From: a virus | Direction: 5' to 3' (one strand) | IMG/VR virus record: IMGVR_UViG_3300001686_000005 | Location: 8,222-46,620 of that record | DNA: 38,399 nucleotides | Shown: positions 1-38,399 of the stretch, piece by piece | How positions within the stretch are numbered: position 1 is the stretch's first letter | How the letters are laid out: each line of letters opens with the position of its first letter | Position numbers and translations under genes: made by a program | The notes under the pieces: generated by a model | Databases searched by the model: none | Told to the model about the DNA's origin: nothing | Seen by the model: only the letters and a program-made list of their open reading frames with translations

Positions 1-180
1 GCCGTACTCGGCGGCGGCCTTGGCCTGCATCTCACCGACCATGCCCGACGCCTGGTAGGCGTCCACGCCCGTGAACGTGGCGGTGGTCTTGGTGGTGGTC
101 ACCAGGCTGGTGACCTTCGGGGCCATCAGGTTCAGGGCCTCGACGTTGGCGGGGGTCAACTTCACGATCTTGATGCTCAT
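1..180 (-). CDS. Small hypothetical protein (3' end outside window)
   Basis: The first 60 codons of a leftward gene are visible; it starts with ATG at 180 and is still open at the window edge, so it is partial. The start is fixed by AAGGAG about 7 bases upstream. The visible protein is Thr/Ala/Val-rich with no cysteine, no membrane segment and no recognised domain. It has its own promoter at 238-266, one of the repeated phage promoters. Function unknown. Confidence 0.75.
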   Translation of the reverse strand, partial: MSIKIVKLTPANVEALNLMAPKVTSLVTTTKTTATFTGVDAYQASGMVGEMQAKAAAEYG

Positions 181-237
181 GGCGGTTCTCCTTGGTGGGA
201 GTGGAAAGTCTGAGTGGTTCCTGGCCTGACAAGAAGA

Positions 238-266
238 ACACTAGTCGGTACTCGTTGGGATGTCAA
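238..266 (-). promoter_or_regulatory. Phage promoter/operator element, copy 1
   Basis: Reading leftward, TTGACA (261-266) is followed after 17 bp by TAGTGT (238-243). The -35 box sits in the conserved GTTGACATCCC string and is flanked by the dyad GTCAA-AGAG-TTGAC. Six bases after the -10 comes TGTCAGG, a motif shared by many copies at the expected +1. Drives the gene ending beyond base 1. Confidence 0.85.
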
Positions 267-308
267 CTCTTTGACCTGCTCCGAAAGAGTGACATCCTGG
301 GCCATCGA

Positions 309-632
309 TCACGCGGACAGGTACGCCTCGAAGTCCTCACGAGTCGCGAACCCGGACATCTGACCGTCCCACACGATCTCCGACGCGGTGCGCACCACCA
401 TGCGGTACCGCGCGATAGCGGCCTCGTTCTTCGCGCCGGTCGCCTTGTTCGGCTTCAACCAACCATCCGCCGTGACCTGGAAGTACGGGGCCACACCATC
501 GTGCACACGCTCAGCGGTGACCTTGGCACCCTTCGGGAACAGAGCCGCGTCCACCTGCGCCTGCTCCATCGTGGCGCGCTTCGGCCCAGCCATCTCCCAG
601 TGGTTCCGGCTGCCGATGATGGTGGCGGTCAT
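309..632 (-). CDS. Hypothetical protein, 107 aa
   Basis: Leftward gene of 107 residues. ATG at 632 is chosen because CCGGAGGAC lies just upstream; an in-frame extension to 680 would run into the promoter leader. The protein is soluble, mixed alpha/beta in appearance, without cysteines, and ends in a short acidic helix. No family recognised. It is a single-gene transcription unit between promoter 677-705 and the next element at 238-266. Confidence 0.75.
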   Translation of the reverse strand: MTATIIGSRNHWEMAGPKRATMEQAQVDAALFPKGAKVTAERVHDGVAPYFQVTADGWLKPNKATGAKNEAAIARYRMVVRTASEIVWDGQMSGFATREDFEAYLSA

Positions 633-676
633 GGTGTCCTCCGGGGCTCCGTGGTGTTCCGTGCCTGACAAGAAGA

Positions 677-705
677 ACATTAATCGAGTAAACCCGGGAT
701 GTCAA
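677..705 (-). promoter_or_regulatory. Phage promoter/operator element, copy 2
   Basis: TTGACA (700-705), 17 bp, TAATGT (677-682), then TGTCAGG at +1 (664-670). The -35 box lies in the loop and arm of a hairpin whose outer arms are CCCGGGA (693-699) and TCCCGGG (715-721), with inner GTCAA/TTGAC, so it could double as the terminator of the gene to the right. Confidence 0.85.
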
Positions 706-737
706 CTCTTTGACTCCCGGGTCACCCGAACGGACTA

Positions 738-932
738 TCAGCAGTCGTAAGCCTCTTCGAACGCGTCCTGTGCCCCGTCGTCGAACTCGGCCGGGTGCTG
801 AACCTGGGACCGGGTAACACCCTTGATCCGGCCGCGACCGGCCGACCAGCACACGCACGGCACGATGTCCACCGTCTTGTCGGTGATCCACTTGGCGGCC
901 AACTCGTCGAAGGTCAGGTGCGTCGCGGTCAT
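738..932 (-). CDS. Hypothetical protein, 64 aa
   Basis: Leftward gene of 64 residues starting with ATG at 932 behind AGGGAGCC. Three cysteines occur, two as C-x-C near the middle (residues 26 and 28), but no standard zinc-finger spacing. Acidic C-terminus. It stands alone between promoter 970-998 and the hairpin-promoter element near 696-721. No function can be assigned. Confidence 0.7.
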   Translation of the reverse strand: MTATHLTFDELAAKWITDKTVDIVPCVCWSAGRGRIKGVTRSQVQHPAEFDDGAQDAFEEAYDC

Positions 933-969
933 TTCAGGCTCCCTGGGTTCGTTCCGTGCTGATATGTAA

Positions 970-998
970 AGACTAATCGGCCCAACCCGGGATGTCAA
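970..998 (-). promoter_or_regulatory. Phage promoter/operator element, copy 3
   Basis: TTGACA (993-998), 17 bp, TAGTCT (970-975), then ATCAGCA at the expected +1 (957-963). An 11-bp perfect inverted repeat, CGGCCCAACCC (978-988) and GGGTTGGGCCG (1005-1015), encloses the operator core in its loop. Confidence 0.85.
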
Positions 999-1036
999 CT
1001 CCTTGGGTTGGGCCGATTGAGTGAATCGACAATGAT

Positions 1037-1195
1037 CTAGTCCGACTGAGTGGCGTCCTGGGCCGCGCGCCACGCCAACTCATCCACGATCGGCACAGCC
1101 TGAACCAACGTCCATCCCTGGGCCGCCAACGTCTCCAACTCCTCAGTAGTCCACCGGGCAAGAGTGTCCCCATACCGGTCGATAGGCCGTTCCAT
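1037..1195 (-). CDS. Hypothetical protein, 52 aa
   Basis: Short leftward gene, ATG at 1195, stop TAG at 1037-1039. A strong AGGGAGGAG lies upstream. The sequence reads like a small alpha/beta protein; the stretch LETLAAQGWTLV recalls the core of DUF4177-type proteins, but that is only a resemblance. No repeat-type promoter precedes it, so it is probably transcribed by read-through from the gene starting at 1633, past the hairpin at 1231-1254. Confidence 0.65.
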   Translation of the reverse strand: MERPIDRYGDTLARWTTEELETLAAQGWTLVQAVPIVDELAWRAAQDATQSD

Positions 1196-1230
1196 GCCAC
1201 GCTCCTCCCTGTCCTGAACGAATTCGACGC

Positions 1231-1254
1231 GGGCACCACCATGCGGCGGTGCCC
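1231..1254 (-). terminator. Hairpin between two leftward genes
   Basis: GGGCACCACC and GGCGGTGCCC form a 10-bp stem with one mismatch around a 4-base loop. No U-tract follows, so termination would be partial or factor-dependent. Confidence 0.45.
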
Positions 1255-1267
1255 CATCGGCTGACGT

Positions 1268-1633
1268 TCAGAAACCCCGACTCGTGTACGACCCGCCGTC
1301 CATACCCACCGGCATCCGGCCGCCCACCATCACGGCCATCACGTCCCCATCGTTCTCGCAGTACTCCCAGCCCTCCGCGCGCCGCACGTCGTCGCGCACG
1401 TGCTCATGGCCGGACTCGCATTCCCACCCCCGCGCGTTCTCCCACGCCATCGCGCCCGACACGTCATAGCACTCCCGGATCACCGGGCCGTCTTCCGTGG
1501 GCACCGAGACGTTCCAGTTGCACGGGAACGCGGTGCCGGCGTAGCAGCGCTTCACGCCTTCCACGGTGCGGTGGTACTCGGGAAGCGTTGACAGGTGCGC
1601 GGTGCGGTTGCCGCACCGGATCTCGTGTGTCAT
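1268..1633 (-). CDS. Hypothetical protein, 121 aa, Cys/His-containing
   Basis: Leftward gene of 121 residues; ATG at 1633 follows GAGGAGAATCCC. Contains five cysteines and several histidines spread over the chain, compatible with metal binding but without a classical finger, and a Met/Gly-rich tail. No membrane segment. It is the first gene after promoter 1684-1712. No family recognised. Confidence 0.7.
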   Translation of the reverse strand: MTHEIRCGNRTAHLSTLPEYHRTVEGVKRCYAGTAFPCNWNVSVPTEDGPVIRECYDVSGAMAWENARGWECESGHEHVRDDVRRAEGWEYCENDGDVMAVMVGGRMPVGMDGGSYTSRGF

Positions 1634-1683
1634 GGGATTCTCCTCGGTTTCGTGTGGTGTTCGTTCCGTGCCTGACAAGAAGA

Positions 1684-1712
1684 ACACTACCCAAGGTGGC
1701 CCGGGATGTCAA
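1684..1712 (-). promoter_or_regulatory. Phage promoter/operator element, copy 4
   Basis: TTGACA (1707-1712), 17 bp, TAGTGT (1684-1689), TGTCAGG at +1 (1671-1677). A hairpin with arms 1698-1712 and 1717-1729 (GGCCCGGG stem plus GTCAA/TTGAC) contains the -35 box. Confidence 0.85.
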
Positions 1713-1740
1713 CTCTTTGACCCCGGGCCACCCGAACGGG

Positions 1741-1989
1741 CTAGTACGCCTCCAGCGACTCCCAGTCCAGACCGAGCGACTTCGCGAACTCGACACCCTT
1801 GACCGTGAAGTACGCGAACACGCACCCCCGGTCCGCCTGGGTGGTGAGCAGCCCGACGCGCTTCAGGTCGGTCAGGTTCCCCTTCTGCTCCCTCGTGACC
1901 TCCACGATCGGAGTGCCGGACCAGTTGCCCGCGTCGTCGACCAGGCTGGCGAACAGGGCGGCGGAGGCGGGGGTGAGGGTGATGTCCAT
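1741..1989 (-). CDS. Hypothetical protein, 82 aa, winged-helix-like
   Basis: Leftward gene of 82 residues; ATG at 1989 behind AGGAGTCCCCG. The middle (TREQKGNLTDLKRVGLLTT) followed by a YFTVKG strand looks like a small winged-helix fold (helix, recognition helix, beta-wing), so a DNA-binding role is possible. This is inference from the pattern only. Single gene between promoter 2030-2058 and the next operator. Confidence 0.7.
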   Translation of the reverse strand: MDITLTPASAALFASLVDDAGNWSGTPIVEVTREQKGNLTDLKRVGLLTTQADRGCVFAYFTVKGVEFAKSLGLDWESLEAY

Positions 1990-2029
1990 CGGGGACTCCT
2001 GGGGGTTTCGCTCTATGCTGACATGTAGA

Positions 2030-2058
2030 ACGTTAATCGAGTGAACCCGGGATGTCAA
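2030..2058 (-). promoter_or_regulatory. Phage promoter/operator element, copy 5
   Basis: TTGACA (2053-2058), 17 bp, TAACGT (2030-2035), TGTCAGC at +1 (2017-2023). A 10-bp stem GTGAACCCGG (2041-2050) / CCGGGTTCAC (2069-2078) encloses the -35 box. Confidence 0.85.
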
Positions 2059-2087
2059 CTCCTTTGCTCCGGGTTCACTCGACCGGC

Positions 2088-2297
2088 CTAACCACCCTTC
2101 CGCGCCGACAACCGATCCCACGACACCCGAACCTCAGAACCCTGGGCATACACCCCATGATCAGACAACATCCGCACCCACGGATGCGTCCCCACCGCAC
2201 TTCGGACACGCTTGCCCCCCGTGCCCAGGTACACCACCAACACCACGTCGTCGACGACGGTCAGATACGCGAGCTGGCCCTCACTCAACGCCCCCAT
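2088..2297 (-). CDS. Hypothetical protein, 69 aa
   Basis: Leftward gene, ATG at 2297 sharing one base with the stop codon of the gene upstream (TGATG), which indicates translational coupling. Beta-rich, with VVDDVVLVVYLG suggesting paired strands; basic C-terminus. No family recognised. Last gene of the operon 2666 to 2088. Confidence 0.7.
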   Translation of the reverse strand: MGALSEGQLAYLTVVDDVVLVVYLGTGGKRVRSAVGTHPWVRMLSDHGVYAQGSEVRVSWDRLSARKGG

Positions 2298-2539
2298 CAG
2301 TCCACCCGCCTGTCCGTGGCCGCCTCCGCCAACTTCACGGCCGCGCCCTTGAGCGTCTTCTCACGCCCCTTGCGGGACAGCACGGACGACACCCACACGT
2401 AGCCGCCGCCTGACTGCGGGAACACCACCGACCCGATCCACCGCCCGCCCATGTTCGCCACGTGGTGCCCCGGCACATTCCCGGCCGCCGACTCCGTGAA
2501 CCGGACATCACCATGCTTGGTCTTGACGATCTCACTCAC
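2297..2539 (-). CDS. Hypothetical protein, 80 aa
   Basis: Leftward gene of 80 residues with a GTG start at 2539 preceded by GAGGAGTCAACG. Contains a beta-like N-terminal half with WIGSVVFPQSGGGYVWV and a Lys/Ala-rich helical tail. This layout recalls small phage proteins of unknown role that end in a basic helix. It overlaps the next gene by one base. Function unknown. Confidence 0.7.
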   Translation of the reverse strand: MSEIVKTKHGDVRFTESAAGNVPGHHVANMGGRWIGSVVFPQSGGGYVWVSSVLSRKGREKTLKGAAVKLAEAATDRRVD

Positions 2540-2549
2540 CGTTGACTCC

Positions 2550-2666
2550 TCAGAAGATGCTGACGATGGCCGCCGGAGCCGACACGAAGAACGCCCACAC
2601 CCCGGCCACGGCCGATTCCACCGCGCCGCACAGGCTAGGAAAGTCGATGGCGAAGAAAGTGATCAT
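2550..2666 (-). CDS. Hydrophobic micropeptide, 38 aa
   Basis: Very short leftward gene; ATG at 2666 with GAGGAGCCCGAA just upstream and a repeat-type promoter at 2704-2732. Nearly the whole peptide is hydrophobic (AVESAVAGVWAFFVSAPAAIV), so it may be a single-pass membrane peptide. It heads a three-gene operon with 2539 and 2297. Its small size makes it the least certain member. Confidence 0.6.
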   Translation of the reverse strand: MITFFAIDFPSLCGAVESAVAGVWAFFVSAPAAIVSIF

Positions 2667-2703
2667 TTCGGGCTCCTCGGGTTGCTCCGACCTGACATGC
2701 AAG

Positions 2704-2732
2704 ACATTAGCCATCACAACCCGGGATGTCAA
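2704..2732 (-). promoter_or_regulatory. Phage promoter/operator element, copy 6
   Basis: TTGACA (2727-2732), 17 bp, TAATGT (2704-2709), TGTCAGG at +1 (2691-2697). Drives the operon of three genes starting at 2666. Confidence 0.85.
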
Positions 2733-2744
2733 CTCCTTGCATGT

Positions 2745-2773
2745 GGTCCGTTCGAGTGTCACTCGAACGGACC
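2745..2773 (-). terminator. Perfect hairpin at the end of the lipoprotein gene
   Basis: GGTCCGTTCGAGTG and its exact complement are separated by one base, giving a 13-14-bp stem that touches the stop codon of the gene at 2773. No U-tract follows, but the stem is long and it lies just before promoter 2704-2732. Confidence 0.55.
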
Positions 2774-2919
2774 TACCGGCAACTCCCCCGCGCCGGATCA
2801 TCCGGCGTCACACACACAACCGGGCGGCCACCGGGCGGTGCCGGAGCCTTCTCGCACCCCGACACCGCCACAGTGACCGCCACCACGACCGCCGCCGCCT
2901 TGCTCGCCTTCTTACCCAT
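2773..2919 (-). CDS. Small lipoprotein, 48 aa
   Basis: Leftward gene, ATG at 2919, stop TAG at 2773-2775. Residues 1-7 are basic (MGKKASK), residues 8-19 hydrophobic, and VSGC ends at about Cys20, a good lipobox for signal peptidase II. The mature part is only about 28 residues, Pro-rich with two more cysteines. Phage lipoproteins can act in superinfection exclusion, but nothing in this sequence proves that. Follows the gene at 2948 by 28 bp; the ribosome site is weak. Confidence 0.65.
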   Translation of the reverse strand: MGKKASKAAAVVVAVTVAVSGCEKAPAPPGGRPVVCVTPDDPARGSCR

Positions 2920-2947
2920 ACCGGCCAGCGTGACAGGTCCTTGCCCG

Positions 2948-3157
2948 TCAGTCCACCGGCTCGTTCACCACCCGAAGGATCCCGTTCTCCGCGAACACCT
3001 CCGCCACCCGAACCGACGTCTTGTCACGGCACACGATCACCGTCCCCGGCGACACCTCCGCATCCGAACTCAAGTTCACGAAATCCAGAATGAACCAGGA
3101 CACATCACCGCCGTTCCACTTCCGCCACGCCAGTTTCCATCTCTTTGTGGCACTCAC
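2948..3157 (-). CDS. Hypothetical protein, 69 aa
   Basis: Leftward gene with a GTG start at 3157 that overlaps the preceding stop as GTGA, with TGGAGT 5-6 bases upstream. A longer in-frame start (ATG 3190) exists but would overlap the neighbour by 37 bases without a better ribosome site. The product is beta-rich (SPGTVIVCRDKTSVRVAEVF) and resembles a small barrel-type protein. Third gene of a coupled operon from 3533. Confidence 0.7.
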   Translation of the reverse strand: MSATKRWKLAWRKWNGGDVSWFILDFVNLSSDAEVSPGTVIVCRDKTSVRVAEVFAENGILRVVNEPVD

Positions 3158-3330
3158 GTCCGACTCCACTTCTGACCCGACTTCAGGCATTGCGGCTGCT
3201 TCCCGCGCCCCTTCCTGGCGTGCTGACCCCAAAACGGGCCGGGATCCACATTCGGCTGACCCTTGTTCTCGAACAACGCGACATCCGCCCCGCAGTCGGG
3301 GCAGGTGTCGCGCGGACGCTTCCCGGTCAC
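3154..3330 (-). CDS. Small zinc-ribbon-like protein, 58 aa
   Basis: Leftward gene, GTG at 3330, overlapping the previous gene's TGA as GTGA. Starts with TGKRPRDTCPDCGADV, a CxxC knuckle typical of zinc ribbons; only one further cysteine (C49) is present, so a full four-ligand ribbon is not seen. Basic overall. The preceding protein also carries a lone CxxC, so the two may once have been one protein or may pair. Role unknown. Confidence 0.65.
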   Translation of the reverse strand: MTGKRPRDTCPDCGADVALFENKGQPNVDPGPFWGQHARKGRGKQPQCLKSGQKWSRT

Positions 3331-3533
3331 CGACGGGTCCGGGCGATCACCATGCGAACCAGGAGAATGGACTCCATCCCCCGGCACGCCCGGCCCGTGG
3401 CCGGGTTGGTGTGCACCGCCAATTTCAGCGACCCACTCAACCCCTTTCCGGTGACCGTCACCGTGCCGATGATCTTCAGGTCGGGCGTGTCGCACACCCC
3501 GCACGTGGCCTGACCGTTCGCCGGCCTTCCCAT
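3327..3533 (-). CDS. Hypothetical protein with CxxC, 68 aa
   Basis: Leftward gene of 68 residues; ATG at 3533 behind GAGGAGGTTCCC. Contains CGVC at residues 11-14 and one more cysteine, a beta-rich centre and an Arg-rich end. First gene of a coupled three-gene operon (3533, 3330, 3157) driven by promoter 3562-3590. No family recognised. Confidence 0.7.
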   Translation of the reverse strand: MGRPANGQATCGVCDTPDLKIIGTVTVTGKGLSGSLKLAVHTNPATGRACRGMESILLVRMVIARTRR

Positions 3534-3561
3534 GGGAACCTCCTCGGTTGGTGTGCCTATG

Positions 3562-3590
3562 ACACTAGTCGGTCAATGCGGGGATGTCAA
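3562..3590 (-). promoter_or_regulatory. Phage promoter/operator element, copy 7
   Basis: TTGACA (3585-3590), 17 bp, TAGTGT (3562-3567). The upstream operator part reads CAAGGAGTTGACATCCC; the +1 TGTCAG motif is absent here. Confidence 0.8.
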
Positions 3591-3598
3591 CTCCTTGG

Positions 3599-3832
3599 CT
3601 AGCTTTTGAACGAACGCACATCCGCCCCCGCCGCCTTCAACTGAGAAACCCCATTCAAAAACCCCCGATAATCAGAAGGAGTCTGCGGCATAAACAAAGG
3701 CGGCCTCGACCTATCCGGCGGACAAAAACGCCAATGCCCACCCTTCGACACCGACACCCCCCAACCCTGCCGACGCAACTCCCCCGCAATCTCCCGCATC
3801 GACGTCTTCAACGAACCACCACGCTTACCCAC
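3599..3832 (-). CDS. HicA-like mRNA-interferase-type protein, 77 aa
   Basis: Leftward gene. The core SMREIAGELRRQGWGVSVSK followed by GGHWRF and SDYRGFLNGVSQLKAAG matches the dsRBD-like HicA (YcfA) pattern of actinobacteria: helix, strand, a G-G-H turn carrying the candidate catalytic His (about residue 33), then a C-terminal helix. HicA toxins cleave mRNA and are usually paired with HicB, which is not next to it here. The start is uncertain: GTG 3832 fits GAGAGG spacing better than GTG 3841 or earlier codons. Codon use is more A+T-rich than neighbours. Confidence 0.65.
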   Translation of the reverse strand: MGKRGGSLKTSMREIAGELRRQGWGVSVSKGGHWRFCPPDRSRPPLFMPQTPSDYRGFLNGVSQLKAAGADVRSFKS

Positions 3833-3866
3833 AACAATCACCCTCTCACTAGTGGAACAAGAAACA

Positions 3867-3872
3867 ACACTA
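3867..3872 (-). promoter_or_regulatory. Possible extended -10 promoter for the HicA-like gene
   Basis: TGCTAGTGT gives an extended -10 (TAGTGT, 3867-3872) without a good -35 box. The leader contains two direct copies of TTGTTTCTTGT, each followed within 4-6 bases by CTAGTG. Confidence 0.35.
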
Positions 3873-3959
3873 GCAACGCACAAGAAACAATATTCGACAA
3901 AACCAGCAACACCACCCATCGCAGACCCTCACAACAAGCCATCGCATGAAAAAAACGCA

Positions 3960-4589
3960 TCACACCGACCCACCACCCTCCACACGCATACGGACCTCCG
4001 CAATCGACGGACAACGACCAGCACGCAACGCGTCGAAGAACCACATACGCAAACGCGCCACCTTCGGCCTTGGACCACGACTACCGGTCACCAGACCCAC
4101 AACCTGAAGAACATCCAACCTCTCCAACTCAGCCAAAGCAACACCAAACTCCCGTCGACTCATCTGACCACGGACACCACAAAGACCATTAGTCATATCG
4201 GAAACCCGAGAATCGTACTGCCCATTCCTGTTCAACCACTCGACAATAATCGACGGATTGTCAACCACGTTGAGAATATCATCATGCCCAACAGGCTTAG
4301 AAATATTCGAACCTGGAGACCACCCCGCCGGCGGCCAACCACGAAGCGAATACTTACGACCAAAAATCCTATTCGCCTCCGAACGGTCAACCGACGAAAA
4401 CCGAAACGCCTCCCGGTCATCCAACAACGCCTGAAGCCGCGACCCCACAACCCGAATCGACACATCATCCAACGGCACACCCGCCGGCACACTCACCACC
4501 AACTCCCCCGACACGATCAACCGAGCCGTGTCCGTCAACGACAACCCCAACAACCGGGCCGCCTGCTCCACCGTCACGTACTCGCTCAC
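3960..4589 (-). CDS. Helix-turn-helix (excisionase/MerR-like) protein, 209 aa
   Basis: Leftward gene with a GTG start at 4589 that overlaps the upstream TGA as GTGA. Residues 3-35 (YVTVEQAARLLGLSLTDTAR followed by LIVSGEL) form a typical excisionase/MerR winged-helix start. The C-terminal half has a second helical block (MSRREFGVALAELERLDVLQ) that could be another winged helix. Transcribed with 4586-5170 from a leaderless promoter. A transcription regulator or a replication/partition accessory protein are both possible; it borders the gene-free origin-like region. Confidence 0.65.
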   Translation of the reverse strand: MSEYVTVEQAARLLGLSLTDTARLIVSGELVVSVPAGVPLDDVSIRVVGSRLQALLDDREAFRFSSVDRSEANRIFGRKYSLRGWPPAGWSPGSNISKPVGHDDILNVVDNPSIIVEWLNRNGQYDSRVSDMTNGLCGVRGQMSRREFGVALAELERLDVLQVVGLVTGSRGPRPKVARLRMWFFDALRAGRCPSIAEVRMRVEGGGSV

Positions 4590-5170
4590 TCCGACACACC
4601 ACCCGCACGCCACATCGTCGCCGGAAGACGCCACCACGCACGGCCACGCGACACACCACGCTCATCCCGCAACCCGCGCATGAGACGCGCGCCCAGGAAC
4701 TCCAGAGCGTTCGCGATCGTGTCGCCCATCTGATCCACAGCGGGAGCGGACCGCTCCCGCTGAAACCCCGCAAACGCGGCCAACTGGACATGCGCCACGT
4801 CCATGCCGTGCCGGTTGCCCACCCGCGCCACATACGCGGTGCCCGTCGACACAGCGGTGTCGTACTCCCGAACCGGCGGCCGGGCCTCCAGGTAGTCCCG
4901 CAACGCCGCGCGGATCTCCATCACCCGGGACTCCACGGTCCGAGCGCTCACCGCGTCCATGCGCCGCGCCAACTCCCTTGCCACCGGAATGGACACGAAC
5001 GGCTCCGGCTGGACGTCCACGGCCGACTGCCCCCACAGCACAGGCACCTGGGCCAGGTCCACCTGTGCGCGGAGCGCGGACGACGGGGCACCGGTCAGGG
5101 CGGACGCCTGCTCCATGGTCAGGAACAACGTCTGCTCCACCTCCCCCAGGGGGATCACGTTCTCGTTCAT
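4586..5170 (-). CDS. Helix-turn-helix domain protein, 194 aa
   Basis: Leftward gene of 194 residues. Residues 18-45 (LFLTMEQASALTGAPSSALR) form a MerR/Xis-like helix-turn-helix with a wing ending in FVSIPVARELARR; the rest is helical and Arg-rich. ATG at 5170 has no Shine-Dalgarno but lies 6 bases after the -10 box TACTGT, so the mRNA is probably leaderless. It is coupled to the second HTH gene (GTGA overlap). Likely DNA-binding; the target may be the adjoining gene-free region, which is inference. Confidence 0.65.
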   Translation of the reverse strand: MNENVIPLGEVEQTLFLTMEQASALTGAPSSALRAQVDLAQVPVLWGQSAVDVQPEPFVSIPVARELARRMDAVSARTVESRVMEIRAALRDYLEARPPVREYDTAVSTGTAYVARVGNRHGMDVAHVQLAAFAGFQRERSAPAVDQMGDTIANALEFLGARLMRGLRDERGVSRGRAWWRLPATMWRAGGVSE

Positions 5171-5176
5171 AGCGCG

Positions 5177-5205
5177 ACAGTACCTCACTCGACCAGCTAC
5201 CGCAA
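5177..5205 (-). promoter_or_regulatory. Leaderless promoter of the two-HTH operon
   Basis: TTGCGG (5200-5205), 17 bp, TACTGT (5177-5182), then six bases to ATG at 5170. Transcription would begin at or next to the start codon. It lacks the ATCCC operator extension. Confidence 0.6.
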
Positions 5206-5447
5206 CGCTCTGTCCGGTATGTCCGCTTAACCGATACAGGAAGATTTTTTAGGAACTAAATGGACGGGTTTGGACGTAGTTTGCCCCGTCCAAATAGCTC
5301 GCTCGTAAGACCAGCTCAAGACGCCGCAGGGCACCTAGGACCCGATTTCTGAAAAAAACCTTACGTCCAATTAGATAAGAACCGTGCCTATTATTTCCAG
5401 AAACCCACAACCGGGTGCCCCGACACCACCCTCCGAGCCCTAATCCG

Positions 5448-5805
5448 CTGACCAGGAACGCGACAGACGGCCCCAACGCGATCACGGACGCCACCCTCCG
5501 GCGCGCGAACCGCTCCCGCCTCCTCGACCGAGGATCCGGCCAACTTCACCTCTGTAGTAGTGCGCAGCTATTTAGCCGCCTAAACGGCGCTTCCAAGTTT
5601 TTTTAACGACACTATGACGTAGCGCTGCAAACCACGCTAGGTCATAGTGTCGCCGTTTGCGTGTTCGTCGAAAACCGTGGACAATCCCACAGGACCCCAG
5701 GTCGTAAATGAAAATCTTGGTACAACCGCTGGTCAGCAAGCTACCTATTTCGACACAAGTTCCACGTCCCGATACACCACAATATTTTGAAAAACCTCTG
5801 ACCAG
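5448..5805. repeat. Iteron-like octamer CTGACCAG
   Basis: Exact copies at 5448-5455 (+), 5729-5736 (-) and 5798-5805 (+); the related heptamer GACCAGC also occurs near 5309 and at 6017. Few copies and irregular spacing, so only suggestive of replication iterons. Confidence 0.4.
5607..5652. repeat. 18-bp inverted repeat (cruciform/hairpin)
   Basis: Left arm 5607-5624 and right arm 5635-5652 are complementary at 17 of 18 positions around a 10-base loop. An outer pair AAACGGCG (5582-5589)/CGCCGTTT (5651-5658) nests around it. A run of seven T precedes it. No gene ends here, so a terminator role is unlikely. Confidence 0.7.
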
Positions 5806-5904
5806 CATGTTTCAGTGTTATTTGGACACCTACTGACGTCAGACAAAACGGACAGATGTAACCCGAGATACCTAGCGCAACATCAGCGTTGGCATTCGGC
5901 CTAA

Positions 5905-5916
5905 CCTAGCGCTAGG
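5905..5916. repeat. 12-bp perfect palindrome CCTAGCGCTAGG
   Basis: Its half-site ACCTAGCG recurs near 5868 and, inverted, at the right arm of the long inverted repeat (about 5635-5642). May be a protein-binding site in the gene-free region. Confidence 0.5.
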
Positions 5917-5960
5917 CAACAGTGCTACATTGATACCTGTAGATTGTTACCCCGAACCTA

Positions 5961-5989
5961 TTGACACACACGTGGTTTCGAGGTACTTA
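5961..5989 (+). promoter_or_regulatory. Orphan rightward promoter
   Basis: TTGACA (5961-5966), exactly 17 bp, TACTTA (5984-5989). It points into sequence with no supported gene and towards the hairpin at 6148-6172. Confidence 0.5.
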
Positions 5990-5995
5990 AGAGAG

Positions 5996-6175
5996 GCTTT
6001 ATGCATTCAGACGTTTGACCAGCAGCAACGCACCGTCGTCGCCGTGCCAAGTCACTCAGTGTGTCGTTACCTACGCTCCGCATTTTCGCAGGTGGCCACG
6101 CCGCTGTGCCTCTTGACCGACCGGCCAGTTCGTCAACTTCGTGACGACCGGTGTCAGGTTGCCTGACACCGGCGC
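5996..6175 (+). ncRNA. Candidate small RNA of about 180 nt
   Basis: Bounded by the promoter at 5961-5989 and an 11-bp hairpin with a 3-base loop at 6148-6172. The only frames are a 5-codon ATG frame and a frame with GTG/TTG starts lacking any ribosome site. Could be a counter-transcribed RNA of a plasmid-like origin or a phage regulatory RNA. A 40-codon peptide from a GTG inside it cannot be excluded. Confidence 0.3.
6148..6172 (+). terminator. Strong hairpin, candidate terminator
   Basis: CCGGTGTCAGG and CCTGACACCGG pair perfectly over 11 bp with loop TTG. No U-tract follows; a second weaker hairpin (6180-6195) comes right after. Confidence 0.5.
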
Positions 6176-6230
6176 TGTGCCTACTGGCCGGTAGGTTCCC
6201 GTCCTAGAGCTGTTCCACCCATGGATATCG

Positions 6231-6248
6231 GGGATGTCAACTTCTTGA
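6231..6248 (-). promoter_or_regulatory. Operator element without a good -10, copy 8
   Basis: Exact GTTGACATCCC with the dyad GTCAA-GAAG-TTGAC, but 17 bp downstream lies TGGAAC, a poor -10, and the next leftward gene is over 1 kb away. It looks like an operator that is not an active promoter, or a decayed promoter. It sits just past the end of the gene at 6252. Confidence 0.6.
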
Positions 6249-6251
6249 CCC

Positions 6252-6581
6252 CTAGGCGGCGAGAAGCCGGACAGCCGCCATGTGGTAGCACTCGCGGCCC
6301 TTGAGGCCCGCCGGGCACGTGCAGTTGCGGGCAGCCGTGAGGTAGGTCCGGTCCGCCTTGCTGGACAGCACGCGGAACACGCGGCGGCCCTTGACGGGCA
6401 CCAGGGCGGCGAACTCGATCAGCTCACGTGCCTTGGTGATGGCCTCGGCCTTGGCGTCGACGGTCGCCTTGGCGACCTTGCCGGCGCAGGTGGGACCCAT
6501 GCCGCGCGCGATGCTGGCCTCACTGCGGAGCGTCCGGCCGCAGCGGATGCACTTGACGGTGGGGTTCGTGGTGGCGGTCAT
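6252..6581 (-). CDS. Zinc-binding protein with SWIM-like motif, 109 aa
   Basis: Leftward gene; ATG at 6581 behind GAGGAGGACACC. Two metal sites can be read: CIRCGR at residues 11-16 with GMGPTC ending at Cys32 (pattern of DUF6011-like proteins of actinobacteria and their phages), and CTCPAGLKGRECYH (C87, C89, C98, H100), the CxCx8CxH signature of SWIM zinc fingers. SWIM domains bind DNA or protein. Single gene driven by promoter 6608-6636. Exact role unknown. Confidence 0.8.
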   Translation of the reverse strand: MTATTNPTVKCIRCGRTLRSEASIARGMGPTCAGKVAKATVDAKAEAITKARELIEFAALVPVKGRRVFRVLSSKADRTYLTAARNCTCPAGLKGRECYHMAAVRLLAA

Positions 6582-6607
6582 GGTGTCCTCCTCGGTGGTG
6601 TAGTTAA

Positions 6608-6636
6608 AGACTAACCGTGGATATCCGGGATGTCAA
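6608..6636 (-). promoter_or_regulatory. Phage promoter/operator element, copy 9
   Basis: TTGACA (6631-6636), 17 bp, TAGTCT (6608-6613); operator core GTCAA-AGAG-TTGAC present. The +1 TGTCAG motif is missing. Confidence 0.8.
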
Positions 6637-6659
6637 CTCTTTGACCTTAGTCCATAAGA

Positions 6660-6689
6660 GTGACGCCTCGACCGTAGTCGAGGCGTCAC
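6660..6689 (-). terminator. Perfect 13-bp hairpin after the gene at 6697
   Basis: GTGACGCCTCGAC and its exact complement flank a 4-base loop (6673-6676). It lies 7 bp past the stop codon of the leftward gene. Only scattered Ts follow. Confidence 0.65.
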
Positions 6690-6696
6690 CGCCCGT

Positions 6697-6876
6697 TCAC
6701 TCTTCGGGGATCACCATGAACGACTTGCCGGCCGTCTCTGGCCGGTTGCGCGCCTTGAGCACTGCCGCGTCGTAGTTCTTAGCCTTCACCCGGCACAACA
6801 GCACGCGATCCACGCCCAGCACCCACCACCAGCCCTTCCAATTTTTGGGAACGCTGAAATCCCGCACCTTAGGCAC
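6697..6876 (-). CDS. Hypothetical protein, 59 aa
   Basis: Leftward gene with a GTG start at 6876 behind GGGGAG, overlapping the end of the upstream gene by 8 bases. Short, basic N-terminus followed by a Trp-rich strand (NWKGWWWVLGVDRVLLC), a Lys-rich helix and an acidic tail. No family recognised. Second gene of a two-gene operon that ends at the hairpin 6660-6689. Confidence 0.7.
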   Translation of the reverse strand: MPKVRDFSVPKNWKGWWWVLGVDRVLLCRVKAKNYDAAVLKARNRPETAGKSFMVIPEE

Positions 6877-7099
6877 CAGGTGTCTCCCCTCGGTCGCGGA
6901 GCACCATCGCGCACAGTTCCCGACTCAGCGACGCCTGAAACACGAGGTCGGGGCTGGTGGCCTTGGCCAACTTGGTGTCCGCCGCCCGCCAGCCCGCGAC
7001 CAGGTCACGTGTGCTGGCATTCCAGTGCCCAGGGGAGCGGAATGAGTGCGCCCGGCTGATACCGGCCCGGATTTCCCCGGCTCTGCCCACGTTGTCCAT
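6869..7099 (-). CDS. Hypothetical protein, 76 aa
   Basis: Leftward gene ending in TAA at 6869. ATG 7099 is taken as the start; GTG 7120 in the same frame is an alternative and both have weak ribosome sites. Helical and basic (TRDLVAGWRAADTKLAKATS), no cysteine cluster, no membrane span. Promoter 7191-7219 would give a leader of 60-85 nt. Function unknown. Confidence 0.6.
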   Translation of the reverse strand: MDNVGRAGEIRAGISRAHSFRSPGHWNASTRDLVAGWRAADTKLAKATSPDLVFQASLSRELCAMVLRDRGETPGA

Positions 7100-7190
7100 G
7101 AGGGGTCGCTTTCCGGTCACGGGGCCAAGCTTCGTGCCCTCGGGTTTTCGAGCTACATGCCCCGTGACCTGCTCTGTTGTTGTACCTGTG

Positions 7191-7219
7191 ACTCTACCCG
7201 ATTGAACGAGAGATGTCAA
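7191..7219 (-). promoter_or_regulatory. Phage promoter/operator element, copy 10 (variant)
   Basis: TTGACA (7214-7219), 17 bp, TAGAGT (7191-7196). The extension reads ATCTC instead of ATCCC, one of only two near-variants in the family. Confidence 0.75.
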
Positions 7220-7246
7220 CTCCTTGGCATCCTCCGTTCGGGTGAC

Positions 7247-7645
7247 TCAGCCGTTCAGCTTGCGCAACTTGGTCCGGGCCGTGGCCATCGTCAGCCGCTC
7301 ACCCGACTTGCCCACCGGGCCGACTTCGGGCACGTAGGTCACCATCGACTTGGTCAGCTTGACGATGACCGCCGGACCCATCGTGGTGGTGACCGTCTGA
7401 CCGACCTCGAAGGCGTCCAGCGCCGGGGCGACCCGCTTCGCGCCCGGCAGGGTCTTCGGGGCCTCGATGCCCAGGATGCGGCAGCAGTCGGCACAACTGA
7501 CGGGGGCGTCCACCTGGCTGAATCCGGCCTCGACGATTTCGTAGCCGGACGCGCGCCGCATGTTGGAGCAGAGGACCGGGTTGCGGTCGGTGACGGCGGG
7601 GGCGTGGACGACGGTCCCGTTCTTGGCCACCAGGTTCTTCGTCAT
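7247..7645 (-). CDS. Hypothetical protein, 132 aa, Cys-containing and beta-rich
   Basis: Leftward gene; ATG at 7645 behind AAGGAGCCGGAC. The N-terminal half carries LCSNMRR and later SCADCCRILG, possible zinc ligands. The C-terminal half (FEVGQTVTTTMGPAVIVKLTK, then MVTYVPEVGPVGKSGERLT) looks like a small SH3/KOW-type barrel as in several neighbours. May bind nucleic acid; inference only. Single gene under promoter 7678-7706. Confidence 0.75.
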   Translation of the reverse strand: MTKNLVAKNGTVVHAPAVTDRNPVLCSNMRRASGYEIVEAGFSQVDAPVSCADCCRILGIEAPKTLPGAKRVAPALDAFEVGQTVTTTMGPAVIVKLTKSMVTYVPEVGPVGKSGERLTMATARTKLRKLNG

Positions 7646-7677
7646 GTCCGGCTCCTTCGTTCTGGGCTGATATGTAA

Positions 7678-7706
7678 AGACTAACCTATGGATCGGGGGA
7701 TGTCAA
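7678..7706 (-). promoter_or_regulatory. Phage promoter/operator element, copy 11
   Basis: TTGACA (7701-7706), 17 bp, TAGTCT (7678-7683), ATCAGCC at +1 (7665-7671). Shares its leader (TTTACATATCAGC) with copies 3 and 12. Confidence 0.85.
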
Positions 7707-7733
7707 CTCTTTGATCTCCTCCATTCGGGTGAA

Positions 7734-8048
7734 TCATCCGCCCAGCTTGAGCGCGTCCCACACCTTCCGGACCTCCCCCACATTCCGAAACTTCTTGCCA
7801 TCCCGGAGACCGGCGAACGACAGGACATAGCCGAACCGGATCCGGTCCGCACTGATGTAGGACCACACCAGCCGGGCCACCTCGTTGGTGCCTTCCTTGT
7901 CGGTGTAGACGCTCACGGCGTAGGCGTGTCCGTGGTTGTAGCCGGGAATGCGGAACGCGCGGTCAGCGTCACGGCCCTTGGCGATGCCCACGTGGTAGCC
8001 GGCCGCGCGCGCGGCTGTGGTGAGGGTGTGGATCGCGTTGGTGGCCAT
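7734..8048 (-). CDS. Hypothetical protein, 104 aa
   Basis: Leftward gene; ATG at 8048 with AGGGAGATCACG upstream. Alpha/beta composition: an N-terminal helix (TTAARAAGYHVGIAKG), then AYAVSVYTDKEGTNEVARLV and GYVLSFAGLRDGKK strands. No catalytic pattern or membrane segment was seen. One-gene transcription unit under promoter 8086-8114. Confidence 0.75.
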   Translation of the reverse strand: MATNAIHTLTTAARAAGYHVGIAKGRDADRAFRIPGYNHGHAYAVSVYTDKEGTNEVARLVWSYISADRIRFGYVLSFAGLRDGKKFRNVGEVRKVWDALKLGG

Positions 8049-8085
8049 CGTGATCTCCCTGATGTCATTCTGGGCTGATATGTAA

Positions 8086-8114
8086 AGACTACCCGAGGGA
8101 TCGGGGGATGTCAA
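8086..8114 (-). promoter_or_regulatory. Phage promoter/operator element, copy 12, inside a long hairpin
   Basis: TTGACA (8109-8114), 17 bp, TAGTCT (8086-8091), ATCAGCC at +1. Arms 8099-8114 and 8119-8134 pair at 15 of 16 positions around a 4-base loop, so the operator is a full dyad TGTCAA-GGAG-TTGACA extended by CCCCC/GATC arms. Confidence 0.85.
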
Positions 8115-8141
8115 CTCCTTGACACCCCCCGATCAGGTGAC

Positions 8142-8435
8142 TCAACCGATGGTCAGAATCACCAGCGCATCCCGGATGGCCGCGTGTGCGCCATGGTGCT
8201 CGGTCGTGGACGTGAACGACTCGCCGCCGTCGTAGTCCGCGTGCGCCGTCAACGTCTGGCCGTCGCGGCTGAACACCTGTGCCCAGTTCCCCGACTCCCC
8301 CATGTCGGAGTTCAACAGGTCGAACGTCCAGGCCAGCGTGTCCACCCGCTTGGCCAGGATGCCGAACCGACCCGTGGAGAAGGTGAACTCGGAGCCGACG
8401 GCCAGGTTCTCGATGGCGGTGGTGTTGACGTTCAC
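8142..8435 (-). CDS. Hypothetical protein, 97 aa
   Basis: Leftward gene with GTG start at 8435 behind CGGAGGCCATC. Beta-rich (SEFTFSTGRFGILAKR, WTFDLLNS) with an acidic middle and a hydrophobic C-terminal helix (AIRDALVILTIG). No domain recognised. Single gene under promoter 8483-8511. Confidence 0.75.
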   Translation of the reverse strand: MNVNTTAIENLAVGSEFTFSTGRFGILAKRVDTLAWTFDLLNSDMGESGNWAQVFSRDGQTLTAHADYDGGESFTSTTEHHGAHAAIRDALVILTIG

Positions 8436-8482
8436 GATGGCCTCCGGGGTGGTGGGGGAGTGGGTTCTCCCTGATGTCTTAA

Positions 8483-8511
8483 AGATTACCCTACCGAACG
8501 GGGGATGTCAA
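8483..8511 (-). promoter_or_regulatory. Phage promoter/operator element, copy 13, inside a long hairpin
   Basis: TTGACA (8506-8511), 17 bp, TAATCT (8483-8488). Arms 8496-8511 and 8516-8531 pair at 15 of 16 positions around CTCC, the same design as copy 12 with different outer bases (GAAC/GTTC). Confidence 0.85.
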
Positions 8512-8538
8512 CTCCTTGACACCCCCCGTTCGAGTGAA

Positions 8539-8799
8539 TCACTTCACCAACCGCCCCACCGGAAAGTCCATGCTCAACCGGAACTCCTCCACCGCCACGA
8601 CCCGGTCACGCCCGTCTCGACTGAACCGCTCCACCGCGAACTTGACCTTCTCCTTGGTCACGTCCCCGCTCAACGGCTCCCGACGCGTGACGTACCCCTT
8701 CGGCTCCCCCAACACGACGTAGTAGTTCCGGAACACCAGCACCATCCCCCGCCGCAGAACGGACCCCTTGACGTGCTTCACATACTCCGCACCCGCCAT
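8539..8799 (-). CDS. Hypothetical protein, 86 aa, barrel-like
   Basis: Leftward gene; ATG 8799 fits the AAAGGGGC ribosome site, with GTG 8802 as an alternative. Pattern of a small beta barrel: VLRRGMVLVFRNYYVVLGEP, then TRREPLSGDVTKEKVKF, then RVVAVEEFRLSMDF. Third gene of an operon with 9058 and 9300, 13 bp from the gene upstream. No function known. Confidence 0.7.
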   Translation of the reverse strand: MAGAEYVKHVKGSVLRRGMVLVFRNYYVVLGEPKGYVTRREPLSGDVTKEKVKFAVERFSRDGRDRVVAVEEFRLSMDFPVGRLVK

Positions 8800-8812
8800 C
8801 ACATGCCCCTTT

Positions 8813-9058
8813 CTAGGCTTTCTTCACCGACCCCGGGTACGCCCGGGTCGTGTCTCCTGAGTCCACGTTCCTCGTGGGCTTGTCCGTGTTCATCACGGTC
8901 ACGTACTCAGCGCCCGTGCTGTCTCGGGTGTACGCGCGCACCACGCGCCCCTTGTGCCACTTCCTGTCGTCCTTCCACAGGACGGTGACCCCCGTCTTGA
9001 AAGCGCTCCGCTCCGCATTGTTGAAGTTGCGTCGAAATGTTCCGCCGCCCTTGGCCAT
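8813..9058 (-). CDS. Small barrel-like protein, paralogue of 9058-9300, 81 aa
   Basis: Leftward gene; ATG at 9058 overlaps the upstream stop by one base (TGATG); GTG 9061 is possible. Its end (YPGSVKKA) and its centre (VLWKDDRKWHKGRVVRAYTR) align with the neighbouring upstream protein (HGTRWVTGRIMTGVV and YPGAIRIP), which indicates tandem duplication. The K-GRV-x-strand pattern resembles SH3/KOW-type folds. Function unknown. Confidence 0.7.
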   Translation of the reverse strand: MAKGGGTFRRNFNNAERSAFKTGVTVLWKDDRKWHKGRVVRAYTRDSTGAEYVTVMNTDKPTRNVDSGDTTRAYPGSVKKA

Positions 9059-9300
9059 CACCCGGCCGCCGGAATGCGGATGGCACCGGGGTAGCCGTAC
9101 CAGGTCTGGCCGTTACTGATGGTGCGGGTGGTCTTCCCGGTGTACTCGACCCACATGTACTTCAGGTCCAAGGTGTCGCGCTTGACCACGCCGGTCATGA
9201 TGCGGCCGGTCACCCAGCGGGTGCCGTGGAGGATCTCCACGTTCGCGTTGGCGGTGAAGGCGGCCAACTCGTCCTTGGTGAAGTTCTTGCGGCGGGCCAT
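9058..9300 (-). CDS. Small barrel-like protein, 80 aa
   Basis: Leftward gene; ATG at 9300 behind CCGGAGGACACC. N-terminal basic helix (ARRKNFTKDELAAFTANA) followed by strands ILHGTRWVTGRIMTG and MWVEYTGKTTR, ending in a GYPGAI motif shared with the next gene. First gene of a three-gene coupled operon under promoter 9341-9369. No assigned function. Confidence 0.75.
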   Translation of the reverse strand: MARRKNFTKDELAAFTANANVEILHGTRWVTGRIMTGVVKRDTLDLKYMWVEYTGKTTRTISNGQTWYGYPGAIRIPAAG

Positions 9301-9340
9301 GGTGTCCTCCGGGGGTTCTGTGCTCTCTCTGACTCCTCAA

Positions 9341-9369
9341 ACATTACCCGGCGCATCGTGGGATGTCAA
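9341..9369 (-). promoter_or_regulatory. Phage promoter/operator element, copy 14
   Basis: TTGACA (9364-9369), 17 bp, TAATGT (9341-9346), GTCAGA near +1. Faces away from copy 15, whose -35 box is 36 bp to the right. Confidence 0.85.
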
Positions 9370-9405
9370 CTCTTTGACGAGTGACCCGGGTCACAGACTA
9401 AGAAG

Positions 9406-9434
9406 TTGACATCCCACGCGTTCCTGACTAGTGT
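9406..9434 (+). promoter_or_regulatory. Phage promoter/operator element, copy 15 (rightward)
   Basis: TTGACA (9406-9411), 17 bp, TAGTGT (9429-9434), with the ATCCC extension. It is one of only two exact copies on the plus strand and is divergent from copy 14. Drives the four genes from 9466. Confidence 0.85.
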
Positions 9435-9465
9435 CATAGGTGCTAGAAACACCAAGGAGGAACAC

Positions 9466-9648
9466 ATGTCGGCCGTCACCCCCCAAAAGAACGACAAGGT
9501 TCGATTCATGTACACCGTCCCCGGCACCGATCGGCCCGTCGCTCTGGACGGAAAGGTCATCCAGGTCACCACCAACAAGGCCGTGATCGAAGTCAAGGGA
9601 ACCGGTGTCGTCGTCGTTCCCCTTGCGGACATCCTCCGCGTTCTGTAA
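9466..9648 (+). CDS. Small SH3/KOW-like protein, 60 aa
   Basis: Rightward gene; ATG at 9466 behind AAGGAGGAACAC. Reads as a compact barrel: DKVRFMYTVPG, ALDGKVIQVTTNKAVIEVKG, TGVVVVPLADILRVL. The next protein has the same frame of residues (DKVRF, V-I-x8-AVI, GVLIVPVKDIVRVL), so they are tandem paralogues. Small KOW/SH3-type barrels often bind nucleic acid or polymerase, but no specific family can be named. Confidence 0.75.
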   Translation: MSAVTPQKNDKVRFMYTVPGTDRPVALDGKVIQVTTNKAVIEVKGTGVVVVPLADILRVL

Positions 9649-9676
9649 GACGGTCAACCCCCAGGGAGGATCCCCC

Positions 9677-9838
9677 GTGCCCCGAGTGAAGGTCACCGAC
9701 AAGGTTCGTTTCACCTACGACAAGTACGTCATGGACGGTGTGATCACCCACCTCAAGGGCGACAACACCGCCGTGATCCGGGCCGAGAACATCGGAGTAC
9801 TGATCGTTCCCGTCAAGGACATCGTCCGCGTTCTGTGA
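9677..9838 (+). CDS. Small SH3/KOW-like protein, paralogue, 53 aa
   Basis: Rightward gene with GTG at 9677 behind AGGGAGGATCCCCC. It aligns with the preceding protein over nearly its full length, minus a short loop, and ends with the same DIVRVL/DILRVL tail. A recent tandem duplication followed by divergence is the simplest reading. Function unknown. Confidence 0.75.
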   Translation: MPRVKVTDKVRFTYDKYVMDGVITHLKGDNTAVIRAENIGVLIVPVKDIVRVL

Positions 9839-9851
9839 GAGGATTCGACAC

Positions 9852-9983
9852 GTGAAACGCGTCGGACAGCGTCTCGCGGACATCGGCCACATGCTCGTGA
9901 CTGAGCAGCCCTGGACACCCAAGCTGTTCGTGTTCGGCGTCTCGTTCCTGATCATCGCCCAATTCATGGGACACCCCTTCTAG
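9852..9983 (+). CDS. Single-pass membrane micropeptide, 43 aa
   Basis: Short rightward gene, GTG 9852, stop 9981-9983, with AGAGGA upstream. Amphipathic N-terminal half and a hydrophobic segment LFVFGVSFLIIAQFMG near the end, so probably membrane-bound. Third of four rightward genes from promoter 9406-9434. Confidence 0.55.
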   Translation: MKRVGQRLADIGHMLVTEQPWTPKLFVFGVSFLIIAQFMGHPF

Positions 9984-10057
9984 ACTCCCCAGGGGAGGTG
10001 ACGTCTCGTGCGCAAGCCTGACACCTAGTCCCATCCGGACTGGCGAAGGAAAATCCC

Positions 10058-10255
10058 ATGGGTATGCACCGACGTGCCGGACGCGGTTACGGCCGCGCCA
10101 CCAAGTACGCCGAAGATGACGTGTTCAGCCGGTGGCGTCGCGTCTACTGCTACACCGACCGTGCCGGAGTGTGCGCCAAAATCAAGCGTGGCGCACGGCG
10201 TCGTGAACGCCGCGACGCACGCCACGACATCCGCGCACAGCTTGCGGACCGCTGA
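10058..10255 (+). CDS. Arg-rich small protein, 65 aa
   Basis: Rightward gene; ATG at 10058 behind GAAGGAAAATCCC. About a quarter of residues are Arg or Lys, with clusters RRAGRGYGR and RGARRRERRDARHD, so nucleic-acid binding is plausible. Two cysteines lie eight apart-like positions (YCY and VCAK) without a finger motif. Last gene before a set of hairpins. Confidence 0.7.
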   Translation: MGMHRRAGRGYGRATKYAEDDVFSRWRRVYCYTDRAGVCAKIKRGARRRERRDARHDIRAQLADR

Positions 10256-10257
10256 CC

Positions 10258-10290
10258 AGAACGGCCCCGGAGACAACCTGGGGCCGTTCT
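10258..10290. terminator. Convergent terminator hairpin
   Basis: AGAACGGCCCC (10258-10268) and GGGGCCGTTCT (10280-10290) pair perfectly over 11 bp directly after the stop codon of the rightward gene. A second perfect hairpin TGTTCGGT/ACCGAACA follows at 10292-10311. Confidence 0.7.
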
Positions 10291-10336
10291 GTGTTCGGTG
10301 CTGACCGAACAGCGATCCCGGTAAACGCAGAGCGGC

Positions 10337-10362
10337 CCCTACCAAGTCGGGTAGGGGCCGCT
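10337..10362 (-). terminator. Terminator of the leftward operon 11557-10365
   Basis: A perfect stem of at least 12 bp around GGCCCCTACC/GGTAGGGGCC flanks the loop AAGTCG; the arms begin at about 10331 and end at 10362. It lies immediately past the TAA of the leftward gene. Confidence 0.65.
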
Positions 10363-10364
10363 GG

Positions 10365-10616
10365 TTACCACGGTCGGATCAGGTATGCCGGCCGCCGGGA
10401 AGGTTCCGGCTTGTTGAATCGCAGCACGGGCCAGCTCGGATCCCACTGGAAAGTGACGGACCCTACAGGCCCTTGACAGGCTTCTGCGGGACCGCATAGG
10501 TGGTCCGGTTCAAGGTGGAACATGTGCCCCCGATACCCCTGGTGAGTGTTGTGTTCATGGGACAACAGAAACGGGTCGTATCCGTTCGGGTACAAGTCCG
10601 CCATGTTGGTCAACAT
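10365..10616 (-). CDS. Hypothetical protein, 83 aa
   Basis: Leftward gene; ATG at 10616 with CCAAGGAGAAAACG upstream. Rich in His, Pro and Tyr (YPNGYDPFLLSHEHNTHQGYRG), two cysteines, C-terminus basic and Pro-rich. Not recognised. Last gene of a four-gene leftward operon. Confidence 0.7.
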   Translation of the reverse strand: MLTNMADLYPNGYDPFLLSHEHNTHQGYRGHMFHLEPDHLCGPAEACQGPVGSVTFQWDPSWPVLRFNKPEPSRRPAYLIRPW

Positions 10617-10651
10617 GCGTTTTCTCCTTGGTATCCCTCGATCGGGTGGCC

Positions 10652-10870
10652 TCACGCCACAGGCGTCACTCGCGTCCGTGGCACCACGTGCACGCTGTTC
10701 GGTGCCAGGATGCCCACCAGCGGCCCTTTGGCCTGATGTAGCAGCCCAGTTGCTCTCACCGTGACTAGATTTCCCGTGATTCGCTGAATCACCCCGTAGT
10801 ACAGAGCGCTGTCCTCGGTTACGAACGTCACCTTCTGCCACTTGGACAGAGGAGCGTAGTTCTTCGACAC
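10652..10870 (-). CDS. Small barrel-like protein, 72 aa
   Basis: Leftward gene with GTG start at 10870 behind GAAGGAAAACGCG. Strand pattern KVTFVTEDSALYYGVIQRI, NLVTVRATG, VHVVPRTRVTPV follows the same layout as the KOW/SH3-like proteins at 9466 and 9677 (opening K-V-x-F, G-V-I, closing VxVVP). Probably a distant member of that expanded family. Function unknown. Confidence 0.7.
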   Translation of the reverse strand: MSKNYAPLSKWQKVTFVTEDSALYYGVIQRITGNLVTVRATGLLHQAKGPLVGILAPNSVHVVPRTRVTPVA

Positions 10871-10885
10871 CGCGTTTTCCTTCTC

Positions 10886-11215
10886 TTAGAGTGCGTCCGG
10901 GTGTGGGCAAGTGCAGTCTTGGCCATGCATCCGGGTCGCTTCGACACCGGTCACACGATCCCGCACCGCATCCGAAAAGCACTCGGCCGGCACTGCCCAG
11001 TTGGCCCACAGCAGACGGCTGTCCTGGTCGAGGTCCAGGATCATGCCCGGGTCGATGGCCGACGGCGGAATCACGATCAGGAGTTGGCTGTGGTTCCGCG
11101 TGATCGCTGCGTGTCCCCGGCCGCCGGTGGCGGTGGGTCGCACGGTGGTGGTGAATCCGAGGGAGCGCAGTTCGGACAGGAACGCGCCGTGTCGGGGGTG
11201 TGATGCGCTGATCAT
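10886..11215 (-). CDS. Hypothetical protein, 109 aa
   Basis: Leftward gene; ATG at 11215 behind GAGAGGACATCACC. Alpha/beta; the N-terminus SELRSLGFTTTVRPT resembles the opening of small helical phage proteins, and the tail QDCTCPHPDAL has a CxC followed by His. No known family. Coupled by short gaps to the genes on either side. Confidence 0.7.
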   Translation of the reverse strand: MISASHPRHGAFLSELRSLGFTTTVRPTATGGRGHAAITRNHSQLLIVIPPSAIDPGMILDLDQDSRLLWANWAVPAECFSDAVRDRVTGVEATRMHGQDCTCPHPDAL

Positions 11216-11227
11216 GGTGATGTCCTC

Positions 11228-11557
11228 TCAGATTCCCAGCATGGTGCGCACGGTCTCCGCCAGCTGCTCCGCGTGCACCCCGTGCGTCTGGGCCTTCACG
11301 GTGTACGTCGGGAGGTGGTCCACCTTGCGGATGACACCGGTCTCGACGCTGTAGGTGTCGTCGGCCGCGAGTTGGACGAACACGCGCTTGCGCATGGCGT
11401 CGAACTGGACGTAGCTGTTCTCGTTCGAGTACGCCAGGTTGCGCGCTCCGGCCAGCATGAGGGTGGTTCGGCGGCCGATGTGACGCCAGGTGGTGTTGAC
11501 GTCCATGTCGCGGCCGGGGGTGCGGTGCGCGATGGGCTCAAGCACGGTGTGGGTCAT
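11228..11557 (-). CDS. Hypothetical protein, 109 aa
   Basis: Leftward gene; ATG at 11557 behind CAGGGAGCACATC. Mixed alpha/beta with an Arg-rich first third (GRRTTLMLAGARN) and a repeated valine-rich strand region. No cysteine or membrane span. First gene of the operon running to 10365, transcribed from promoter 11595-11623. Confidence 0.7.
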   Translation of the reverse strand: MTHTVLEPIAHRTPGRDMDVNTTWRHIGRRTTLMLAGARNLAYSNENSYVQFDAMRKRVFVQLAADDTYSVETGVIRKVDHLPTYTVKAQTHGVHAEQLAETVRTMLGI

Positions 11558-11594
11558 GATGTGCTCCCTGGGTGGTTCCTTGCTGACAACAGGA

Positions 11595-11623
11595 ACATTA
11601 CCCGACCCATACCGGGATGTCAA
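11595..11623 (-). promoter_or_regulatory. Phage promoter/operator element, copy 16
   Basis: TTGACA (11618-11623), 17 bp, TAATGT (11595-11600), TGTCAGC at +1 (11582-11588). The stop codon of the upstream gene (11620-11622) lies inside the -35 box, so coding and promoter sequence overlap. Confidence 0.85.
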
Positions 11624-11838
11624 CTCCTTGGTACGACTTCGCGCCAGAACCCATCCGGCGGAGACGTCAACCGCCACCGCGAGTTCGGCGCGAACATCCA
11701 CCGCTTCCCCAACCCCCTACGTTGCCGCACACGCGCCTCCACCACCCGACGAGTATGGCCACTCCACGCGTTCACCGTCCGGCCGTCGTCGTCCACCACA
11801 GACGCCGAACCGTTCGACAGATCCACAACCACACGCAT
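11620..11838 (-). CDS. Hypothetical protein, 72 aa
   Basis: Leftward gene; ATG at 11838 two bases past the stop of the previous gene. N-terminus MRVVVDLSNGSASVVDDDGR forms a beta hairpin, the rest is basic (RRVVEARVRQRRGLGKRW). The C-terminal codons run into promoter copy 16. No family recognised. Confidence 0.7.
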   Translation of the reverse strand: MRVVVDLSNGSASVVDDDGRTVNAWSGHTRRVVEARVRQRRGLGKRWMFAPNSRWRLTSPPDGFWREVVPRS

Positions 11839-11840
11839 CG

Positions 11841-12044
11841 TCACGCCTTTCGCACCGTCGTTGGGAGCACAACACGGGTCTCCGTGCCACGCTCCGTGGA
11901 CAACTCCACCTGAACCGAGCCCGATGCCAGACACCGCACAATCTTTCCGTGCGTGCCCCTTCGAATGCCGTAGTGGTTCGGGGCCATCGTGATCACGTCA
12001 CCGGCCGCCAACTTGTTTCCCTTGCCGTCGAACAATACGGCCAT
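11841..12044 (-). CDS. KOW/SH3-like small protein, 67 aa
   Basis: Leftward gene; ATG at 12044 behind AAAGGACAATGGT. The run KLAAGDVITMAP, RRGTHGKIVRCLASGSVQVEL, ETRVVLPTTVRKA has the G-x-x-G-K-I-V turn and strands expected of KOW/SH3-type barrels. Closely spaced with the gene at 11838. Same likely superfamily as the proteins at 9466, 10870, 12273 and 12492. Function unknown. Confidence 0.7.
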   Translation of the reverse strand: MAVLFDGKGNKLAAGDVITMAPNHYGIRRGTHGKIVRCLASGSVQVELSTERGTETRVVLPTTVRKA

Positions 12045-12066
12045 ACCATTGTCCTTTCCACGTAGA

Positions 12067-12095
12067 GGTGCCCCCGGCCCATCGCCGGGGGCACC
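12067..12095 (-). terminator. Perfect 12-bp hairpin between two leftward genes
   Basis: GGTGCCCCCGGC (12067-12078) and GCCGGGGGCACC (12084-12095) around a 5-base loop, placed between the stop at 12103 and the start at 12044. No U-tract; the downstream genes have no other visible promoter, so some read-through is expected. Confidence 0.65.
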
Positions 12096-12102
12096 GTCGC
12101 CT

Positions 12103-12273
12103 CTACTCGCCGTACTTCGCGCGGACCGCGCTCATAGGCACCCATGTGCCCATCCCACCGCCGCTCTCGATGAACACGGTCTGATCCACGGGTCGGATCT
12201 TCGTCATCTTGCCCGTGACCTTCGCGCCCTTGTGCTCCACCGTGAGCGTCGCGCCTAACTTGGGGAATGCCAT
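12103..12273 (-). CDS. Small barrel-like protein, 56 aa
   Basis: Leftward gene; ATG at 12273 directly after the upstream TAG, with AAGGAAG in the tail of that gene as ribosome site. Sequence LGATLTVEHKGAKVTGKMTK, DQTVFIES, GTWVPMSAVR fits a small SH3-like barrel. Fourth gene in the run from 12869. No function assigned. Confidence 0.7.
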   Translation of the reverse strand: MAFPKLGATLTVEHKGAKVTGKMTKIRPVDQTVFIESGGGMGTWVPMSAVRAKYGE

Positions 12274-12492
12274 CTAACCCGTCTTCCTTATGATCTTGTC
12301 CGTAGTCACCGTGTGCTTGGTGCCGCCCATGATCGCGCGGAAGCGGCCGTTGCGGGTGCTGGTGCCGACCACGCCGCCGTGCAGGATGGTGTACACGCCG
12401 CCATCCTTCTCCGTGATCACGCCCTTGAGAGGACGCTCCTCGAAGATGAAGATCACGACGTCACCCTTGCGGTATATTATTTCCGGTTCCAC
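12274..12492 (-). CDS. Small barrel-like protein, 72 aa
   Basis: Leftward gene with GTG at 12492, five bases after the previous stop; a longer frame exists upstream but overlaps the neighbour. Strands GDVVIFIFEERPLKGVITEK and TKHTVTTDKIIRK give the same opening and closing pattern as the other KOW/SH3-like proteins here. Function unknown. Confidence 0.65.
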   Translation of the reverse strand: MEPEIIYRKGDVVIFIFEERPLKGVITEKDGGVYTILHGGVVGTSTRNGRFRAIMGGTKHTVTTDKIIRKTG

Positions 12493-12497
12493 CAGTT

Positions 12498-12689
12498 TTA
12501 GCCATCCTGATTCTTTGCTCGCTTCTGGTCGTCCGCGTGGGTGACGCACACCTTGGCTTCTACCTGGGTGTCAAAGTCGGGTCCACCTTCGTGGCGCTTG
12601 ATCCAGATGGCGGATTTGTTGCTACAACTCTTGATATAGCAATTGGTTTTTGCCGGTCGCCGGATGGCCTTTTTCTTCGGGGGGGTCAT
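12498..12689 (-). CDS. Zinc-finger-like basic protein, 63 aa
   Basis: Leftward gene; ATG at 12689 with AAAGGC upstream. Ligand pattern C17-x4-C22-x25-C48-x2-H51 in a Lys-rich chain, matching the C-x-C-x-C-xx-H order of the protein at 17501-17698. A treble-clef-type zinc site is likely; nucleic-acid binding is inference. Confidence 0.65.
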   Translation of the reverse strand: MTPPKKKAIRRPAKTNCYIKSCSNKSAIWIKRHEGGPDFDTQVEAKVCVTHADDQKRAKNQDG

Positions 12690-12698
12690 AGTTGCCTT

Positions 12699-12869
12699 TT
12701 AGTACCATGCCATGATGATGGCGGTGGATGCGATGAACGCGATGGTGGACACCCAGCAGATGATTTTGTTGAGTCGACTGGGGTTTCGTTCGAGTGCGAG
12801 TCCGATGTATCCGCCGGCCATGGCGAAGATGCTGGCGAATGTGGTGATGACGAGAAGTAGGGGGATCAT
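12699..12869 (-). CDS. Two-span membrane protein, 56 aa
   Basis: Leftward gene; ATG at 12869 behind GGGAGAGAGC. Two hydrophobic segments (MIPLLLVITTFASIFAM and WVSTIAFIASTAIIMAW) are joined by a short loop with basic residues (LERNPSRLNK). A holin-like or exclusion function cannot be inferred from this alone. First gene after promoter 12891-12919. Confidence 0.65.
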   Translation of the reverse strand: MIPLLLVITTFASIFAMAGGYIGLALERNPSRLNKIICWVSTIAFIASTAIIMAWY

Positions 12870-12890
12870 GCTCTCTCCCTGCCACGAACG

Positions 12891-12919
12891 AGACTATCCG
12901 ACGCGGCCAGATTGGTCAA
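12891..12919 (-). promoter_or_regulatory. Diverged member of the promoter family
   Basis: TTGACC (12914-12919), 17 bp, TAGTCT (12891-12896). The upstream CAAGTAGTTGAC resembles the operator, but the ATCCC extension is absent (AATCT), so it may escape the shared regulator. Confidence 0.7.
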
Positions 12920-12978
12920 CTACTTGATATGGAAAGTGTCCCCGACCACACGGCCGGGGACACCGCGCCCGCGACTGA

Positions 12979-13272
12979 CTACCAGTCGCCTCCGCACGAG
13001 CCACTGTTGTCGCCGGTGTCCCAACCGCCCACCGTGATGTCCCCGTTCGCCAGATCCACCCCGACCCCGCCACCCAGATCCACAGCCAGGTGACCGGAGG
13101 AGTCGACGAACAACCCTCCCGACGTGTCGCGGTCCTCCACCACAACCACCGTCGGGGTGTGGTGGTGCTCCACGACCACCGTCGTCGGGGCGACCATGTT
13201 CCGGTGGACGTTGCACGCGCTGTAGCCACCAGCACGCGCCGCACGGCATCGGGCACAAGCTGAGTTGTACAT
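12979..13272 (-). CDS. Small protein with zinc-finger-like N-terminus, 97 aa
   Basis: Leftward gene; ATG at 13272 behind AAGGAGAACCTC. N-terminus has C6-x2-C9-x10-C20-x2-H23, a good zinc-finger spacing, followed by a Val/His segment and a Gly/Asp-rich beta tail (AVDLGGGVGVDLANGDITV) with a strongly repetitive look. No family recognised. It lies just past the tRNA-like sequence and has no clear promoter of its own. Confidence 0.7.
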   Translation of the reverse strand: MYNSACARCRAARAGGYSACNVHRNMVAPTTVVVEHHHTPTVVVVEDRDTSGGLFVDSSGHLAVDLGGGVGVDLANGDITVGGWDTGDNSGSCGGDW

Positions 13273-13306
13273 GAGGTTCTCCTTGCTGTGTCACGGAATC
13301 CTTGCG

Positions 13307-13341
13307 TGGACCGTACGGGAATCGAACCCGCCTCAACCGTT
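13307..13341 (-). other. tRNA 3'-end-like sequence, candidate attP core
   Basis: On the minus strand 13331-13315 reads GCGGG-TTCGATT-CCCGT, a canonical T-arm with TTCGA loop, followed by a 7-base acceptor-like strand ACGGTCC and discriminator A at 13307. No matching 5' half, D-arm or anticodon arm could be folded upstream, so it is not a complete tRNA. Integrating phages often carry such a tRNA 3' end as attachment core; no integrase is in this window. Confidence 0.5.
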
Positions 13342-13351
13342 CGGCCCGTGC

Positions 13352-13372
13352 CCCCCGCCCGTCCGGCGGGGG
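13352..13372 (-). terminator. GC-rich hairpin after the 309-aa gene
   Basis: CCCCCGCC and GGCGGGGG pair over 8 bp around CGTCC, 10 bp past the stop codon at 13383. Confidence 0.55.
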
Positions 13373-13382
13373 CCGATCGACG

Positions 13383-14312
13383 TCACGCCCGGCTGGCCTT
13401 GGTGGGCCGCTTGAAGAAACCGAACTCCGGACGGTCGCTGGCCTCCACGGTGGCCGTGAACGTCACCGTGTCGCCCGTCTGAACGCCACTGTCGATCGTG
13501 GTGAAGCCGTCATCGGCAACGTTCAGGGACGCGGGAACGGAGCCCCACACCAGCCACCCATCGGCGTGCTTGACGGTCATCACCTGACGGCCGCCGAACC
13601 CGTTCTCTTTCCAGTCGACCTTGATGACGATGCCGGTGACCTGAATGCGCTTGCCAGTGGGCACGGGAGCGGCCGGTGCCTCGGCTGCCTTCTCCGCCAT
13701 CGTGGCCGCGTAGGCGTCGGCCTTCTCGCTGATCTCGCGGATCAGCTTGGACACGAACGCCAGCTGACGGTCGGACGGGTCGCCGTAGCGGCGGGCTTTG
13801 GTCGCGATGTCGACCAGCGTGGACAAGGCCCAGGAGCAGCCGGACACGTTGCCGAACCGCGCGCCGTGCTCGTCCACGATGGCGTCGTGGATGTTGCCGG
13901 CATAGGTGGCGTACGCCAGGTCCGGGTTCTCGTCGCACAGTGCCTCGAACGCGGCCTGACGGGCGAGACGCTCACGGCCCAGGGCCGCGTTCTTGCGGAG
14001 CTTCTGGAATTCCGCCTTGGTCATACCGTCGAACCGGTTGTCCAGGCACGTCTCCCCGACCCAGATCATTTCCATGACGTCGTCGCGGGCCATGAGCGCG
14101 CCGTAGCGGATGTTGGTGCCGCAGTGGCCGCAGCCGCCGGTGGTGGATCCGCCGAAGCTGTAGCCCTTGGCCAGCATGGCGTTAACGGTCTCGATGCGTT
14201 CCTGGACCTGGATGTAGTCGAACTCGGGGGTGAAGTCGAAGACGCCGTAGCAGTTGTACAGCTCGGGGTCGAAGTCGAGGGAGGCGGGGGCGTGGACGTC
14301 GGTGCGGTTCAT
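13383..14312 (-). CDS. Hypothetical protein with Cys pair and C-terminal OB-like region, 309 aa
   Basis: Largest gene of the leftward accessory region; ATG at 14312 with AAGGAGCCCCGAA upstream. Residues about 55-72 contain GGCGHCGTNIRYGALM, a zinc-knuckle-like CxxC, and WVGETCLDNRF follows, a pattern seen in actinophage proteins of unknown function. The middle is helical. The last 90 residues (KRIQVTGIVIKVDWKENGFG, then GWLVWGSVP and GDTVTFTATVEAS) look like an OB-type barrel, suggesting single-strand or nucleic-acid binding. Single gene under promoter 14352-14380. Confidence 0.75.
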   Translation of the reverse strand: MNRTDVHAPASLDFDPELYNCYGVFDFTPEFDYIQVQERIETVNAMLAKGYSFGGSTTGGCGHCGTNIRYGALMARDDVMEMIWVGETCLDNRFDGMTKAEFQKLRKNAALGRERLARQAAFEALCDENPDLAYATYAGNIHDAIVDEHGARFGNVSGCSWALSTLVDIATKARRYGDPSDRQLAFVSKLIREISEKADAYAATMAEKAAEAPAAPVPTGKRIQVTGIVIKVDWKENGFGGRQVMTVKHADGWLVWGSVPASLNVADDGFTTIDSGVQTGDTVTFTATVEASDRPEFGFFKRPTKASRA

Positions 14313-14351
14313 TTCGGGGCTCCTTGGGTGGTTCCTGGCCTGACAAGAACT

Positions 14352-14380
14352 ACATTACCCAAGCATTCGCGGGATGTCAA
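14352..14380 (-). promoter_or_regulatory. Phage promoter/operator element, copy 17
   Basis: TTGACA (14375-14380), 17 bp, TAATGT (14352-14357), T-G-T-C-A-G-G at +1. Dyad GTCAA-GGAG-TTGAC present. Confidence 0.85.
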
Positions 14381-14430
14381 CTCCTTGACCGAAGTTAGGC
14401 CGAACGGGTGAACACCCGCCCGGCCCAACA

Positions 14431-14613
14431 TCACCTCAGTCTCACTTCCGTCGCCCCCGCGCACACACGCTCACACTCCGCCTGCGCCCACGCCTTCCGT
14501 TCCTTCACGCTCATGTCCAACCAATCGCGCGGCTTTCGGACCGTCGTCGAACGCATCCGACTGACCCCCGGCGCGCGATACGCAAGCTGAACATACCCGA
14601 CAGGAACACTCAT
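14431..14613 (-). CDS. Small protein, paralogue of 14610-14795, 60 aa
   Basis: Leftward gene; ATG at 14613 overlaps the upstream stop as ATGA, with AAAGGGAACG as ribosome site. The core WLDMSVKERKAWAQAECERV matches WDDMSGQQRKRWAVRKLQRK of the preceding protein, so the two arose by duplication. Helical, basic. Last gene of a six-gene operon from promoter 15824-15852. Confidence 0.7.
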   Translation of the reverse strand: MSVPVGYVQLAYRAPGVSRMRSTTVRKPRDWLDMSVKERKAWAQAECERVCAGATEVRLR

Positions 14614-14795
14614 CGTTCCCTTTCGAAATACTTATAAGTGCAAGAAGAGTCTTTCCGCTGAAGCTTCCGAACAGCCCACCTCTTGCGTTGTTGCCCGCTC
14701 ATGTCATCCCACCCCACCGGAACACCGACCTTCCATTCGTCCAACGCTCCGGTGGAGTGGCTGTACACGATGAAGATTTTTCTACTTTCCGGCAT
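14610..14795 (-). CDS. Small protein, tandem paralogue, 61 aa
   Basis: Leftward gene; ATG at 14795 behind GGAGCATCCCGGCA. N-terminus KIFIVYSHSTGALDEWKVGV forms strands and the shared W-x-DMS-x4-RK-x-W helix follows. Overlaps the genes on both sides (14 and 4 bases). Unknown role; the duplication suggests selection for two versions. Confidence 0.7.
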   Translation of the reverse strand: MPESRKIFIVYSHSTGALDEWKVGVPVGWDDMSGQQRKRWAVRKLQRKDSSCTYKYFERER

Positions 14796-14955
14796 TGCCG
14801 GGATGCTCCTTCACGGTGATGACATGTTTTGCGTAGTCGATACGCTCGATCAGATAGCACACCCCATCGCACCACTGCGGCATGGACAATGTCGGAATCG
14901 CACACTCCACAGTCCCGATTTCCCTGCCCCCCAGTTTGACGGTCCAGGGCCTCAC
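14782..14955 (-). CDS. Hypothetical protein, 57 aa
   Basis: Leftward gene, GTG at 14955 overlapping the upstream TGA as GTGA, stop TAG at 14782-14784. Reads MRPWTVKLGGREIGTVECAI and ends in IDYAKHVITVKEHPGNAGK: beta-rich, three cysteines. GTGA overlaps and sensible codon use support it. No family recognised. Confidence 0.65.
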   Translation of the reverse strand: MRPWTVKLGGREIGTVECAIPTLSMPQWCDGVCYLIERIDYAKHVITVKEHPGNAGK

Positions 14956-15161
14956 GCGGGAAGCCTGACCAACACGACGGTGTCCGACACGCCCACCGTC
15001 AGATCCACGTTCTTTTCCTTGCCATCCTTGAATGTCGCGACCCGGAACGTGTTCAGGTCGGTCCCGTCACCGACCTTGGTGTACATGACGTTGTTCACCC
15101 GAAACTTGGTTCCGATCGGCCAGTTGGCCACGGTACGCGCGGCGCGGCACGTGGTGCGCAT
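14952..15161 (-). CDS. Small barrel-like protein, 69 aa
   Basis: Leftward gene; ATG at 15161 with AAGAGGTCCCGA upstream. Basic N-terminus (RTTCRAARTVANW) and strands GTKFRVNNVMYTKVGDG, FRVATFKDGKEKNVDLTVG consistent with a small beta barrel. Ten bases downstream of the DUF6205-like gene. Function unknown. Confidence 0.7.
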   Translation of the reverse strand: MRTTCRAARTVANWPIGTKFRVNNVMYTKVGDGTDLNTFRVATFKDGKEKNVDLTVGVSDTVVLVRLPA

Positions 15162-15171
15162 TCGGGACCTC

Positions 15172-15609
15172 TTACAGTCGGTAGTCTGCATAATCAATGA
15201 CGGTGCCGTCCGCCCACCGCAATTCGGCCTGTTCGCTCACCAGCGCGCCATCCACGATGGTGAAGCGTTCGATGTCGCCGGATTCCTCACCGACACGCAC
15301 GAGGTAGCCGCTGAAGTAGTGGTTCGACCCACACAGTCGGGCGAATTCCTTCAGTTGTTCGGTCAGCTCGTAGCGGGAGAACCTCTCTTCGTCGAAGTTG
15401 CGGAGTCCGGTCGCCACGAATTCGGGGCCGCCGTCCAGCGGCGGTGCCGGAAGTTCCAGGTTGGGGCCGCCGGGCCGCCAGATGGCCAGTCCGACGTCCT
15501 TGCCGTTGACTCCGCGATTGTTGTTGCGGAACGGGCTGTTCTTGTATTCGTCCCAGGACAGTGGTGGGTGGATGGTGATTTCGCCGCGAATGGTACTTCC
15601 GTAGCTCAT
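15172..15609 (-). CDS. DUF6205-like protein, 145 aa
   Basis: Leftward gene; ATG at 15609 two bases after the upstream stop, behind GAGGGGTAG. The opening G-STIRGEITIHPPLSWDEYKN, and a closing half with SGYLVRVGEESGDIERFTIV and DGALVSEQAELRWADG, fit my recollection of the DUF6205 family found in streptomycetes and their phages, of unknown function. Family naming is from memory and should be treated as tentative. Second gene of the six-gene operon. Confidence 0.7.
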   Translation of the reverse strand: MSYGSTIRGEITIHPPLSWDEYKNSPFRNNNRGVNGKDVGLAIWRPGGPNLELPAPPLDGGPEFVATGLRNFDEERFSRYELTEQLKEFARLCGSNHYFSGYLVRVGEESGDIERFTIVDGALVSEQAELRWADGTVIDYADYRL

Positions 15610-15611
15610 CT

Positions 15612-15788
15612 CTACCCCTCGTAGTGTTCGATGTCGGACGGGGTGACTTCGAGGACCTCGCCGTCCCCGAATTTGATCATCAGGGTTTCGTCGGCGACCT
15701 CGATGACGGTGGCCAGGTCGAGTTTGAGGTTTCCCGTGCTTCCTTCGCCGGTCCACAGGACCTGGTCGTCTTCGGAGAACTCGTTCAT
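15612..15788 (-). CDS. Small acidic barrel-like protein, 58 aa
   Basis: Leftward gene; ATG at 15788 behind AAAGGACCCCC. Sequence EDDQVLWTGEG, DLATVIEVADETLMIKFGDGEV and TPSDIEHYEG follows the small KOW/SH3-like layout, here acidic. First gene of the operon under promoter 15824-15852. Function unknown. Confidence 0.7.
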   Translation of the reverse strand: MNEFSEDDQVLWTGEGSTGNLKLDLATVIEVADETLMIKFGDGEVLEVTPSDIEHYEG

Positions 15789-15823
15789 GGGGGTCCTTTC
15801 GGATGGTTCTTCCGGTAGGGAGA

Positions 15824-15852
15824 ACACTACCCGACCAACTAAGGGATGTCAA
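15824..15852 (-). promoter_or_regulatory. Phage promoter/operator element, copy 18
   Basis: TTGACA (15847-15852), 17 bp, TAGTGT (15824-15829). Drives six overlapping genes down to 14431. The +1 TGTCAG motif is absent. Confidence 0.8.
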
Positions 15853-15925
15853 CTCTTTTGCATCTGCGCTGGTCAGCCCCACCCCGTACACTCAGCCGCG
15901 CGTGATCAACCGGAAGGGGACGCGC

Positions 15926-16522
15926 GTGACCTTTGTGGACGCGACCGCGCAACGCCAGTTGGCGTTGCAATACGCGGTCGAGTTGCTGTCCCCGTTGGGG
16001 ACCGGCGACGCGGACCGCGTGATCACCACGGCCGAAACACTGTTCGCGTGGCTGGTCGGCCCCGCGTTCCTGGACATCACCGTGGGCCAGATCGTTGATC
16101 AGACAACCAAAGCCCCGACGGGCACCACACACACCGGAGGAACCATGCAGCTCCACGACAACGAACAGTGCCAGCTCACCGTCAGCGAGGCCGACGCCAA
16201 GGGCGTCGCACTTCAGGACACCCTCACCTGGGCCGTCGCGGACAGCACGGTGGCGACGCTGACCGTGGCCGGGGACACTCAGTCCGCGACCCTGGTTGCC
16301 GGGATGCCCGGTTCCACCGTTGTGACCGTGACCGACGGCGCACTGTCCGCGACACTCGCCGTGGACGTCGTGCCGGGCACCGTCACCACCATCTCCATCG
16401 CGGCCGGAACCCCCGAGGTTCAGCCATCGCCGTCCGCCCCGTCGCAGTCCTCGGAGCCGATCCAGGCGGCCGAGTCGGGCCAGGCCGCTTCCACTGTGGA
16501 CACGGCCGCAACCCCCCAGTAG
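15926..16522 (+). CDS. Ig-like (BIG2-type) domain protein with possible internal start
   Basis: Rightward gene, 198 codons, GTG at 15926 behind GAAGGGGACGCGC. The first 73 residues are helical (RQLALQYAVELLSPLG). From Met at 16145, preceded by a perfect GGAGGAACC site in the same frame, a beta-sandwich follows: DTLTWAVADSTVATLTVAG and STVVTVTDGALSATLAVDVV, typical of bacterial Ig-like group 2 domains of phage virion proteins, then a Ser/Pro/Ala tail. Either one fusion protein or a long and a short form from two starts. Lone rightward gene among leftward ones. Confidence 0.7.
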   Translation: MTFVDATAQRQLALQYAVELLSPLGTGDADRVITTAETLFAWLVGPAFLDITVGQIVDQTTKAPTGTTHTGGTMQLHDNEQCQLTVSEADAKGVALQDTLTWAVADSTVATLTVAGDTQSATLVAGMPGSTVVTVTDGALSATLAVDVVPGTVTTISIAAGTPEVQPSPSAPSQSSEPIQAAESGQAASTVDTAATPQ

Positions 16523-16533
16523 TCCTGTAGCGA

Positions 16534-16575
16534 CACGACACCCCCGCGTCCACAGTGGACGGCGGGGGTGTCGTG
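16534..16575. terminator. Bidirectional terminator between convergent genes
   Basis: CACGACACCCCCGC (16534-16547) and GCGGGGGTGTCGTG (16562-16575) form a perfect 14-bp stem, 12 bp after the rightward stop and 4 bp before the leftward stop. Confidence 0.7.
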
Positions 16576-16578
16576 CGT

Positions 16579-16860
16579 TCAGCCCTGAAAGTCCCGGATG
16601 ATGTCCTCCGGGCGCGTCGGGCCGTCCCACAGTTGGCACTTGCATGTGGAGGTCTTCGACAGCCGGAGGCCGTCAACGTGCCCGATGGGCGCGGCACACG
16701 CCCCCGTTCCGCCGGTGTGGAACCCGCGTCCATGGTCGCAGGTGTCGCAGGTGGCGGACACACGCTTGGGGGATGCCGACGCATGCTTGCTGATTCGGCC
16801 GCCGATGAATCCGGCGACGAACACCACGACGGACAACAGAATGTCGGTCACTGCGATCAT
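16579..16860 (-). CDS. Membrane-anchored zinc-binding protein, 93 aa
   Basis: Leftward gene; ATG at 16860 overlaps the upstream TGA by one base. One N-terminal membrane span (ILLSVVVFVAGFIGG, residues 7-21), then C38-xx-C41-x-H43, H48, C55 and CKC (73, 75), a ligand-rich region of the CDxCxHxRGFHxxGTGxC...CKC type that recurs in actinobacterial phage proteins. Cytoplasmic zinc domain on a membrane anchor is the likely layout. Function unknown. Confidence 0.7.
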   Translation of the reverse strand: MIAVTDILLSVVVFVAGFIGGRISKHASASPKRVSATCDTCDHGRGFHTGGTGACAAPIGHVDGLRLSKTSTCKCQLWDGPTRPEDIIRDFQG

Positions 16861-17096
16861 CAGTCGATCAACCCCTTGTTCTGTATGATGCGTGCTTGAT
16901 GGTCGATTTCGTCGCCGACGCGGATGAGTGTTCCGGGCATGGTTTCGGTGATGCCCCTGACCTTGCCGTTTCGGAGTTTGATGGAGAACTGGCGGATGGA
17001 CGCTATCGAAGAGAATTCGCCCACTTTGGTGCCGTTGAGGTAGACCGTCACCTTGCCGGTGGACGAGTTGTGTTTCGTCGTGACCTCAATGATCAT
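16860..17096 (-). CDS. Hypothetical protein, 78 aa
   Basis: Leftward gene; ATG at 17096 only 8 bases after the -10 box TAGGGT, with no Shine-Dalgarno, so translation is probably from a leaderless mRNA. Beta-rich: VTTKHNSSTGKVTVYLNGTK, QFSIKLRNGKVRGITET, TLIRVGDEIDHQARI, again a small barrel-like pattern. Followed by the zinc/membrane gene with a TGATG overlap. Confidence 0.7.
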   Translation of the reverse strand: MIIEVTTKHNSSTGKVTVYLNGTKVGEFSSIASIRQFSIKLRNGKVRGITETMPGTLIRVGDEIDHQARIIQNKGLID

Positions 17097-17104
17097 ACCG
17101 AAGA

Positions 17105-17133
17105 CCCTACCCGCCAGACGCAGGGATGTCAAC
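17105..17133 (-). promoter_or_regulatory. Phage promoter/operator element, copy 19 (leaderless)
   Basis: TTGACA (17128-17133), 17 bp, TAGGGT (17105-17110), then 8 bases to the ATG. The only exact family copy whose transcript is predicted to lack a leader. Confidence 0.8.
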
Positions 17134-17181
17134 TTCTTGTTCTGCGTCACATGACACAGACCATTGGCTAGCCGGAGACAC

Positions 17182-17220
17182 GGAACACCCCCCGCCCAGG
17201 ATGGTGGCGAGGGGTGTTCC
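17182..17220 (-). terminator. Hairpin after the leftward operon 18163-17264
   Basis: GGAACACCCC (17182-17191) and GGGGTGTTCC (17211-17220) pair perfectly; a smaller inner stem is possible. Confidence 0.6.
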
Positions 17221-17263
17221 AGCCGAGCTGTACCATGGGTTCCCGAAACCCGACGCGAGTGTA

Positions 17264-17500
17264 TCAGCAGCGCTTCCCGCGCGCCGTGTCGGACTGCCGG
17301 AACCACGACTTCACGACCTTGGACCGGCGCGCGGGAAGAGTGTCGTTCGTGAGGGTCACCGAATCGGCCACGGTGTCGAACAGGCGTTGCCCCTCGTGTC
17401 TTGCGGCGGATTCGGTGGCGAACGCGGTGTGACACGAACGCTGGCCGTTTGGTTTGGCAACGCGAAGACACCATTTGAGTTTCCACGGTTTGGCATCCAC
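17264..17500 (-). CDS. Hypothetical basic protein, 78 aa
   Basis: Leftward gene with GTG at 17500 immediately after the upstream TGA; GAAGGAGATC serves as ribosome site. The pattern WKLKWCLRVAKPNGQRSCHT, RLFDTVADSVTLTND, and a basic end with SWFRQSDTARGKRC suggests a small beta/alpha protein with three cysteines. No family recognised. Confidence 0.65.
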   Translation of the reverse strand: MDAKPWKLKWCLRVAKPNGQRSCHTAFATESAARHEGQRLFDTVADSVTLTNDTLPARRSKVVKSWFRQSDTARGKRC

Positions 17501-17698
17501 TCAGATCTCCTTCACAACGTTTTTCAACTGGTCACGTAACGCGTCTCGGTGCGCTCTGCACAGGATGACGCTGCGCTTTTTGTAGGAGGCGGTGAACAGT
17601 GCCCGGCGCGGGCATTTCGTGTTGTCCTCCCACACTTCGCACCGCTGATGGTGATTGAAGTCGCGAGGCAACGCACGACACCCATTTCTGCGGCCCAT
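17501..17698 (-). CDS. Zinc-finger-like protein, 65 aa
   Basis: Leftward gene; ATG at 17698 behind GGAAGGAATC. Ligands C20-x8-C29-x17-C47-x2-H50 in a basic chain (ALFTASYKKRSVILCRAHRD), the same order as the protein at 12498-12689. A treble-clef-type zinc site is likely; role in nucleic-acid binding is inference. Confidence 0.7.
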   Translation of the reverse strand: MGRRNGCRALPRDFNHHQRCEVWEDNTKCPRRALFTASYKKRSVILCRAHRDALRDQLKNVVKEI

Positions 17699-17715
17699 GA
17701 TTCCTTCCGGAATGG

Positions 17716-17748
17716 GAACGCGCCCGACCGTTCCAGCCGGGCGCGTTC
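17716..17748 (-). terminator. Hairpin between two leftward genes
   Basis: GAACGCGCCCG (17716-17726) and CGGGCGCGTTC (17738-17748), 11 bp perfect, between the stop at 17756 and the start at 17698. Partial termination would reduce the two downstream genes. Confidence 0.6.
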
Positions 17749-17755
17749 AGGTAAA

Positions 17756-18163
17756 TCACCAGATTCGTTTGCCGTTATTGTCGTACTGGATTCCGCCCAC
17801 GATCCTCTCCCATTCCGCCTGACTGTCGGCGTTATGGTTCGCGCGGTCCACCTGCTGTTTGATGACCTCGAAGCCCTGGGCTTCGAGTTGGATGGCGCAC
17901 TTCCGTGAGCAGACGTCGCGGTCCTGGCCGCGAAGGGGCTTCATGCACATGGGGTTCGCGCATTCACCCTTCTTGACGGCCCTCATGACCTTGCCCATTC
18001 CACGGAAAGGGGCCAGGCTCTTGATCTTTCCGGTGGCGGCGTCGACCAGCGCGCCGGAGACCTTGCGGAACACGCCTTGGCGTGGTGTGAAGCCGCTCCC
18101 GCCGTGCTGTCCCCCTCCGATGCGCTTCTTGTCTTCGCGGCCGTTGGCGAACCATCCCGGCAT
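17756..18163 (-). CDS. Zinc-binding hypothetical protein, 135 aa
   Basis: Leftward gene; ATG at 18163 behind GGGAGGACACAAACATC. Gly-rich basic N-terminus, then C68-x4-C73 and C85-x3-C89 (ECANPMCMKPLRGQDRDVCS), a zinc-ribbon-like four-cysteine site that resembles short zinc proteins labelling phage or ribosome-linked factors, and a helical tail. First gene after promoter 18204-18232. Function unknown. Confidence 0.75.
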   Translation of the reverse strand: MPGWFANGREDKKRIGGGQHGGSGFTPRQGVFRKVSGALVDAATGKIKSLAPFRGMGKVMRAVKKGECANPMCMKPLRGQDRDVCSRKCAIQLEAQGFEVIKQQVDRANHNADSQAEWERIVGGIQYDNNGKRIW

Positions 18164-18203
18164 GATGTTTGTGTCCTCCCAGTGGGTTTCGCTGACAACG
18201 GAG

Positions 18204-18232
18204 ACATTACCCAAGCGTCTACGGGTTGTCAA
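18204..18232 (-). promoter_or_regulatory. Phage promoter/operator element, copy 20 (variant)
   Basis: TTGACA (18227-18232), 17 bp, TAATGT (18204-18209), TGTCAGC at +1 (18191-18197). The extension is ACCC after TTGACA-A (AACCC), one base from the consensus ATCCC. Confidence 0.8.
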
Positions 18233-18242
18233 CTCCTTGCGT

Positions 18243-18476
18243 TCAGGGGACGAACGGCAACGGGATGTCCGACAGCTCCCGACGGCGGTCGGGCTGGCAC
18301 TCCCTGACCAGGAGCGTCGGGTCCAGCAACCCCAACATATCCAACAGGGTGTGGCAGTCGAATGGGCCGGTTCTGTCCTGCACGCACTTGCCGGCGACGG
18401 TCAGGGCCGCGCCGCGCCGTTCGTCGTGGTTGTGCTGTGCCATGGATCCCACGGGATCCAGCGGGTCATAGGTCAC
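18243..18476 (-). CDS. Hypothetical protein, 77 aa
   Basis: Leftward gene; GTG at 18476 behind AAGGAGCCAATCC. Begins TYDPLDPVGSMAQHNHDERR, Asp/His-rich, with three cysteines; the middle HTLLDMLGLLDPTLL is helical. It lacks the four-cysteine layout of WhiB proteins. Transcribed from promoter 18504-18532, divergent from the gene at 18549. Confidence 0.7.
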   Translation of the reverse strand: MTYDPLDPVGSMAQHNHDERRGAALTVAGKCVQDRTGPFDCHTLLDMLGLLDPTLLVRECQPDRRRELSDIPLPFVP

Positions 18477-18503
18477 GGATTGGCTCCTTTTTGCAGACCA
18501 GGC

Positions 18504-18532
18504 AGTATAATCGTTGACTTGCGGGTGGTCAA
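18504..18532 (-). promoter_or_regulatory. Leftward promoter of a divergent overlapping pair
   Basis: TTGACC (18527-18532), 17 bp, TATACT (18504-18509), the best -10 in the window. Its spacer contains the -35 box of the rightward promoter 18514-18542. Confidence 0.7.
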
Positions 18533-18542
18533 CCCTTAGGCT
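18514..18542 (+). promoter_or_regulatory. Rightward leaderless promoter of the divergent pair
   Basis: TTGACT (18514-18519), 17 bp, TAGGCT (18537-18542), then six bases to ATG at 18549. The two -35 boxes form GTTGAC-N9-GTCAAC, so both polymerases cannot bind at once. Confidence 0.65.
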
Positions 18543-18548
18543 CAGGTA

Positions 18549-18731
18549 ATGAGAACCGTTGTCATCGCGTACCGGTGCCATCGGACGCCGGGCGTCCACC
18601 TCGTGGCGCGCACGGTGCCGTTGGGGTTCTGGGGAGGGTGGACGTCGGAAGAGCGTCTTCAGTGGTGCTTCGACCATGTCACCGTGCTCACGGATCGGGC
18701 GTTCACGATCATGCGTCTGTCCCGGTACTAG
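18549..18731 (+). CDS. Hypothetical protein, 60 aa (leaderless)
   Basis: Rightward gene of 60 residues, ATG at 18549 placed six bases after a -10 box and without a ribosome site, so leaderless. Sequence has RTVVIAYRCHRTPGVHLVAR strands and a Trp-rich centre (FWGGWTSEERLQWC). No family recognised. Its position opposite another small gene under overlapping promoters hints at a regulatory role, which is speculation. Confidence 0.65.
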   Translation: MRTVVIAYRCHRTPGVHLVARTVPLGFWGGWTSEERLQWCFDHVTVLTDRAFTIMRLSRY

Positions 18732-18760
18732 TTGACGAATCACAAATACCCGATTAGACT
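18732..18760 (+). promoter_or_regulatory. Promoter of the HTH gene at 18797
   Basis: TTGACG (18732-18737), 17 bp, TAGACT (18755-18760). Begins one base after the stop of the preceding gene. Confidence 0.65.
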
Positions 18761-18796
18761 TGAAACCTACTCGATCATGAAACAAGGAGGTGGACG

Positions 18797-19375
18797 ATGA
18801 ACAGCATCCGACCACGCTGGACCGATGACGTTCCCGATCTCTACGACCGGCTTGCCGACGCGGCCGGGTTCTTCACGCTCGCACAAGCGTGCGACTACAC
18901 CAATCTGTCCGTCACCACGGTTCGGGACCTGTTGTCCCGACCGAAGATCACAGCCGACGGAAACACCCTGGCCCCGATCAGCCGCCCCGCCGCCCGCGTC
19001 GGAGAATCCCCCCTCTACTCCGGAGAGCAGTTGGAGGAAGTCCGCAGGCGTCAGGAGACACCGCCGCGCCGCTACTTCGGCGGCGCGGACGAGCCACTCC
19101 CTGTGCTCACTCCGGACGAGTCCAACGAACGCGGGCTGGTGTCCTACGGCGAGATGGCCGACATGTTCGGCTGGCATGAGAACACGCTCCGCAAGTGGTG
19201 GTCCACGAACGCGGACTTCCCCGCGCCCAAGGCCACCCGGGAACGACGCGGCGGCCACCCCGGCACCCCGACCGTTGTGTTCGACGCCAAGGAAGTGCTC
19301 CAGTGGCTCGCGGACAACGACAAGATCACCGGCGACACGATCATGGTCCACGGCCATGAGATCACGATTGCCTGA
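18797..19375 (+). CDS. Helix-turn-helix protein with two Xis/MerR-like domains, 192 aa
   Basis: Rightward gene; ATG at 18797 behind AAGGAGGTGGACG. Residues 25-50 (FFTLAQACDYTNLSVTTVR) and 113-170 (LVSYGEMADMFGWHENTLRK, then VVFDAKEVLQWLADN) each read as an excisionase/MerR-type helix-turn-helix with a closing helix. Such tandem arrangements occur in phage regulators and excisionases. It is the best candidate in this window for a DNA-binding regulator, possibly of the repeated operators, but that link is untested. Confidence 0.75.
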   Translation: MNSIRPRWTDDVPDLYDRLADAAGFFTLAQACDYTNLSVTTVRDLLSRPKITADGNTLAPISRPAARVGESPLYSGEQLEEVRRRQETPPRRYFGGADEPLPVLTPDESNERGLVSYGEMADMFGWHENTLRKWWSTNADFPAPKATRERRGGHPGTPTVVFDAKEVLQWLADNDKITGDTIMVHGHEITIA

Positions 19376-19421
19376 AGATCCTTCCCTTACGCCCCAACGG
19401 ATGTAACGAAACACTGTGGAC

Positions 19422-19447
19422 GGTCGCTCTTACCGATAAGAGCGACC
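19422..19447. terminator. Perfect 11-bp hairpin in the leader of the next gene
   Basis: GGTCGCTCTTA and TAAGAGCGACC flank CCGA. It lies 46 bp after the HTH gene and 18 bp before the next ATG, so it may terminate the first transcript or mask or stabilise the second. Confidence 0.5.
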
Positions 19448-19464
19448 ACACAGAGGAGAAGATC

Positions 19465-19641
19465 ATGGGCAGCGTCGCCGTAGGTCTCGAACTGGAATAC
19501 CTCCACGCCAAGGTAATGATCGCCGACGTTCATCCCTACGTCGGCGAGAACATGTCCTTGGTTGGACGAGACGAAATCGATATGGTCTACTTGGACGGAC
19601 CACGCCAAGGTGAACACGTCACAACATACCGAGTCATGTGA
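19465..19641 (+). CDS. Hypothetical protein, 58 aa
   Basis: Rightward gene; ATG at 19465 behind GAGGAGAAGATC. Sequence GSVAVGLELEYLHAKVMIAD, then DEIDMVYLDGP and EHVTTYRVM: acidic, strand-rich, no cysteine. Ends just before a strong terminator. Function unknown. Confidence 0.7.
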   Translation: MGSVAVGLELEYLHAKVMIADVHPYVGENMSLVGRDEIDMVYLDGPRQGEHVTTYRVM

Positions 19642-19652
19642 CCCGGACAACA

Positions 19653-19683
19653 GAAAGCCCCGTGCCAGCAACACGGGGCTTTC
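19653..19683. terminator. Bidirectional terminator between convergent genes
   Basis: GAAAGCCCCGTG (19653-19664) and CACGGGGCTTTC (19672-19683), 12-bp perfect stem, 7-base loop, flanked by A-rich and T-containing sequence on both sides. Confidence 0.75.
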
Positions 19684-19689
19684 GTGTGT

Positions 19690-20478
19690 TCACACCACGG
19701 CAAGACTGTGAATCGTGAACGCGCTCAGCCAGAACCCGGCCAAGATCAACGCCAGGCGACCGAGCCACAGTTCCACGCGGGAGTCCTTGTCCGTGTCGAA
19801 TCGCATGAACTTCGGCGTGCCCACCATCCGCCACCGCTGACCACGCAACGGAATCGGCCAGAACACCGGTGCCCCCTGTCTCGTGACGCAGTCCCCGAAC
19901 AGGTGCACCAGGCATCCGATGCCGATAGCGATCGCGAACCACCACGCCACCGTCTCGATCGGTTGCGACCACGCCAGGAACACTGACGCTCCGGTGAACG
20001 CGGCGGCCACACCGGTGACGAACAGCCATCCGTGCCGGTGTGCCCACTTCCCTGCCAGTCCGCGTAGCCCGTAGCTGGTGAACACGAACAGGATCCCGGC
20101 CGCCGCCCACAGTCCGAATGTGGTGATCAGGAAGTACGTGCCCGCGCCGCATCCGGCCGCGAACAGTGCGGTGTGGGTGAGTCCCCGGTGGCCGCCGTCG
20201 CGGTCCTGGTCACGTCGGGAACGGGTGATGCCGTAGATGGCGCTGGATGTGGCGTGCATGGCCTTGGACACCGCGCGGGAGAGGGGGCCGAAGGTGTGCG
20301 CCACGGTGGCTTCGGGGTGGTCGATGTCGGGGAACACGGCCGCGCCGATGACGAGCATGGCCACGGCCAGCGCGAGGGTGATGGGCGGTGGCCCGTAGAG
20401 GGTGAGCGGGGGTCCGACGGCGGTCATGGCGACTCCGGCGAACACGCCTTGTCGGGCGTGGGTCTTGCCCATGCACAT
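19690..20478 (-). CDS. YdjM-type membrane-bound metal-dependent hydrolase, 262 aa
   Basis: Leftward gene; ATG at 20478 behind AAGGAGCCACC. Integral membrane protein with about six hydrophobic segments and the conserved polar motifs of the YdjM/DUF457 family: FPDIDHP (49-55), HRGLTHT (97-103) and HLFGDCVTRQGAPVFWP (192-208). These residues are thought to bind metal; in bacteria the family is LexA-regulated or of unknown function, and copies are common in actinophages. A role in altering the host membrane or excluding other phages is possible but unproven. Isolated between two terminator/promoter regions. Confidence 0.85.
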   Translation of the reverse strand: MCMGKTHARQGVFAGVAMTAVGPPLTLYGPPPITLALAVAMLVIGAAVFPDIDHPEATVAHTFGPLSRAVSKAMHATSSAIYGITRSRRDQDRDGGHRGLTHTALFAAGCGAGTYFLITTFGLWAAAGILFVFTSYGLRGLAGKWAHRHGWLFVTGVAAAFTGASVFLAWSQPIETVAWWFAIAIGIGCLVHLFGDCVTRQGAPVFWPIPLRGQRWRMVGTPKFMRFDTDKDSRVELWLGRLALILAGFWLSAFTIHSLAVV

Positions 20479-20517
20479 GGTGGCTCCTTGTCGTTGTGCC
20501 GCTACGATATCAAAGGG

Positions 20518-20546
20518 TTGACGAACCGCACAACTCCGGTTAATGT
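20518..20546 (+). promoter_or_regulatory. Rightward leaderless promoter
   Basis: TTGACG (20518-20523), 17 bp, TAATGT (20541-20546), seven bases before the ATG at 20554. Extension AACCG, not ATCCC. Confidence 0.7.
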
Positions 20547-20553
20547 CTATGCC

Positions 20554-20778
20554 ATGGCTGACGCGACACACAAAGGGCAACACGTGGCGCACAAGGACCT
20601 GAAGCCGAGCATGCAGATACTCACCACACGCGGGTGGGCCACGGTGTTCACCGCGCCCATCCCAAGCGGCACCATGTTTCTTGTCCGCCTGACCAACGGC
20701 CGATGCGAGATCAAGGACCCTGGATACCTCTGGGTTCGGCGCACCACCCACCCACTCCCCACCAAGGAGACCACATGA
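20554..20778 (+). CDS. Small basic protein, 74 aa (leaderless)
   Basis: Rightward gene; ATG at 20554 lies seven bases after a -10 box with no ribosome site. Lys/His-rich N-terminus and strands SMQILTTRGWATVFTAPIPS, FLVRLTNGRCEIKD, LWVRRTTH: a small barrel-like protein. Its stop overlaps the lipoprotein start (ATGA). Function unknown. Confidence 0.7.
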   Translation: MADATHKGQHVAHKDLKPSMQILTTRGWATVFTAPIPSGTMFLVRLTNGRCEIKDPGYLWVRRTTHPLPTKETT

Positions 20779-21041
20779 AGATCGTCATTCTCGGCGCGGC
20801 CGTCACGCTGGCTGCCGTCACCCTCACCGGATGCGGCCTGAACAAGATCAGCCAGCCGTTCAACGACGCGCCCCGGTCCGACAACGAGGATCATTCCGCC
20901 GCCCAGGTGATCACCATGCCGGACGGCTTCTCGAACCTGGCCACCAAGTGTGTCAACGGCGTGCGCTACACCGTCGCGTTCCACAACGACGGCGCGTACG
21001 GCGCGATCAGCACCGTCGTCGACCCGAAGTGCGGTCGCTGA
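20775..21041 (+). CDS. Phage lipoprotein, 88 aa
   Basis: Rightward gene; ATG at 20775 behind AAGGAGACCAC, overlapping the previous stop as ATGA. Signal peptide with lipobox LTGC (Cys about 20) predicts lipid anchoring on the outer face of the membrane. The mature part contains ITMPDGFSNLATKCVNGVRY and a C-terminal VVDPKC, a pattern shared by small lipoproteins of actinophages; the two cysteines could form a disulphide. Superinfection exclusion is a reasonable guess, not shown. Confidence 0.75.
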   Translation: MKIVILGAAVTLAAVTLTGCGLNKISQPFNDAPRSDNEDHSAAQVITMPDGFSNLATKCVNGVRYTVAFHNDGAYGAISTVVDPKCGR

Positions 21042-21042
21042 C

Positions 21043-21261
21043 GTGGTCACGAGTTACGGCAACGAGGAGTACACGCCCGACACTTACACCGTGGCCAGCC
21101 GGCCCGCCTCCAATAGGAAGTACCGGACCGGTGTGCTGCTCAACAGCAAGGGCGACGCGGTCCACACCTGTGGCCACACCAACCGTCACACCAGCTCCAA
21201 GGCGGCCGTCGACTGCATGAGGGCCATTGCTAAGGGAACCAAGCTCACCATCACGAACTGA
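21043..21261 (+). CDS. Hypothetical protein, 72 aa
   Basis: Rightward gene; GTG at 21043 one base after the lipoprotein stop, with only a weak ribosome site, so coupling is likely. Strands YRTGVLLNSKGDAVHTCGHT and a helix SKAAVDCMRAIAKGTK; a CGH...H...C arrangement could bind metal. No family recognised. Followed by a hairpin at 21269-21294. Confidence 0.65.
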   Translation: MVTSYGNEEYTPDTYTVASRPASNRKYRTGVLLNSKGDAVHTCGHTNRHTSSKAAVDCMRAIAKGTKLTITN

Positions 21262-21268
21262 CCAGGCG

Positions 21269-21294
21269 GGGCGGGGCACTCCGGTGTCCCGCCC
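21269..21294 (+). terminator. Terminator hairpin after 21261
   Basis: GGGCGGGGCAC (21269-21279) pairs with GTGTCCCGCCC (21284-21294) including one G-T pair; GTCGTTAATTT follows. Confidence 0.6.
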
Positions 21295-21320
21295 GTCGTT
21301 AATTTCGAAAGGGAACGATC

Positions 21321-21644
21321 ATGGAGATTTTGCCCGCATACGACAAGGACGCGGACACCTACGGCAAGCACGCGGAGACCGCCACCCGGACGGCCGGCTT
21401 GGACGGTGTGGTGTTTGGCCGCCGGGTCCGCTATCCGTGGGGGTTGTTCGTCAATCCGGATGCCGTGTCGGGCCGTCGGGGGGCGAACGTGGGACATCCG
21501 GCGGGTGTCTTCTTCGAGCGCAAGGGCGTCGTGCACCACACGGGTCATTTGGACGGGTACCGCAGTGTCCGGGCGTGCTTGCGATCCGGGGAGAAGCCGT
21601 TGCCGCGCCTTCGCTCTGCAAAGAAGTTGACATCCCGAACATGA
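21321..21644 (+). CDS. Hypothetical protein, 107 aa
   Basis: Rightward gene; ATG at 21321 behind AAAGGGAACGATC. A helical acidic start (AYDKDADTYGKHAETATRTA), then Gly/Arg/His-rich strands (RVRYPWGLFV, GVFFERKGVVHHTGHLDGY). The last codons (KKLTSRT) are the promoter at 21628-21656 read as protein, so the true functional C-terminus may be shorter. No family recognised. Confidence 0.65.
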   Translation: MEILPAYDKDADTYGKHAETATRTAGLDGVVFGRRVRYPWGLFVNPDAVSGRRGANVGHPAGVFFERKGVVHHTGHLDGYRSVRACLRSGEKPLPRLRSAKKLTSRT

Positions 21645-21656
21645 GCGATTAGGGTT
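21628..21656 (+). promoter_or_regulatory. Phage promoter/operator element, rightmost exact copy
   Basis: TTGACA (21628-21633), 17 bp, TAGGGT (21651-21656), with the exact ATCCC extension, on the plus strand. It overlaps the 3' end of the preceding gene and drives 21685 and 22203. No exact copy was found further right. Confidence 0.8.
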
Positions 21657-21684
21657 GCGATATCACCAACCAAGGAGGCTCCCG

Positions 21685-22203
21685 TTGGACGCCGCAACCA
21701 CCGACCATGTCAACCGCGTGCGACTGCTTCTCACGCTCATGGCCCCCACGATGATCGACAACGCGGTCCATATCGTGACTACGCAGGGTAAAGATGAGTC
21801 CGCCCCGACCATCGGCCGCCTGGCCTTGATCGGCACCGCCACCGCGCCCCGCGTCGCCGTGATCACCAAACTCACCCCGACCAAGGTCACCGTCTCCTAC
21901 CTGACCGAGAGTGCCATTCGGCACGGCCGAAGTCTGAACGCGTACAACTCCTGGCCCGTCCAGTTCGATAGCTGGCCCGACACCTACCGCGAACAGGCCG
22001 TGACACGCTGGCATTCCAACCCCGACGTTCAAACAACATCCGACGTCAATTCCTACGCTGCCCGTCACCACGAATGGGCTCTCAAAACGCAGGCTGTCTA
22101 TCGTGCCGTGAAACACTGCCCATGGGTCGCATTCGCCCCCATCCGCAACGCCCTCATCCGCCGCGAAGACCTTGTCATGATCCCCGAGAACGGAGAAAGC
22201 TAG
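21685..22203 (+). CDS. Hypothetical protein, 172 aa, TTG start
   Basis: Rightward gene. TTG at 21685 is chosen because AAGGAGG lies 6 bases upstream and no ATG or GTG fits. N-terminal helices (DHVNRVRLLLTLMAPTMIDN), a central beta region (GRLALIGTATAPRVAVITKL) and a helical C-terminus with a Trp/His-rich part (YAARHHEWALKTQAVYRAVK). Not recognised; no catalytic motif identified. Confidence 0.7.
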   Translation: MDAATTDHVNRVRLLLTLMAPTMIDNAVHIVTTQGKDESAPTIGRLALIGTATAPRVAVITKLTPTKVTVSYLTESAIRHGRSLNAYNSWPVQFDSWPDTYREQAVTRWHSNPDVQTTSDVNSYAARHHEWALKTQAVYRAVKHCPWVAFAPIRNALIRREDLVMIPENGES

Positions 22204-22589
22204 TGGAGTACAGGGCCTTTTACCAGAACGGCGGGTTCGCCACCTTCGAATGGGAAGGCGACCCGACCGATCCGGAAGGCATGGACGAGCTGCTGGAAGC
22301 CGCGTACCAGGCGGCCCCCACCGGCCTGTGCCACCAGTGCGCCGGCAACTTCGAAATCTCCGATGACAACGAAGTGTACGAAATCAGCGAGGATGAATCC
22401 GGCGAGAAGGTGTTCAGCGAACCGACCTGGGACGAGCGGATCCGCGAGTCGGCCGCCAACGCCACCGTGCTGAATCGGAAGCTTGTGGCGGAACTGGAGA
22501 CCGTCAAGGCCACGCGATCCGCGCTCGTGCGGGATCTCCGCGCGGCGGGCTTCACTGTCGACCCGCACACCTTCGCCGTGTCCCGCTGA
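22203..22589 (+). CDS. Hypothetical acidic protein, 128 aa
   Basis: Rightward gene; GTG at 22203 uses the last base of the previous TAG, with GGAGAAAGC upstream. Very acidic middle (ISDDNEVYEISEDESGEKVF), one CxxC (CHQC), and a C-terminal helix (NRKLVAELETVKATRSALVR) that may be a coiled coil. Ends where the GGGACA repeat array begins. Function unknown; a role with the adjoining transfer-like locus is possible only by position. Confidence 0.7.
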   Translation: MEYRAFYQNGGFATFEWEGDPTDPEGMDELLEAAYQAAPTGLCHQCAGNFEISDDNEVYEISEDESGEKVFSEPTWDERIRESAANATVLNRKLVAELETVKATRSALVRDLRAAGFTVDPHTFAVSR

Positions 22590-22925
22590 TGTCCCGGTGT
22601 CCCGGCCCCTGTCCGGGACACCGGGACAACCTGTCTGATGTCCCGGGCGCGGGACAGGATGTCCCGGGACATCAGACGTCGCACCGGGACACTCTGTCCG
22701 GGACATCCGGGACATGTCCCGGGACAACCTGTCCCGGATGTCCCGGACCGGGCGGGACATGTCCCGGGACATCCGGGACATGCTGTCCGGGACACCGGGA
22801 CACCTGGCGGGACAGCTGTCCCGGGACAGCTGGGACATGTCCCGGATGGCGGCCGGGACATCCGGGACAGGTTGTCCCGGACTTGTCCCGGGACAGCCAC
22901 CGGCTACGGTGTCGGTGTCCCGAGG
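22579..22925. repeat. Dense GGGACA/TGTCCC repeat array (clt-like)
   Basis: About 33 copies of the hexamer GGGACA or its complement by eye in about 345 bp, often as the 12-bp palindrome TGTCCCGGGACA (for example 22660-22671). A 15-bp perfect inverted repeat joins 22633-22647 and 22663-22677. No supported gene covers it. It lies at the 3' side of the FtsK/TraB-type gene, the place where clt recognition repeats lie in actinomycete conjugative plasmids. Confidence 0.8.
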
Positions 22926-22983
22926 TTCGAGCCCCGGCGCGGTCCCTCACTCCGGCAGCGTTGGCGGTGCTCCCCCGAGACGA

Positions 22984-23020
22984 GAGAAGCCCCGGCGTCG
23001 ATCACCCGCCGGGGCTTCTC
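22984..23020. terminator. Perfect 14-bp hairpin
   Basis: GAGAAGCCCCGGCG (22984-22997) and CGCCGGGGCTTCTC (23007-23020) with a 9-base loop. It separates the repeat array from the translocase gene and may stop transcription from both sides. Confidence 0.65.
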
Positions 23021-23023
23021 ACT

Positions 23024-23116
23024 GTCCACTGGACGATGAGACTGTCCAGCGAGGGGTTTGGGGAGTGTTTATACAGGTCAGAGGCCCACTGGACGGTCCG
23101 GAACCGTCCAGTGGAC
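23024..23116. repeat. GTCCA-N-TGGAC dyads and 11-bp inverted repeat
   Basis: GTCCACTGGAC (23024-23034) and GTCCAGTGGAC (23106-23116), both followed by GAT, flank a further inverted repeat CACTGGACGGT/ACCGTCCAGTG (23087-23113, 5-base loop). The set lies between the hairpin and the 3' end of the translocase gene. Possible binding sites of a transfer or replication protein. Confidence 0.55.
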
Positions 23117-23124
23117 GATCACGG

Positions 23125-25146
23125 TCAGTGAGAAACGAGCGTTTCTGACCACGCCCAGTGACCATGCTGGGTGGAGTCAACCCGCCCCGCCGCCTTCAAC
23201 TCCGCCAACTTCGGGTACAGCCACGAACTCGACCGCGTTGCCGCCCGCGCCAGGTCCCGCGCCCGCGCACCCTCCGGACCCGCCGCCTTCAACGCCCCGA
23301 TCAGCGCCGACACGGCCGCGTCCTCATCCAACTTGCCCCGCTCCCGATCCGCGACCATCGCCGCCTGCTCCCGGGACATCGTGTCCCGCTCCTCCGGCGA
23401 CAACCGGGACAAGTGCAACGCCACCAGCTCCGCCAGCGGGACATCCGGCCCGTCCAGCCGCTCCGTGATGTCCCGGTCCTCCACGTCGTCCTGTCCCGGC
23501 ATGTCCCGCTCCTGTCCCACGCTGTCCCGGGACATGTCCCGGCCGTCCGGGACAGTGTCCCGCTGTCCCGGGACATCCGGGACATGTCCCAGCGGGACAC
23601 CGTCGTCGTCCAGCGGGACAACCATGGCCCGATCCGCGTACTCCGGGACAGCGTCGGCCGCCGCCTGCGCCGACACCGCGTCCAGTGCGCACGTGCGTCC
23701 CTGACGCAACCTGACGAGCGTCTTCACCGTCTCGTCATCCACGTACTGAATGCGAATCGGCATACGGTCGATCGTCTCCGCGTCCTGGTAGTAACACGTT
23801 CCCGGGCGGGACTGGGGAATCAGGTTCGCCCCCATCTTGCCATCCCGATCGTTTCCGAACACGAAATATTCCCCCGTGTCGCTCTGCATACGGAAACAGA
23901 ACCGCTGGTCCAACTGCTCGCGGACCAGGTTCGAGCCGAACGCCAACAAGGTCGGATATTGAGTGGCCTCCACGATCTCCACTCCGACGGCACGGCCCTT
24001 CTGGATGACGCGTTCCAACATTTCCAGTTGCTTGCGGTTCATCGCGCCGTTGAACGAGTGGCATTCGTCCACGATCACGGTGAGCACTGGGTATTCGTCG
24101 GTCATGGGCCATTTGCGGATTCCCATGTCGGCGCAGTGCAACGCGCGGGCGTCCACGACCGCTTCCAACGCCTCCAACAGCATCATGGCGTCGGTGAAGT
24201 TGGTGACCACCCAATCCATGACGTTGCGCCACGGTCCGAGTTCCATTCCGCCCTTGAGGTCCACACCCCACATGACCGCGTTGCGAGCACAGGCCCGGTT
24301 GCCGGCGATCAGGTTGACGAGCCCGGACTTTCCGGAGCCCTTCGACCCGGCGATCATGACGGAACGGGATCCGAACTCCTCACGGTCGGTGAGCGTCATG
24401 GTCTTCAGCTCCCCATCCTCCCGGTAACCCAGAGTGATCGGGTCGCAGGCGTCCATGTCCTGGATGTAGAACTCGCCATCGATCTCCTCCACCGGGATCT
24501 CCCACCGAATCCCCTTCTCGTGCGGATCCGTCATAAACGCCGTGAACAGCACCGAATTCGAGTGCCGCCCATTTCGCTCCATGCGCAACGTGCCCGTCGG
24601 AAGATCCAACGCGCCCTCGATTTGCTCCCGCTTCTTGAGAATGTCCCCCACCGTGTAATCCCCGGCGGGCCACACCAGCTTGCCGCCGAAGTTGCCCTCA
24701 CCGTGCGCCCGGATGTCGACCGGGCGCACGGTGTCCATGTGCAACTTGCGGGCCAGCGATGGCCACCGTTCCACCGTCCGTTCCAACGTGACCTTGGTGA
24801 CGCGTCGGTTGTTCCGCCACCACGGGATCCCCAGCGCCGTGCCGATCCCGGCGGCGATGATCGCAGTCCAGTCGAAATGCGCCCACCCCAACTCGTGCAG
24901 GGTGAGCACAGCCGACGTGGACGCCCCCAGGACACCCCACAGGTACATCTTGTTGCGGTCGTCACCGCCACGGGTGTTCACCCACGACGCGCACGCCAGA
25001 CCGCCACCGGCCAACCCCAACGCCAACGGCGTCAACGGCACGTACTGACTTGCCTCTCCCACTGCGACAACACCGGTGGTGACGTACATGGGCGTCAACC
25101 CGGACCGGTGACGGCGCATGGTTCCCGCCACTTTCGCGACGCCCAT
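23125..25146 (-). CDS. FtsK/SpoIIIE-TraB-type DNA translocase, 673 aa
   Basis: Leftward gene; ATG at 25146 behind GGGAGGACAGGAATC. Three to four membrane segments in residues 22-110, then a RecA-like motor: Walker A GSKGSGKS (267-274), Walker B VLTVIVDE (354-361), and TQYPTL/RFCFRM motifs of FtsK ATPases. Residues about 515-565 are a low-complexity linker encoded by dense GGGACA/TGTCCC repeats. Residues 610-670 (ALKAAGPEGARARDLARAA, then LYPKLAELKAAGRV) form a winged helix like FtsK gamma. In actinomycete plasmids TraB of this build pumps double-stranded DNA between hyphae after binding clt repeats. Here it could move phage or plasmid DNA. Confidence 0.85.
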   Translation of the reverse strand: MGVAKVAGTMRRHRSGLTPMYVTTGVVAVGEASQYVPLTPLALGLAGGGLACASWVNTRGGDDRNKMYLWGVLGASTSAVLTLHELGWAHFDWTAIIAAGIGTALGIPWWRNNRRVTKVTLERTVERWPSLARKLHMDTVRPVDIRAHGEGNFGGKLVWPAGDYTVGDILKKREQIEGALDLPTGTLRMERNGRHSNSVLFTAFMTDPHEKGIRWEIPVEEIDGEFYIQDMDACDPITLGYREDGELKTMTLTDREEFGSRSVMIAGSKGSGKSGLVNLIAGNRACARNAVMWGVDLKGGMELGPWRNVMDWVVTNFTDAMMLLEALEAVVDARALHCADMGIRKWPMTDEYPVLTVIVDECHSFNGAMNRKQLEMLERVIQKGRAVGVEIVEATQYPTLLAFGSNLVREQLDQRFCFRMQSDTGEYFVFGNDRDGKMGANLIPQSRPGTCYYQDAETIDRMPIRIQYVDDETVKTLVRLRQGRTCALDAVSAQAAADAVPEYADRAMVVPLDDDGVPLGHVPDVPGQRDTVPDGRDMSRDSVGQERDMPGQDDVEDRDITERLDGPDVPLAELVALHLSRLSPEERDTMSREQAAMVADRERGKLDEDAAVSALIGALKAAGPEGARARDLARAATRSSSWLYPKLAELKAAGRVDSTQHGHWAWSETLVSH
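23390..23660. repeat. GGGACA/TGTCCC repeats inside the translocase gene
   Basis: About 20 further hexamers within the coding sequence of the linker, including two TGTCCCGGGACA palindromes. The repeats force Arg-Asp, Ser-Arg and Val-Pro steps in the protein, so DNA-site selection seems to shape this linker. Confidence 0.7.
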
Positions 25147-25161
25147 GATTCCTGTCCTCCC

Positions 25162-26175
25162 TTACGAGTTCGGGACCGCGACACCGGAGCGCAACAGCGC
25201 CAGGTACGGCCCGTAGATGGTTTCGATCGTGTTCCACACGGCGGTGAACGCCTCCGTCTCCACTTCCGCCAACGCGATGATCCGATCCAGACCCTTCGCG
25301 ACCAGCGGATCCACGTTCAGCCGCTTGACCAGCGTCAGTTGCAACAGCTCCAGCGCTTCCGCGCGGGCGCTCGCGGCCTGTGCCAGGCCAGAGATGATGT
25401 CCATGACGTCGTCGGTTCCCTGGGGCACGGTGTCCCCGATCTCGACCCACGCCCGTGCGACCCGGGCGGCTGCACTCGTTCCGTCAGCCATGACTTTTTT
25501 GCCCCTTTCCTCGACTCGTTTTCTGGCCACCGCGACCATTGCGGATGCCTTGTGGTGACCGGCGGTGGACCGGTGTGTCCGGTGCCGTCCGGCTGGCGTG
25601 TTCGGCACCGGGCGGACCTTGACCTTGCCGGCGGTGCGCCGCATGTAGGTCGGGTGGATCGTCGGCTTGTGCTTTGGGAATACCCGCGTCTCGTTCCGAT
25701 GCTTGTCGCTGTAGTGCTTGTTCAACTCGGCCATGTCGTGGAACGTCGTTCCGCACGCGCATGTCACAACGTGCCGAACACGCCACCACGGGCCTTTTCG
25801 CTCCACCTTCGCCAGGCGGTGGCCGCTCCATTTCGGCGCGGCGCGACGCTTGACGTGACGACGCACGACGGGGGGGACCCGGCGTCCGCCCTCGATTGCG
25901 CCGACCCCCGCCCCGGCGACCGCGTATCCGGCGATCTTCACGACGCCGAGCACGAGGTGCGCTACGCCCCGAGTGAGCTTGCGCCGCTTGGGAACCCGGT
26001 CCGCGAGTTTCGAGCGGTACCACTGGGTGGTGCGCATGTGCCCGACGAACCGGGCTCCCACGGTCGGCCTGTCCGATGCGGGCGCGGTGGCTGGTGGCGG
26101 TGGGGTGGCGCGCGGCGCGCGGGTTTGCTTGCCGGTGGGACGGGGCCGCTTGGTGGTTTTCATCGTCTTGGGCAT
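25162..26175 (-). CDS. C2H2 zinc-finger protein of the transfer-like operon, 337 aa
   Basis: Leftward gene; ATG at 26175 behind AGAGGAGTAAGCC. Basic, Pro-rich N-terminus (residues 1-70), a hydrophobic stretch (VAHLVLGVVKIAGYAVAGAG, 71-90) that may touch the membrane, then C139-x-C141-x12-H154-x4-H159, a C2H2-type finger, and a helical C-terminal third. Lies between the DUF2637-like gene and the translocase, with gaps of 3 and 15 bp. Similar zinc proteins occur near tra genes of actinomycete elements, but no named family can be given. Confidence 0.7.
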   Translation of the reverse strand: MPKTMKTTKRPRPTGKQTRAPRATPPPPATAPASDRPTVGARFVGHMRTTQWYRSKLADRVPKRRKLTRGVAHLVLGVVKIAGYAVAGAGVGAIEGGRRVPPVVRRHVKRRAAPKWSGHRLAKVERKGPWWRVRHVVTCACGTTFHDMAELNKHYSDKHRNETRVFPKHKPTIHPTYMRRTAGKVKVRPVPNTPAGRHRTHRSTAGHHKASAMVAVARKRVEERGKKVMADGTSAAARVARAWVEIGDTVPQGTDDVMDIISGLAQAASARAEALELLQLTLVKRLNVDPLVAKGLDRIIALAEVETEAFTAVWNTIETIYGPYLALLRSGVAVPNS

Positions 26176-26178
26176 GGC

Positions 26179-26946
26179 TTACTCCTCTCCGACTGCCCGG
26201 GGTCCGTTCGTCTTGGCCCGGATCCGTCCGAGCGTTTTGCGGGTGGTGTCGGCCTTGGCTCCGAGGTGCTGTCCGATGTGGAGTTGCACTTCTGACGGTT
26301 TCGCGTCGGGGTGGTCGTCCAGGTATCGGGTGATGGCCGGAACCAGTTCCATGTCTGGGGTGAGCCATTCGGGGGCGGTCGCGGACATCTGGGTGACCGT
26401 GGCCAGTTCGGTGGCTGGTTCCGGTGCGGCCGGTAATGCGGGTGCGGTTGTCTTGGGTGCCGGTTTCGGCGCGGGGGTCGCCTTGGGCGCTGCTGGCTTC
26501 TTGGCGCGGTGGGCGGTGAGTCCTCGGCGCATCACCAACATGTGGATGATGGCCGCGAGCATGGCGGGGGGGATCGCGCCGACCAGGAGGACGACACCCC
26601 AGATGGGGGCGAGTTTCTCCACGGACAGGAATAGGTCGAGTCCGTTCGCCGCGAGGGACAGGCTGATTCCGGCGAGTGCCAGCCGGCGGGCGTAGAGCCG
26701 GGTGGGGTCGTCGGTGGTGCGGGACAGCCAGATTCGGGTGGCGGTGTAGGCGACGGCGTCGAGGCAGACGGGCCATACCCAGGAAAGCCAGTCGTGGAAT
26801 CCGCATGCGTCGGCGAGGTCGCGGGAGGAGTTGAACGACAGCACGGCCGCGCCTCCCACGATGATGCTGGACATGGCGTGGATGTCCAGCTCGGAGAACC
26901 AGCGGTGTCCTTTGTTGGATCCGGTGGTCCGCCCTTCCGTGTTCAC
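26179..26946 (-). CDS. DUF2637-like (Spd-type) membrane protein, 255 aa
   Basis: Leftward gene with GTG at 26946; AAAGGAG lies 6 bases upstream inside a sequence resembling the phage operator. Four membrane segments: about 24-42, 52-70, 88-106 and 114-138, with the SFNSSRDLADACGFHDWLSW and VWPVCLDAVAYTATRIWL blocks typical of DUF2637, a family found with tra genes on actinobacterial plasmids. A Pro/Ala/Lys linker leads to a helix-turn-helix-like tail (SEVQLHIGQHLGAKADTTRK). Spd proteins help plasmid spread within the mycelium; that this one does so is inference. Confidence 0.8.
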   Translation of the reverse strand: MNTEGRTTGSNKGHRWFSELDIHAMSSIIVGGAAVLSFNSSRDLADACGFHDWLSWVWPVCLDAVAYTATRIWLSRTTDDPTRLYARRLALAGISLSLAANGLDLFLSVEKLAPIWGVVLLVGAIPPAMLAAIIHMLVMRRGLTAHRAKKPAAPKATPAPKPAPKTTAPALPAAPEPATELATVTQMSATAPEWLTPDMELVPAITRYLDDHPDAKPSEVQLHIGQHLGAKADTTRKTLGRIRAKTNGPRAVGEE

Positions 26947-26992
26947 TGTCAACTCCTTTGCTCCGATTGCGGGTAGACATCTCCTTGGGTTG

Positions 26993-27002
26993 TGGTACAC
27001 CA
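26993..27002. promoter_or_regulatory. Palindrome TGGTACACCA, candidate GntR operator
   Basis: TGGT and ACCA arms with a 2-base asymmetric centre, the form typical of GntR-family sites. It overlaps the -10 of the leftward operon promoter and lies 55 bp from the divergent GntR gene. Confidence 0.5.
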
Positions 27003-27028
27003 TAGAGTACGCCAGAGGGGTGCGGCAA
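26999..27028 (-). promoter_or_regulatory. Promoter of the transfer-like operon
   Basis: TTGCCG (27023-27028), 18 bp, TATGGT (26999-27004). The only plausible promoter upstream of 26946. Confidence 0.5.
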
Positions 27029-27056
27029 CATCAACGAGTTGAATGGGAGGGCAGGA

Positions 27057-27257
27057 ATGACGTCCGATGAGCTAACGTGCCTGGTGGAAAAGGCTATTCG
27101 CGATGGCAAATATAAGTCGGGGGGGAAGGTCCCCGGCGAAAACGAACTGGCCAGGCAGCACGGGGTTTCCCGAACGATGGTCCGGGAGGCGTATGCCCGT
27201 CTCACCGGGCGCGGGATCCTGGTCAAACGGAAGAGCTTCGGCACCTTCGTGGCCTGA
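27057..27257 (+). CDS. GntR-type winged-helix repressor, DNA-binding domain only, 66 aa
   Basis: Rightward gene; ATG at 27057 behind GGGAGGGCAGG. The whole protein is one GntR winged helix: KSGGKVPGENELARQHGVSR, TMVREAYARLTGRGIL, and a wing VKRKSFGTFVA. The usual C-terminal effector domain is absent. GntR-family KorA/TraR/KorSA proteins repress tra operons of Streptomyces plasmids, and this gene is divergent from a tra-like operon with a palindrome on its promoter, so the same role is likely. A short terminator follows. Confidence 0.8.
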   Translation: MTSDELTCLVEKAIRDGKYKSGGKVPGENELARQHGVSRTMVREAYARLTGRGILVKRKSFGTFVA

Positions 27258-27271
27258 GCCGAGAACGGCAG

Positions 27272-27302
27272 CAGCCCCCGACCGGCATCCGGTCGGGGGC
27301 TG
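27272..27302. terminator. Bidirectional terminator
   Basis: CAGCCCCCGACCGG (27272-27285) and CCGGTCGGGGGCTG (27289-27302) form a perfect 14-bp stem with loop CAT between the GntR gene and the convergent gene at 27315. Confidence 0.75.
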
Positions 27303-27314
27303 TTCTGCGACAGG

Positions 27315-27500
27315 CTACTTGACGTAGACGCGGCCAGCCTTCTCGTCGATGCTGACGATCTTCTTGGCCATCAGGCACTCCGAGGGCTTGATCTTGTCGC
27401 CCACGTGGGGTTTCCTGCGCCACAAGCCGAGCCACGTGTCACCGCGCCACACGCTCCACACGTCACGCTCAGGCTTCTTCTCGGTCGGGAAATTGGGCAT
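27315..27500 (-). CDS. Small barrel-like protein, 61 aa
   Basis: Leftward gene; ATG at 27500 behind GGAGGACCG. Sequence RDVWSVWRGDTWLGLWRR, then KPSECLMAKKIVSIDEKAGRVYVK: Trp-rich strand start and a KxIVSIDxxxGRVYV ending typical of small barrels. Driven by promoter 27531-27559, whose -10 is covered by a 24-bp palindrome. Function unknown. Confidence 0.7.
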   Translation of the reverse strand: MPNFPTEKKPERDVWSVWRGDTWLGLWRRKPHVGDKIKPSECLMAKKIVSIDEKAGRVYVK

Positions 27501-27509
27501 GCGGTCCTC

Positions 27510-27533
27510 CATCGGTGTTGTGGAACACCGATG
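27510..27533. repeat. Perfect 10-bp inverted repeat overlapping a -10 box
   Basis: CATCGGTGTT-GTGG-AACACCGATG. It covers the -10 and the leader of the gene at 27500, so it could be an operator or an RNA hairpin that ends just before the GGAGG site. Confidence 0.6.
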
Positions 27534-27559
27534 GTACAGAAGTTGACGAACCAAGTCAA
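27531..27559 (-). promoter_or_regulatory. Leftward promoter
   Basis: TTGACT (27554-27559), 17 bp, TACCAT (27531-27536). Related to the early family by its TTGACT-TGGTTCGTC start but lacking ATCCC. Confidence 0.6.
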
Positions 27560-27594
27560 TTCGATGAATCGAGGCGTCGCTACACTTCGTGACC

Positions 27595-27834
27595 ATGCCG
27601 ACCGAATACGCCATCACACTGACCGGTACCCCAGACGGACTATGGCTTGCCCGATGCGACCAGGAAAAACTACTTACCGTAGGTCCAACGCTCCGTGACG
27701 CCCTGGACGACATGGCCCTTGTGCTGGACCGCATCCGCCGCGACGAAAACGACAACGCCCCCCACGCCGAAGCGCGAGGGGCGTTGTCCACCAAGGAGTC
27801 CCATCAACCGATACCGGAGGTCGGGAGCTCCTGA
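27595..27834 (+). CDS. HicB-like antitoxin-type small protein, 79 aa
   Basis: Rightward gene; ATG at 27595 (or GTG 27589) lies only 2-8 bases after TACACT, so leaderless. Residues 3-45 (EYAITLTGTPDGLWLARCDQ, then VGPTLRDALDDMALVL) follow the partial RNase-H-like fold of HicB-type proteins: strand, G-x-W-x-A, then G-x-T-x-x-AL helix. The last third overlaps an 11-bp inverted repeat (27751-27788). Not adjacent to the HicA-like gene at 3599. Tentative. Confidence 0.55.
   Translation: MPTEYAITLTGTPDGLWLARCDQEKLLTVGPTLRDALDDMALVLDRIRRDENDNAPHAEARGALSTKESHQPIPEVGSS
27751..27788. repeat. 11-bp inverted repeat within coding sequence
   Basis: GACAACGCCCC (27751-27761) and GGGGCGTTGTC (27778-27788) inside the HicB-like gene, about 46 bp before its stop. 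It looks like a terminator and may mean the true gene end or transcription end is here. Confidence 0.5.
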
Positions 27835-27927
27835 ACTGTAGGTCAATTGGTTGCAGAGCGCAACACATCCCGGATCGTAATATCAGGCTGCCTGTCACGA
27901 CGTCACTCACCGTGCACACTGTGAGAT

Positions 27928-28782
27928 GTGAACGATCACCAGTGCGCAACCCACTGTGGCCGCCCGGCCCCCGAAACGGGGCTGTGCCGTACCTGCTCGG
28001 ACGCGCTATGCGCGGACTTGCGCACGGTGTGTGACCGCATCACCGACAGCCACGGCAACCCCGTCCGCACCCTCGCTGACGAACTTCTCGTCACCCTCAC
28101 CCGAAGCAACCGCACCACCAACGCCCGCGTCGGCGGCCGGTCCGCCACCACCCCACTGCCCTGGCACGAAGCCGCCGGAGACACCGTCCGGCGGCTTCGC
28201 TCAGTACTAGGAACGTGGGCTTCACGCCTACACCTGTTGTACTCGCCGAAACTCCCGGACCCCACCGACCCCACCGGCTGGTTCCAACCACCACCGGACT
28301 TCACCGCCGATATCGAGTCGCTGGCCGCCTGGTTGCTGCGTCACCCATCGTGGATGACACAGCACCCCGACGCCGATGATCTATACGTGGACATCACCGG
28401 CGTCATCGGTGAGGCGTGGCGCATCATCGACCATGCTCCCGACCGCTGGTACGCCGGACCGTGCTCCGTGAAGGACTGCACTGGCCAGGTGTTCGGGGAC
28501 CCCGGCGGCGCGGTGGGCGTGTGCCCGGTATGCGGCAGTAGTTACGACATGGCGCAGCGTCGCGCCTTCCTGTTGGACGCGGCCCGCAACTACGTGCTGA
28601 CGGCGGCCGAGCTGTCCCGGGCGTTGCCGGTCCTGTTGGGGGTCGCGGTCAACCGCAAGACGATCACCACCTGGGCGAACCGAGGAATCCTCATCGCCGT
28701 GGATCACGACGACCGGCGCGGCTGGCCCCTGTACCGCATGGGTGACGTGGAAGCGTTGGTGCTCAAGAAGGTCAGCGCGTAG
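27928..28782 (+). CDS. Zinc-ribbon and helix-turn-helix protein, 284 aa
   Basis: Rightward gene with GTG at 27928; no Shine-Dalgarno, and CACACT lies 7 bases upstream, so perhaps leaderless. N-terminal CATHCGRP...CRTC and a central CSVKDC...CPVCG supply two zinc sites. The C-terminal 70 residues (YVLTAAELSRALPVLLG, then NRKTITTWANRGIL and PLYRMGDVEALV) form a MerR/excisionase-like winged helix. Such proteins often lie just upstream of terminase genes in actinophages and are annotated as DNA-binding. A late-gene regulator or packaging aid would fit, but this is not shown. Confidence 0.75.
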   Translation: MNDHQCATHCGRPAPETGLCRTCSDALCADLRTVCDRITDSHGNPVRTLADELLVTLTRSNRTTNARVGGRSATTPLPWHEAAGDTVRRLRSVLGTWASRLHLLYSPKLPDPTDPTGWFQPPPDFTADIESLAAWLLRHPSWMTQHPDADDLYVDITGVIGEAWRIIDHAPDRWYAGPCSVKDCTGQVFGDPGGAVGVCPVCGSSYDMAQRRAFLLDAARNYVLTAAELSRALPVLLGVAVNRKTITTWANRGILIAVDHDDRRGWPLYRMGDVEALVLKKVSA

Positions 28783-29542
28783 CCGCCCGCAACACCGCCA
28801 TCGTCGCCCGCCCCACAACCTCCCCCGTGCTGTTCCCCGAGAACACAACCAGGTTCACAATCCAGTCACGGGAGGTCCCCAACGTCGGAGTCCACGTCTG
28901 AGTCGACGACAACGCCGTGTTCGGAATCTTGTACGCGTTGTGAATCGATTGCGGATTCGTCGCGGACGCAGCCAACGCCGGAGTCAACGACACCCAGTTG
29001 CCCCCCGTGGTGTTCGTGGAATCTTCCGTGAACGTCTCCCCCGACAACGAGTCCACCGACATCCCCGCGTACCACAACACCGCCGGAGCCGTCGCCCCCG
29101 GATTCAGGTTGTCCGACGGGGCGGTGGACGTTCCCGTAGCCCCCGTCGCGTCATTCGCCCACGGCTGACCTGCCGCCGGAGACACCCCCGCGAACTCATC
29201 CGCCGTCATCGCGTAGCACTGGTCGCCGGTCGGCATCGTCACCGTGATTGTGTCGCCCGCCTGCAACGCGGTCGCCAACACCGAATACCACACCTCATTG
29301 ATACCGAATGTGGAATTGGTTTTCGTGAACGGATGCGCCCAGGTGTTCGACCGAGTGTCCGCGATCGTCACCGACCCGGAGGTGTAGTTGAACCCCGCGA
29401 AATGCACCACCACCAAGTGTCCCACCGCACACCCTCCGGCGGGCACAGTGACCGCCAGGGTCGAGGCGCTGGACGCCTGCGTCGCGGTGCCCACGCTCTG
29501 CACAAAGGACAGGGGCACGTTCGGATTCATGGAAGCAGGCAC
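28772..29542 (-). CDS. Leftward beta-rich virion- or surface-type protein, 256 aa
   Basis: Only leftward gene near the late operon; convergent with the gene ending at 28782 (11-bp overlap). GTG at 29542 is chosen for AAAGGGGGTACTCC; ATG 29530 is possible. Thr/Ser/Gly/Ala-rich with repeated beta-strand texture: STLAVTVPAGGCAVGHLVVV, GSVTIADTRSNTW, DTITVTMPTGDQ. This layout is found in phage tail or decoration proteins and secreted adhesin-like domains. No signal peptide. May be an independently transcribed moron-type gene. Confidence 0.65.
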   Translation of the reverse strand: MPASMNPNVPLSFVQSVGTATQASSASTLAVTVPAGGCAVGHLVVVHFAGFNYTSGSVTIADTRSNTWAHPFTKTNSTFGINEVWYSVLATALQAGDTITVTMPTGDQCYAMTADEFAGVSPAAGQPWANDATGATGTSTAPSDNLNPGATAPAVLWYAGMSVDSLSGETFTEDSTNTTGGNWVSLTPALAASATNPQSIHNAYKIPNTALSSTQTWTPTLGTSRDWIVNLVVFSGNSTGEVVGRATMAVLRAATR

Positions 29543-29647
29543 CGGAGTACCCCCTTTCCCGTCGGGGTGTCGTGGTGACACGGTAGCGGGTTGTGTGGTT
29601 GAATCCATGGCACCACGGGTGAGCCATGCCTTCAAGGGGGTGACACC

Positions 29648-29857
29648 GTGGATCTTGCCTCCCTCTGGCGGCTCCTCTGGCCCGGCTGGGACGCCTTGTG
29701 GCCCAACATCCTCGCTTCCGTCATCTGCGGTTTCGTCGCATGGCTCTGGGCGCGTCGCCATGTCCGCCGAATCCACCGCAAACTGGACCGACTTCACGAG
29801 CACCTAGGCGTCGAGGACACTCCGTCGAAAAGCAACACCACACAAGGCCCAACCTAG
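29648..29857 (+). CDS. Small membrane protein, 69 aa
   Basis: Rightward gene; GTG at 29648 behind AAGGGGGTGACACC. One hydrophobic segment (WPNILASVICGFVAWLWA, residues 18-35) after a Trp-rich start, then a basic part (RRHVRRIHRKLDRLHEH) and a polar tail. This N-out, basic-in layout is seen in many phage membrane peptides, holin-like or terminase-neighbouring. Stop codon lies in the loop of a terminator. Confidence 0.65.
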   Translation: MDLASLWRLLWPGWDALWPNILASVICGFVAWLWARRHVRRIHRKLDRLHEHLGVEDTPSKSNTTQGPT

Positions 29858-29873
29858 GCGGTTGGGCCTTTTT
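29844..29873 (+). terminator. Rho-independent terminator with U-tract
   Basis: AAGGCCCAACC (29844-29854) and GGTTGGGCCTT (29860-29870) make an 11-bp stem, loop TAGGC, followed by TTTTT. It is the clearest intrinsic terminator in the window and sits 18 bp before the TerS-like start. Confidence 0.85.
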
Positions 29874-29890
29874 CAATGGGAGGTCACCCC

Positions 29891-30469
29891 ATGGCGTTCG
29901 ACAAATGCGAATCGAACCTACGCGGCAAGGACGACGAAGGCAACCGCCGTATCGGCAAGTGCCAGCGCCCCGCCGGATGGGGGACGCAACACGCTGGATT
30001 CGGTCAGTGCAAACTGCACGGCGGGAACACGAAGAACGCGAACATCAGCGGGTCGGCCGAGGTTCTCAAGCGCGACGTCGACAAGATCTTGGGCAAGCTG
30101 GACATCACCCCCATTGACGACCCGCTGACGGAACTGTCAAAACTGGCCGGGGAAGTCACCGCCTGGAAGAACATCATTGCCGAACGCGTCGCGTTCCTCA
30201 AGGACGTCAGCTACGAAGGCGAAAAAACCGGTGAGCAAATCAAGGGCGAAGTGATCGTTTTCGAACGCGCCCTGGACCGTTGCAACACCGTTCTTGTCGG
30301 AATGGCGCGGCTCAACATCGACGAACGCCTTGCGCGCATCTCCGAGATGCAAGCACAACTCGTCGCGGACGCCCTGGCCGCCGTGCTCGGTGAGATGGGC
30401 ATGGACCTCGGGGCGCAGCGGGAGGCGAAGACTCGTGTTGCGGAAAAGCTTCGCCTCGCTGCTGGCTGA
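29891..30469 (+). CDS. terS: Small terminase subunit-like protein, 192 aa
   Basis: Rightward gene; ATG at 29891 behind GGGAGGTCACCCC. Residues 1-50 hold CESNLRGKDDEGNRRIGKCQ and FGQCKLHGGNTKN, the Cys/His-containing N-terminus seen in proteins directly upstream of TerL in many actinophages. The rest is helical, with coiled-coil-like stretches (DPLTELSKLAGEVTAWKNII, DALAAVLGEM), as expected for a TerS oligomer that recognises the packaging site. Its end overlaps TerL by 35 bases. Assignment rests on position and pattern. Confidence 0.7.
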   Translation: MAFDKCESNLRGKDDEGNRRIGKCQRPAGWGTQHAGFGQCKLHGGNTKNANISGSAEVLKRDVDKILGKLDITPIDDPLTELSKLAGEVTAWKNIIAERVAFLKDVSYEGEKTGEQIKGEVIVFERALDRCNTVLVGMARLNIDERLARISEMQAQLVADALAAVLGEMGMDLGAQREAKTRVAEKLRLAAG

Positions 30470-31976
30470 CCGTTTGGACCCGCCGGACCCGAACGTCTTC
30501 GCCAAGCTCGAATACATCCCCACCCCGCGACAAGCCGAATTCCATGAAGCACTCGAATTCGATGTGCTTTACGGTGGCGCGGTAGGCGGTGGAAAGACCA
30601 AGGCTCTTGTCGCCGAGGGAATCAAGCAGTGCGTATTGCATCCCGGTTTGCGCGTTGGAGCGTTCCGACGCACCTACGGTGAGCTCAAGGAATCACTGCT
30701 GGCGGAACTCGCCCAAATGATGTACGGCAAGACTGTAGGAGCCTCATGGAACGGGTCGGAATACGACCTGAAGTTCTCCAACGGATCCGTCATCATGTTC
30801 CGATACGCTGAGAGCATCGCAGACGCCAACCGTCGCCAGGGTGGCCAATACCAACTCCTGCTGTTCGACGAGCGCACCCTCACCCCGCCCGACGTGTGCG
30901 CGTTCCTCGAATCCCGGTTGCGGTCCGGCCGCTCCGACATTCCCGTTGTCGGCATCCGCTCCGGAACGAACCCCGGTGGAGTCGGGCACGGCGACGTTAA
31001 AACTCGTTACATCGAAGCCACCGACAACGGCAAAAAGGTCGTCTTCGACAAGAAGGGCCGTGCTGTCCGGTTCATTCCCTCCAAGCTGTCTGACAACCCG
31101 CACATCAACCCCGAGTACGCCGACGACCTCAAGGCCCTTCCGGACCACCTCCGCCGCGCGTTCCTGGACGGAGATTGGAACCTGTTCGCCGGACAGGTCT
31201 TCCAGGAATGGGGTACCGGGGAGCGCTACACCGTGCGCCCCATGGAGTTGCCCGCCACCTGGAAGCGGTACATCGGCGTCGACTGGGGATACACCGCGCC
31301 CTGGGCCGTCGTCTGGGGAGCCGTGGACGAAGACGGCCGCGTCTGGATCTACCGCGAGTTGTACGCCCGCCAGGTCGGAGAAGCCGAACAGGCTCAACGC
31401 ATCCTGGCCGCTGAAGCCGCCGGGGAAGTCGTGTCCGACCGATTCGCCGACGATGCCATGTGGGCCACCCGGGGCGACGCCAAACCCATCTCTGACATCT
31501 ACGCGGAGAACGGCGTCCACCTCACCCGTGCCGGAAAGGGCGCGGGAAGCCGCGTCAACGGCTGGCAGCGCATCCACACCTACCTGAAGGAAGCGCCCGC
31601 CTGTCCGCATCACCGCGCATTGGGGCAGGAAACCTGCCCGAATCTTCACGTGTTCGACACGTGCGCCAACTTCATTCGCACCATTCCCGCGTTGCCGCAT
31701 GCTAAGACCGGCGACCCGGAAGATGTCGACACCAGCTCGGACGACCACATCGCGGACGCGCTTCGCTACATGCTCGTCAACATGGGCTCCGGTCCTGAGT
31801 TCGTGATCCTGGATGAGTTGCCCACCGTCGACTCGATTCCGATGGCGCAGCCGCTCGGCCCGTATGCCTACGTGCCCAGGCCCGACTATGAGCCTTACAC
31901 CTACGACGATTACGGGGCGGAGGTGAACATGCCATGGGCTTCTGGCAACGGCTATTCGGATCGCAGGACGTGGTGA
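30435..31976 (+). CDS. terL: Terminase large subunit, 513 aa
   Basis: Rightward gene; GTG at 30435 behind GGGAGGCGAAGACTC. ATPase domain with Walker A-like GGAVGGGKT (47-55) and Walker B LLLFDE (141-146), then an RNase-H-like nuclease with GVDWGYT (Asp283), FADDAMW (339-340) and TSSDDHIADALRY (436-437). It powers DNA entry into the prohead through the portal and cuts the concatemer. Length and motif spacing are normal. The last 43 bases overlap the portal start, implying coupled translation. Confidence 0.95.
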   Translation: MLRKSFASLLADRLDPPDPNVFAKLEYIPTPRQAEFHEALEFDVLYGGAVGGGKTKALVAEGIKQCVLHPGLRVGAFRRTYGELKESLLAELAQMMYGKTVGASWNGSEYDLKFSNGSVIMFRYAESIADANRRQGGQYQLLLFDERTLTPPDVCAFLESRLRSGRSDIPVVGIRSGTNPGGVGHGDVKTRYIEATDNGKKVVFDKKGRAVRFIPSKLSDNPHINPEYADDLKALPDHLRRAFLDGDWNLFAGQVFQEWGTGERYTVRPMELPATWKRYIGVDWGYTAPWAVVWGAVDEDGRVWIYRELYARQVGEAEQAQRILAAEAAGEVVSDRFADDAMWATRGDAKPISDIYAENGVHLTRAGKGAGSRVNGWQRIHTYLKEAPACPHHRALGQETCPNLHVFDTCANFIRTIPALPHAKTGDPEDVDTSSDDHIADALRYMLVNMGSGPEFVILDELPTVDSIPMAQPLGPYAYVPRPDYEPYTYDDYGAEVNMPWASGNGYSDRRTW

Positions 31977-33523
31977 CCGAGACTGTCAAGGAAATCGACC
32001 CCACCAAGACGCCTACGCGCTCCGGATTCGAATACGGAATCCCCGAGGGCGGTATCAACGAGTACACCCAGGGCATGGGGGCCGCGACCCAAACCGATCG
32101 TCGCTCCATGATGCAGCAGCTCTACGAGTCGTATCTTGCGTGTCCGTGGAGCTGGGCGTGCACCAACGCTATTGCGCGCACCATCACCGCCGGTGGGCTC
32201 ATGACCGATTGGGACTCCGACACCGGGGAAGGCGACCAGGAAGCCCCCGACAAGCCAGACAATGTGCTGGCGTTGGAACGGCTTCTGAAGTACTGCAACC
32301 CGCAGGAAGACATGCGTCAACTGTTGCGGGGAATCATCTCCGACCTGTTGGTGTTCGGGGACGCCTACATTGAGGTGGTATGGCTCGGTGGCGTTCCGGT
32401 GTCCATGTACAGCCTGGACTGCCCGTCCACGTTTCCCTTGGCGAACGAGCACGGCGAAGTCACCGGATACGTTCAGGTCACCGAATTTGGTCAGCGCGCC
32501 GAGTTCAAACCCAAGGAAATTATTCACATCTCCCTGGACTCGCCCCGGTCGGGCGTGTTTGGCGTGTCCCCCACGCAAGCCGCGTTGCTTCCTGTCACAG
32601 CATGGCTTTTCACCGCCGCATCTCTGAAGGAGACGTTCCGCAAGGGGAATCCCCCGAACGTGCACGTCGACATGCCGCAAGGGCTTTCACAGCCGGAGAT
32701 GAACCGGTGGACCGCGCAGTACATGCAACGCAACATCGGGCCACGCAACATCGGGTTCCCGCTCATGACCAAGGGCGGCGCGGCCGTAAAGGAATTGCAG
32801 CAGAACCGCATTGAGGAATACCTGCACACGCTCGACCAGAAGCGTGACGAGATCCTCGCCACCTACGGTGTGCCACCCGCCGAAGCTGGAGTGATCGAGT
32901 CCGGAAACCTGGGCGGCGGCACAGGAGAATCCCAGCGCAAGACGTTCCTTGTCAACACATGCCAGCCCATCGCGGAACTCGTGCTGGAAAAGTTGAACTT
33001 CTACATCGTGCAACGCGGATTTGGGATCCAGGGCTGGCACCTCAAGTTCGGCGAAGTCGACATGCGCGACTCCAAGACCATCGAAGACATCCGGGACATT
33101 CGTTTGCGGAACGGTGCCTGGACCCTGGACCGCTACCGCGCCGACATCGGAGAGCCCGCCGTGGACGGCGGGGACGCGGCCGTGTTGGTGGACCGCCAGA
33201 ACCTGGTGTTGTGGCGCGACATGGACGCCAAGTCCAAGGCGCAGATCGCAAGGGACCTCAAGGGTTCCGCCCTGGATCCCGGGGAACCGGGCGAGAAGGA
33301 CGACCCGATGGCGTTGGAGAAGCCGGAGAAGCCGGAGATCCCGCCCGCACTCGCGGCCGGGGCCGGGCTTCCCGGGGTCCCGCCGGCACCGCCGGGCGCG
33401 CCGCCCGGGCCGGGCGGGCGCAAACCGCCAGGCAGCCGGCCGCCACGTGAATCGTGGCAACAGCGTTACCGAACACGGTTGCGAGAAGCGTTGAAGGCGC
33501 TCCCTGATGACTTCGCCGATTGA
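31934..33523 (+). CDS. Portal protein, 529 aa
   Basis: Rightward gene; ATG at 31934 behind GGAGGTGAACATGCC. Follows TerL as expected and shows portal hallmarks: SYLACPWSWACTNAIARTIT near residue 65, a crown/wing region with ISDLLVFGDAYIEVVW (near 140), and LDQKRDEILATYGVPPAEAG (near 300) as in HK97-type portals. The C-terminal 90 residues are Pro/Gly-rich and basic. It forms the dodecameric ring at one vertex through which DNA passes. Confidence 0.9.
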   Translation: MGFWQRLFGSQDVVTETVKEIDPTKTPTRSGFEYGIPEGGINEYTQGMGAATQTDRRSMMQQLYESYLACPWSWACTNAIARTITAGGLMTDWDSDTGEGDQEAPDKPDNVLALERLLKYCNPQEDMRQLLRGIISDLLVFGDAYIEVVWLGGVPVSMYSLDCPSTFPLANEHGEVTGYVQVTEFGQRAEFKPKEIIHISLDSPRSGVFGVSPTQAALLPVTAWLFTAASLKETFRKGNPPNVHVDMPQGLSQPEMNRWTAQYMQRNIGPRNIGFPLMTKGGAAVKELQQNRIEEYLHTLDQKRDEILATYGVPPAEAGVIESGNLGGGTGESQRKTFLVNTCQPIAELVLEKLNFYIVQRGFGIQGWHLKFGEVDMRDSKTIEDIRDIRLRNGAWTLDRYRADIGEPAVDGGDAAVLVDRQNLVLWRDMDAKSKAQIARDLKGSALDPGEPGEKDDPMALEKPEKPEIPPALAAGAGLPGVPPAPPGAPPGPGGRKPPGSRPPRESWQQRYRTRLREALKALPDDFAD

Positions 33524-33647
33524 CCCGAACGCGCCGGAGCACCCCTCACCGGGTGTTCCGGCCGCGCCGGAGCCCGATGACGAAACAGAGGGATATCCGC
33601 TGACCGCGCGCCGGGCGAAAGCCCTGATCCCGAAAGAAATCGGCTAA
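33507..33647 (+). CDS. Small Pro-rich protein, 46 aa
   Basis: Rightward gene overlapping the portal end by 17 bases; ATG at 33507, stop TAA at 33645-33647. Sequence starts TSPIDPNAPEHPSPGVPAAP, acidic in the middle, basic at the end. Ribosome site AAGGCG is modest. May be translated by coupling. Function unknown. Confidence 0.55.
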   Translation: MTSPIDPNAPEHPSPGVPAAPEPDDETEGYPLTARRAKALIPKEIG

Positions 33648-33661
33648 CGGGAGGTCACCCC

Positions 33662-33886
33662 ATGCGCGACCGGATCACTATCAAATCCAGCGGAACCGCA
33701 TGGGTTCTCACCATTCCCGGATTCGGATTCAGTCCCACCACTCGAATTGAGTTCACCAAGTGGCCGGACGCCATTGATTATTTGGATCAGCGCCCCCTGG
33801 GGAGTTCATGCTCGTTTGAACGAGCTAGCAAGGACACTGATTCGCTGGGACTCAAAACTGAATGGTCACCACTGCGTTGGTGGTGA
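33662..33886 (+). CDS. Hypothetical protein, 74 aa
   Basis: Rightward gene; ATG at 33662 with GGGAGGTCACCCC, an almost exact copy of the TerS ribosome-binding region. Strands RITIKSSGTAWVLTIPGFGF then IEFTKWPDAIDYLDQRP; resembles small phage proteins of unknown role. Codon use is less GC-rich than its neighbours. Confidence 0.65.
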   Translation: MRDRITIKSSGTAWVLTIPGFGFSPTTRIEFTKWPDAIDYLDQRPLGSSCSFERASKDTDSLGLKTEWSPLRWW

Positions 33887-33897
33887 AGGAGGTCACG

Positions 33898-33921
33898 ATG
33901 GACAGCACCCAGAACGGATGA
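33898..33921 (+). CDS. Possible 7-residue leader peptide
   Basis: ATG GAC AGC ACC CAG AAC GGA TGA directly behind AAGGAGGTCACG, a near-perfect ribosome site. It ends 4 bases before the next gene's ATG (33926), which itself lacks a good site, so it may supply ribosomes to that gene. Confidence 0.35.
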   Translation: MDSTQNG

Positions 33922-33925
33922 CGAC

Positions 33926-34195
33926 ATGAGCGACGCCAATACGGAAGCCATCGCATCCGCCGAAGTCCGACACGTCATCGTCCGTGGATGCTCGCTGTGT
34001 GAGTCACCTCGTACCGTGGGCACGCCATGCCTGGACTGCGGAAACACGGCACCCGCCACAGTGGTGGATCTTGGCGTCGTCTCCGCCTCATACCGGAACC
34101 CTATCCGGCAATTCTGGTGGGACCGCATCGGTCAGCCCTTGGCGGAACGCCGGATTCGACGCGCGAACCGTCGCGCATTGTCAAGTGAGAGGTGA
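33926..34195 (+). CDS. Zinc-ribbon protein of the late operon, 89 aa
   Basis: Rightward gene; ATG at 33926, probably coupled to the leader peptide just upstream. C22-xx-C25-x9-C35-xx-C38 (CSLCESPRTVGTPCLDCGN) is a complete four-cysteine zinc ribbon; the C-terminus is Arg-rich (RRIRRANRRALSSER). Small zinc-ribbon proteins occur among phage head genes but this one cannot be assigned. Confidence 0.7.
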   Translation: MSDANTEAIASAEVRHVIVRGCSLCESPRTVGTPCLDCGNTAPATVVDLGVVSASYRNPIRQFWWDRIGQPLAERRIRRANRRALSSER

Positions 34196-34198
34196 GAA

Positions 34199-34834
34199 AT
34201 GGCGACGACCGTAGTCGTGACCGCCAAGGGACGCGAAGTTATTGCCGGGCGTATGACCGGCTCCGCGACCGAACCAAAGCAGTTGGGATGGGGAACCGGC
34301 GGAATCGCCGGTGGTCCGTTCACCGCTGCCACAACTGATGTAGCCCCGTTCTCGGAAGCGGCAGAAGTTCGCGTGGCCGGAACGTCGTCCATCGCGACGA
34401 CAACCACCACGAACGACTCCTACCAGGTCGTGGGCACCATCACGAGCCTGAGTGGCCAGACCATCGCGGAAGTGTTCCTGTCGGACTCCGCCACCAAGCC
34501 GTTCAGCACAACGTGGGCGACCGCGCCGACCGGAACCGGTGGCACAACCGGAACGCTGGCCGCGTCGTACACCCCGGCGAACAACACCTACATCCAATGC
34601 CGCACCGAAGTGATGCAGGTGACCGCCGGAACCGGAACAACGTCGGTGACGATTTCCCGGGGCCAGAACGGGTCGGCCGCCGTGTCCCAGTCGAACGCGG
34701 ACGCCGTGACAACCGGCAACCCGCCGGGAACCGCGACCGCGAACAGCACCCTGTACGTGCACGCGTCGTTCACGGGATTGGCGCTCAACACCGGGGACTC
34801 ATTGCAGTCGACCATCACGGTCAAGCACTCCTGA
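34199..34834 (+). CDS. Virion-type beta-rich protein, 211 aa
   Basis: Rightward gene; ATG at 34199 behind GAGAGGTGAGAA, 3 bases after the previous stop. The start TTVVVTAKGREVIAGRMTGS, the LGWGTGG motif (about 30-36) and the ending FTGLALNTGDSLQSTITVK match a widespread phage protein type of about 150-220 residues that lies among structural genes. Likely a virion component, perhaps a tail or fibre part; exact place unknown. Almost no charged residues in the second half. Confidence 0.7.
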   Translation: MATTVVVTAKGREVIAGRMTGSATEPKQLGWGTGGIAGGPFTAATTDVAPFSEAAEVRVAGTSSIATTTTTNDSYQVVGTITSLSGQTIAEVFLSDSATKPFSTTWATAPTGTGGTTGTLAASYTPANNTYIQCRTEVMQVTAGTGTTSVTISRGQNGSAAVSQSNADAVTTGNPPGTATANSTLYVHASFTGLALNTGDSLQSTITVKHS

Positions 34835-34843
34835 GAGGCCAGC

Positions 34844-35341
34844 ATGGCAACACTGTATTTCGCGGCCAACGGGGCCATGCCGACCACGGCCGCACTCGTG
34901 AAAGTCACCACGGGAACCGCGATCAAGACGATGTTGCAGATTGCGTCGTCCGCGACCCGTCCACTGAAGGTGGTGGAGTGGGGAATCAGTTTCGACGGGT
35001 CGGCCGCCGCGACTCCCATTCAGTGCGAGTTGATCCAAACTGACGTGGCCGCCACTGTCACCGCCCATGTGGCCGCCGGAGTCCAGCCTTACGACGACCC
35101 GAACGCCCCGGCGTCCACGGTTACCCTAGGTGTTTCCGCGACCGGCTACACGGCAACGGTGGAAGGGTCCATCACCACCACCAAGTATGGAGACCTTCAA
35201 TTGGTGGCCCCTACGAATCAATATGTGAAGCAATGGCCGTTGGGTCGGGAATTTCAGGTTCCGGTGTCCAAGTTTCTGCGGGTCAGGGTCACGGCTGCTG
35301 CTGCTGTCAACGCCTACACGTATGTCATCTGGGAGGAATAG
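34844..35341 (+). CDS. Virion-type protein, 165 aa
   Basis: Rightward gene; ATG at 34844 behind GAGAGGCCAGC. Hydrophobic beta-sandwich texture (LYFAANGAMPTTAALVKVTT, KVVEWGISFDGSAA, FLRVRVTAAAAVNAYTYVIW) typical of phage structural proteins that follow fibre-type genes. No catalytic motif. Probably assembled with the preceding protein. Exact role unknown. Confidence 0.65.
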   Translation: MATLYFAANGAMPTTAALVKVTTGTAIKTMLQIASSATRPLKVVEWGISFDGSAAATPIQCELIQTDVAATVTAHVAAGVQPYDDPNAPASTVTLGVSATGYTATVEGSITTTKYGDLQLVAPTNQYVKQWPLGREFQVPVSKFLRVRVTAAAAVNAYTYVIWEE

Positions 35342-35357
35342 TTAGCCTAGCTAACTA
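35339..35357 (+). repeat. 8-bp hairpin across the stop codon
   Basis: TAGTTAGC-CTA-GCTAACTA begins at the stop of the preceding gene. Too A/T-rich to be a strong terminator; may be an RNA processing site between two late genes. Confidence 0.45.
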
Positions 35358-35377
35358 TAACCTGGGAGGGGCGCGAA

Positions 35378-36900
35378 ATGGCTAGGTTCTTTCGCGCCTA
35401 CCCCGGAAACCACGTCCTCACCCGCCGCGTCACCGTCACCGGTCAGGCCCTCACCCAAACCCTGACCGTCACCGTGTCCACCACGGGCACCGTGAAATCC
35501 CAAACCGGCCGCGCCTTCTCGGCCACGATCACCACGGCCGCCACCGACCTCATGCGTTCCGGCCGTGCCCTGGCCACCGCCATCACCACAGCCGCCGCAC
35601 TCGTCCAGTCTCCGCGCGCTGTGTACAAGGCCACCATCACCACCACGGGAACCCTGACCCGTGCCCTGACCCGCACCATGGCGGCCACAGTGGTGAGTGT
35701 GGCGGCCATGGCCCGCGCACAAGCCACCCGCTACCCGGCCACCGCCACCGCCACGGGCGCAATCACCCGAGGAGCACGGACGCAGTACGCCGGAGCCGTC
35801 GGACTGCAAGGCGCGGACACGCTCCGCGTTGCCGCCAAGTACCCCACGACCGTCACGGCCACGTCGACCCTTGGCCGTGCCCTGTCGGCTGCCTACCACG
35901 CCACCGCCGCCCTGACCGGGGCCGCGCGTCGGACACTGGTCCGGATCTTCGGCACCGTCACTGTCACTGCGACCGCGACCGCACCCAACACCGTCCAGGC
36001 CACCCGCTCCGCCACCGTGTCCACGTTCGCCACGCTGACCCGTGCGGCGCGGCCACTGTTCGCGAGCACCCTCGGCCTGTTCCCGACACTGGGACGGGCG
36101 CTGTCCACGGCGCAACACACCACAGTCACCACCACCGGGGCCACAAGCCTGATCCGATCGCTGTTCCGGACGTGGCCCACCACCATCTCCGCCGCACCCG
36201 TGATCACACGGTCACTGACCGTGGCATACCGGGTGTCGATCGGCGCGGTTCCCGCCATCACGCGCCGAGTCTCGATCGGACTGGCCACCCTCACCGGGCT
36301 ACCCGCAATCCTGACCAGGCGCATCAACCAGACCTACCCCGGCACCGTGACCACCACTGGCACGACGCGGCGCATGGTCACCGTGTTCCAATCGACCACG
36401 GTCACCACCACCGGCACCGTCGCCCGCACCCTGGGACGCGCGTTCGCGGTCACCGTCGCCACCGCCGGAAGCACGATGCGGCGCGCGGTCGCCGCTCTCT
36501 ATCCGATCGCCGTGGCCACCACGGGAACTGTCGGCCAGGCGTTGCGCGTCAACCGGAACACCACGGTCACGCTGTCCGCCCGTGACGGGCTCATGCCGAA
36601 CCTGATGTTCCGGACCACCGTCGCCACAGCCGGAACCCTGGGCCGCGCGCTTCGCGCCCTGTATCCGGTGACCGTCACCGTGCCCGCACGGATCGGCCGC
36701 GCCTTGAACCAGACGTTCCCCGTCACGGCGACCCTGGTCGCCGGCCGTGTCGGACGCCTGACGCACACCTTCCCCACCGCCACCGTCACCACGGCGGCGG
36801 CACTGGCCAACACCTACCGACTCACCGGACGCGCCGCGATCACCACCACGGCCACGCTGATCACCAACGTGACCCGCGCGGCGGCCGATGTCGTGTTCCG
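35378..36900 (+). repeat. 54-bp coding repeats
   Basis: The 18-residue protein repeats correspond to degenerate 54-bp DNA repeats carrying phrases such as ACCGTCACCACC and CGTGCCCTG at regular spacing. They probably grew by unequal recombination. Confidence 0.65.
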
Positions 36901-36952
36901 ATGGGGCCGTGCCCGTCCACTGTGGAACTTTAAGAACCCGACACGTGACTGA
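35378..36952 (+). CDS. Repetitive Thr/Ala/Arg-rich protein of 18-residue repeats, 524 aa
   Basis: Rightward gene; ATG at 35378 behind GGGAGGGGCGCGAA. Almost the whole chain is about 27 degenerate repeats of 18 residues with consensus T-T-V-T-T-T-G-T-L-G-R-A-L-x-x-x-Y-P. Each repeat has a Thr/Val strand and an Arg-containing amphipathic part; Asp and Glu are nearly absent, so the protein is extremely basic. A beta-solenoid or a fibre shaft is plausible from the strict 18-residue period. Located between virion genes and the tail-fibre gene, so probably structural. Ends 9 bp before the fibre start. Confidence 0.75.
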   Translation: MARFFRAYPGNHVLTRRVTVTGQALTQTLTVTVSTTGTVKSQTGRAFSATITTAATDLMRSGRALATAITTAAALVQSPRAVYKATITTTGTLTRALTRTMAATVVSVAAMARAQATRYPATATATGAITRGARTQYAGAVGLQGADTLRVAAKYPTTVTATSTLGRALSAAYHATAALTGAARRTLVRIFGTVTVTATATAPNTVQATRSATVSTFATLTRAARPLFASTLGLFPTLGRALSTAQHTTVTTTGATSLIRSLFRTWPTTISAAPVITRSLTVAYRVSIGAVPAITRRVSIGLATLTGLPAILTRRINQTYPGTVTTTGTTRRMVTVFQSTTVTTTGTVARTLGRAFAVTVATAGSTMRRAVAALYPIAVATTGTVGQALRVNRNTTVTLSARDGLMPNLMFRTTVATAGTLGRALRALYPVTVTVPARIGRALNQTFPVTATLVAGRVGRLTHTFPTATVTTAAALANTYRLTGRAAITTTATLITNVTRAAADVVFRWGRARPLWNFKNPTRD

Positions 36953-36961
36953 GGGGGGTTC

Positions 36962-38399
36962 ATGATCACGATCCCGGTCCTGTCCACCGAATACATCGGT
37001 GTCCAGGTCGCCACCAACGTGAACGGAGCCCCCTTCAACCCCACCGTCGAAGTCGTCCAGTTCGCGTTCATGGTCTCCGGGCCGCCCGCGAACAGCGACT
37101 GGCAGAACGGCGTCTGGGAGACCGACGGGCCAGGCATCTACATCGCGAAATTCCTACTCGGCCCCGGAACCGGAGGGTTTCCGCTCCCCGTCGGGGTGTA
37201 CACGATCTGGATCAAAATCCAGGGCAACCCCGAAATCCCCGTCGAACCGGTAGGGCTGCTCAACGTAATTTCCTCGGTGGACGTCGGCCCTGGACCCCAG
37301 CCGACGCCGTCCATTTACGGGGTCCTGGCCCAATCGAACACGTGGCTAGCGCCCAACACGTTCAGCTCCACCGTCACACTGGGACAGGATCCTCTACTTC
37401 CCTTGCAGGCGGCCACAAAACGATACGTTGACTCCGGCGGCGGAACCGTCCCGCCCGCCACCTCCACCAGCCTGGGCACCGTGCAACTGTCCGGCGACAT
37501 CAGCGGCACCGCGACCGCCGTCACCGTCACCGGAACCCACCTGGCAACCCCGCTTCCCATCGCACAGGGCGGAACTGGGGCATCCACAAAGTCCTATGTG
37601 GACCTGACCACCGGGCAGACCGTGGCCGGGGTCAAGACATTCAGCAACGCGCCCGTGGTGCCTGACGGATCGTTCGCCGAATCGGCCACCATCGGACTAG
37701 TCACCGACCTCGCCACACTCACCACCGCAGTGGCCAGCAAGGTCCCCACCGCGCGGCAAGTCATCTCCGGAACCGGCCTAACCGGCGGCGGAGACCTCAC
37801 CGCCGACCGAACCTTGGTCGTCACCTACGGCACCACAGCCGGAACCGCCGCACAGGGCAACGACTCCCGCGTCACCGGCGCACTCCAAACCAGCGTGGCC
37901 ACCACCAAGGGCGACCTGTTCGCCGCCACCGGATCCGGAACCGTCGTCCGCGTCGGAGTCGGCACGGACACACAAGTCCTGACCGCCGACTCCGCCCAGA
38001 CCGCCGGAGTCAAATGGGCCACCGCGACCGGCGGCGGACCCGTGTTCCCCCTGTCCGGATACGGACTGCTCACCGCCACCGACGATCCCGCCCTGTTCCA
38101 GAACGTCAGTGGCGTGTCCGGCGGCACTGTGTTCGGCGCACGTTGCTGGGTACCGGCGAACACGGCACTGTCCACATTGGCCGTTGCGGTGCGCACCGGC
38201 GGAACCTACTCGTCGTCGGCCGTGCCAAACCAACTCGCCGTCTTCGACGACACCGGAACGCGGCTACAGATCACCACCGACGACAACACGTTGTGGACCA
38301 CCGCCGGGTGGGCGTCACGCCCCATCACCACTGTCCCATCCCAAGCCGCAGGCCGGTTCGTCTACATCCTGTACATCCTCGGAGGATTCAGCGGAGTCA
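36962..38399 (+). CDS. Tail-fibre-type protein, 5' part (479 codons visible)
   Basis: Rightward gene; ATG at 36962 behind GAGGGGGGTTC; open to the end of the window, so partial. The first 100 residues (YIGVQVATNVNGAPFNPTVE, WIKIQGNPEIPVE) form a small beta domain. Then fibre signatures appear: PIAQGGTGAS (about residue 200), TTGQTVAGVKTFSNAP, VISGTGLTGGGDLT and TAAQGNDSRVTGAL, all common in phage tail fibres. The last visible part is another beta domain, possibly receptor-binding. It likely mediates host attachment. Confidence 0.85.
   Translation, partial: MITIPVLSTEYIGVQVATNVNGAPFNPTVEVVQFAFMVSGPPANSDWQNGVWETDGPGIYIAKFLLGPGTGGFPLPVGVYTIWIKIQGNPEIPVEPVGLLNVISSVDVGPGPQPTPSIYGVLAQSNTWLAPNTFSSTVTLGQDPLLPLQAATKRYVDSGGGTVPPATSTSLGTVQLSGDISGTATAVTVTGTHLATPLPIAQGGTGASTKSYVDLTTGQTVAGVKTFSNAPVVPDGSFAESATIGLVTDLATLTTAVASKVPTARQVISGTGLTGGGDLTADRTLVVTYGTTAGTAAQGNDSRVTGALQTSVATTKGDLFAATGSGTVVRVGVGTDTQVLTADSAQTAGVKWATATGGGPVFPLSGYGLLTATDDPALFQNVSGVSGGTVFGARCWVPANTALSTLAVAVRTGGTYSSSAVPNQLAVFDDTGTRLQITTDDNTLWTTAGWASRPITTVPSQAAGRFVYILYILGGFSGV

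Follow-up and report, generated by a model that had tools for sequence, protein, structure and literature searches.

In this study, we identified two dense blocks of the hexamer GGGACA/TGTCCC beside and inside a translocase gene of a soil phage related to plasmids. Across a family of related elements, the motif of such arrays follows the DNA-binding domain (DBD) of a membrane protein encoded upstream of the translocase. On these comparisons, we lean somewhat towards a gene-embedded docking array that would be read by the membrane protein, and not a clt site of the translocase. We are far surer that the blocks form a functional array of recognition sites than of their reader or role.

A plasmid-type tra module in a phage genome

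The window (the whole stretch of DNA analysed, 38.4 kb) covers positions 8222–46620 of a 58,182-base IMG/VR virus record. The flanking genes are of phage type, including terminase, portal, and major head protein genes. The first-pass annotation had placed the repeats in a TraB-type module, and the gene content bears this out: a GntR regulator, a DUF2637 membrane protein, a 337-aa protein, and a TraB/FtsK-like translocase (Table 1). The DUF2637 protein matches PF10935 with 44.1 bits against a curated cut-off of 22.8. The translocase has FtsK/SpoIIIE matches in PHROGs (up to E 2e-22), matches the FtsK motor in PDB (E 5e-5), and aligns in tblastn with plasmid TraB proteins, e.g., those of pCQ3/pCQ4; its Pfam FtsK_SpoIIIE score is under the cut-off (20.1 vs 24 bits). 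Judged from its sequence and structural model, it has an FtsK-type motor domain and a C-terminal winged helix, and DNA transfer activity is predicted. The AlphaFold2 model of the winged helix (mean pLDDT 80) has three helices followed by two strands, and Foldseek returned mostly winged helices for it, with weak E values (best about 0.005–0.02) and a consistent fold.

Searches of the window record, which is possibly incomplete, revealed neither a tyrosine integrase, a serine recombinase, nor ParA. A nucleotide search of phages with the window region gave no match, and an alignment of the translocase against genome contigs returned only distant Firmicute FtsK-like genes. A family-2 glycosyltransferase gene recurs upstream of the module in many of the related loci described below (e.g., L018:11941–12594).

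Table 1 Features of the array and the tra module (window coordinates)
Feature	Coordinates	Strand	Basis or remark
Array block 1, non-coding, 33 hexamers, five full TGTCCCGGGACA palindromes	22579..22921	.	between two convergent genes
Invariant 12-mer GGTGCGACGTCT within the array	22674..22685	-	common to window, L005, L006, L007
14-bp perfect inverted repeat GAGAAGCCCCGGCG / CGCCGGGGCTTCTC, terminator-like	22984..23020	.	between array and translocase
TGGAC/GTCCA inverted repeats, candidate clt	23024..23116	.	translocase 3' end; also L006, L007
TraB/FtsK-like DNA translocase, 673 aa	23125..25146	-	PHROGs, tblastn, PDB
Translocase C-terminal winged helix, residues about 608–666	23149..23325	-	AlphaFold2, Foldseek
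Array block 2, 20 hexamers, two palindromes	23373..23650	.	coding linker of translocase gene
337-aa module protein, one hydrophobic stretch	25162..26175	-	without family match
DUF2637 membrane protein, 255 aa, predicted array reader	26179..26946	-	PF10935, E 2.6e-11
C-terminal domain of DUF2637 protein, residues about 200–246, remote class-1 DBD	26209..26349	-	hhalign
GntR-family regulator (PF00392)	27057..27257	+	profile match; divergent from module

The GGGACA array

The window holds 80 GGGACA/TGTCCC hexamers, 53 of them in the two blocks and the other 27 scattered. The first-pass annotation had counted about 33 hexamers in non-coding DNA, about 20 in the translocase linker, and seven palindromes, and all three counts hold. 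It had drawn the array as one run from 22579 to 23660. That outline is right for two dense blocks, in which hexamers start at 22579–22916 and 23373–23645, but the intervening 22922–23372 contains no hexamer and instead holds the terminator-like hairpin, the TGGAC/GTCCA inverted repeat, and the 3' end of the translocase gene. The seven copies of TGTCCCGGGACA lie at 22660, 22715, 22760, 22817, 22884, 23523, and 23564, and none occurs elsewhere in the record. In 500 dinucleotide-preserving shuffles, the mean counts were 1.07 for block 1 and 0.52 for block 2 (maxima 6 and 3). A similar density in unrelated regions had been named as grounds for doubt; the rest of the record outside the blocks carries 0.76 hexamers per kb. 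The extended half-site is [C/G]CGGGACA (138 sites from the window and two relatives). At the array edge, 22915–22945 contains a GGTTCGAGCCC-type sequence resembling a tRNA T-arm; ARAGORN called no tRNA there, nor any in its tRNA search.

Both blocks are present in the close relatives L005, L006, and L007, whose translocases are 71–72% identical over the alignment. At the position of the inverted repeat at 22984–23020, L006 and L007 have a different GC-rich hairpin. The array is kept in every relative with a readable region (L010 is cut inside the gene), and no translocase relative without an array, the other ground for doubt, was found. An HNH-type ORF (L006:10140–10643), whose C-terminus resembles the translocase winged helix, lies between the translocase gene and the array in L006.

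An iteron-type replication origin, possibly gene-embedded like that of phage lambda in the O gene, would also account for dense repeats within a gene, and pWTY27 has rep iterons. However, spacing in the array is loose, with the 12-bp palindrome and head-to-tail pairs at 8–12 bp as the commonest arrangements, and the sites occur in both orientations (19:14 in block 1, 10:10 in block 2). The AT content around the array is 25–39% without an AT-rich stretch, and no replication gene was recognised among the neighbours scanned. The array-carrying gene of relatives encodes a membrane protein, and the published pWTY27 iteron differs in motif and place from the repeat in the DUF2637 linker of that plasmid. 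We therefore regard an origin as very improbable.

Selection on DNA sites in coding linkers

The first-pass annotation had proposed selection for the DNA sites themselves in the coding part of the array, and synonymous recoding supports this proposal. With the gene's own codon usage, the window linker is expected to carry 3.54 hexamers (maximum 11 in 2000 recodings), and 20 are observed. The same test gave p ≤ 0.0005 for each of nine genes (the window gene and eight further ones). The coding-linker hexamer appears in two codon frames and both orientations, hardly ever in frame 0, and the linker peptide has strongly diverged among the window relatives while the hexamer sites are kept. Since codon choice alone predicts so few sites, it is the linker DNA sites that are being maintained.

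The array includes some imperfect tandem units, which might suggest a selfish or slippage-driven expansion of functionless repeats. Such an expansion is hard to reconcile with the four frame/orientation contexts in coding DNA, with an array place that is conserved among relatives while the spacers have diverged, and with the switching matched to DBD class described below, and we consider it extremely unlikely.

The motif follows the DBD of an upstream membrane protein

Scanning IMG/VR with the array pattern returned 32 stretches. Several of the matches are 89–96-kb records in which two blocks surround and enter the gene of a membrane protein encoded upstream of a TraB-like translocase. The 98.8-kb linear Streptomyces plasmid pS1D4-14.2, itself listed as a virus in IMG/VR, is a member of this group and has CGAAAG/CGAGAG as its linker motif. 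Terminase-like matches were found in 10 of the 11 records tested. A second scan, with the translocase alignment, returned 29 loci, many of them on metagenomic fragments; one (L066) is without the membrane-protein region. In most loci, the strongest local repeat is found in the membrane-protein gene and the DNA ahead of it, about 1–2 kb upstream of the translocase. Among the 28 phage loci with a related translocase, the array usually occupies the linker of the membrane-protein gene, and a second block before the gene is usual. The motifs include GGGACA, AGGACA, CGGACA, GAGACG, CGAAAG/CGAGAG, GCTCAG, and TCCGGA.

The C-terminal DBD class of the membrane protein pairs with the motif class in all 28 loci. 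Class-1 DBDs accompany GGACA (20/20 loci), MerR-like DBDs GAGACG (4/4), TARELS DBDs CGARAG (2 loci), the LAERLG DBD GCTCAG (1 locus), and the divergent class-1 DBD of L083 TCCGGA (1 locus). Class-1 membership was defined by an iterated HMM seeded on seven GGGACA loci, and the motif classes were set after inspection of the repeats. The HMM recruited the other GGACA loci, L048, L083, and an endonuclease ORF of L061; from this seven-locus seed, it did not recruit the MerR-like, TARELS, or LAERLG proteins. The class-1 DBD model has three helices (pLDDT 87) and no confident PDB match in Foldseek.

The motif shows no clustering on the translocase tree (7 changes vs a shuffled mean of 7.8). It switches at least five times on supported branches, with the DBD switching each time, and the GAGACG/MerR pair alone requires three changes. 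In all five independent pairs on well supported branches, a change of DBD goes with a change of motif (sign test p = 0.0625, the lowest value possible with five). L062 differs from L058 in the membrane domain and shares its DBD and motif. Because the array and DBD are physically linked in relatives, the pairing may come partly from shared recombination. Linkage alone is disfavoured because the upstream block usually switches too (its motif equals the linker motif in 3/4 MerR loci and in L083) and because, in the window family, separate genes carry the DBD and the array.

The upstream block, which in most relatives directly precedes the membrane-protein gene, would suit an operator array through which a DNA-binding protein of the module represses or activates the tra operon. 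In the window, however, convergent 3' ends flank the non-coding block, and the second block is in a coding linker near the operon end, which makes an operator quite improbable.

For the window itself, the DUF2637 C-terminus resembles the class-1 DBD with an hhalign score of 22.8 (200 column shuffles: mean 9.9, sd 2.4, maximum 19.2; reversed 10.1). This assignment is remote, with an hhalign probability of 28–34% and, for the window family, an iterated HMM E value above 1. The DUF2637 C-terminal domain is 70–73% identical between the window and L005/L006, the winged helix 54–56%, and the motif is unchanged, as expected if the former domain reads it. The placement of the blocks in the window family, in and after the translocase gene and not in the DUF2637 gene, counts against the DUF2637 protein as the reader.

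A separate candidate clt at the translocase 3' end

The first-pass annotation had taken the array for a new type of translocase clt and the winged helix for its obvious reader, so that GGGACA sites would load the pump. The array's place at the tra 3' end and the presence of a winged helix agree with this view, as do the variation of clt repeats among known plasmids and the clt of pWTY27. That clt overlaps the tra 3' end, contains TGACACC, and is bound by the plasmid's Tra protein. In most GGGACA loci, Gly or Ser also directly precedes the invariant Trp of the recognition helix. However, matched changes of motif and winged helix are imperfect: Gly accompanies other motifs in L064 and L080, and Gln accompanies GGGACA in L077. 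A recognition-helix code in which Gly specifies GGGACA was perfect in the first ten elements and broke down on the larger set.

The 3' end of the translocase gene carries a second repeat. In the window, the GGGACA blocks lie on either side of this end (23125), and the TGGAC repeats are nearer to it, with 6 half-sites in about 95 bp against about 0.4 expected (4.4 per kb). Many relatives have a separate repeat of the TGACA/TGATC kind at this position: CTGACA/GTGTCA in, e.g., L070, L072, L074, L077, and L079, and CTGATC or GATCAC in L068, L071, and L073. The winged helices of the latter three have Thr-Pro two residues before the invariant Trp, in step with TGATC. In relatives with such a repeat, a different gene holds the GGACA array, at least about 1 kb upstream. 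Random regions gave repeat scores of up to 24.6 (90th percentile 9.6); by this measure, only the strongest 3'-end repeats stand above chance by themselves, and the others are weak. As a positive control, the motif finder recovered the published pWTY27 iteron GTGGGAA. With the motif following the upstream DBD in every locus and a second repeat at the translocase 3' end, the array is rather unlikely to be the translocase clt, a reading that keeps some probability for the window family itself.

Proposed function and significance

We propose that the element is a phage carrying a TraB module of plasmid type and that the GGGACA blocks would serve as densely packed recognition sites for a DNA-binding protein encoded in the module, most likely the DUF2637 membrane protein acting through its C-terminal domain. 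Many copies of this protein could thereby gather phage-plasmid DNA at the membrane beside the translocase, which would load separately, at the TGGAC inverted repeats in the clt position. Docking might help the DNA to pass from one cell or hyphal compartment to another and the prophage plasmid to segregate. We infer binding, the reader in the window, membrane docking, and a role in transfer or stability from these comparisons; docking, spreading, and segregation are suggested by analogy with Spd proteins and with SpdA2/sps (PMC4170104).

A bolder version, which we hold only tentatively, is that of an exchangeable specificity cassette: a membrane-anchored DBD protein whose gene linker encodes its own sites, in a widespread and previously undescribed arrangement. 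Reader and sites would then be swapped together because the linker of the reader's own gene spells the sites. Nuclease genes with related domains (the HNH ORFs of L006 and L061) may target the arrays. L047:7063–7659 (equivalent to L061, ORF ending at 5321) encodes a class-1 type DBD after an HNH-like sequence and adjoins the CGARAG array in pS1D4-14.2; its product might be aimed at GGACA arrays of relatives.

If the docking reading is correct, about 30 phage and plasmid elements would have in common a DNA-recognition system distinct from clt, with its array written in coding linkers and its site letters predictable from the protein C-terminal domain. It would give a function to DUF2637, rarely mentioned in the literature searched, and explain how actinobacterial plasmid-prophages hold or move DNA at the membrane. 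It would also provide a set of natural reader-site pairs, directly testable in vitro.

Comparison with known systems

The clt/TRS sites of Streptomyces TraB plasmids (pSVH1, pJV1, and pWTY27) share with the window a TraB-type module and short repeats, specific to each element, that lie close to the tra 3' end or overlap it. The pWTY27 module comprises GntR, DUF2637, traA, and traB genes, and a GntR gene stands beside the tra genes in pWTY27 and pJV1 as it does here. In contrast to clt/TRS, the window has more than 50 sites and not a handful, in palindromic pairs, and the array enters a coding linker; the comparative evidence gives it to another protein, and a separate clt-like repeat is present. 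The linker of the pWTY27 DUF2637 gene (L089:5597–6694) contains a GCGAAC repeat array, of which the accessible part of the pWTY27 paper makes no mention. In the TraB modules (traA/traB) of the Streptomyces plasmids pCQ3/pCQ4, the C-terminal half of an upstream membrane-protein gene contains a CGCATC array, with another motif and another C-terminal domain than in the window; no report of this array was found in the literature searched. pCQ4 also carries a terminase gene.

Unlike FtsK KOPS, the window sites are clustered and have no strand polarity. As for a ParABS-type setting, ParA (PF13614) is absent from the window record and G007, and in the relatives that have it (G002, G005, and G006), it is at least 20 kb from the module.

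The sps/SpdA2 system of pIJ101 also has a palindromic motif inside a plasmid gene, bound by a plasmid DNA-binding protein, and is linked to segregational stability (PMC4170104). Its site CGTCACGTGACG is present in 1–3 copies and constant among plasmids, and SpdA is small (117–163 aa) (PMC4170104). We rejected identity of the array motif with sps, as the two 12-bp palindromes differ. In phage lambda, the O gene contains ori, so that recognition repeats lie within the coding sequence of their own reader (PMC4488673). There, the reader is a replication initiator acting on four 19-bp iterons with an AT-rich neighbour (PMC4488673), whereas here the predicted reader is a membrane protein and the sites are GC-rich hexamers.

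Follow-up and report, generated by a model that had tools for sequence, protein, structure and literature searches.

Filaments built of repeats and anchored at their N-termini are a known class. The adenovirus fibre shaft combines a short N-terminal anchoring motif with a repeated beta shaft, a triple beta-spiral of 15-residue repeats, and the fibre carries a knob. In the exosporium of Bacillus, the N-terminal peptides of BclA and F-Anchor dock on jelly-roll trimers of BxpB/ExsF, and the F-Anchor peptide sits in the cleft between two subunits of the trimer (PMC10470788, PMC11952670). In the head appendages of HFTV1 a base protein carries a trimeric head protein (PMC12494034).

The locus described here lies in a stretch of 38,399 nucleotides (the window) taken from a virus record of 58,182 bases (IMGVR_UViG_3300001686_000005), and pairs a 524-residue repeat protein with o165, a predicted jelly-roll protein encoded upstream. 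Its likeness to BclA and F-Anchor lies in a putative repeat filament, in a short conserved N-terminal peptide containing a proline, and in the presence of ExsF/BxpB among the structural neighbours of o165. The Bacillus proteins differ in having collagen repeats and a C-terminal C1q/TNF-like head, and in belonging to a bacterial spore. We make no claim of homology between o165 and ExsF/BxpB, which share the common jelly-roll arrangement at Z about 7.5, and docking of the phage peptide is proposed by analogy. Compared with the adenovirus fibre, the window protein has an 18-residue unit, no knob and no sequence match in the PDB. The o165 model resembles chains of both the HFTV1 turrets and the KHP40 cement protein, but no repeat filament is described for these capsid decorations. 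The combination of a constant anchor, wholly exchanged arrays and a jelly-roll adaptor is new in our view.

The locus and its repeat gene

The genes run in the order small terminase (a weak match), large terminase, portal, two small ORFs, o211, o165 and the repeat protein, followed by tail-fibre-like, MuF/head-morphogenesis-like, protease/scaffold-like and capsid-like genes and further tail genes up to a tape-measure-like one; past the fibre, all genes but the MuF-like one were named from their position and the look of their sequence and not from profile matches. The features that matter here are the following.

31934..33523, + strand: portal protein (PF04860, E 2.6e-26; phrog_12, E 8e-44)
34199..34834, + strand: o211, 211-aa structural-type protein, 93-97% identical in close relatives
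34844..35341, + strand: o165, 165 aa, predicted single jelly-roll (AF2), linked to motif-bearing repeat proteins in other viruses
35378..36952, + strand: repeat protein, 524 aa
35378..35419, + strand: constant N-terminal peptide MARFFRAYPGNHVL (residues 1-14), a putative docking peptide that carries the family motif
35462..36880, + strand: array of 26 units of 18 residues (residues 29-501), from a register-free unit model
36881..36949, + strand: C-terminal tail of 23 residues (ending in VVFRWGRARPLWNFKNPTRD), about 57% identical in the relative L002
36962..38399, + strand, running off the window (L007:6962-8578): tail-fibre-like protein directly downstream of the repeat gene, 538 aa in the full record (PHROG tail families, DUF5907)

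The virus is probably a long-tailed phage of an actinobacterium, since the relatives of its portal are mostly Streptomyces and Arthrobacter phages and the closest o165 among named genomes, 82% identical, is that of Nonomuraea typhae, in a prophage (L103). Upstream of the terminase, on the opposite strand (28772-29803, -), lies a 343-aa ORF without a PHROG match, which looks like a secreted or lectin-like beta-sandwich and by eye is like the proteins often encoded between o165 and the repeat gene. Beyond the window (L007:14965-15516) there is a 183-aa basic protein with a 24-residue period (KKHPHKGHALSSATRAKLSSARKGK...); it resembles the NUMOD3-type modules of homing endonucleases.

The interval 35378-36952 is a real coding sequence. 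It holds an ATG ORF of 524 codons on the + strand, as the first-pass annotation had proposed; its frame is open in all relatives, its dN/dS is about 0.5 and most other frames contain stops. In one of the reverse frames stops are few or absent, which GC-rich coding sequence often shows. We rejected an overlapping antisense gene or a reading artefact, because the other frames of the relatives mostly carry stops and the dN/dS fits the + frame.

The 18-residue repeat is likewise real. The autocorrelation of the protein peaks at lags of 18, 36 and 54 residues with BLOSUM z = 10.5, 7.8 and 6.1 (about 7-10 for the 18-residue periodicity), and a unit model without preset register finds 26 units over residues 29-501, scoring 390.6 against 4.3 +/- 2.7 for the shuffled sequence, so that both measures stand far above shuffles. 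The annotation had described 27 strict repeats running from start to end with very few acidic residues. The repeats and their period hold, but the units number 26, a 28-residue head and a 23-residue tail lie outside the array, and the period is looser than strict, with a pairwise identity of only 24% among the units and steps of 19-20 residues at four places. The low acidic content was counted as 5 D and no E, next to 54 R and 4 K. The unit reads [Y/L]-x-[G/A]-T-V-T-T-T-[G/A]-T-L-x-R-A-[L/V]-x3.

No DNA-level tandem repeat of this unit occurs in the gene, and the array is therefore old and not a product of recent slippage. Recent tandem duplication was rejected on the same ground and by the low identity of the units; it is also contradicted by the orthologous units, which are 0.44-0.46 alike compared with 0.25 for other pairs of units.

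Relatives of the repeat protein are encoded on five viral contigs, at full length in L002 and L003 and partially in L004-L006. The full-length relatives are 46-48% identical to the window protein, while the flanking proteins (portal, o211, o165 and the capsid-like protein) are 84-97% identical. The array length is kept with only small gaps, and a profile fitted to the window, L002 and L003 arrays gives 26, 27 and 26 units, small irregularities also being kept. Residues 1-14 are 93% identical to L002, compared with about 46% for the array. The best-kept unit positions between orthologues are R13 (0.69-0.85), T4, T6 and the aromatic or aliphatic position 1. The dN/dS of the repeat protein is 0.40-0.61; it is only 0.04-0.08 in o165 and o211, and 0.08-0.31 in the fibre, MuF and protease genes. 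The repeat gene is under purifying selection in its frame, far looser than that on its neighbours. At L002:2131-2439 the tail-fibre-like neighbour matches only in its first 105 residues and the next gene starts just after, the fibre body apparently having been lost or exchanged in that contig.

The neighbour o165 and the genes linked to it

The o165 gene ends 36 bp upstream of the repeat gene. Its AF2 model, built with 74 sequences, is an all-beta fold with pLDDT 93.5 and pTM 0.89, a confident prediction of a jelly-roll. Structural comparison of this model with VIA-align returned viral jelly-rolls, the trimeric cement protein of phage KHP40, an HFTV1 turret chain and ExsF/BxpB, including the ExsF/BxpB complex with the F-Anchor N-terminal peptide, all at Z 7-10, a level typical of the common jelly-roll arrangement at which only that arrangement is informative. 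Foldseek of the model against the PDB gave nothing at E <= 0.001, and against the predicted viral proteins of BFVD it found mainly uncharacterised phage proteins. In the gap between the two genes, a perfect 9-bp hairpin (ATAGTTAGC-CTA-GCTAACTAT; 35338-35358, +) overlaps the o165 stop; L026 has a different 9-bp hairpin in the same gap (GTAAATAGC-GTCCT-GCTATTTAC), and none is present there in L002, L003, L025 and L006.

Relatives of o165 occur in at least 111 viral contigs. They occur also in four named genomes or MAGs, i.e. Nonomuraea typhae, Nonomuraea sediminis, a Schlesneria MAG (Planctomycetes) and a betaproteobacterial MAG. The repeat protein itself has no match in that genome collection.

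Our data indicate that o165 travels with repeat proteins that begin with one constant peptide. Among the o165-bearing contigs, 54 distinct N-termini match the motif M[AS]R[LFH][GF]R[SA]xP, and a loose version of it is found within 4 kb downstream of o165 in 65 of 84 contigs, a few by chance. When we started from o165 and took the contigs with at least 3.5 kb of downstream sequence, 53 of 67 encode a motif protein, 44 of 67 a strongly periodic protein and 60 of 67 either one; several of those with a periodic protein only start with close variants of the motif (MARFKRAFP, MARLHRAFP, MARLGRGQP). The density of periodic + strand ORFs is 0.216 per kb within 3.5 kb downstream of o165 and 0.020 per kb elsewhere in the same contigs, a tenfold difference. 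Not every contig in these counts is independent, a few being near-duplicates such as L060-L062, L067/L068 and L002/L027. The reverse search used the DNA pattern for MAR[LF]GRxQPF alone, which avoids the bias of starting from o165, and gave 19 contigs. All 17 with adequate upstream sequence carry an o165 profile match on the same strand ahead of the motif. Two contigs are truncated at the upstream end: L111 has 218 bases there (it and L063, where o165 is present, are one contig), and L109 starts 10 bases before the motif.

The window protein shares every trait of this family: it starts with MARFFRAYP, which matches the motif, it has o165 on the same strand just upstream, and it carries a periodic array. 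Queries built on the repeat itself were less productive. The consensus repeat found no confirmed relative, and the DNA pattern for TTTGTLTR hit 16 viral contigs, none of them with the repeat. The record MW202615 (H35/L107) encodes a repeat ORF with similar units and neither motif nor o165, and was left out of the family count. At about 4710-7709 (+) of MW202615.1 there is a 1000-aa open frame with an Ig-like part and 18-residue repeats (SLVASIIKQTNKVLSISS), lying opposite an annotated hypothetical CDS (5774-7585, -), the strand of which is possibly misannotated.

The position of the pair changes from virus to virus. It lies between the portal and major capsid genes in the window, L063 and L085, between the major capsid and tape measure genes in L098, and after the tape measure gene in L103 (Nonomuraea typhae) and L105 (the Schlesneria MAG). 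Genes near the pair match minor tail, head or tail-fibre PHROGs, and in L105 the gene after the repeat protein matches head or virion structural families. The o211 gene is near o165 in the window, L029, L034, L041, L070 and L092. Most neighbours in L063, L085, L098, L103 and L105 are not detectably related to those of the window, which singles out o165 as the common partner. Viruses that are unrelated in other respects thus inherit the pair as a cassette within their structural genes. Such linkage of genes shows co-inheritance and not binding. A protein of 225-277 aa is often encoded between o165 and the repeat gene, matching a minor tail protein family in L105, and this protein could be the true docking platform in place of o165.

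Exchanged arrays, charge and fold

The arrays behind the constant N-terminus differ fully between viruses, with periods of 10, 14, 18, 20, 22, 24 or more residues or with S/T/P-rich stretches. The main classes were assigned as follows.

18-residue units like those of the window: L029, L034, L037, L076
18-residue units with E/D: L066, L084, L092, L098, L099
20-residue units: L028, L042, L063, L067
22-residue units: L082, L085
14-residue units: L046, L115
24-residue units: L045, L110
S/T/P-rich stretches: L053, L081, L095

The 18-residue arrays align in a single register by a substitution-weighted score (window versus L029, L037, L066, L092 and L098, p = 0.001; window versus L034, p = 0.008), and the 18-residue classes are one repeat. 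The last class comprises ORFs downstream of o165 with arrays almost purely of T/S or S/P/T (L081:9641-14461, L095:10306-13674 and L053:10602-11783). Their products of 1607, 1123 and 394 aa start with MARLLRSYG, MARFLRSYG and MARFKRTTG, and we read them as a mucin-like version of the same gene.

Parts of this family touch a described one. L098, L042, L028 and L066, which have the E/D version of the unit or the 20-residue version, match phrog_12240 (PHROGs v4, unknown function, 387 aa) with E 8e-7 to 3e-17; no function, o165 linkage or N-terminal motif is recorded for it. The window protein has no match in PHROGs at E <= 1, phrog_12240 included, no Pfam family above cut-off and no PDB entry. The first-pass statement that no described phage family has this repeat is therefore right for the window protein in these databases and too broad for its unit class.

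The positive charge of the window protein is a local variant and not a family trait. The net charge across the family ranges from -8 to +10 per 100 residues. Where the window unit has G/A, at positions 3 and 9, the L098-type units (L098, L066, L092) have E/D, and R/K at position 13 is common to both; the window array is positive because its conserved arginine has no acidic partners. This bears on an internal or DNA-contacting protein, whose arginine-rich array would bind packaged DNA or anionic wall polymers by charge. The excess of R and K over D and E and the rank of R13 as the best conserved unit position are what such a protein might show, but the family's charge range and the acidic residues in the same unit of relatives make it very improbable. 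The contact with DNA, teichoic acids or capsid that had been suggested from the charge is not supported, and we rejected charge as the key to function at the family level.

The fold of the array is less clear than that of o165. Run on the window protein together with its relatives, AF2 placed one or two strands in each unit at pLDDT 50 and pTM 0.37, and Foldseek of this model against the PDB found nothing at E <= 0.001. AF2 is reported to over-predict beta-solenoids for repeat proteins and to give confident yet unrealistic models for perfect repeats (PMC11795689), and we therefore do not take the strands as showing a beta-solenoid, though the array may have that fold. A fibrous surface protein, the broader of the shapes suggested earlier, is the most likely reading, given the setting among structural genes, the relatives and the beta-type unit.

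The main rivals remain two. The protein could be the shaft of a classical trimeric tail fibre, a triple beta-spiral or beta-helix mounted on the tail with a receptor-binding tip. The tail-fibre-like gene directly downstream agrees with this, and so does the place of the cassette in L103 and L105, where it comes behind the tape measure protein, as does the succession of N-terminal peptide, repeated shaft and C-terminal end in the chain; the hydrophobic unit positions 3, 5, 11 and 15 share parity, which fits a triple beta-spiral without proving it. However, only 23 residues follow the array, with no recognisable receptor-binding tip, the window cassette sits between portal and capsid genes, the S/T/P-rich stretches of relatives are incompatible with a beta-spiral, and neither sequence nor fold finds a match in the PDB. 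We consider this reading unlikely.

The second rival is a largely unstructured, mucin-like spacer for which only length and solubility would be needed, the periodicity being a relic of duplication. The low AF2 confidence, the high dN/dS, the freedom with which relatives exchange repeat type and charge and the S/T/P-rich arrays at the same locus all suit it; the disordered-looking arrays in L053, L081 and L095 also show that not every member of the family has a folded shaft. Against it, unit positions 1, 4, 6 and 13 are conserved between orthologues, arrays that are only 46% identical differ in length by no more than small gaps, different 18-residue arrays keep one register, and the window array, in contrast to the usual disordered spacer, contains many V, L, I and aromatic residues. 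We consider such a spacer unlikely too.

A proposed filament on a jelly-roll adaptor

We propose, with about equal weight for and against, that the repeat protein is a filament on the virion surface, docked by its N-terminal peptide on o165, with the array as an exchangeable stalk. The first ~14 residues, which are constant, would dock the protein; the 26 units would form an extended stalk rich in beta structure, with the short tail at the C-terminus as its free end. The docking platform would most likely be o165, the jelly-roll encoded just upstream, and the peptide may occupy a cleft of an o165 trimer, in the manner of the BclA and F-Anchor peptides on trimers of BxpB/ExsF. Reaching out from the particle, the stalk might make weak, multivalent contacts with the host surface or the surroundings. 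Selection seems to act on nothing but extension, periodicity and anchoring, which would explain both the fast divergence of the array and the wholly different arrays in other viruses. We infer the presence in virions, the trimeric state, the docking to o165, the fold of the stalk and the contact function alike.

At the level of the family our proposal is more tentative, and we lean slightly against it. Tailed viruses of Actinobacteria and, as the MAGs suggest, of Planctomycetes and Betaproteobacteria may share a common virion module of the jelly-roll adaptor o165 and a filament with an invariant peptide. Whole arrays (18-, 20-, 22- and 14-residue or mucin-like) would be exchanged behind this peptide, and the module would act as a plug-in decoration moving between head and tail gene clusters.

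Deposited phages hardly sample this module. Searches with tblastn of 50,697 phage records gave no match for the window protein, for o165 (from the window or L106) or for the L042 repeat protein; the L098 repeat protein has one match, in a record with neither the motif nor o165 in the stretch read. Our literature search found no description of the motif or of a fitting family. The o165-linked module, carried by environmental viral contigs and unmatched in these records, points to a diversity of virions unseen in cultured phages. Low-complexity "repeat proteins of unknown function" in soil viromes can be grouped by their anchor and neighbour and not by repeat sequence. If the peptide docks on o165, it could readily be used to display filaments on virions, and the selected parts, i.e. 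anchor, adaptor and extended array, would be set apart from the freely varying repeat. The module seems to be a widespread, uncharacterised means by which viruses fit their particles with interchangeable filaments.
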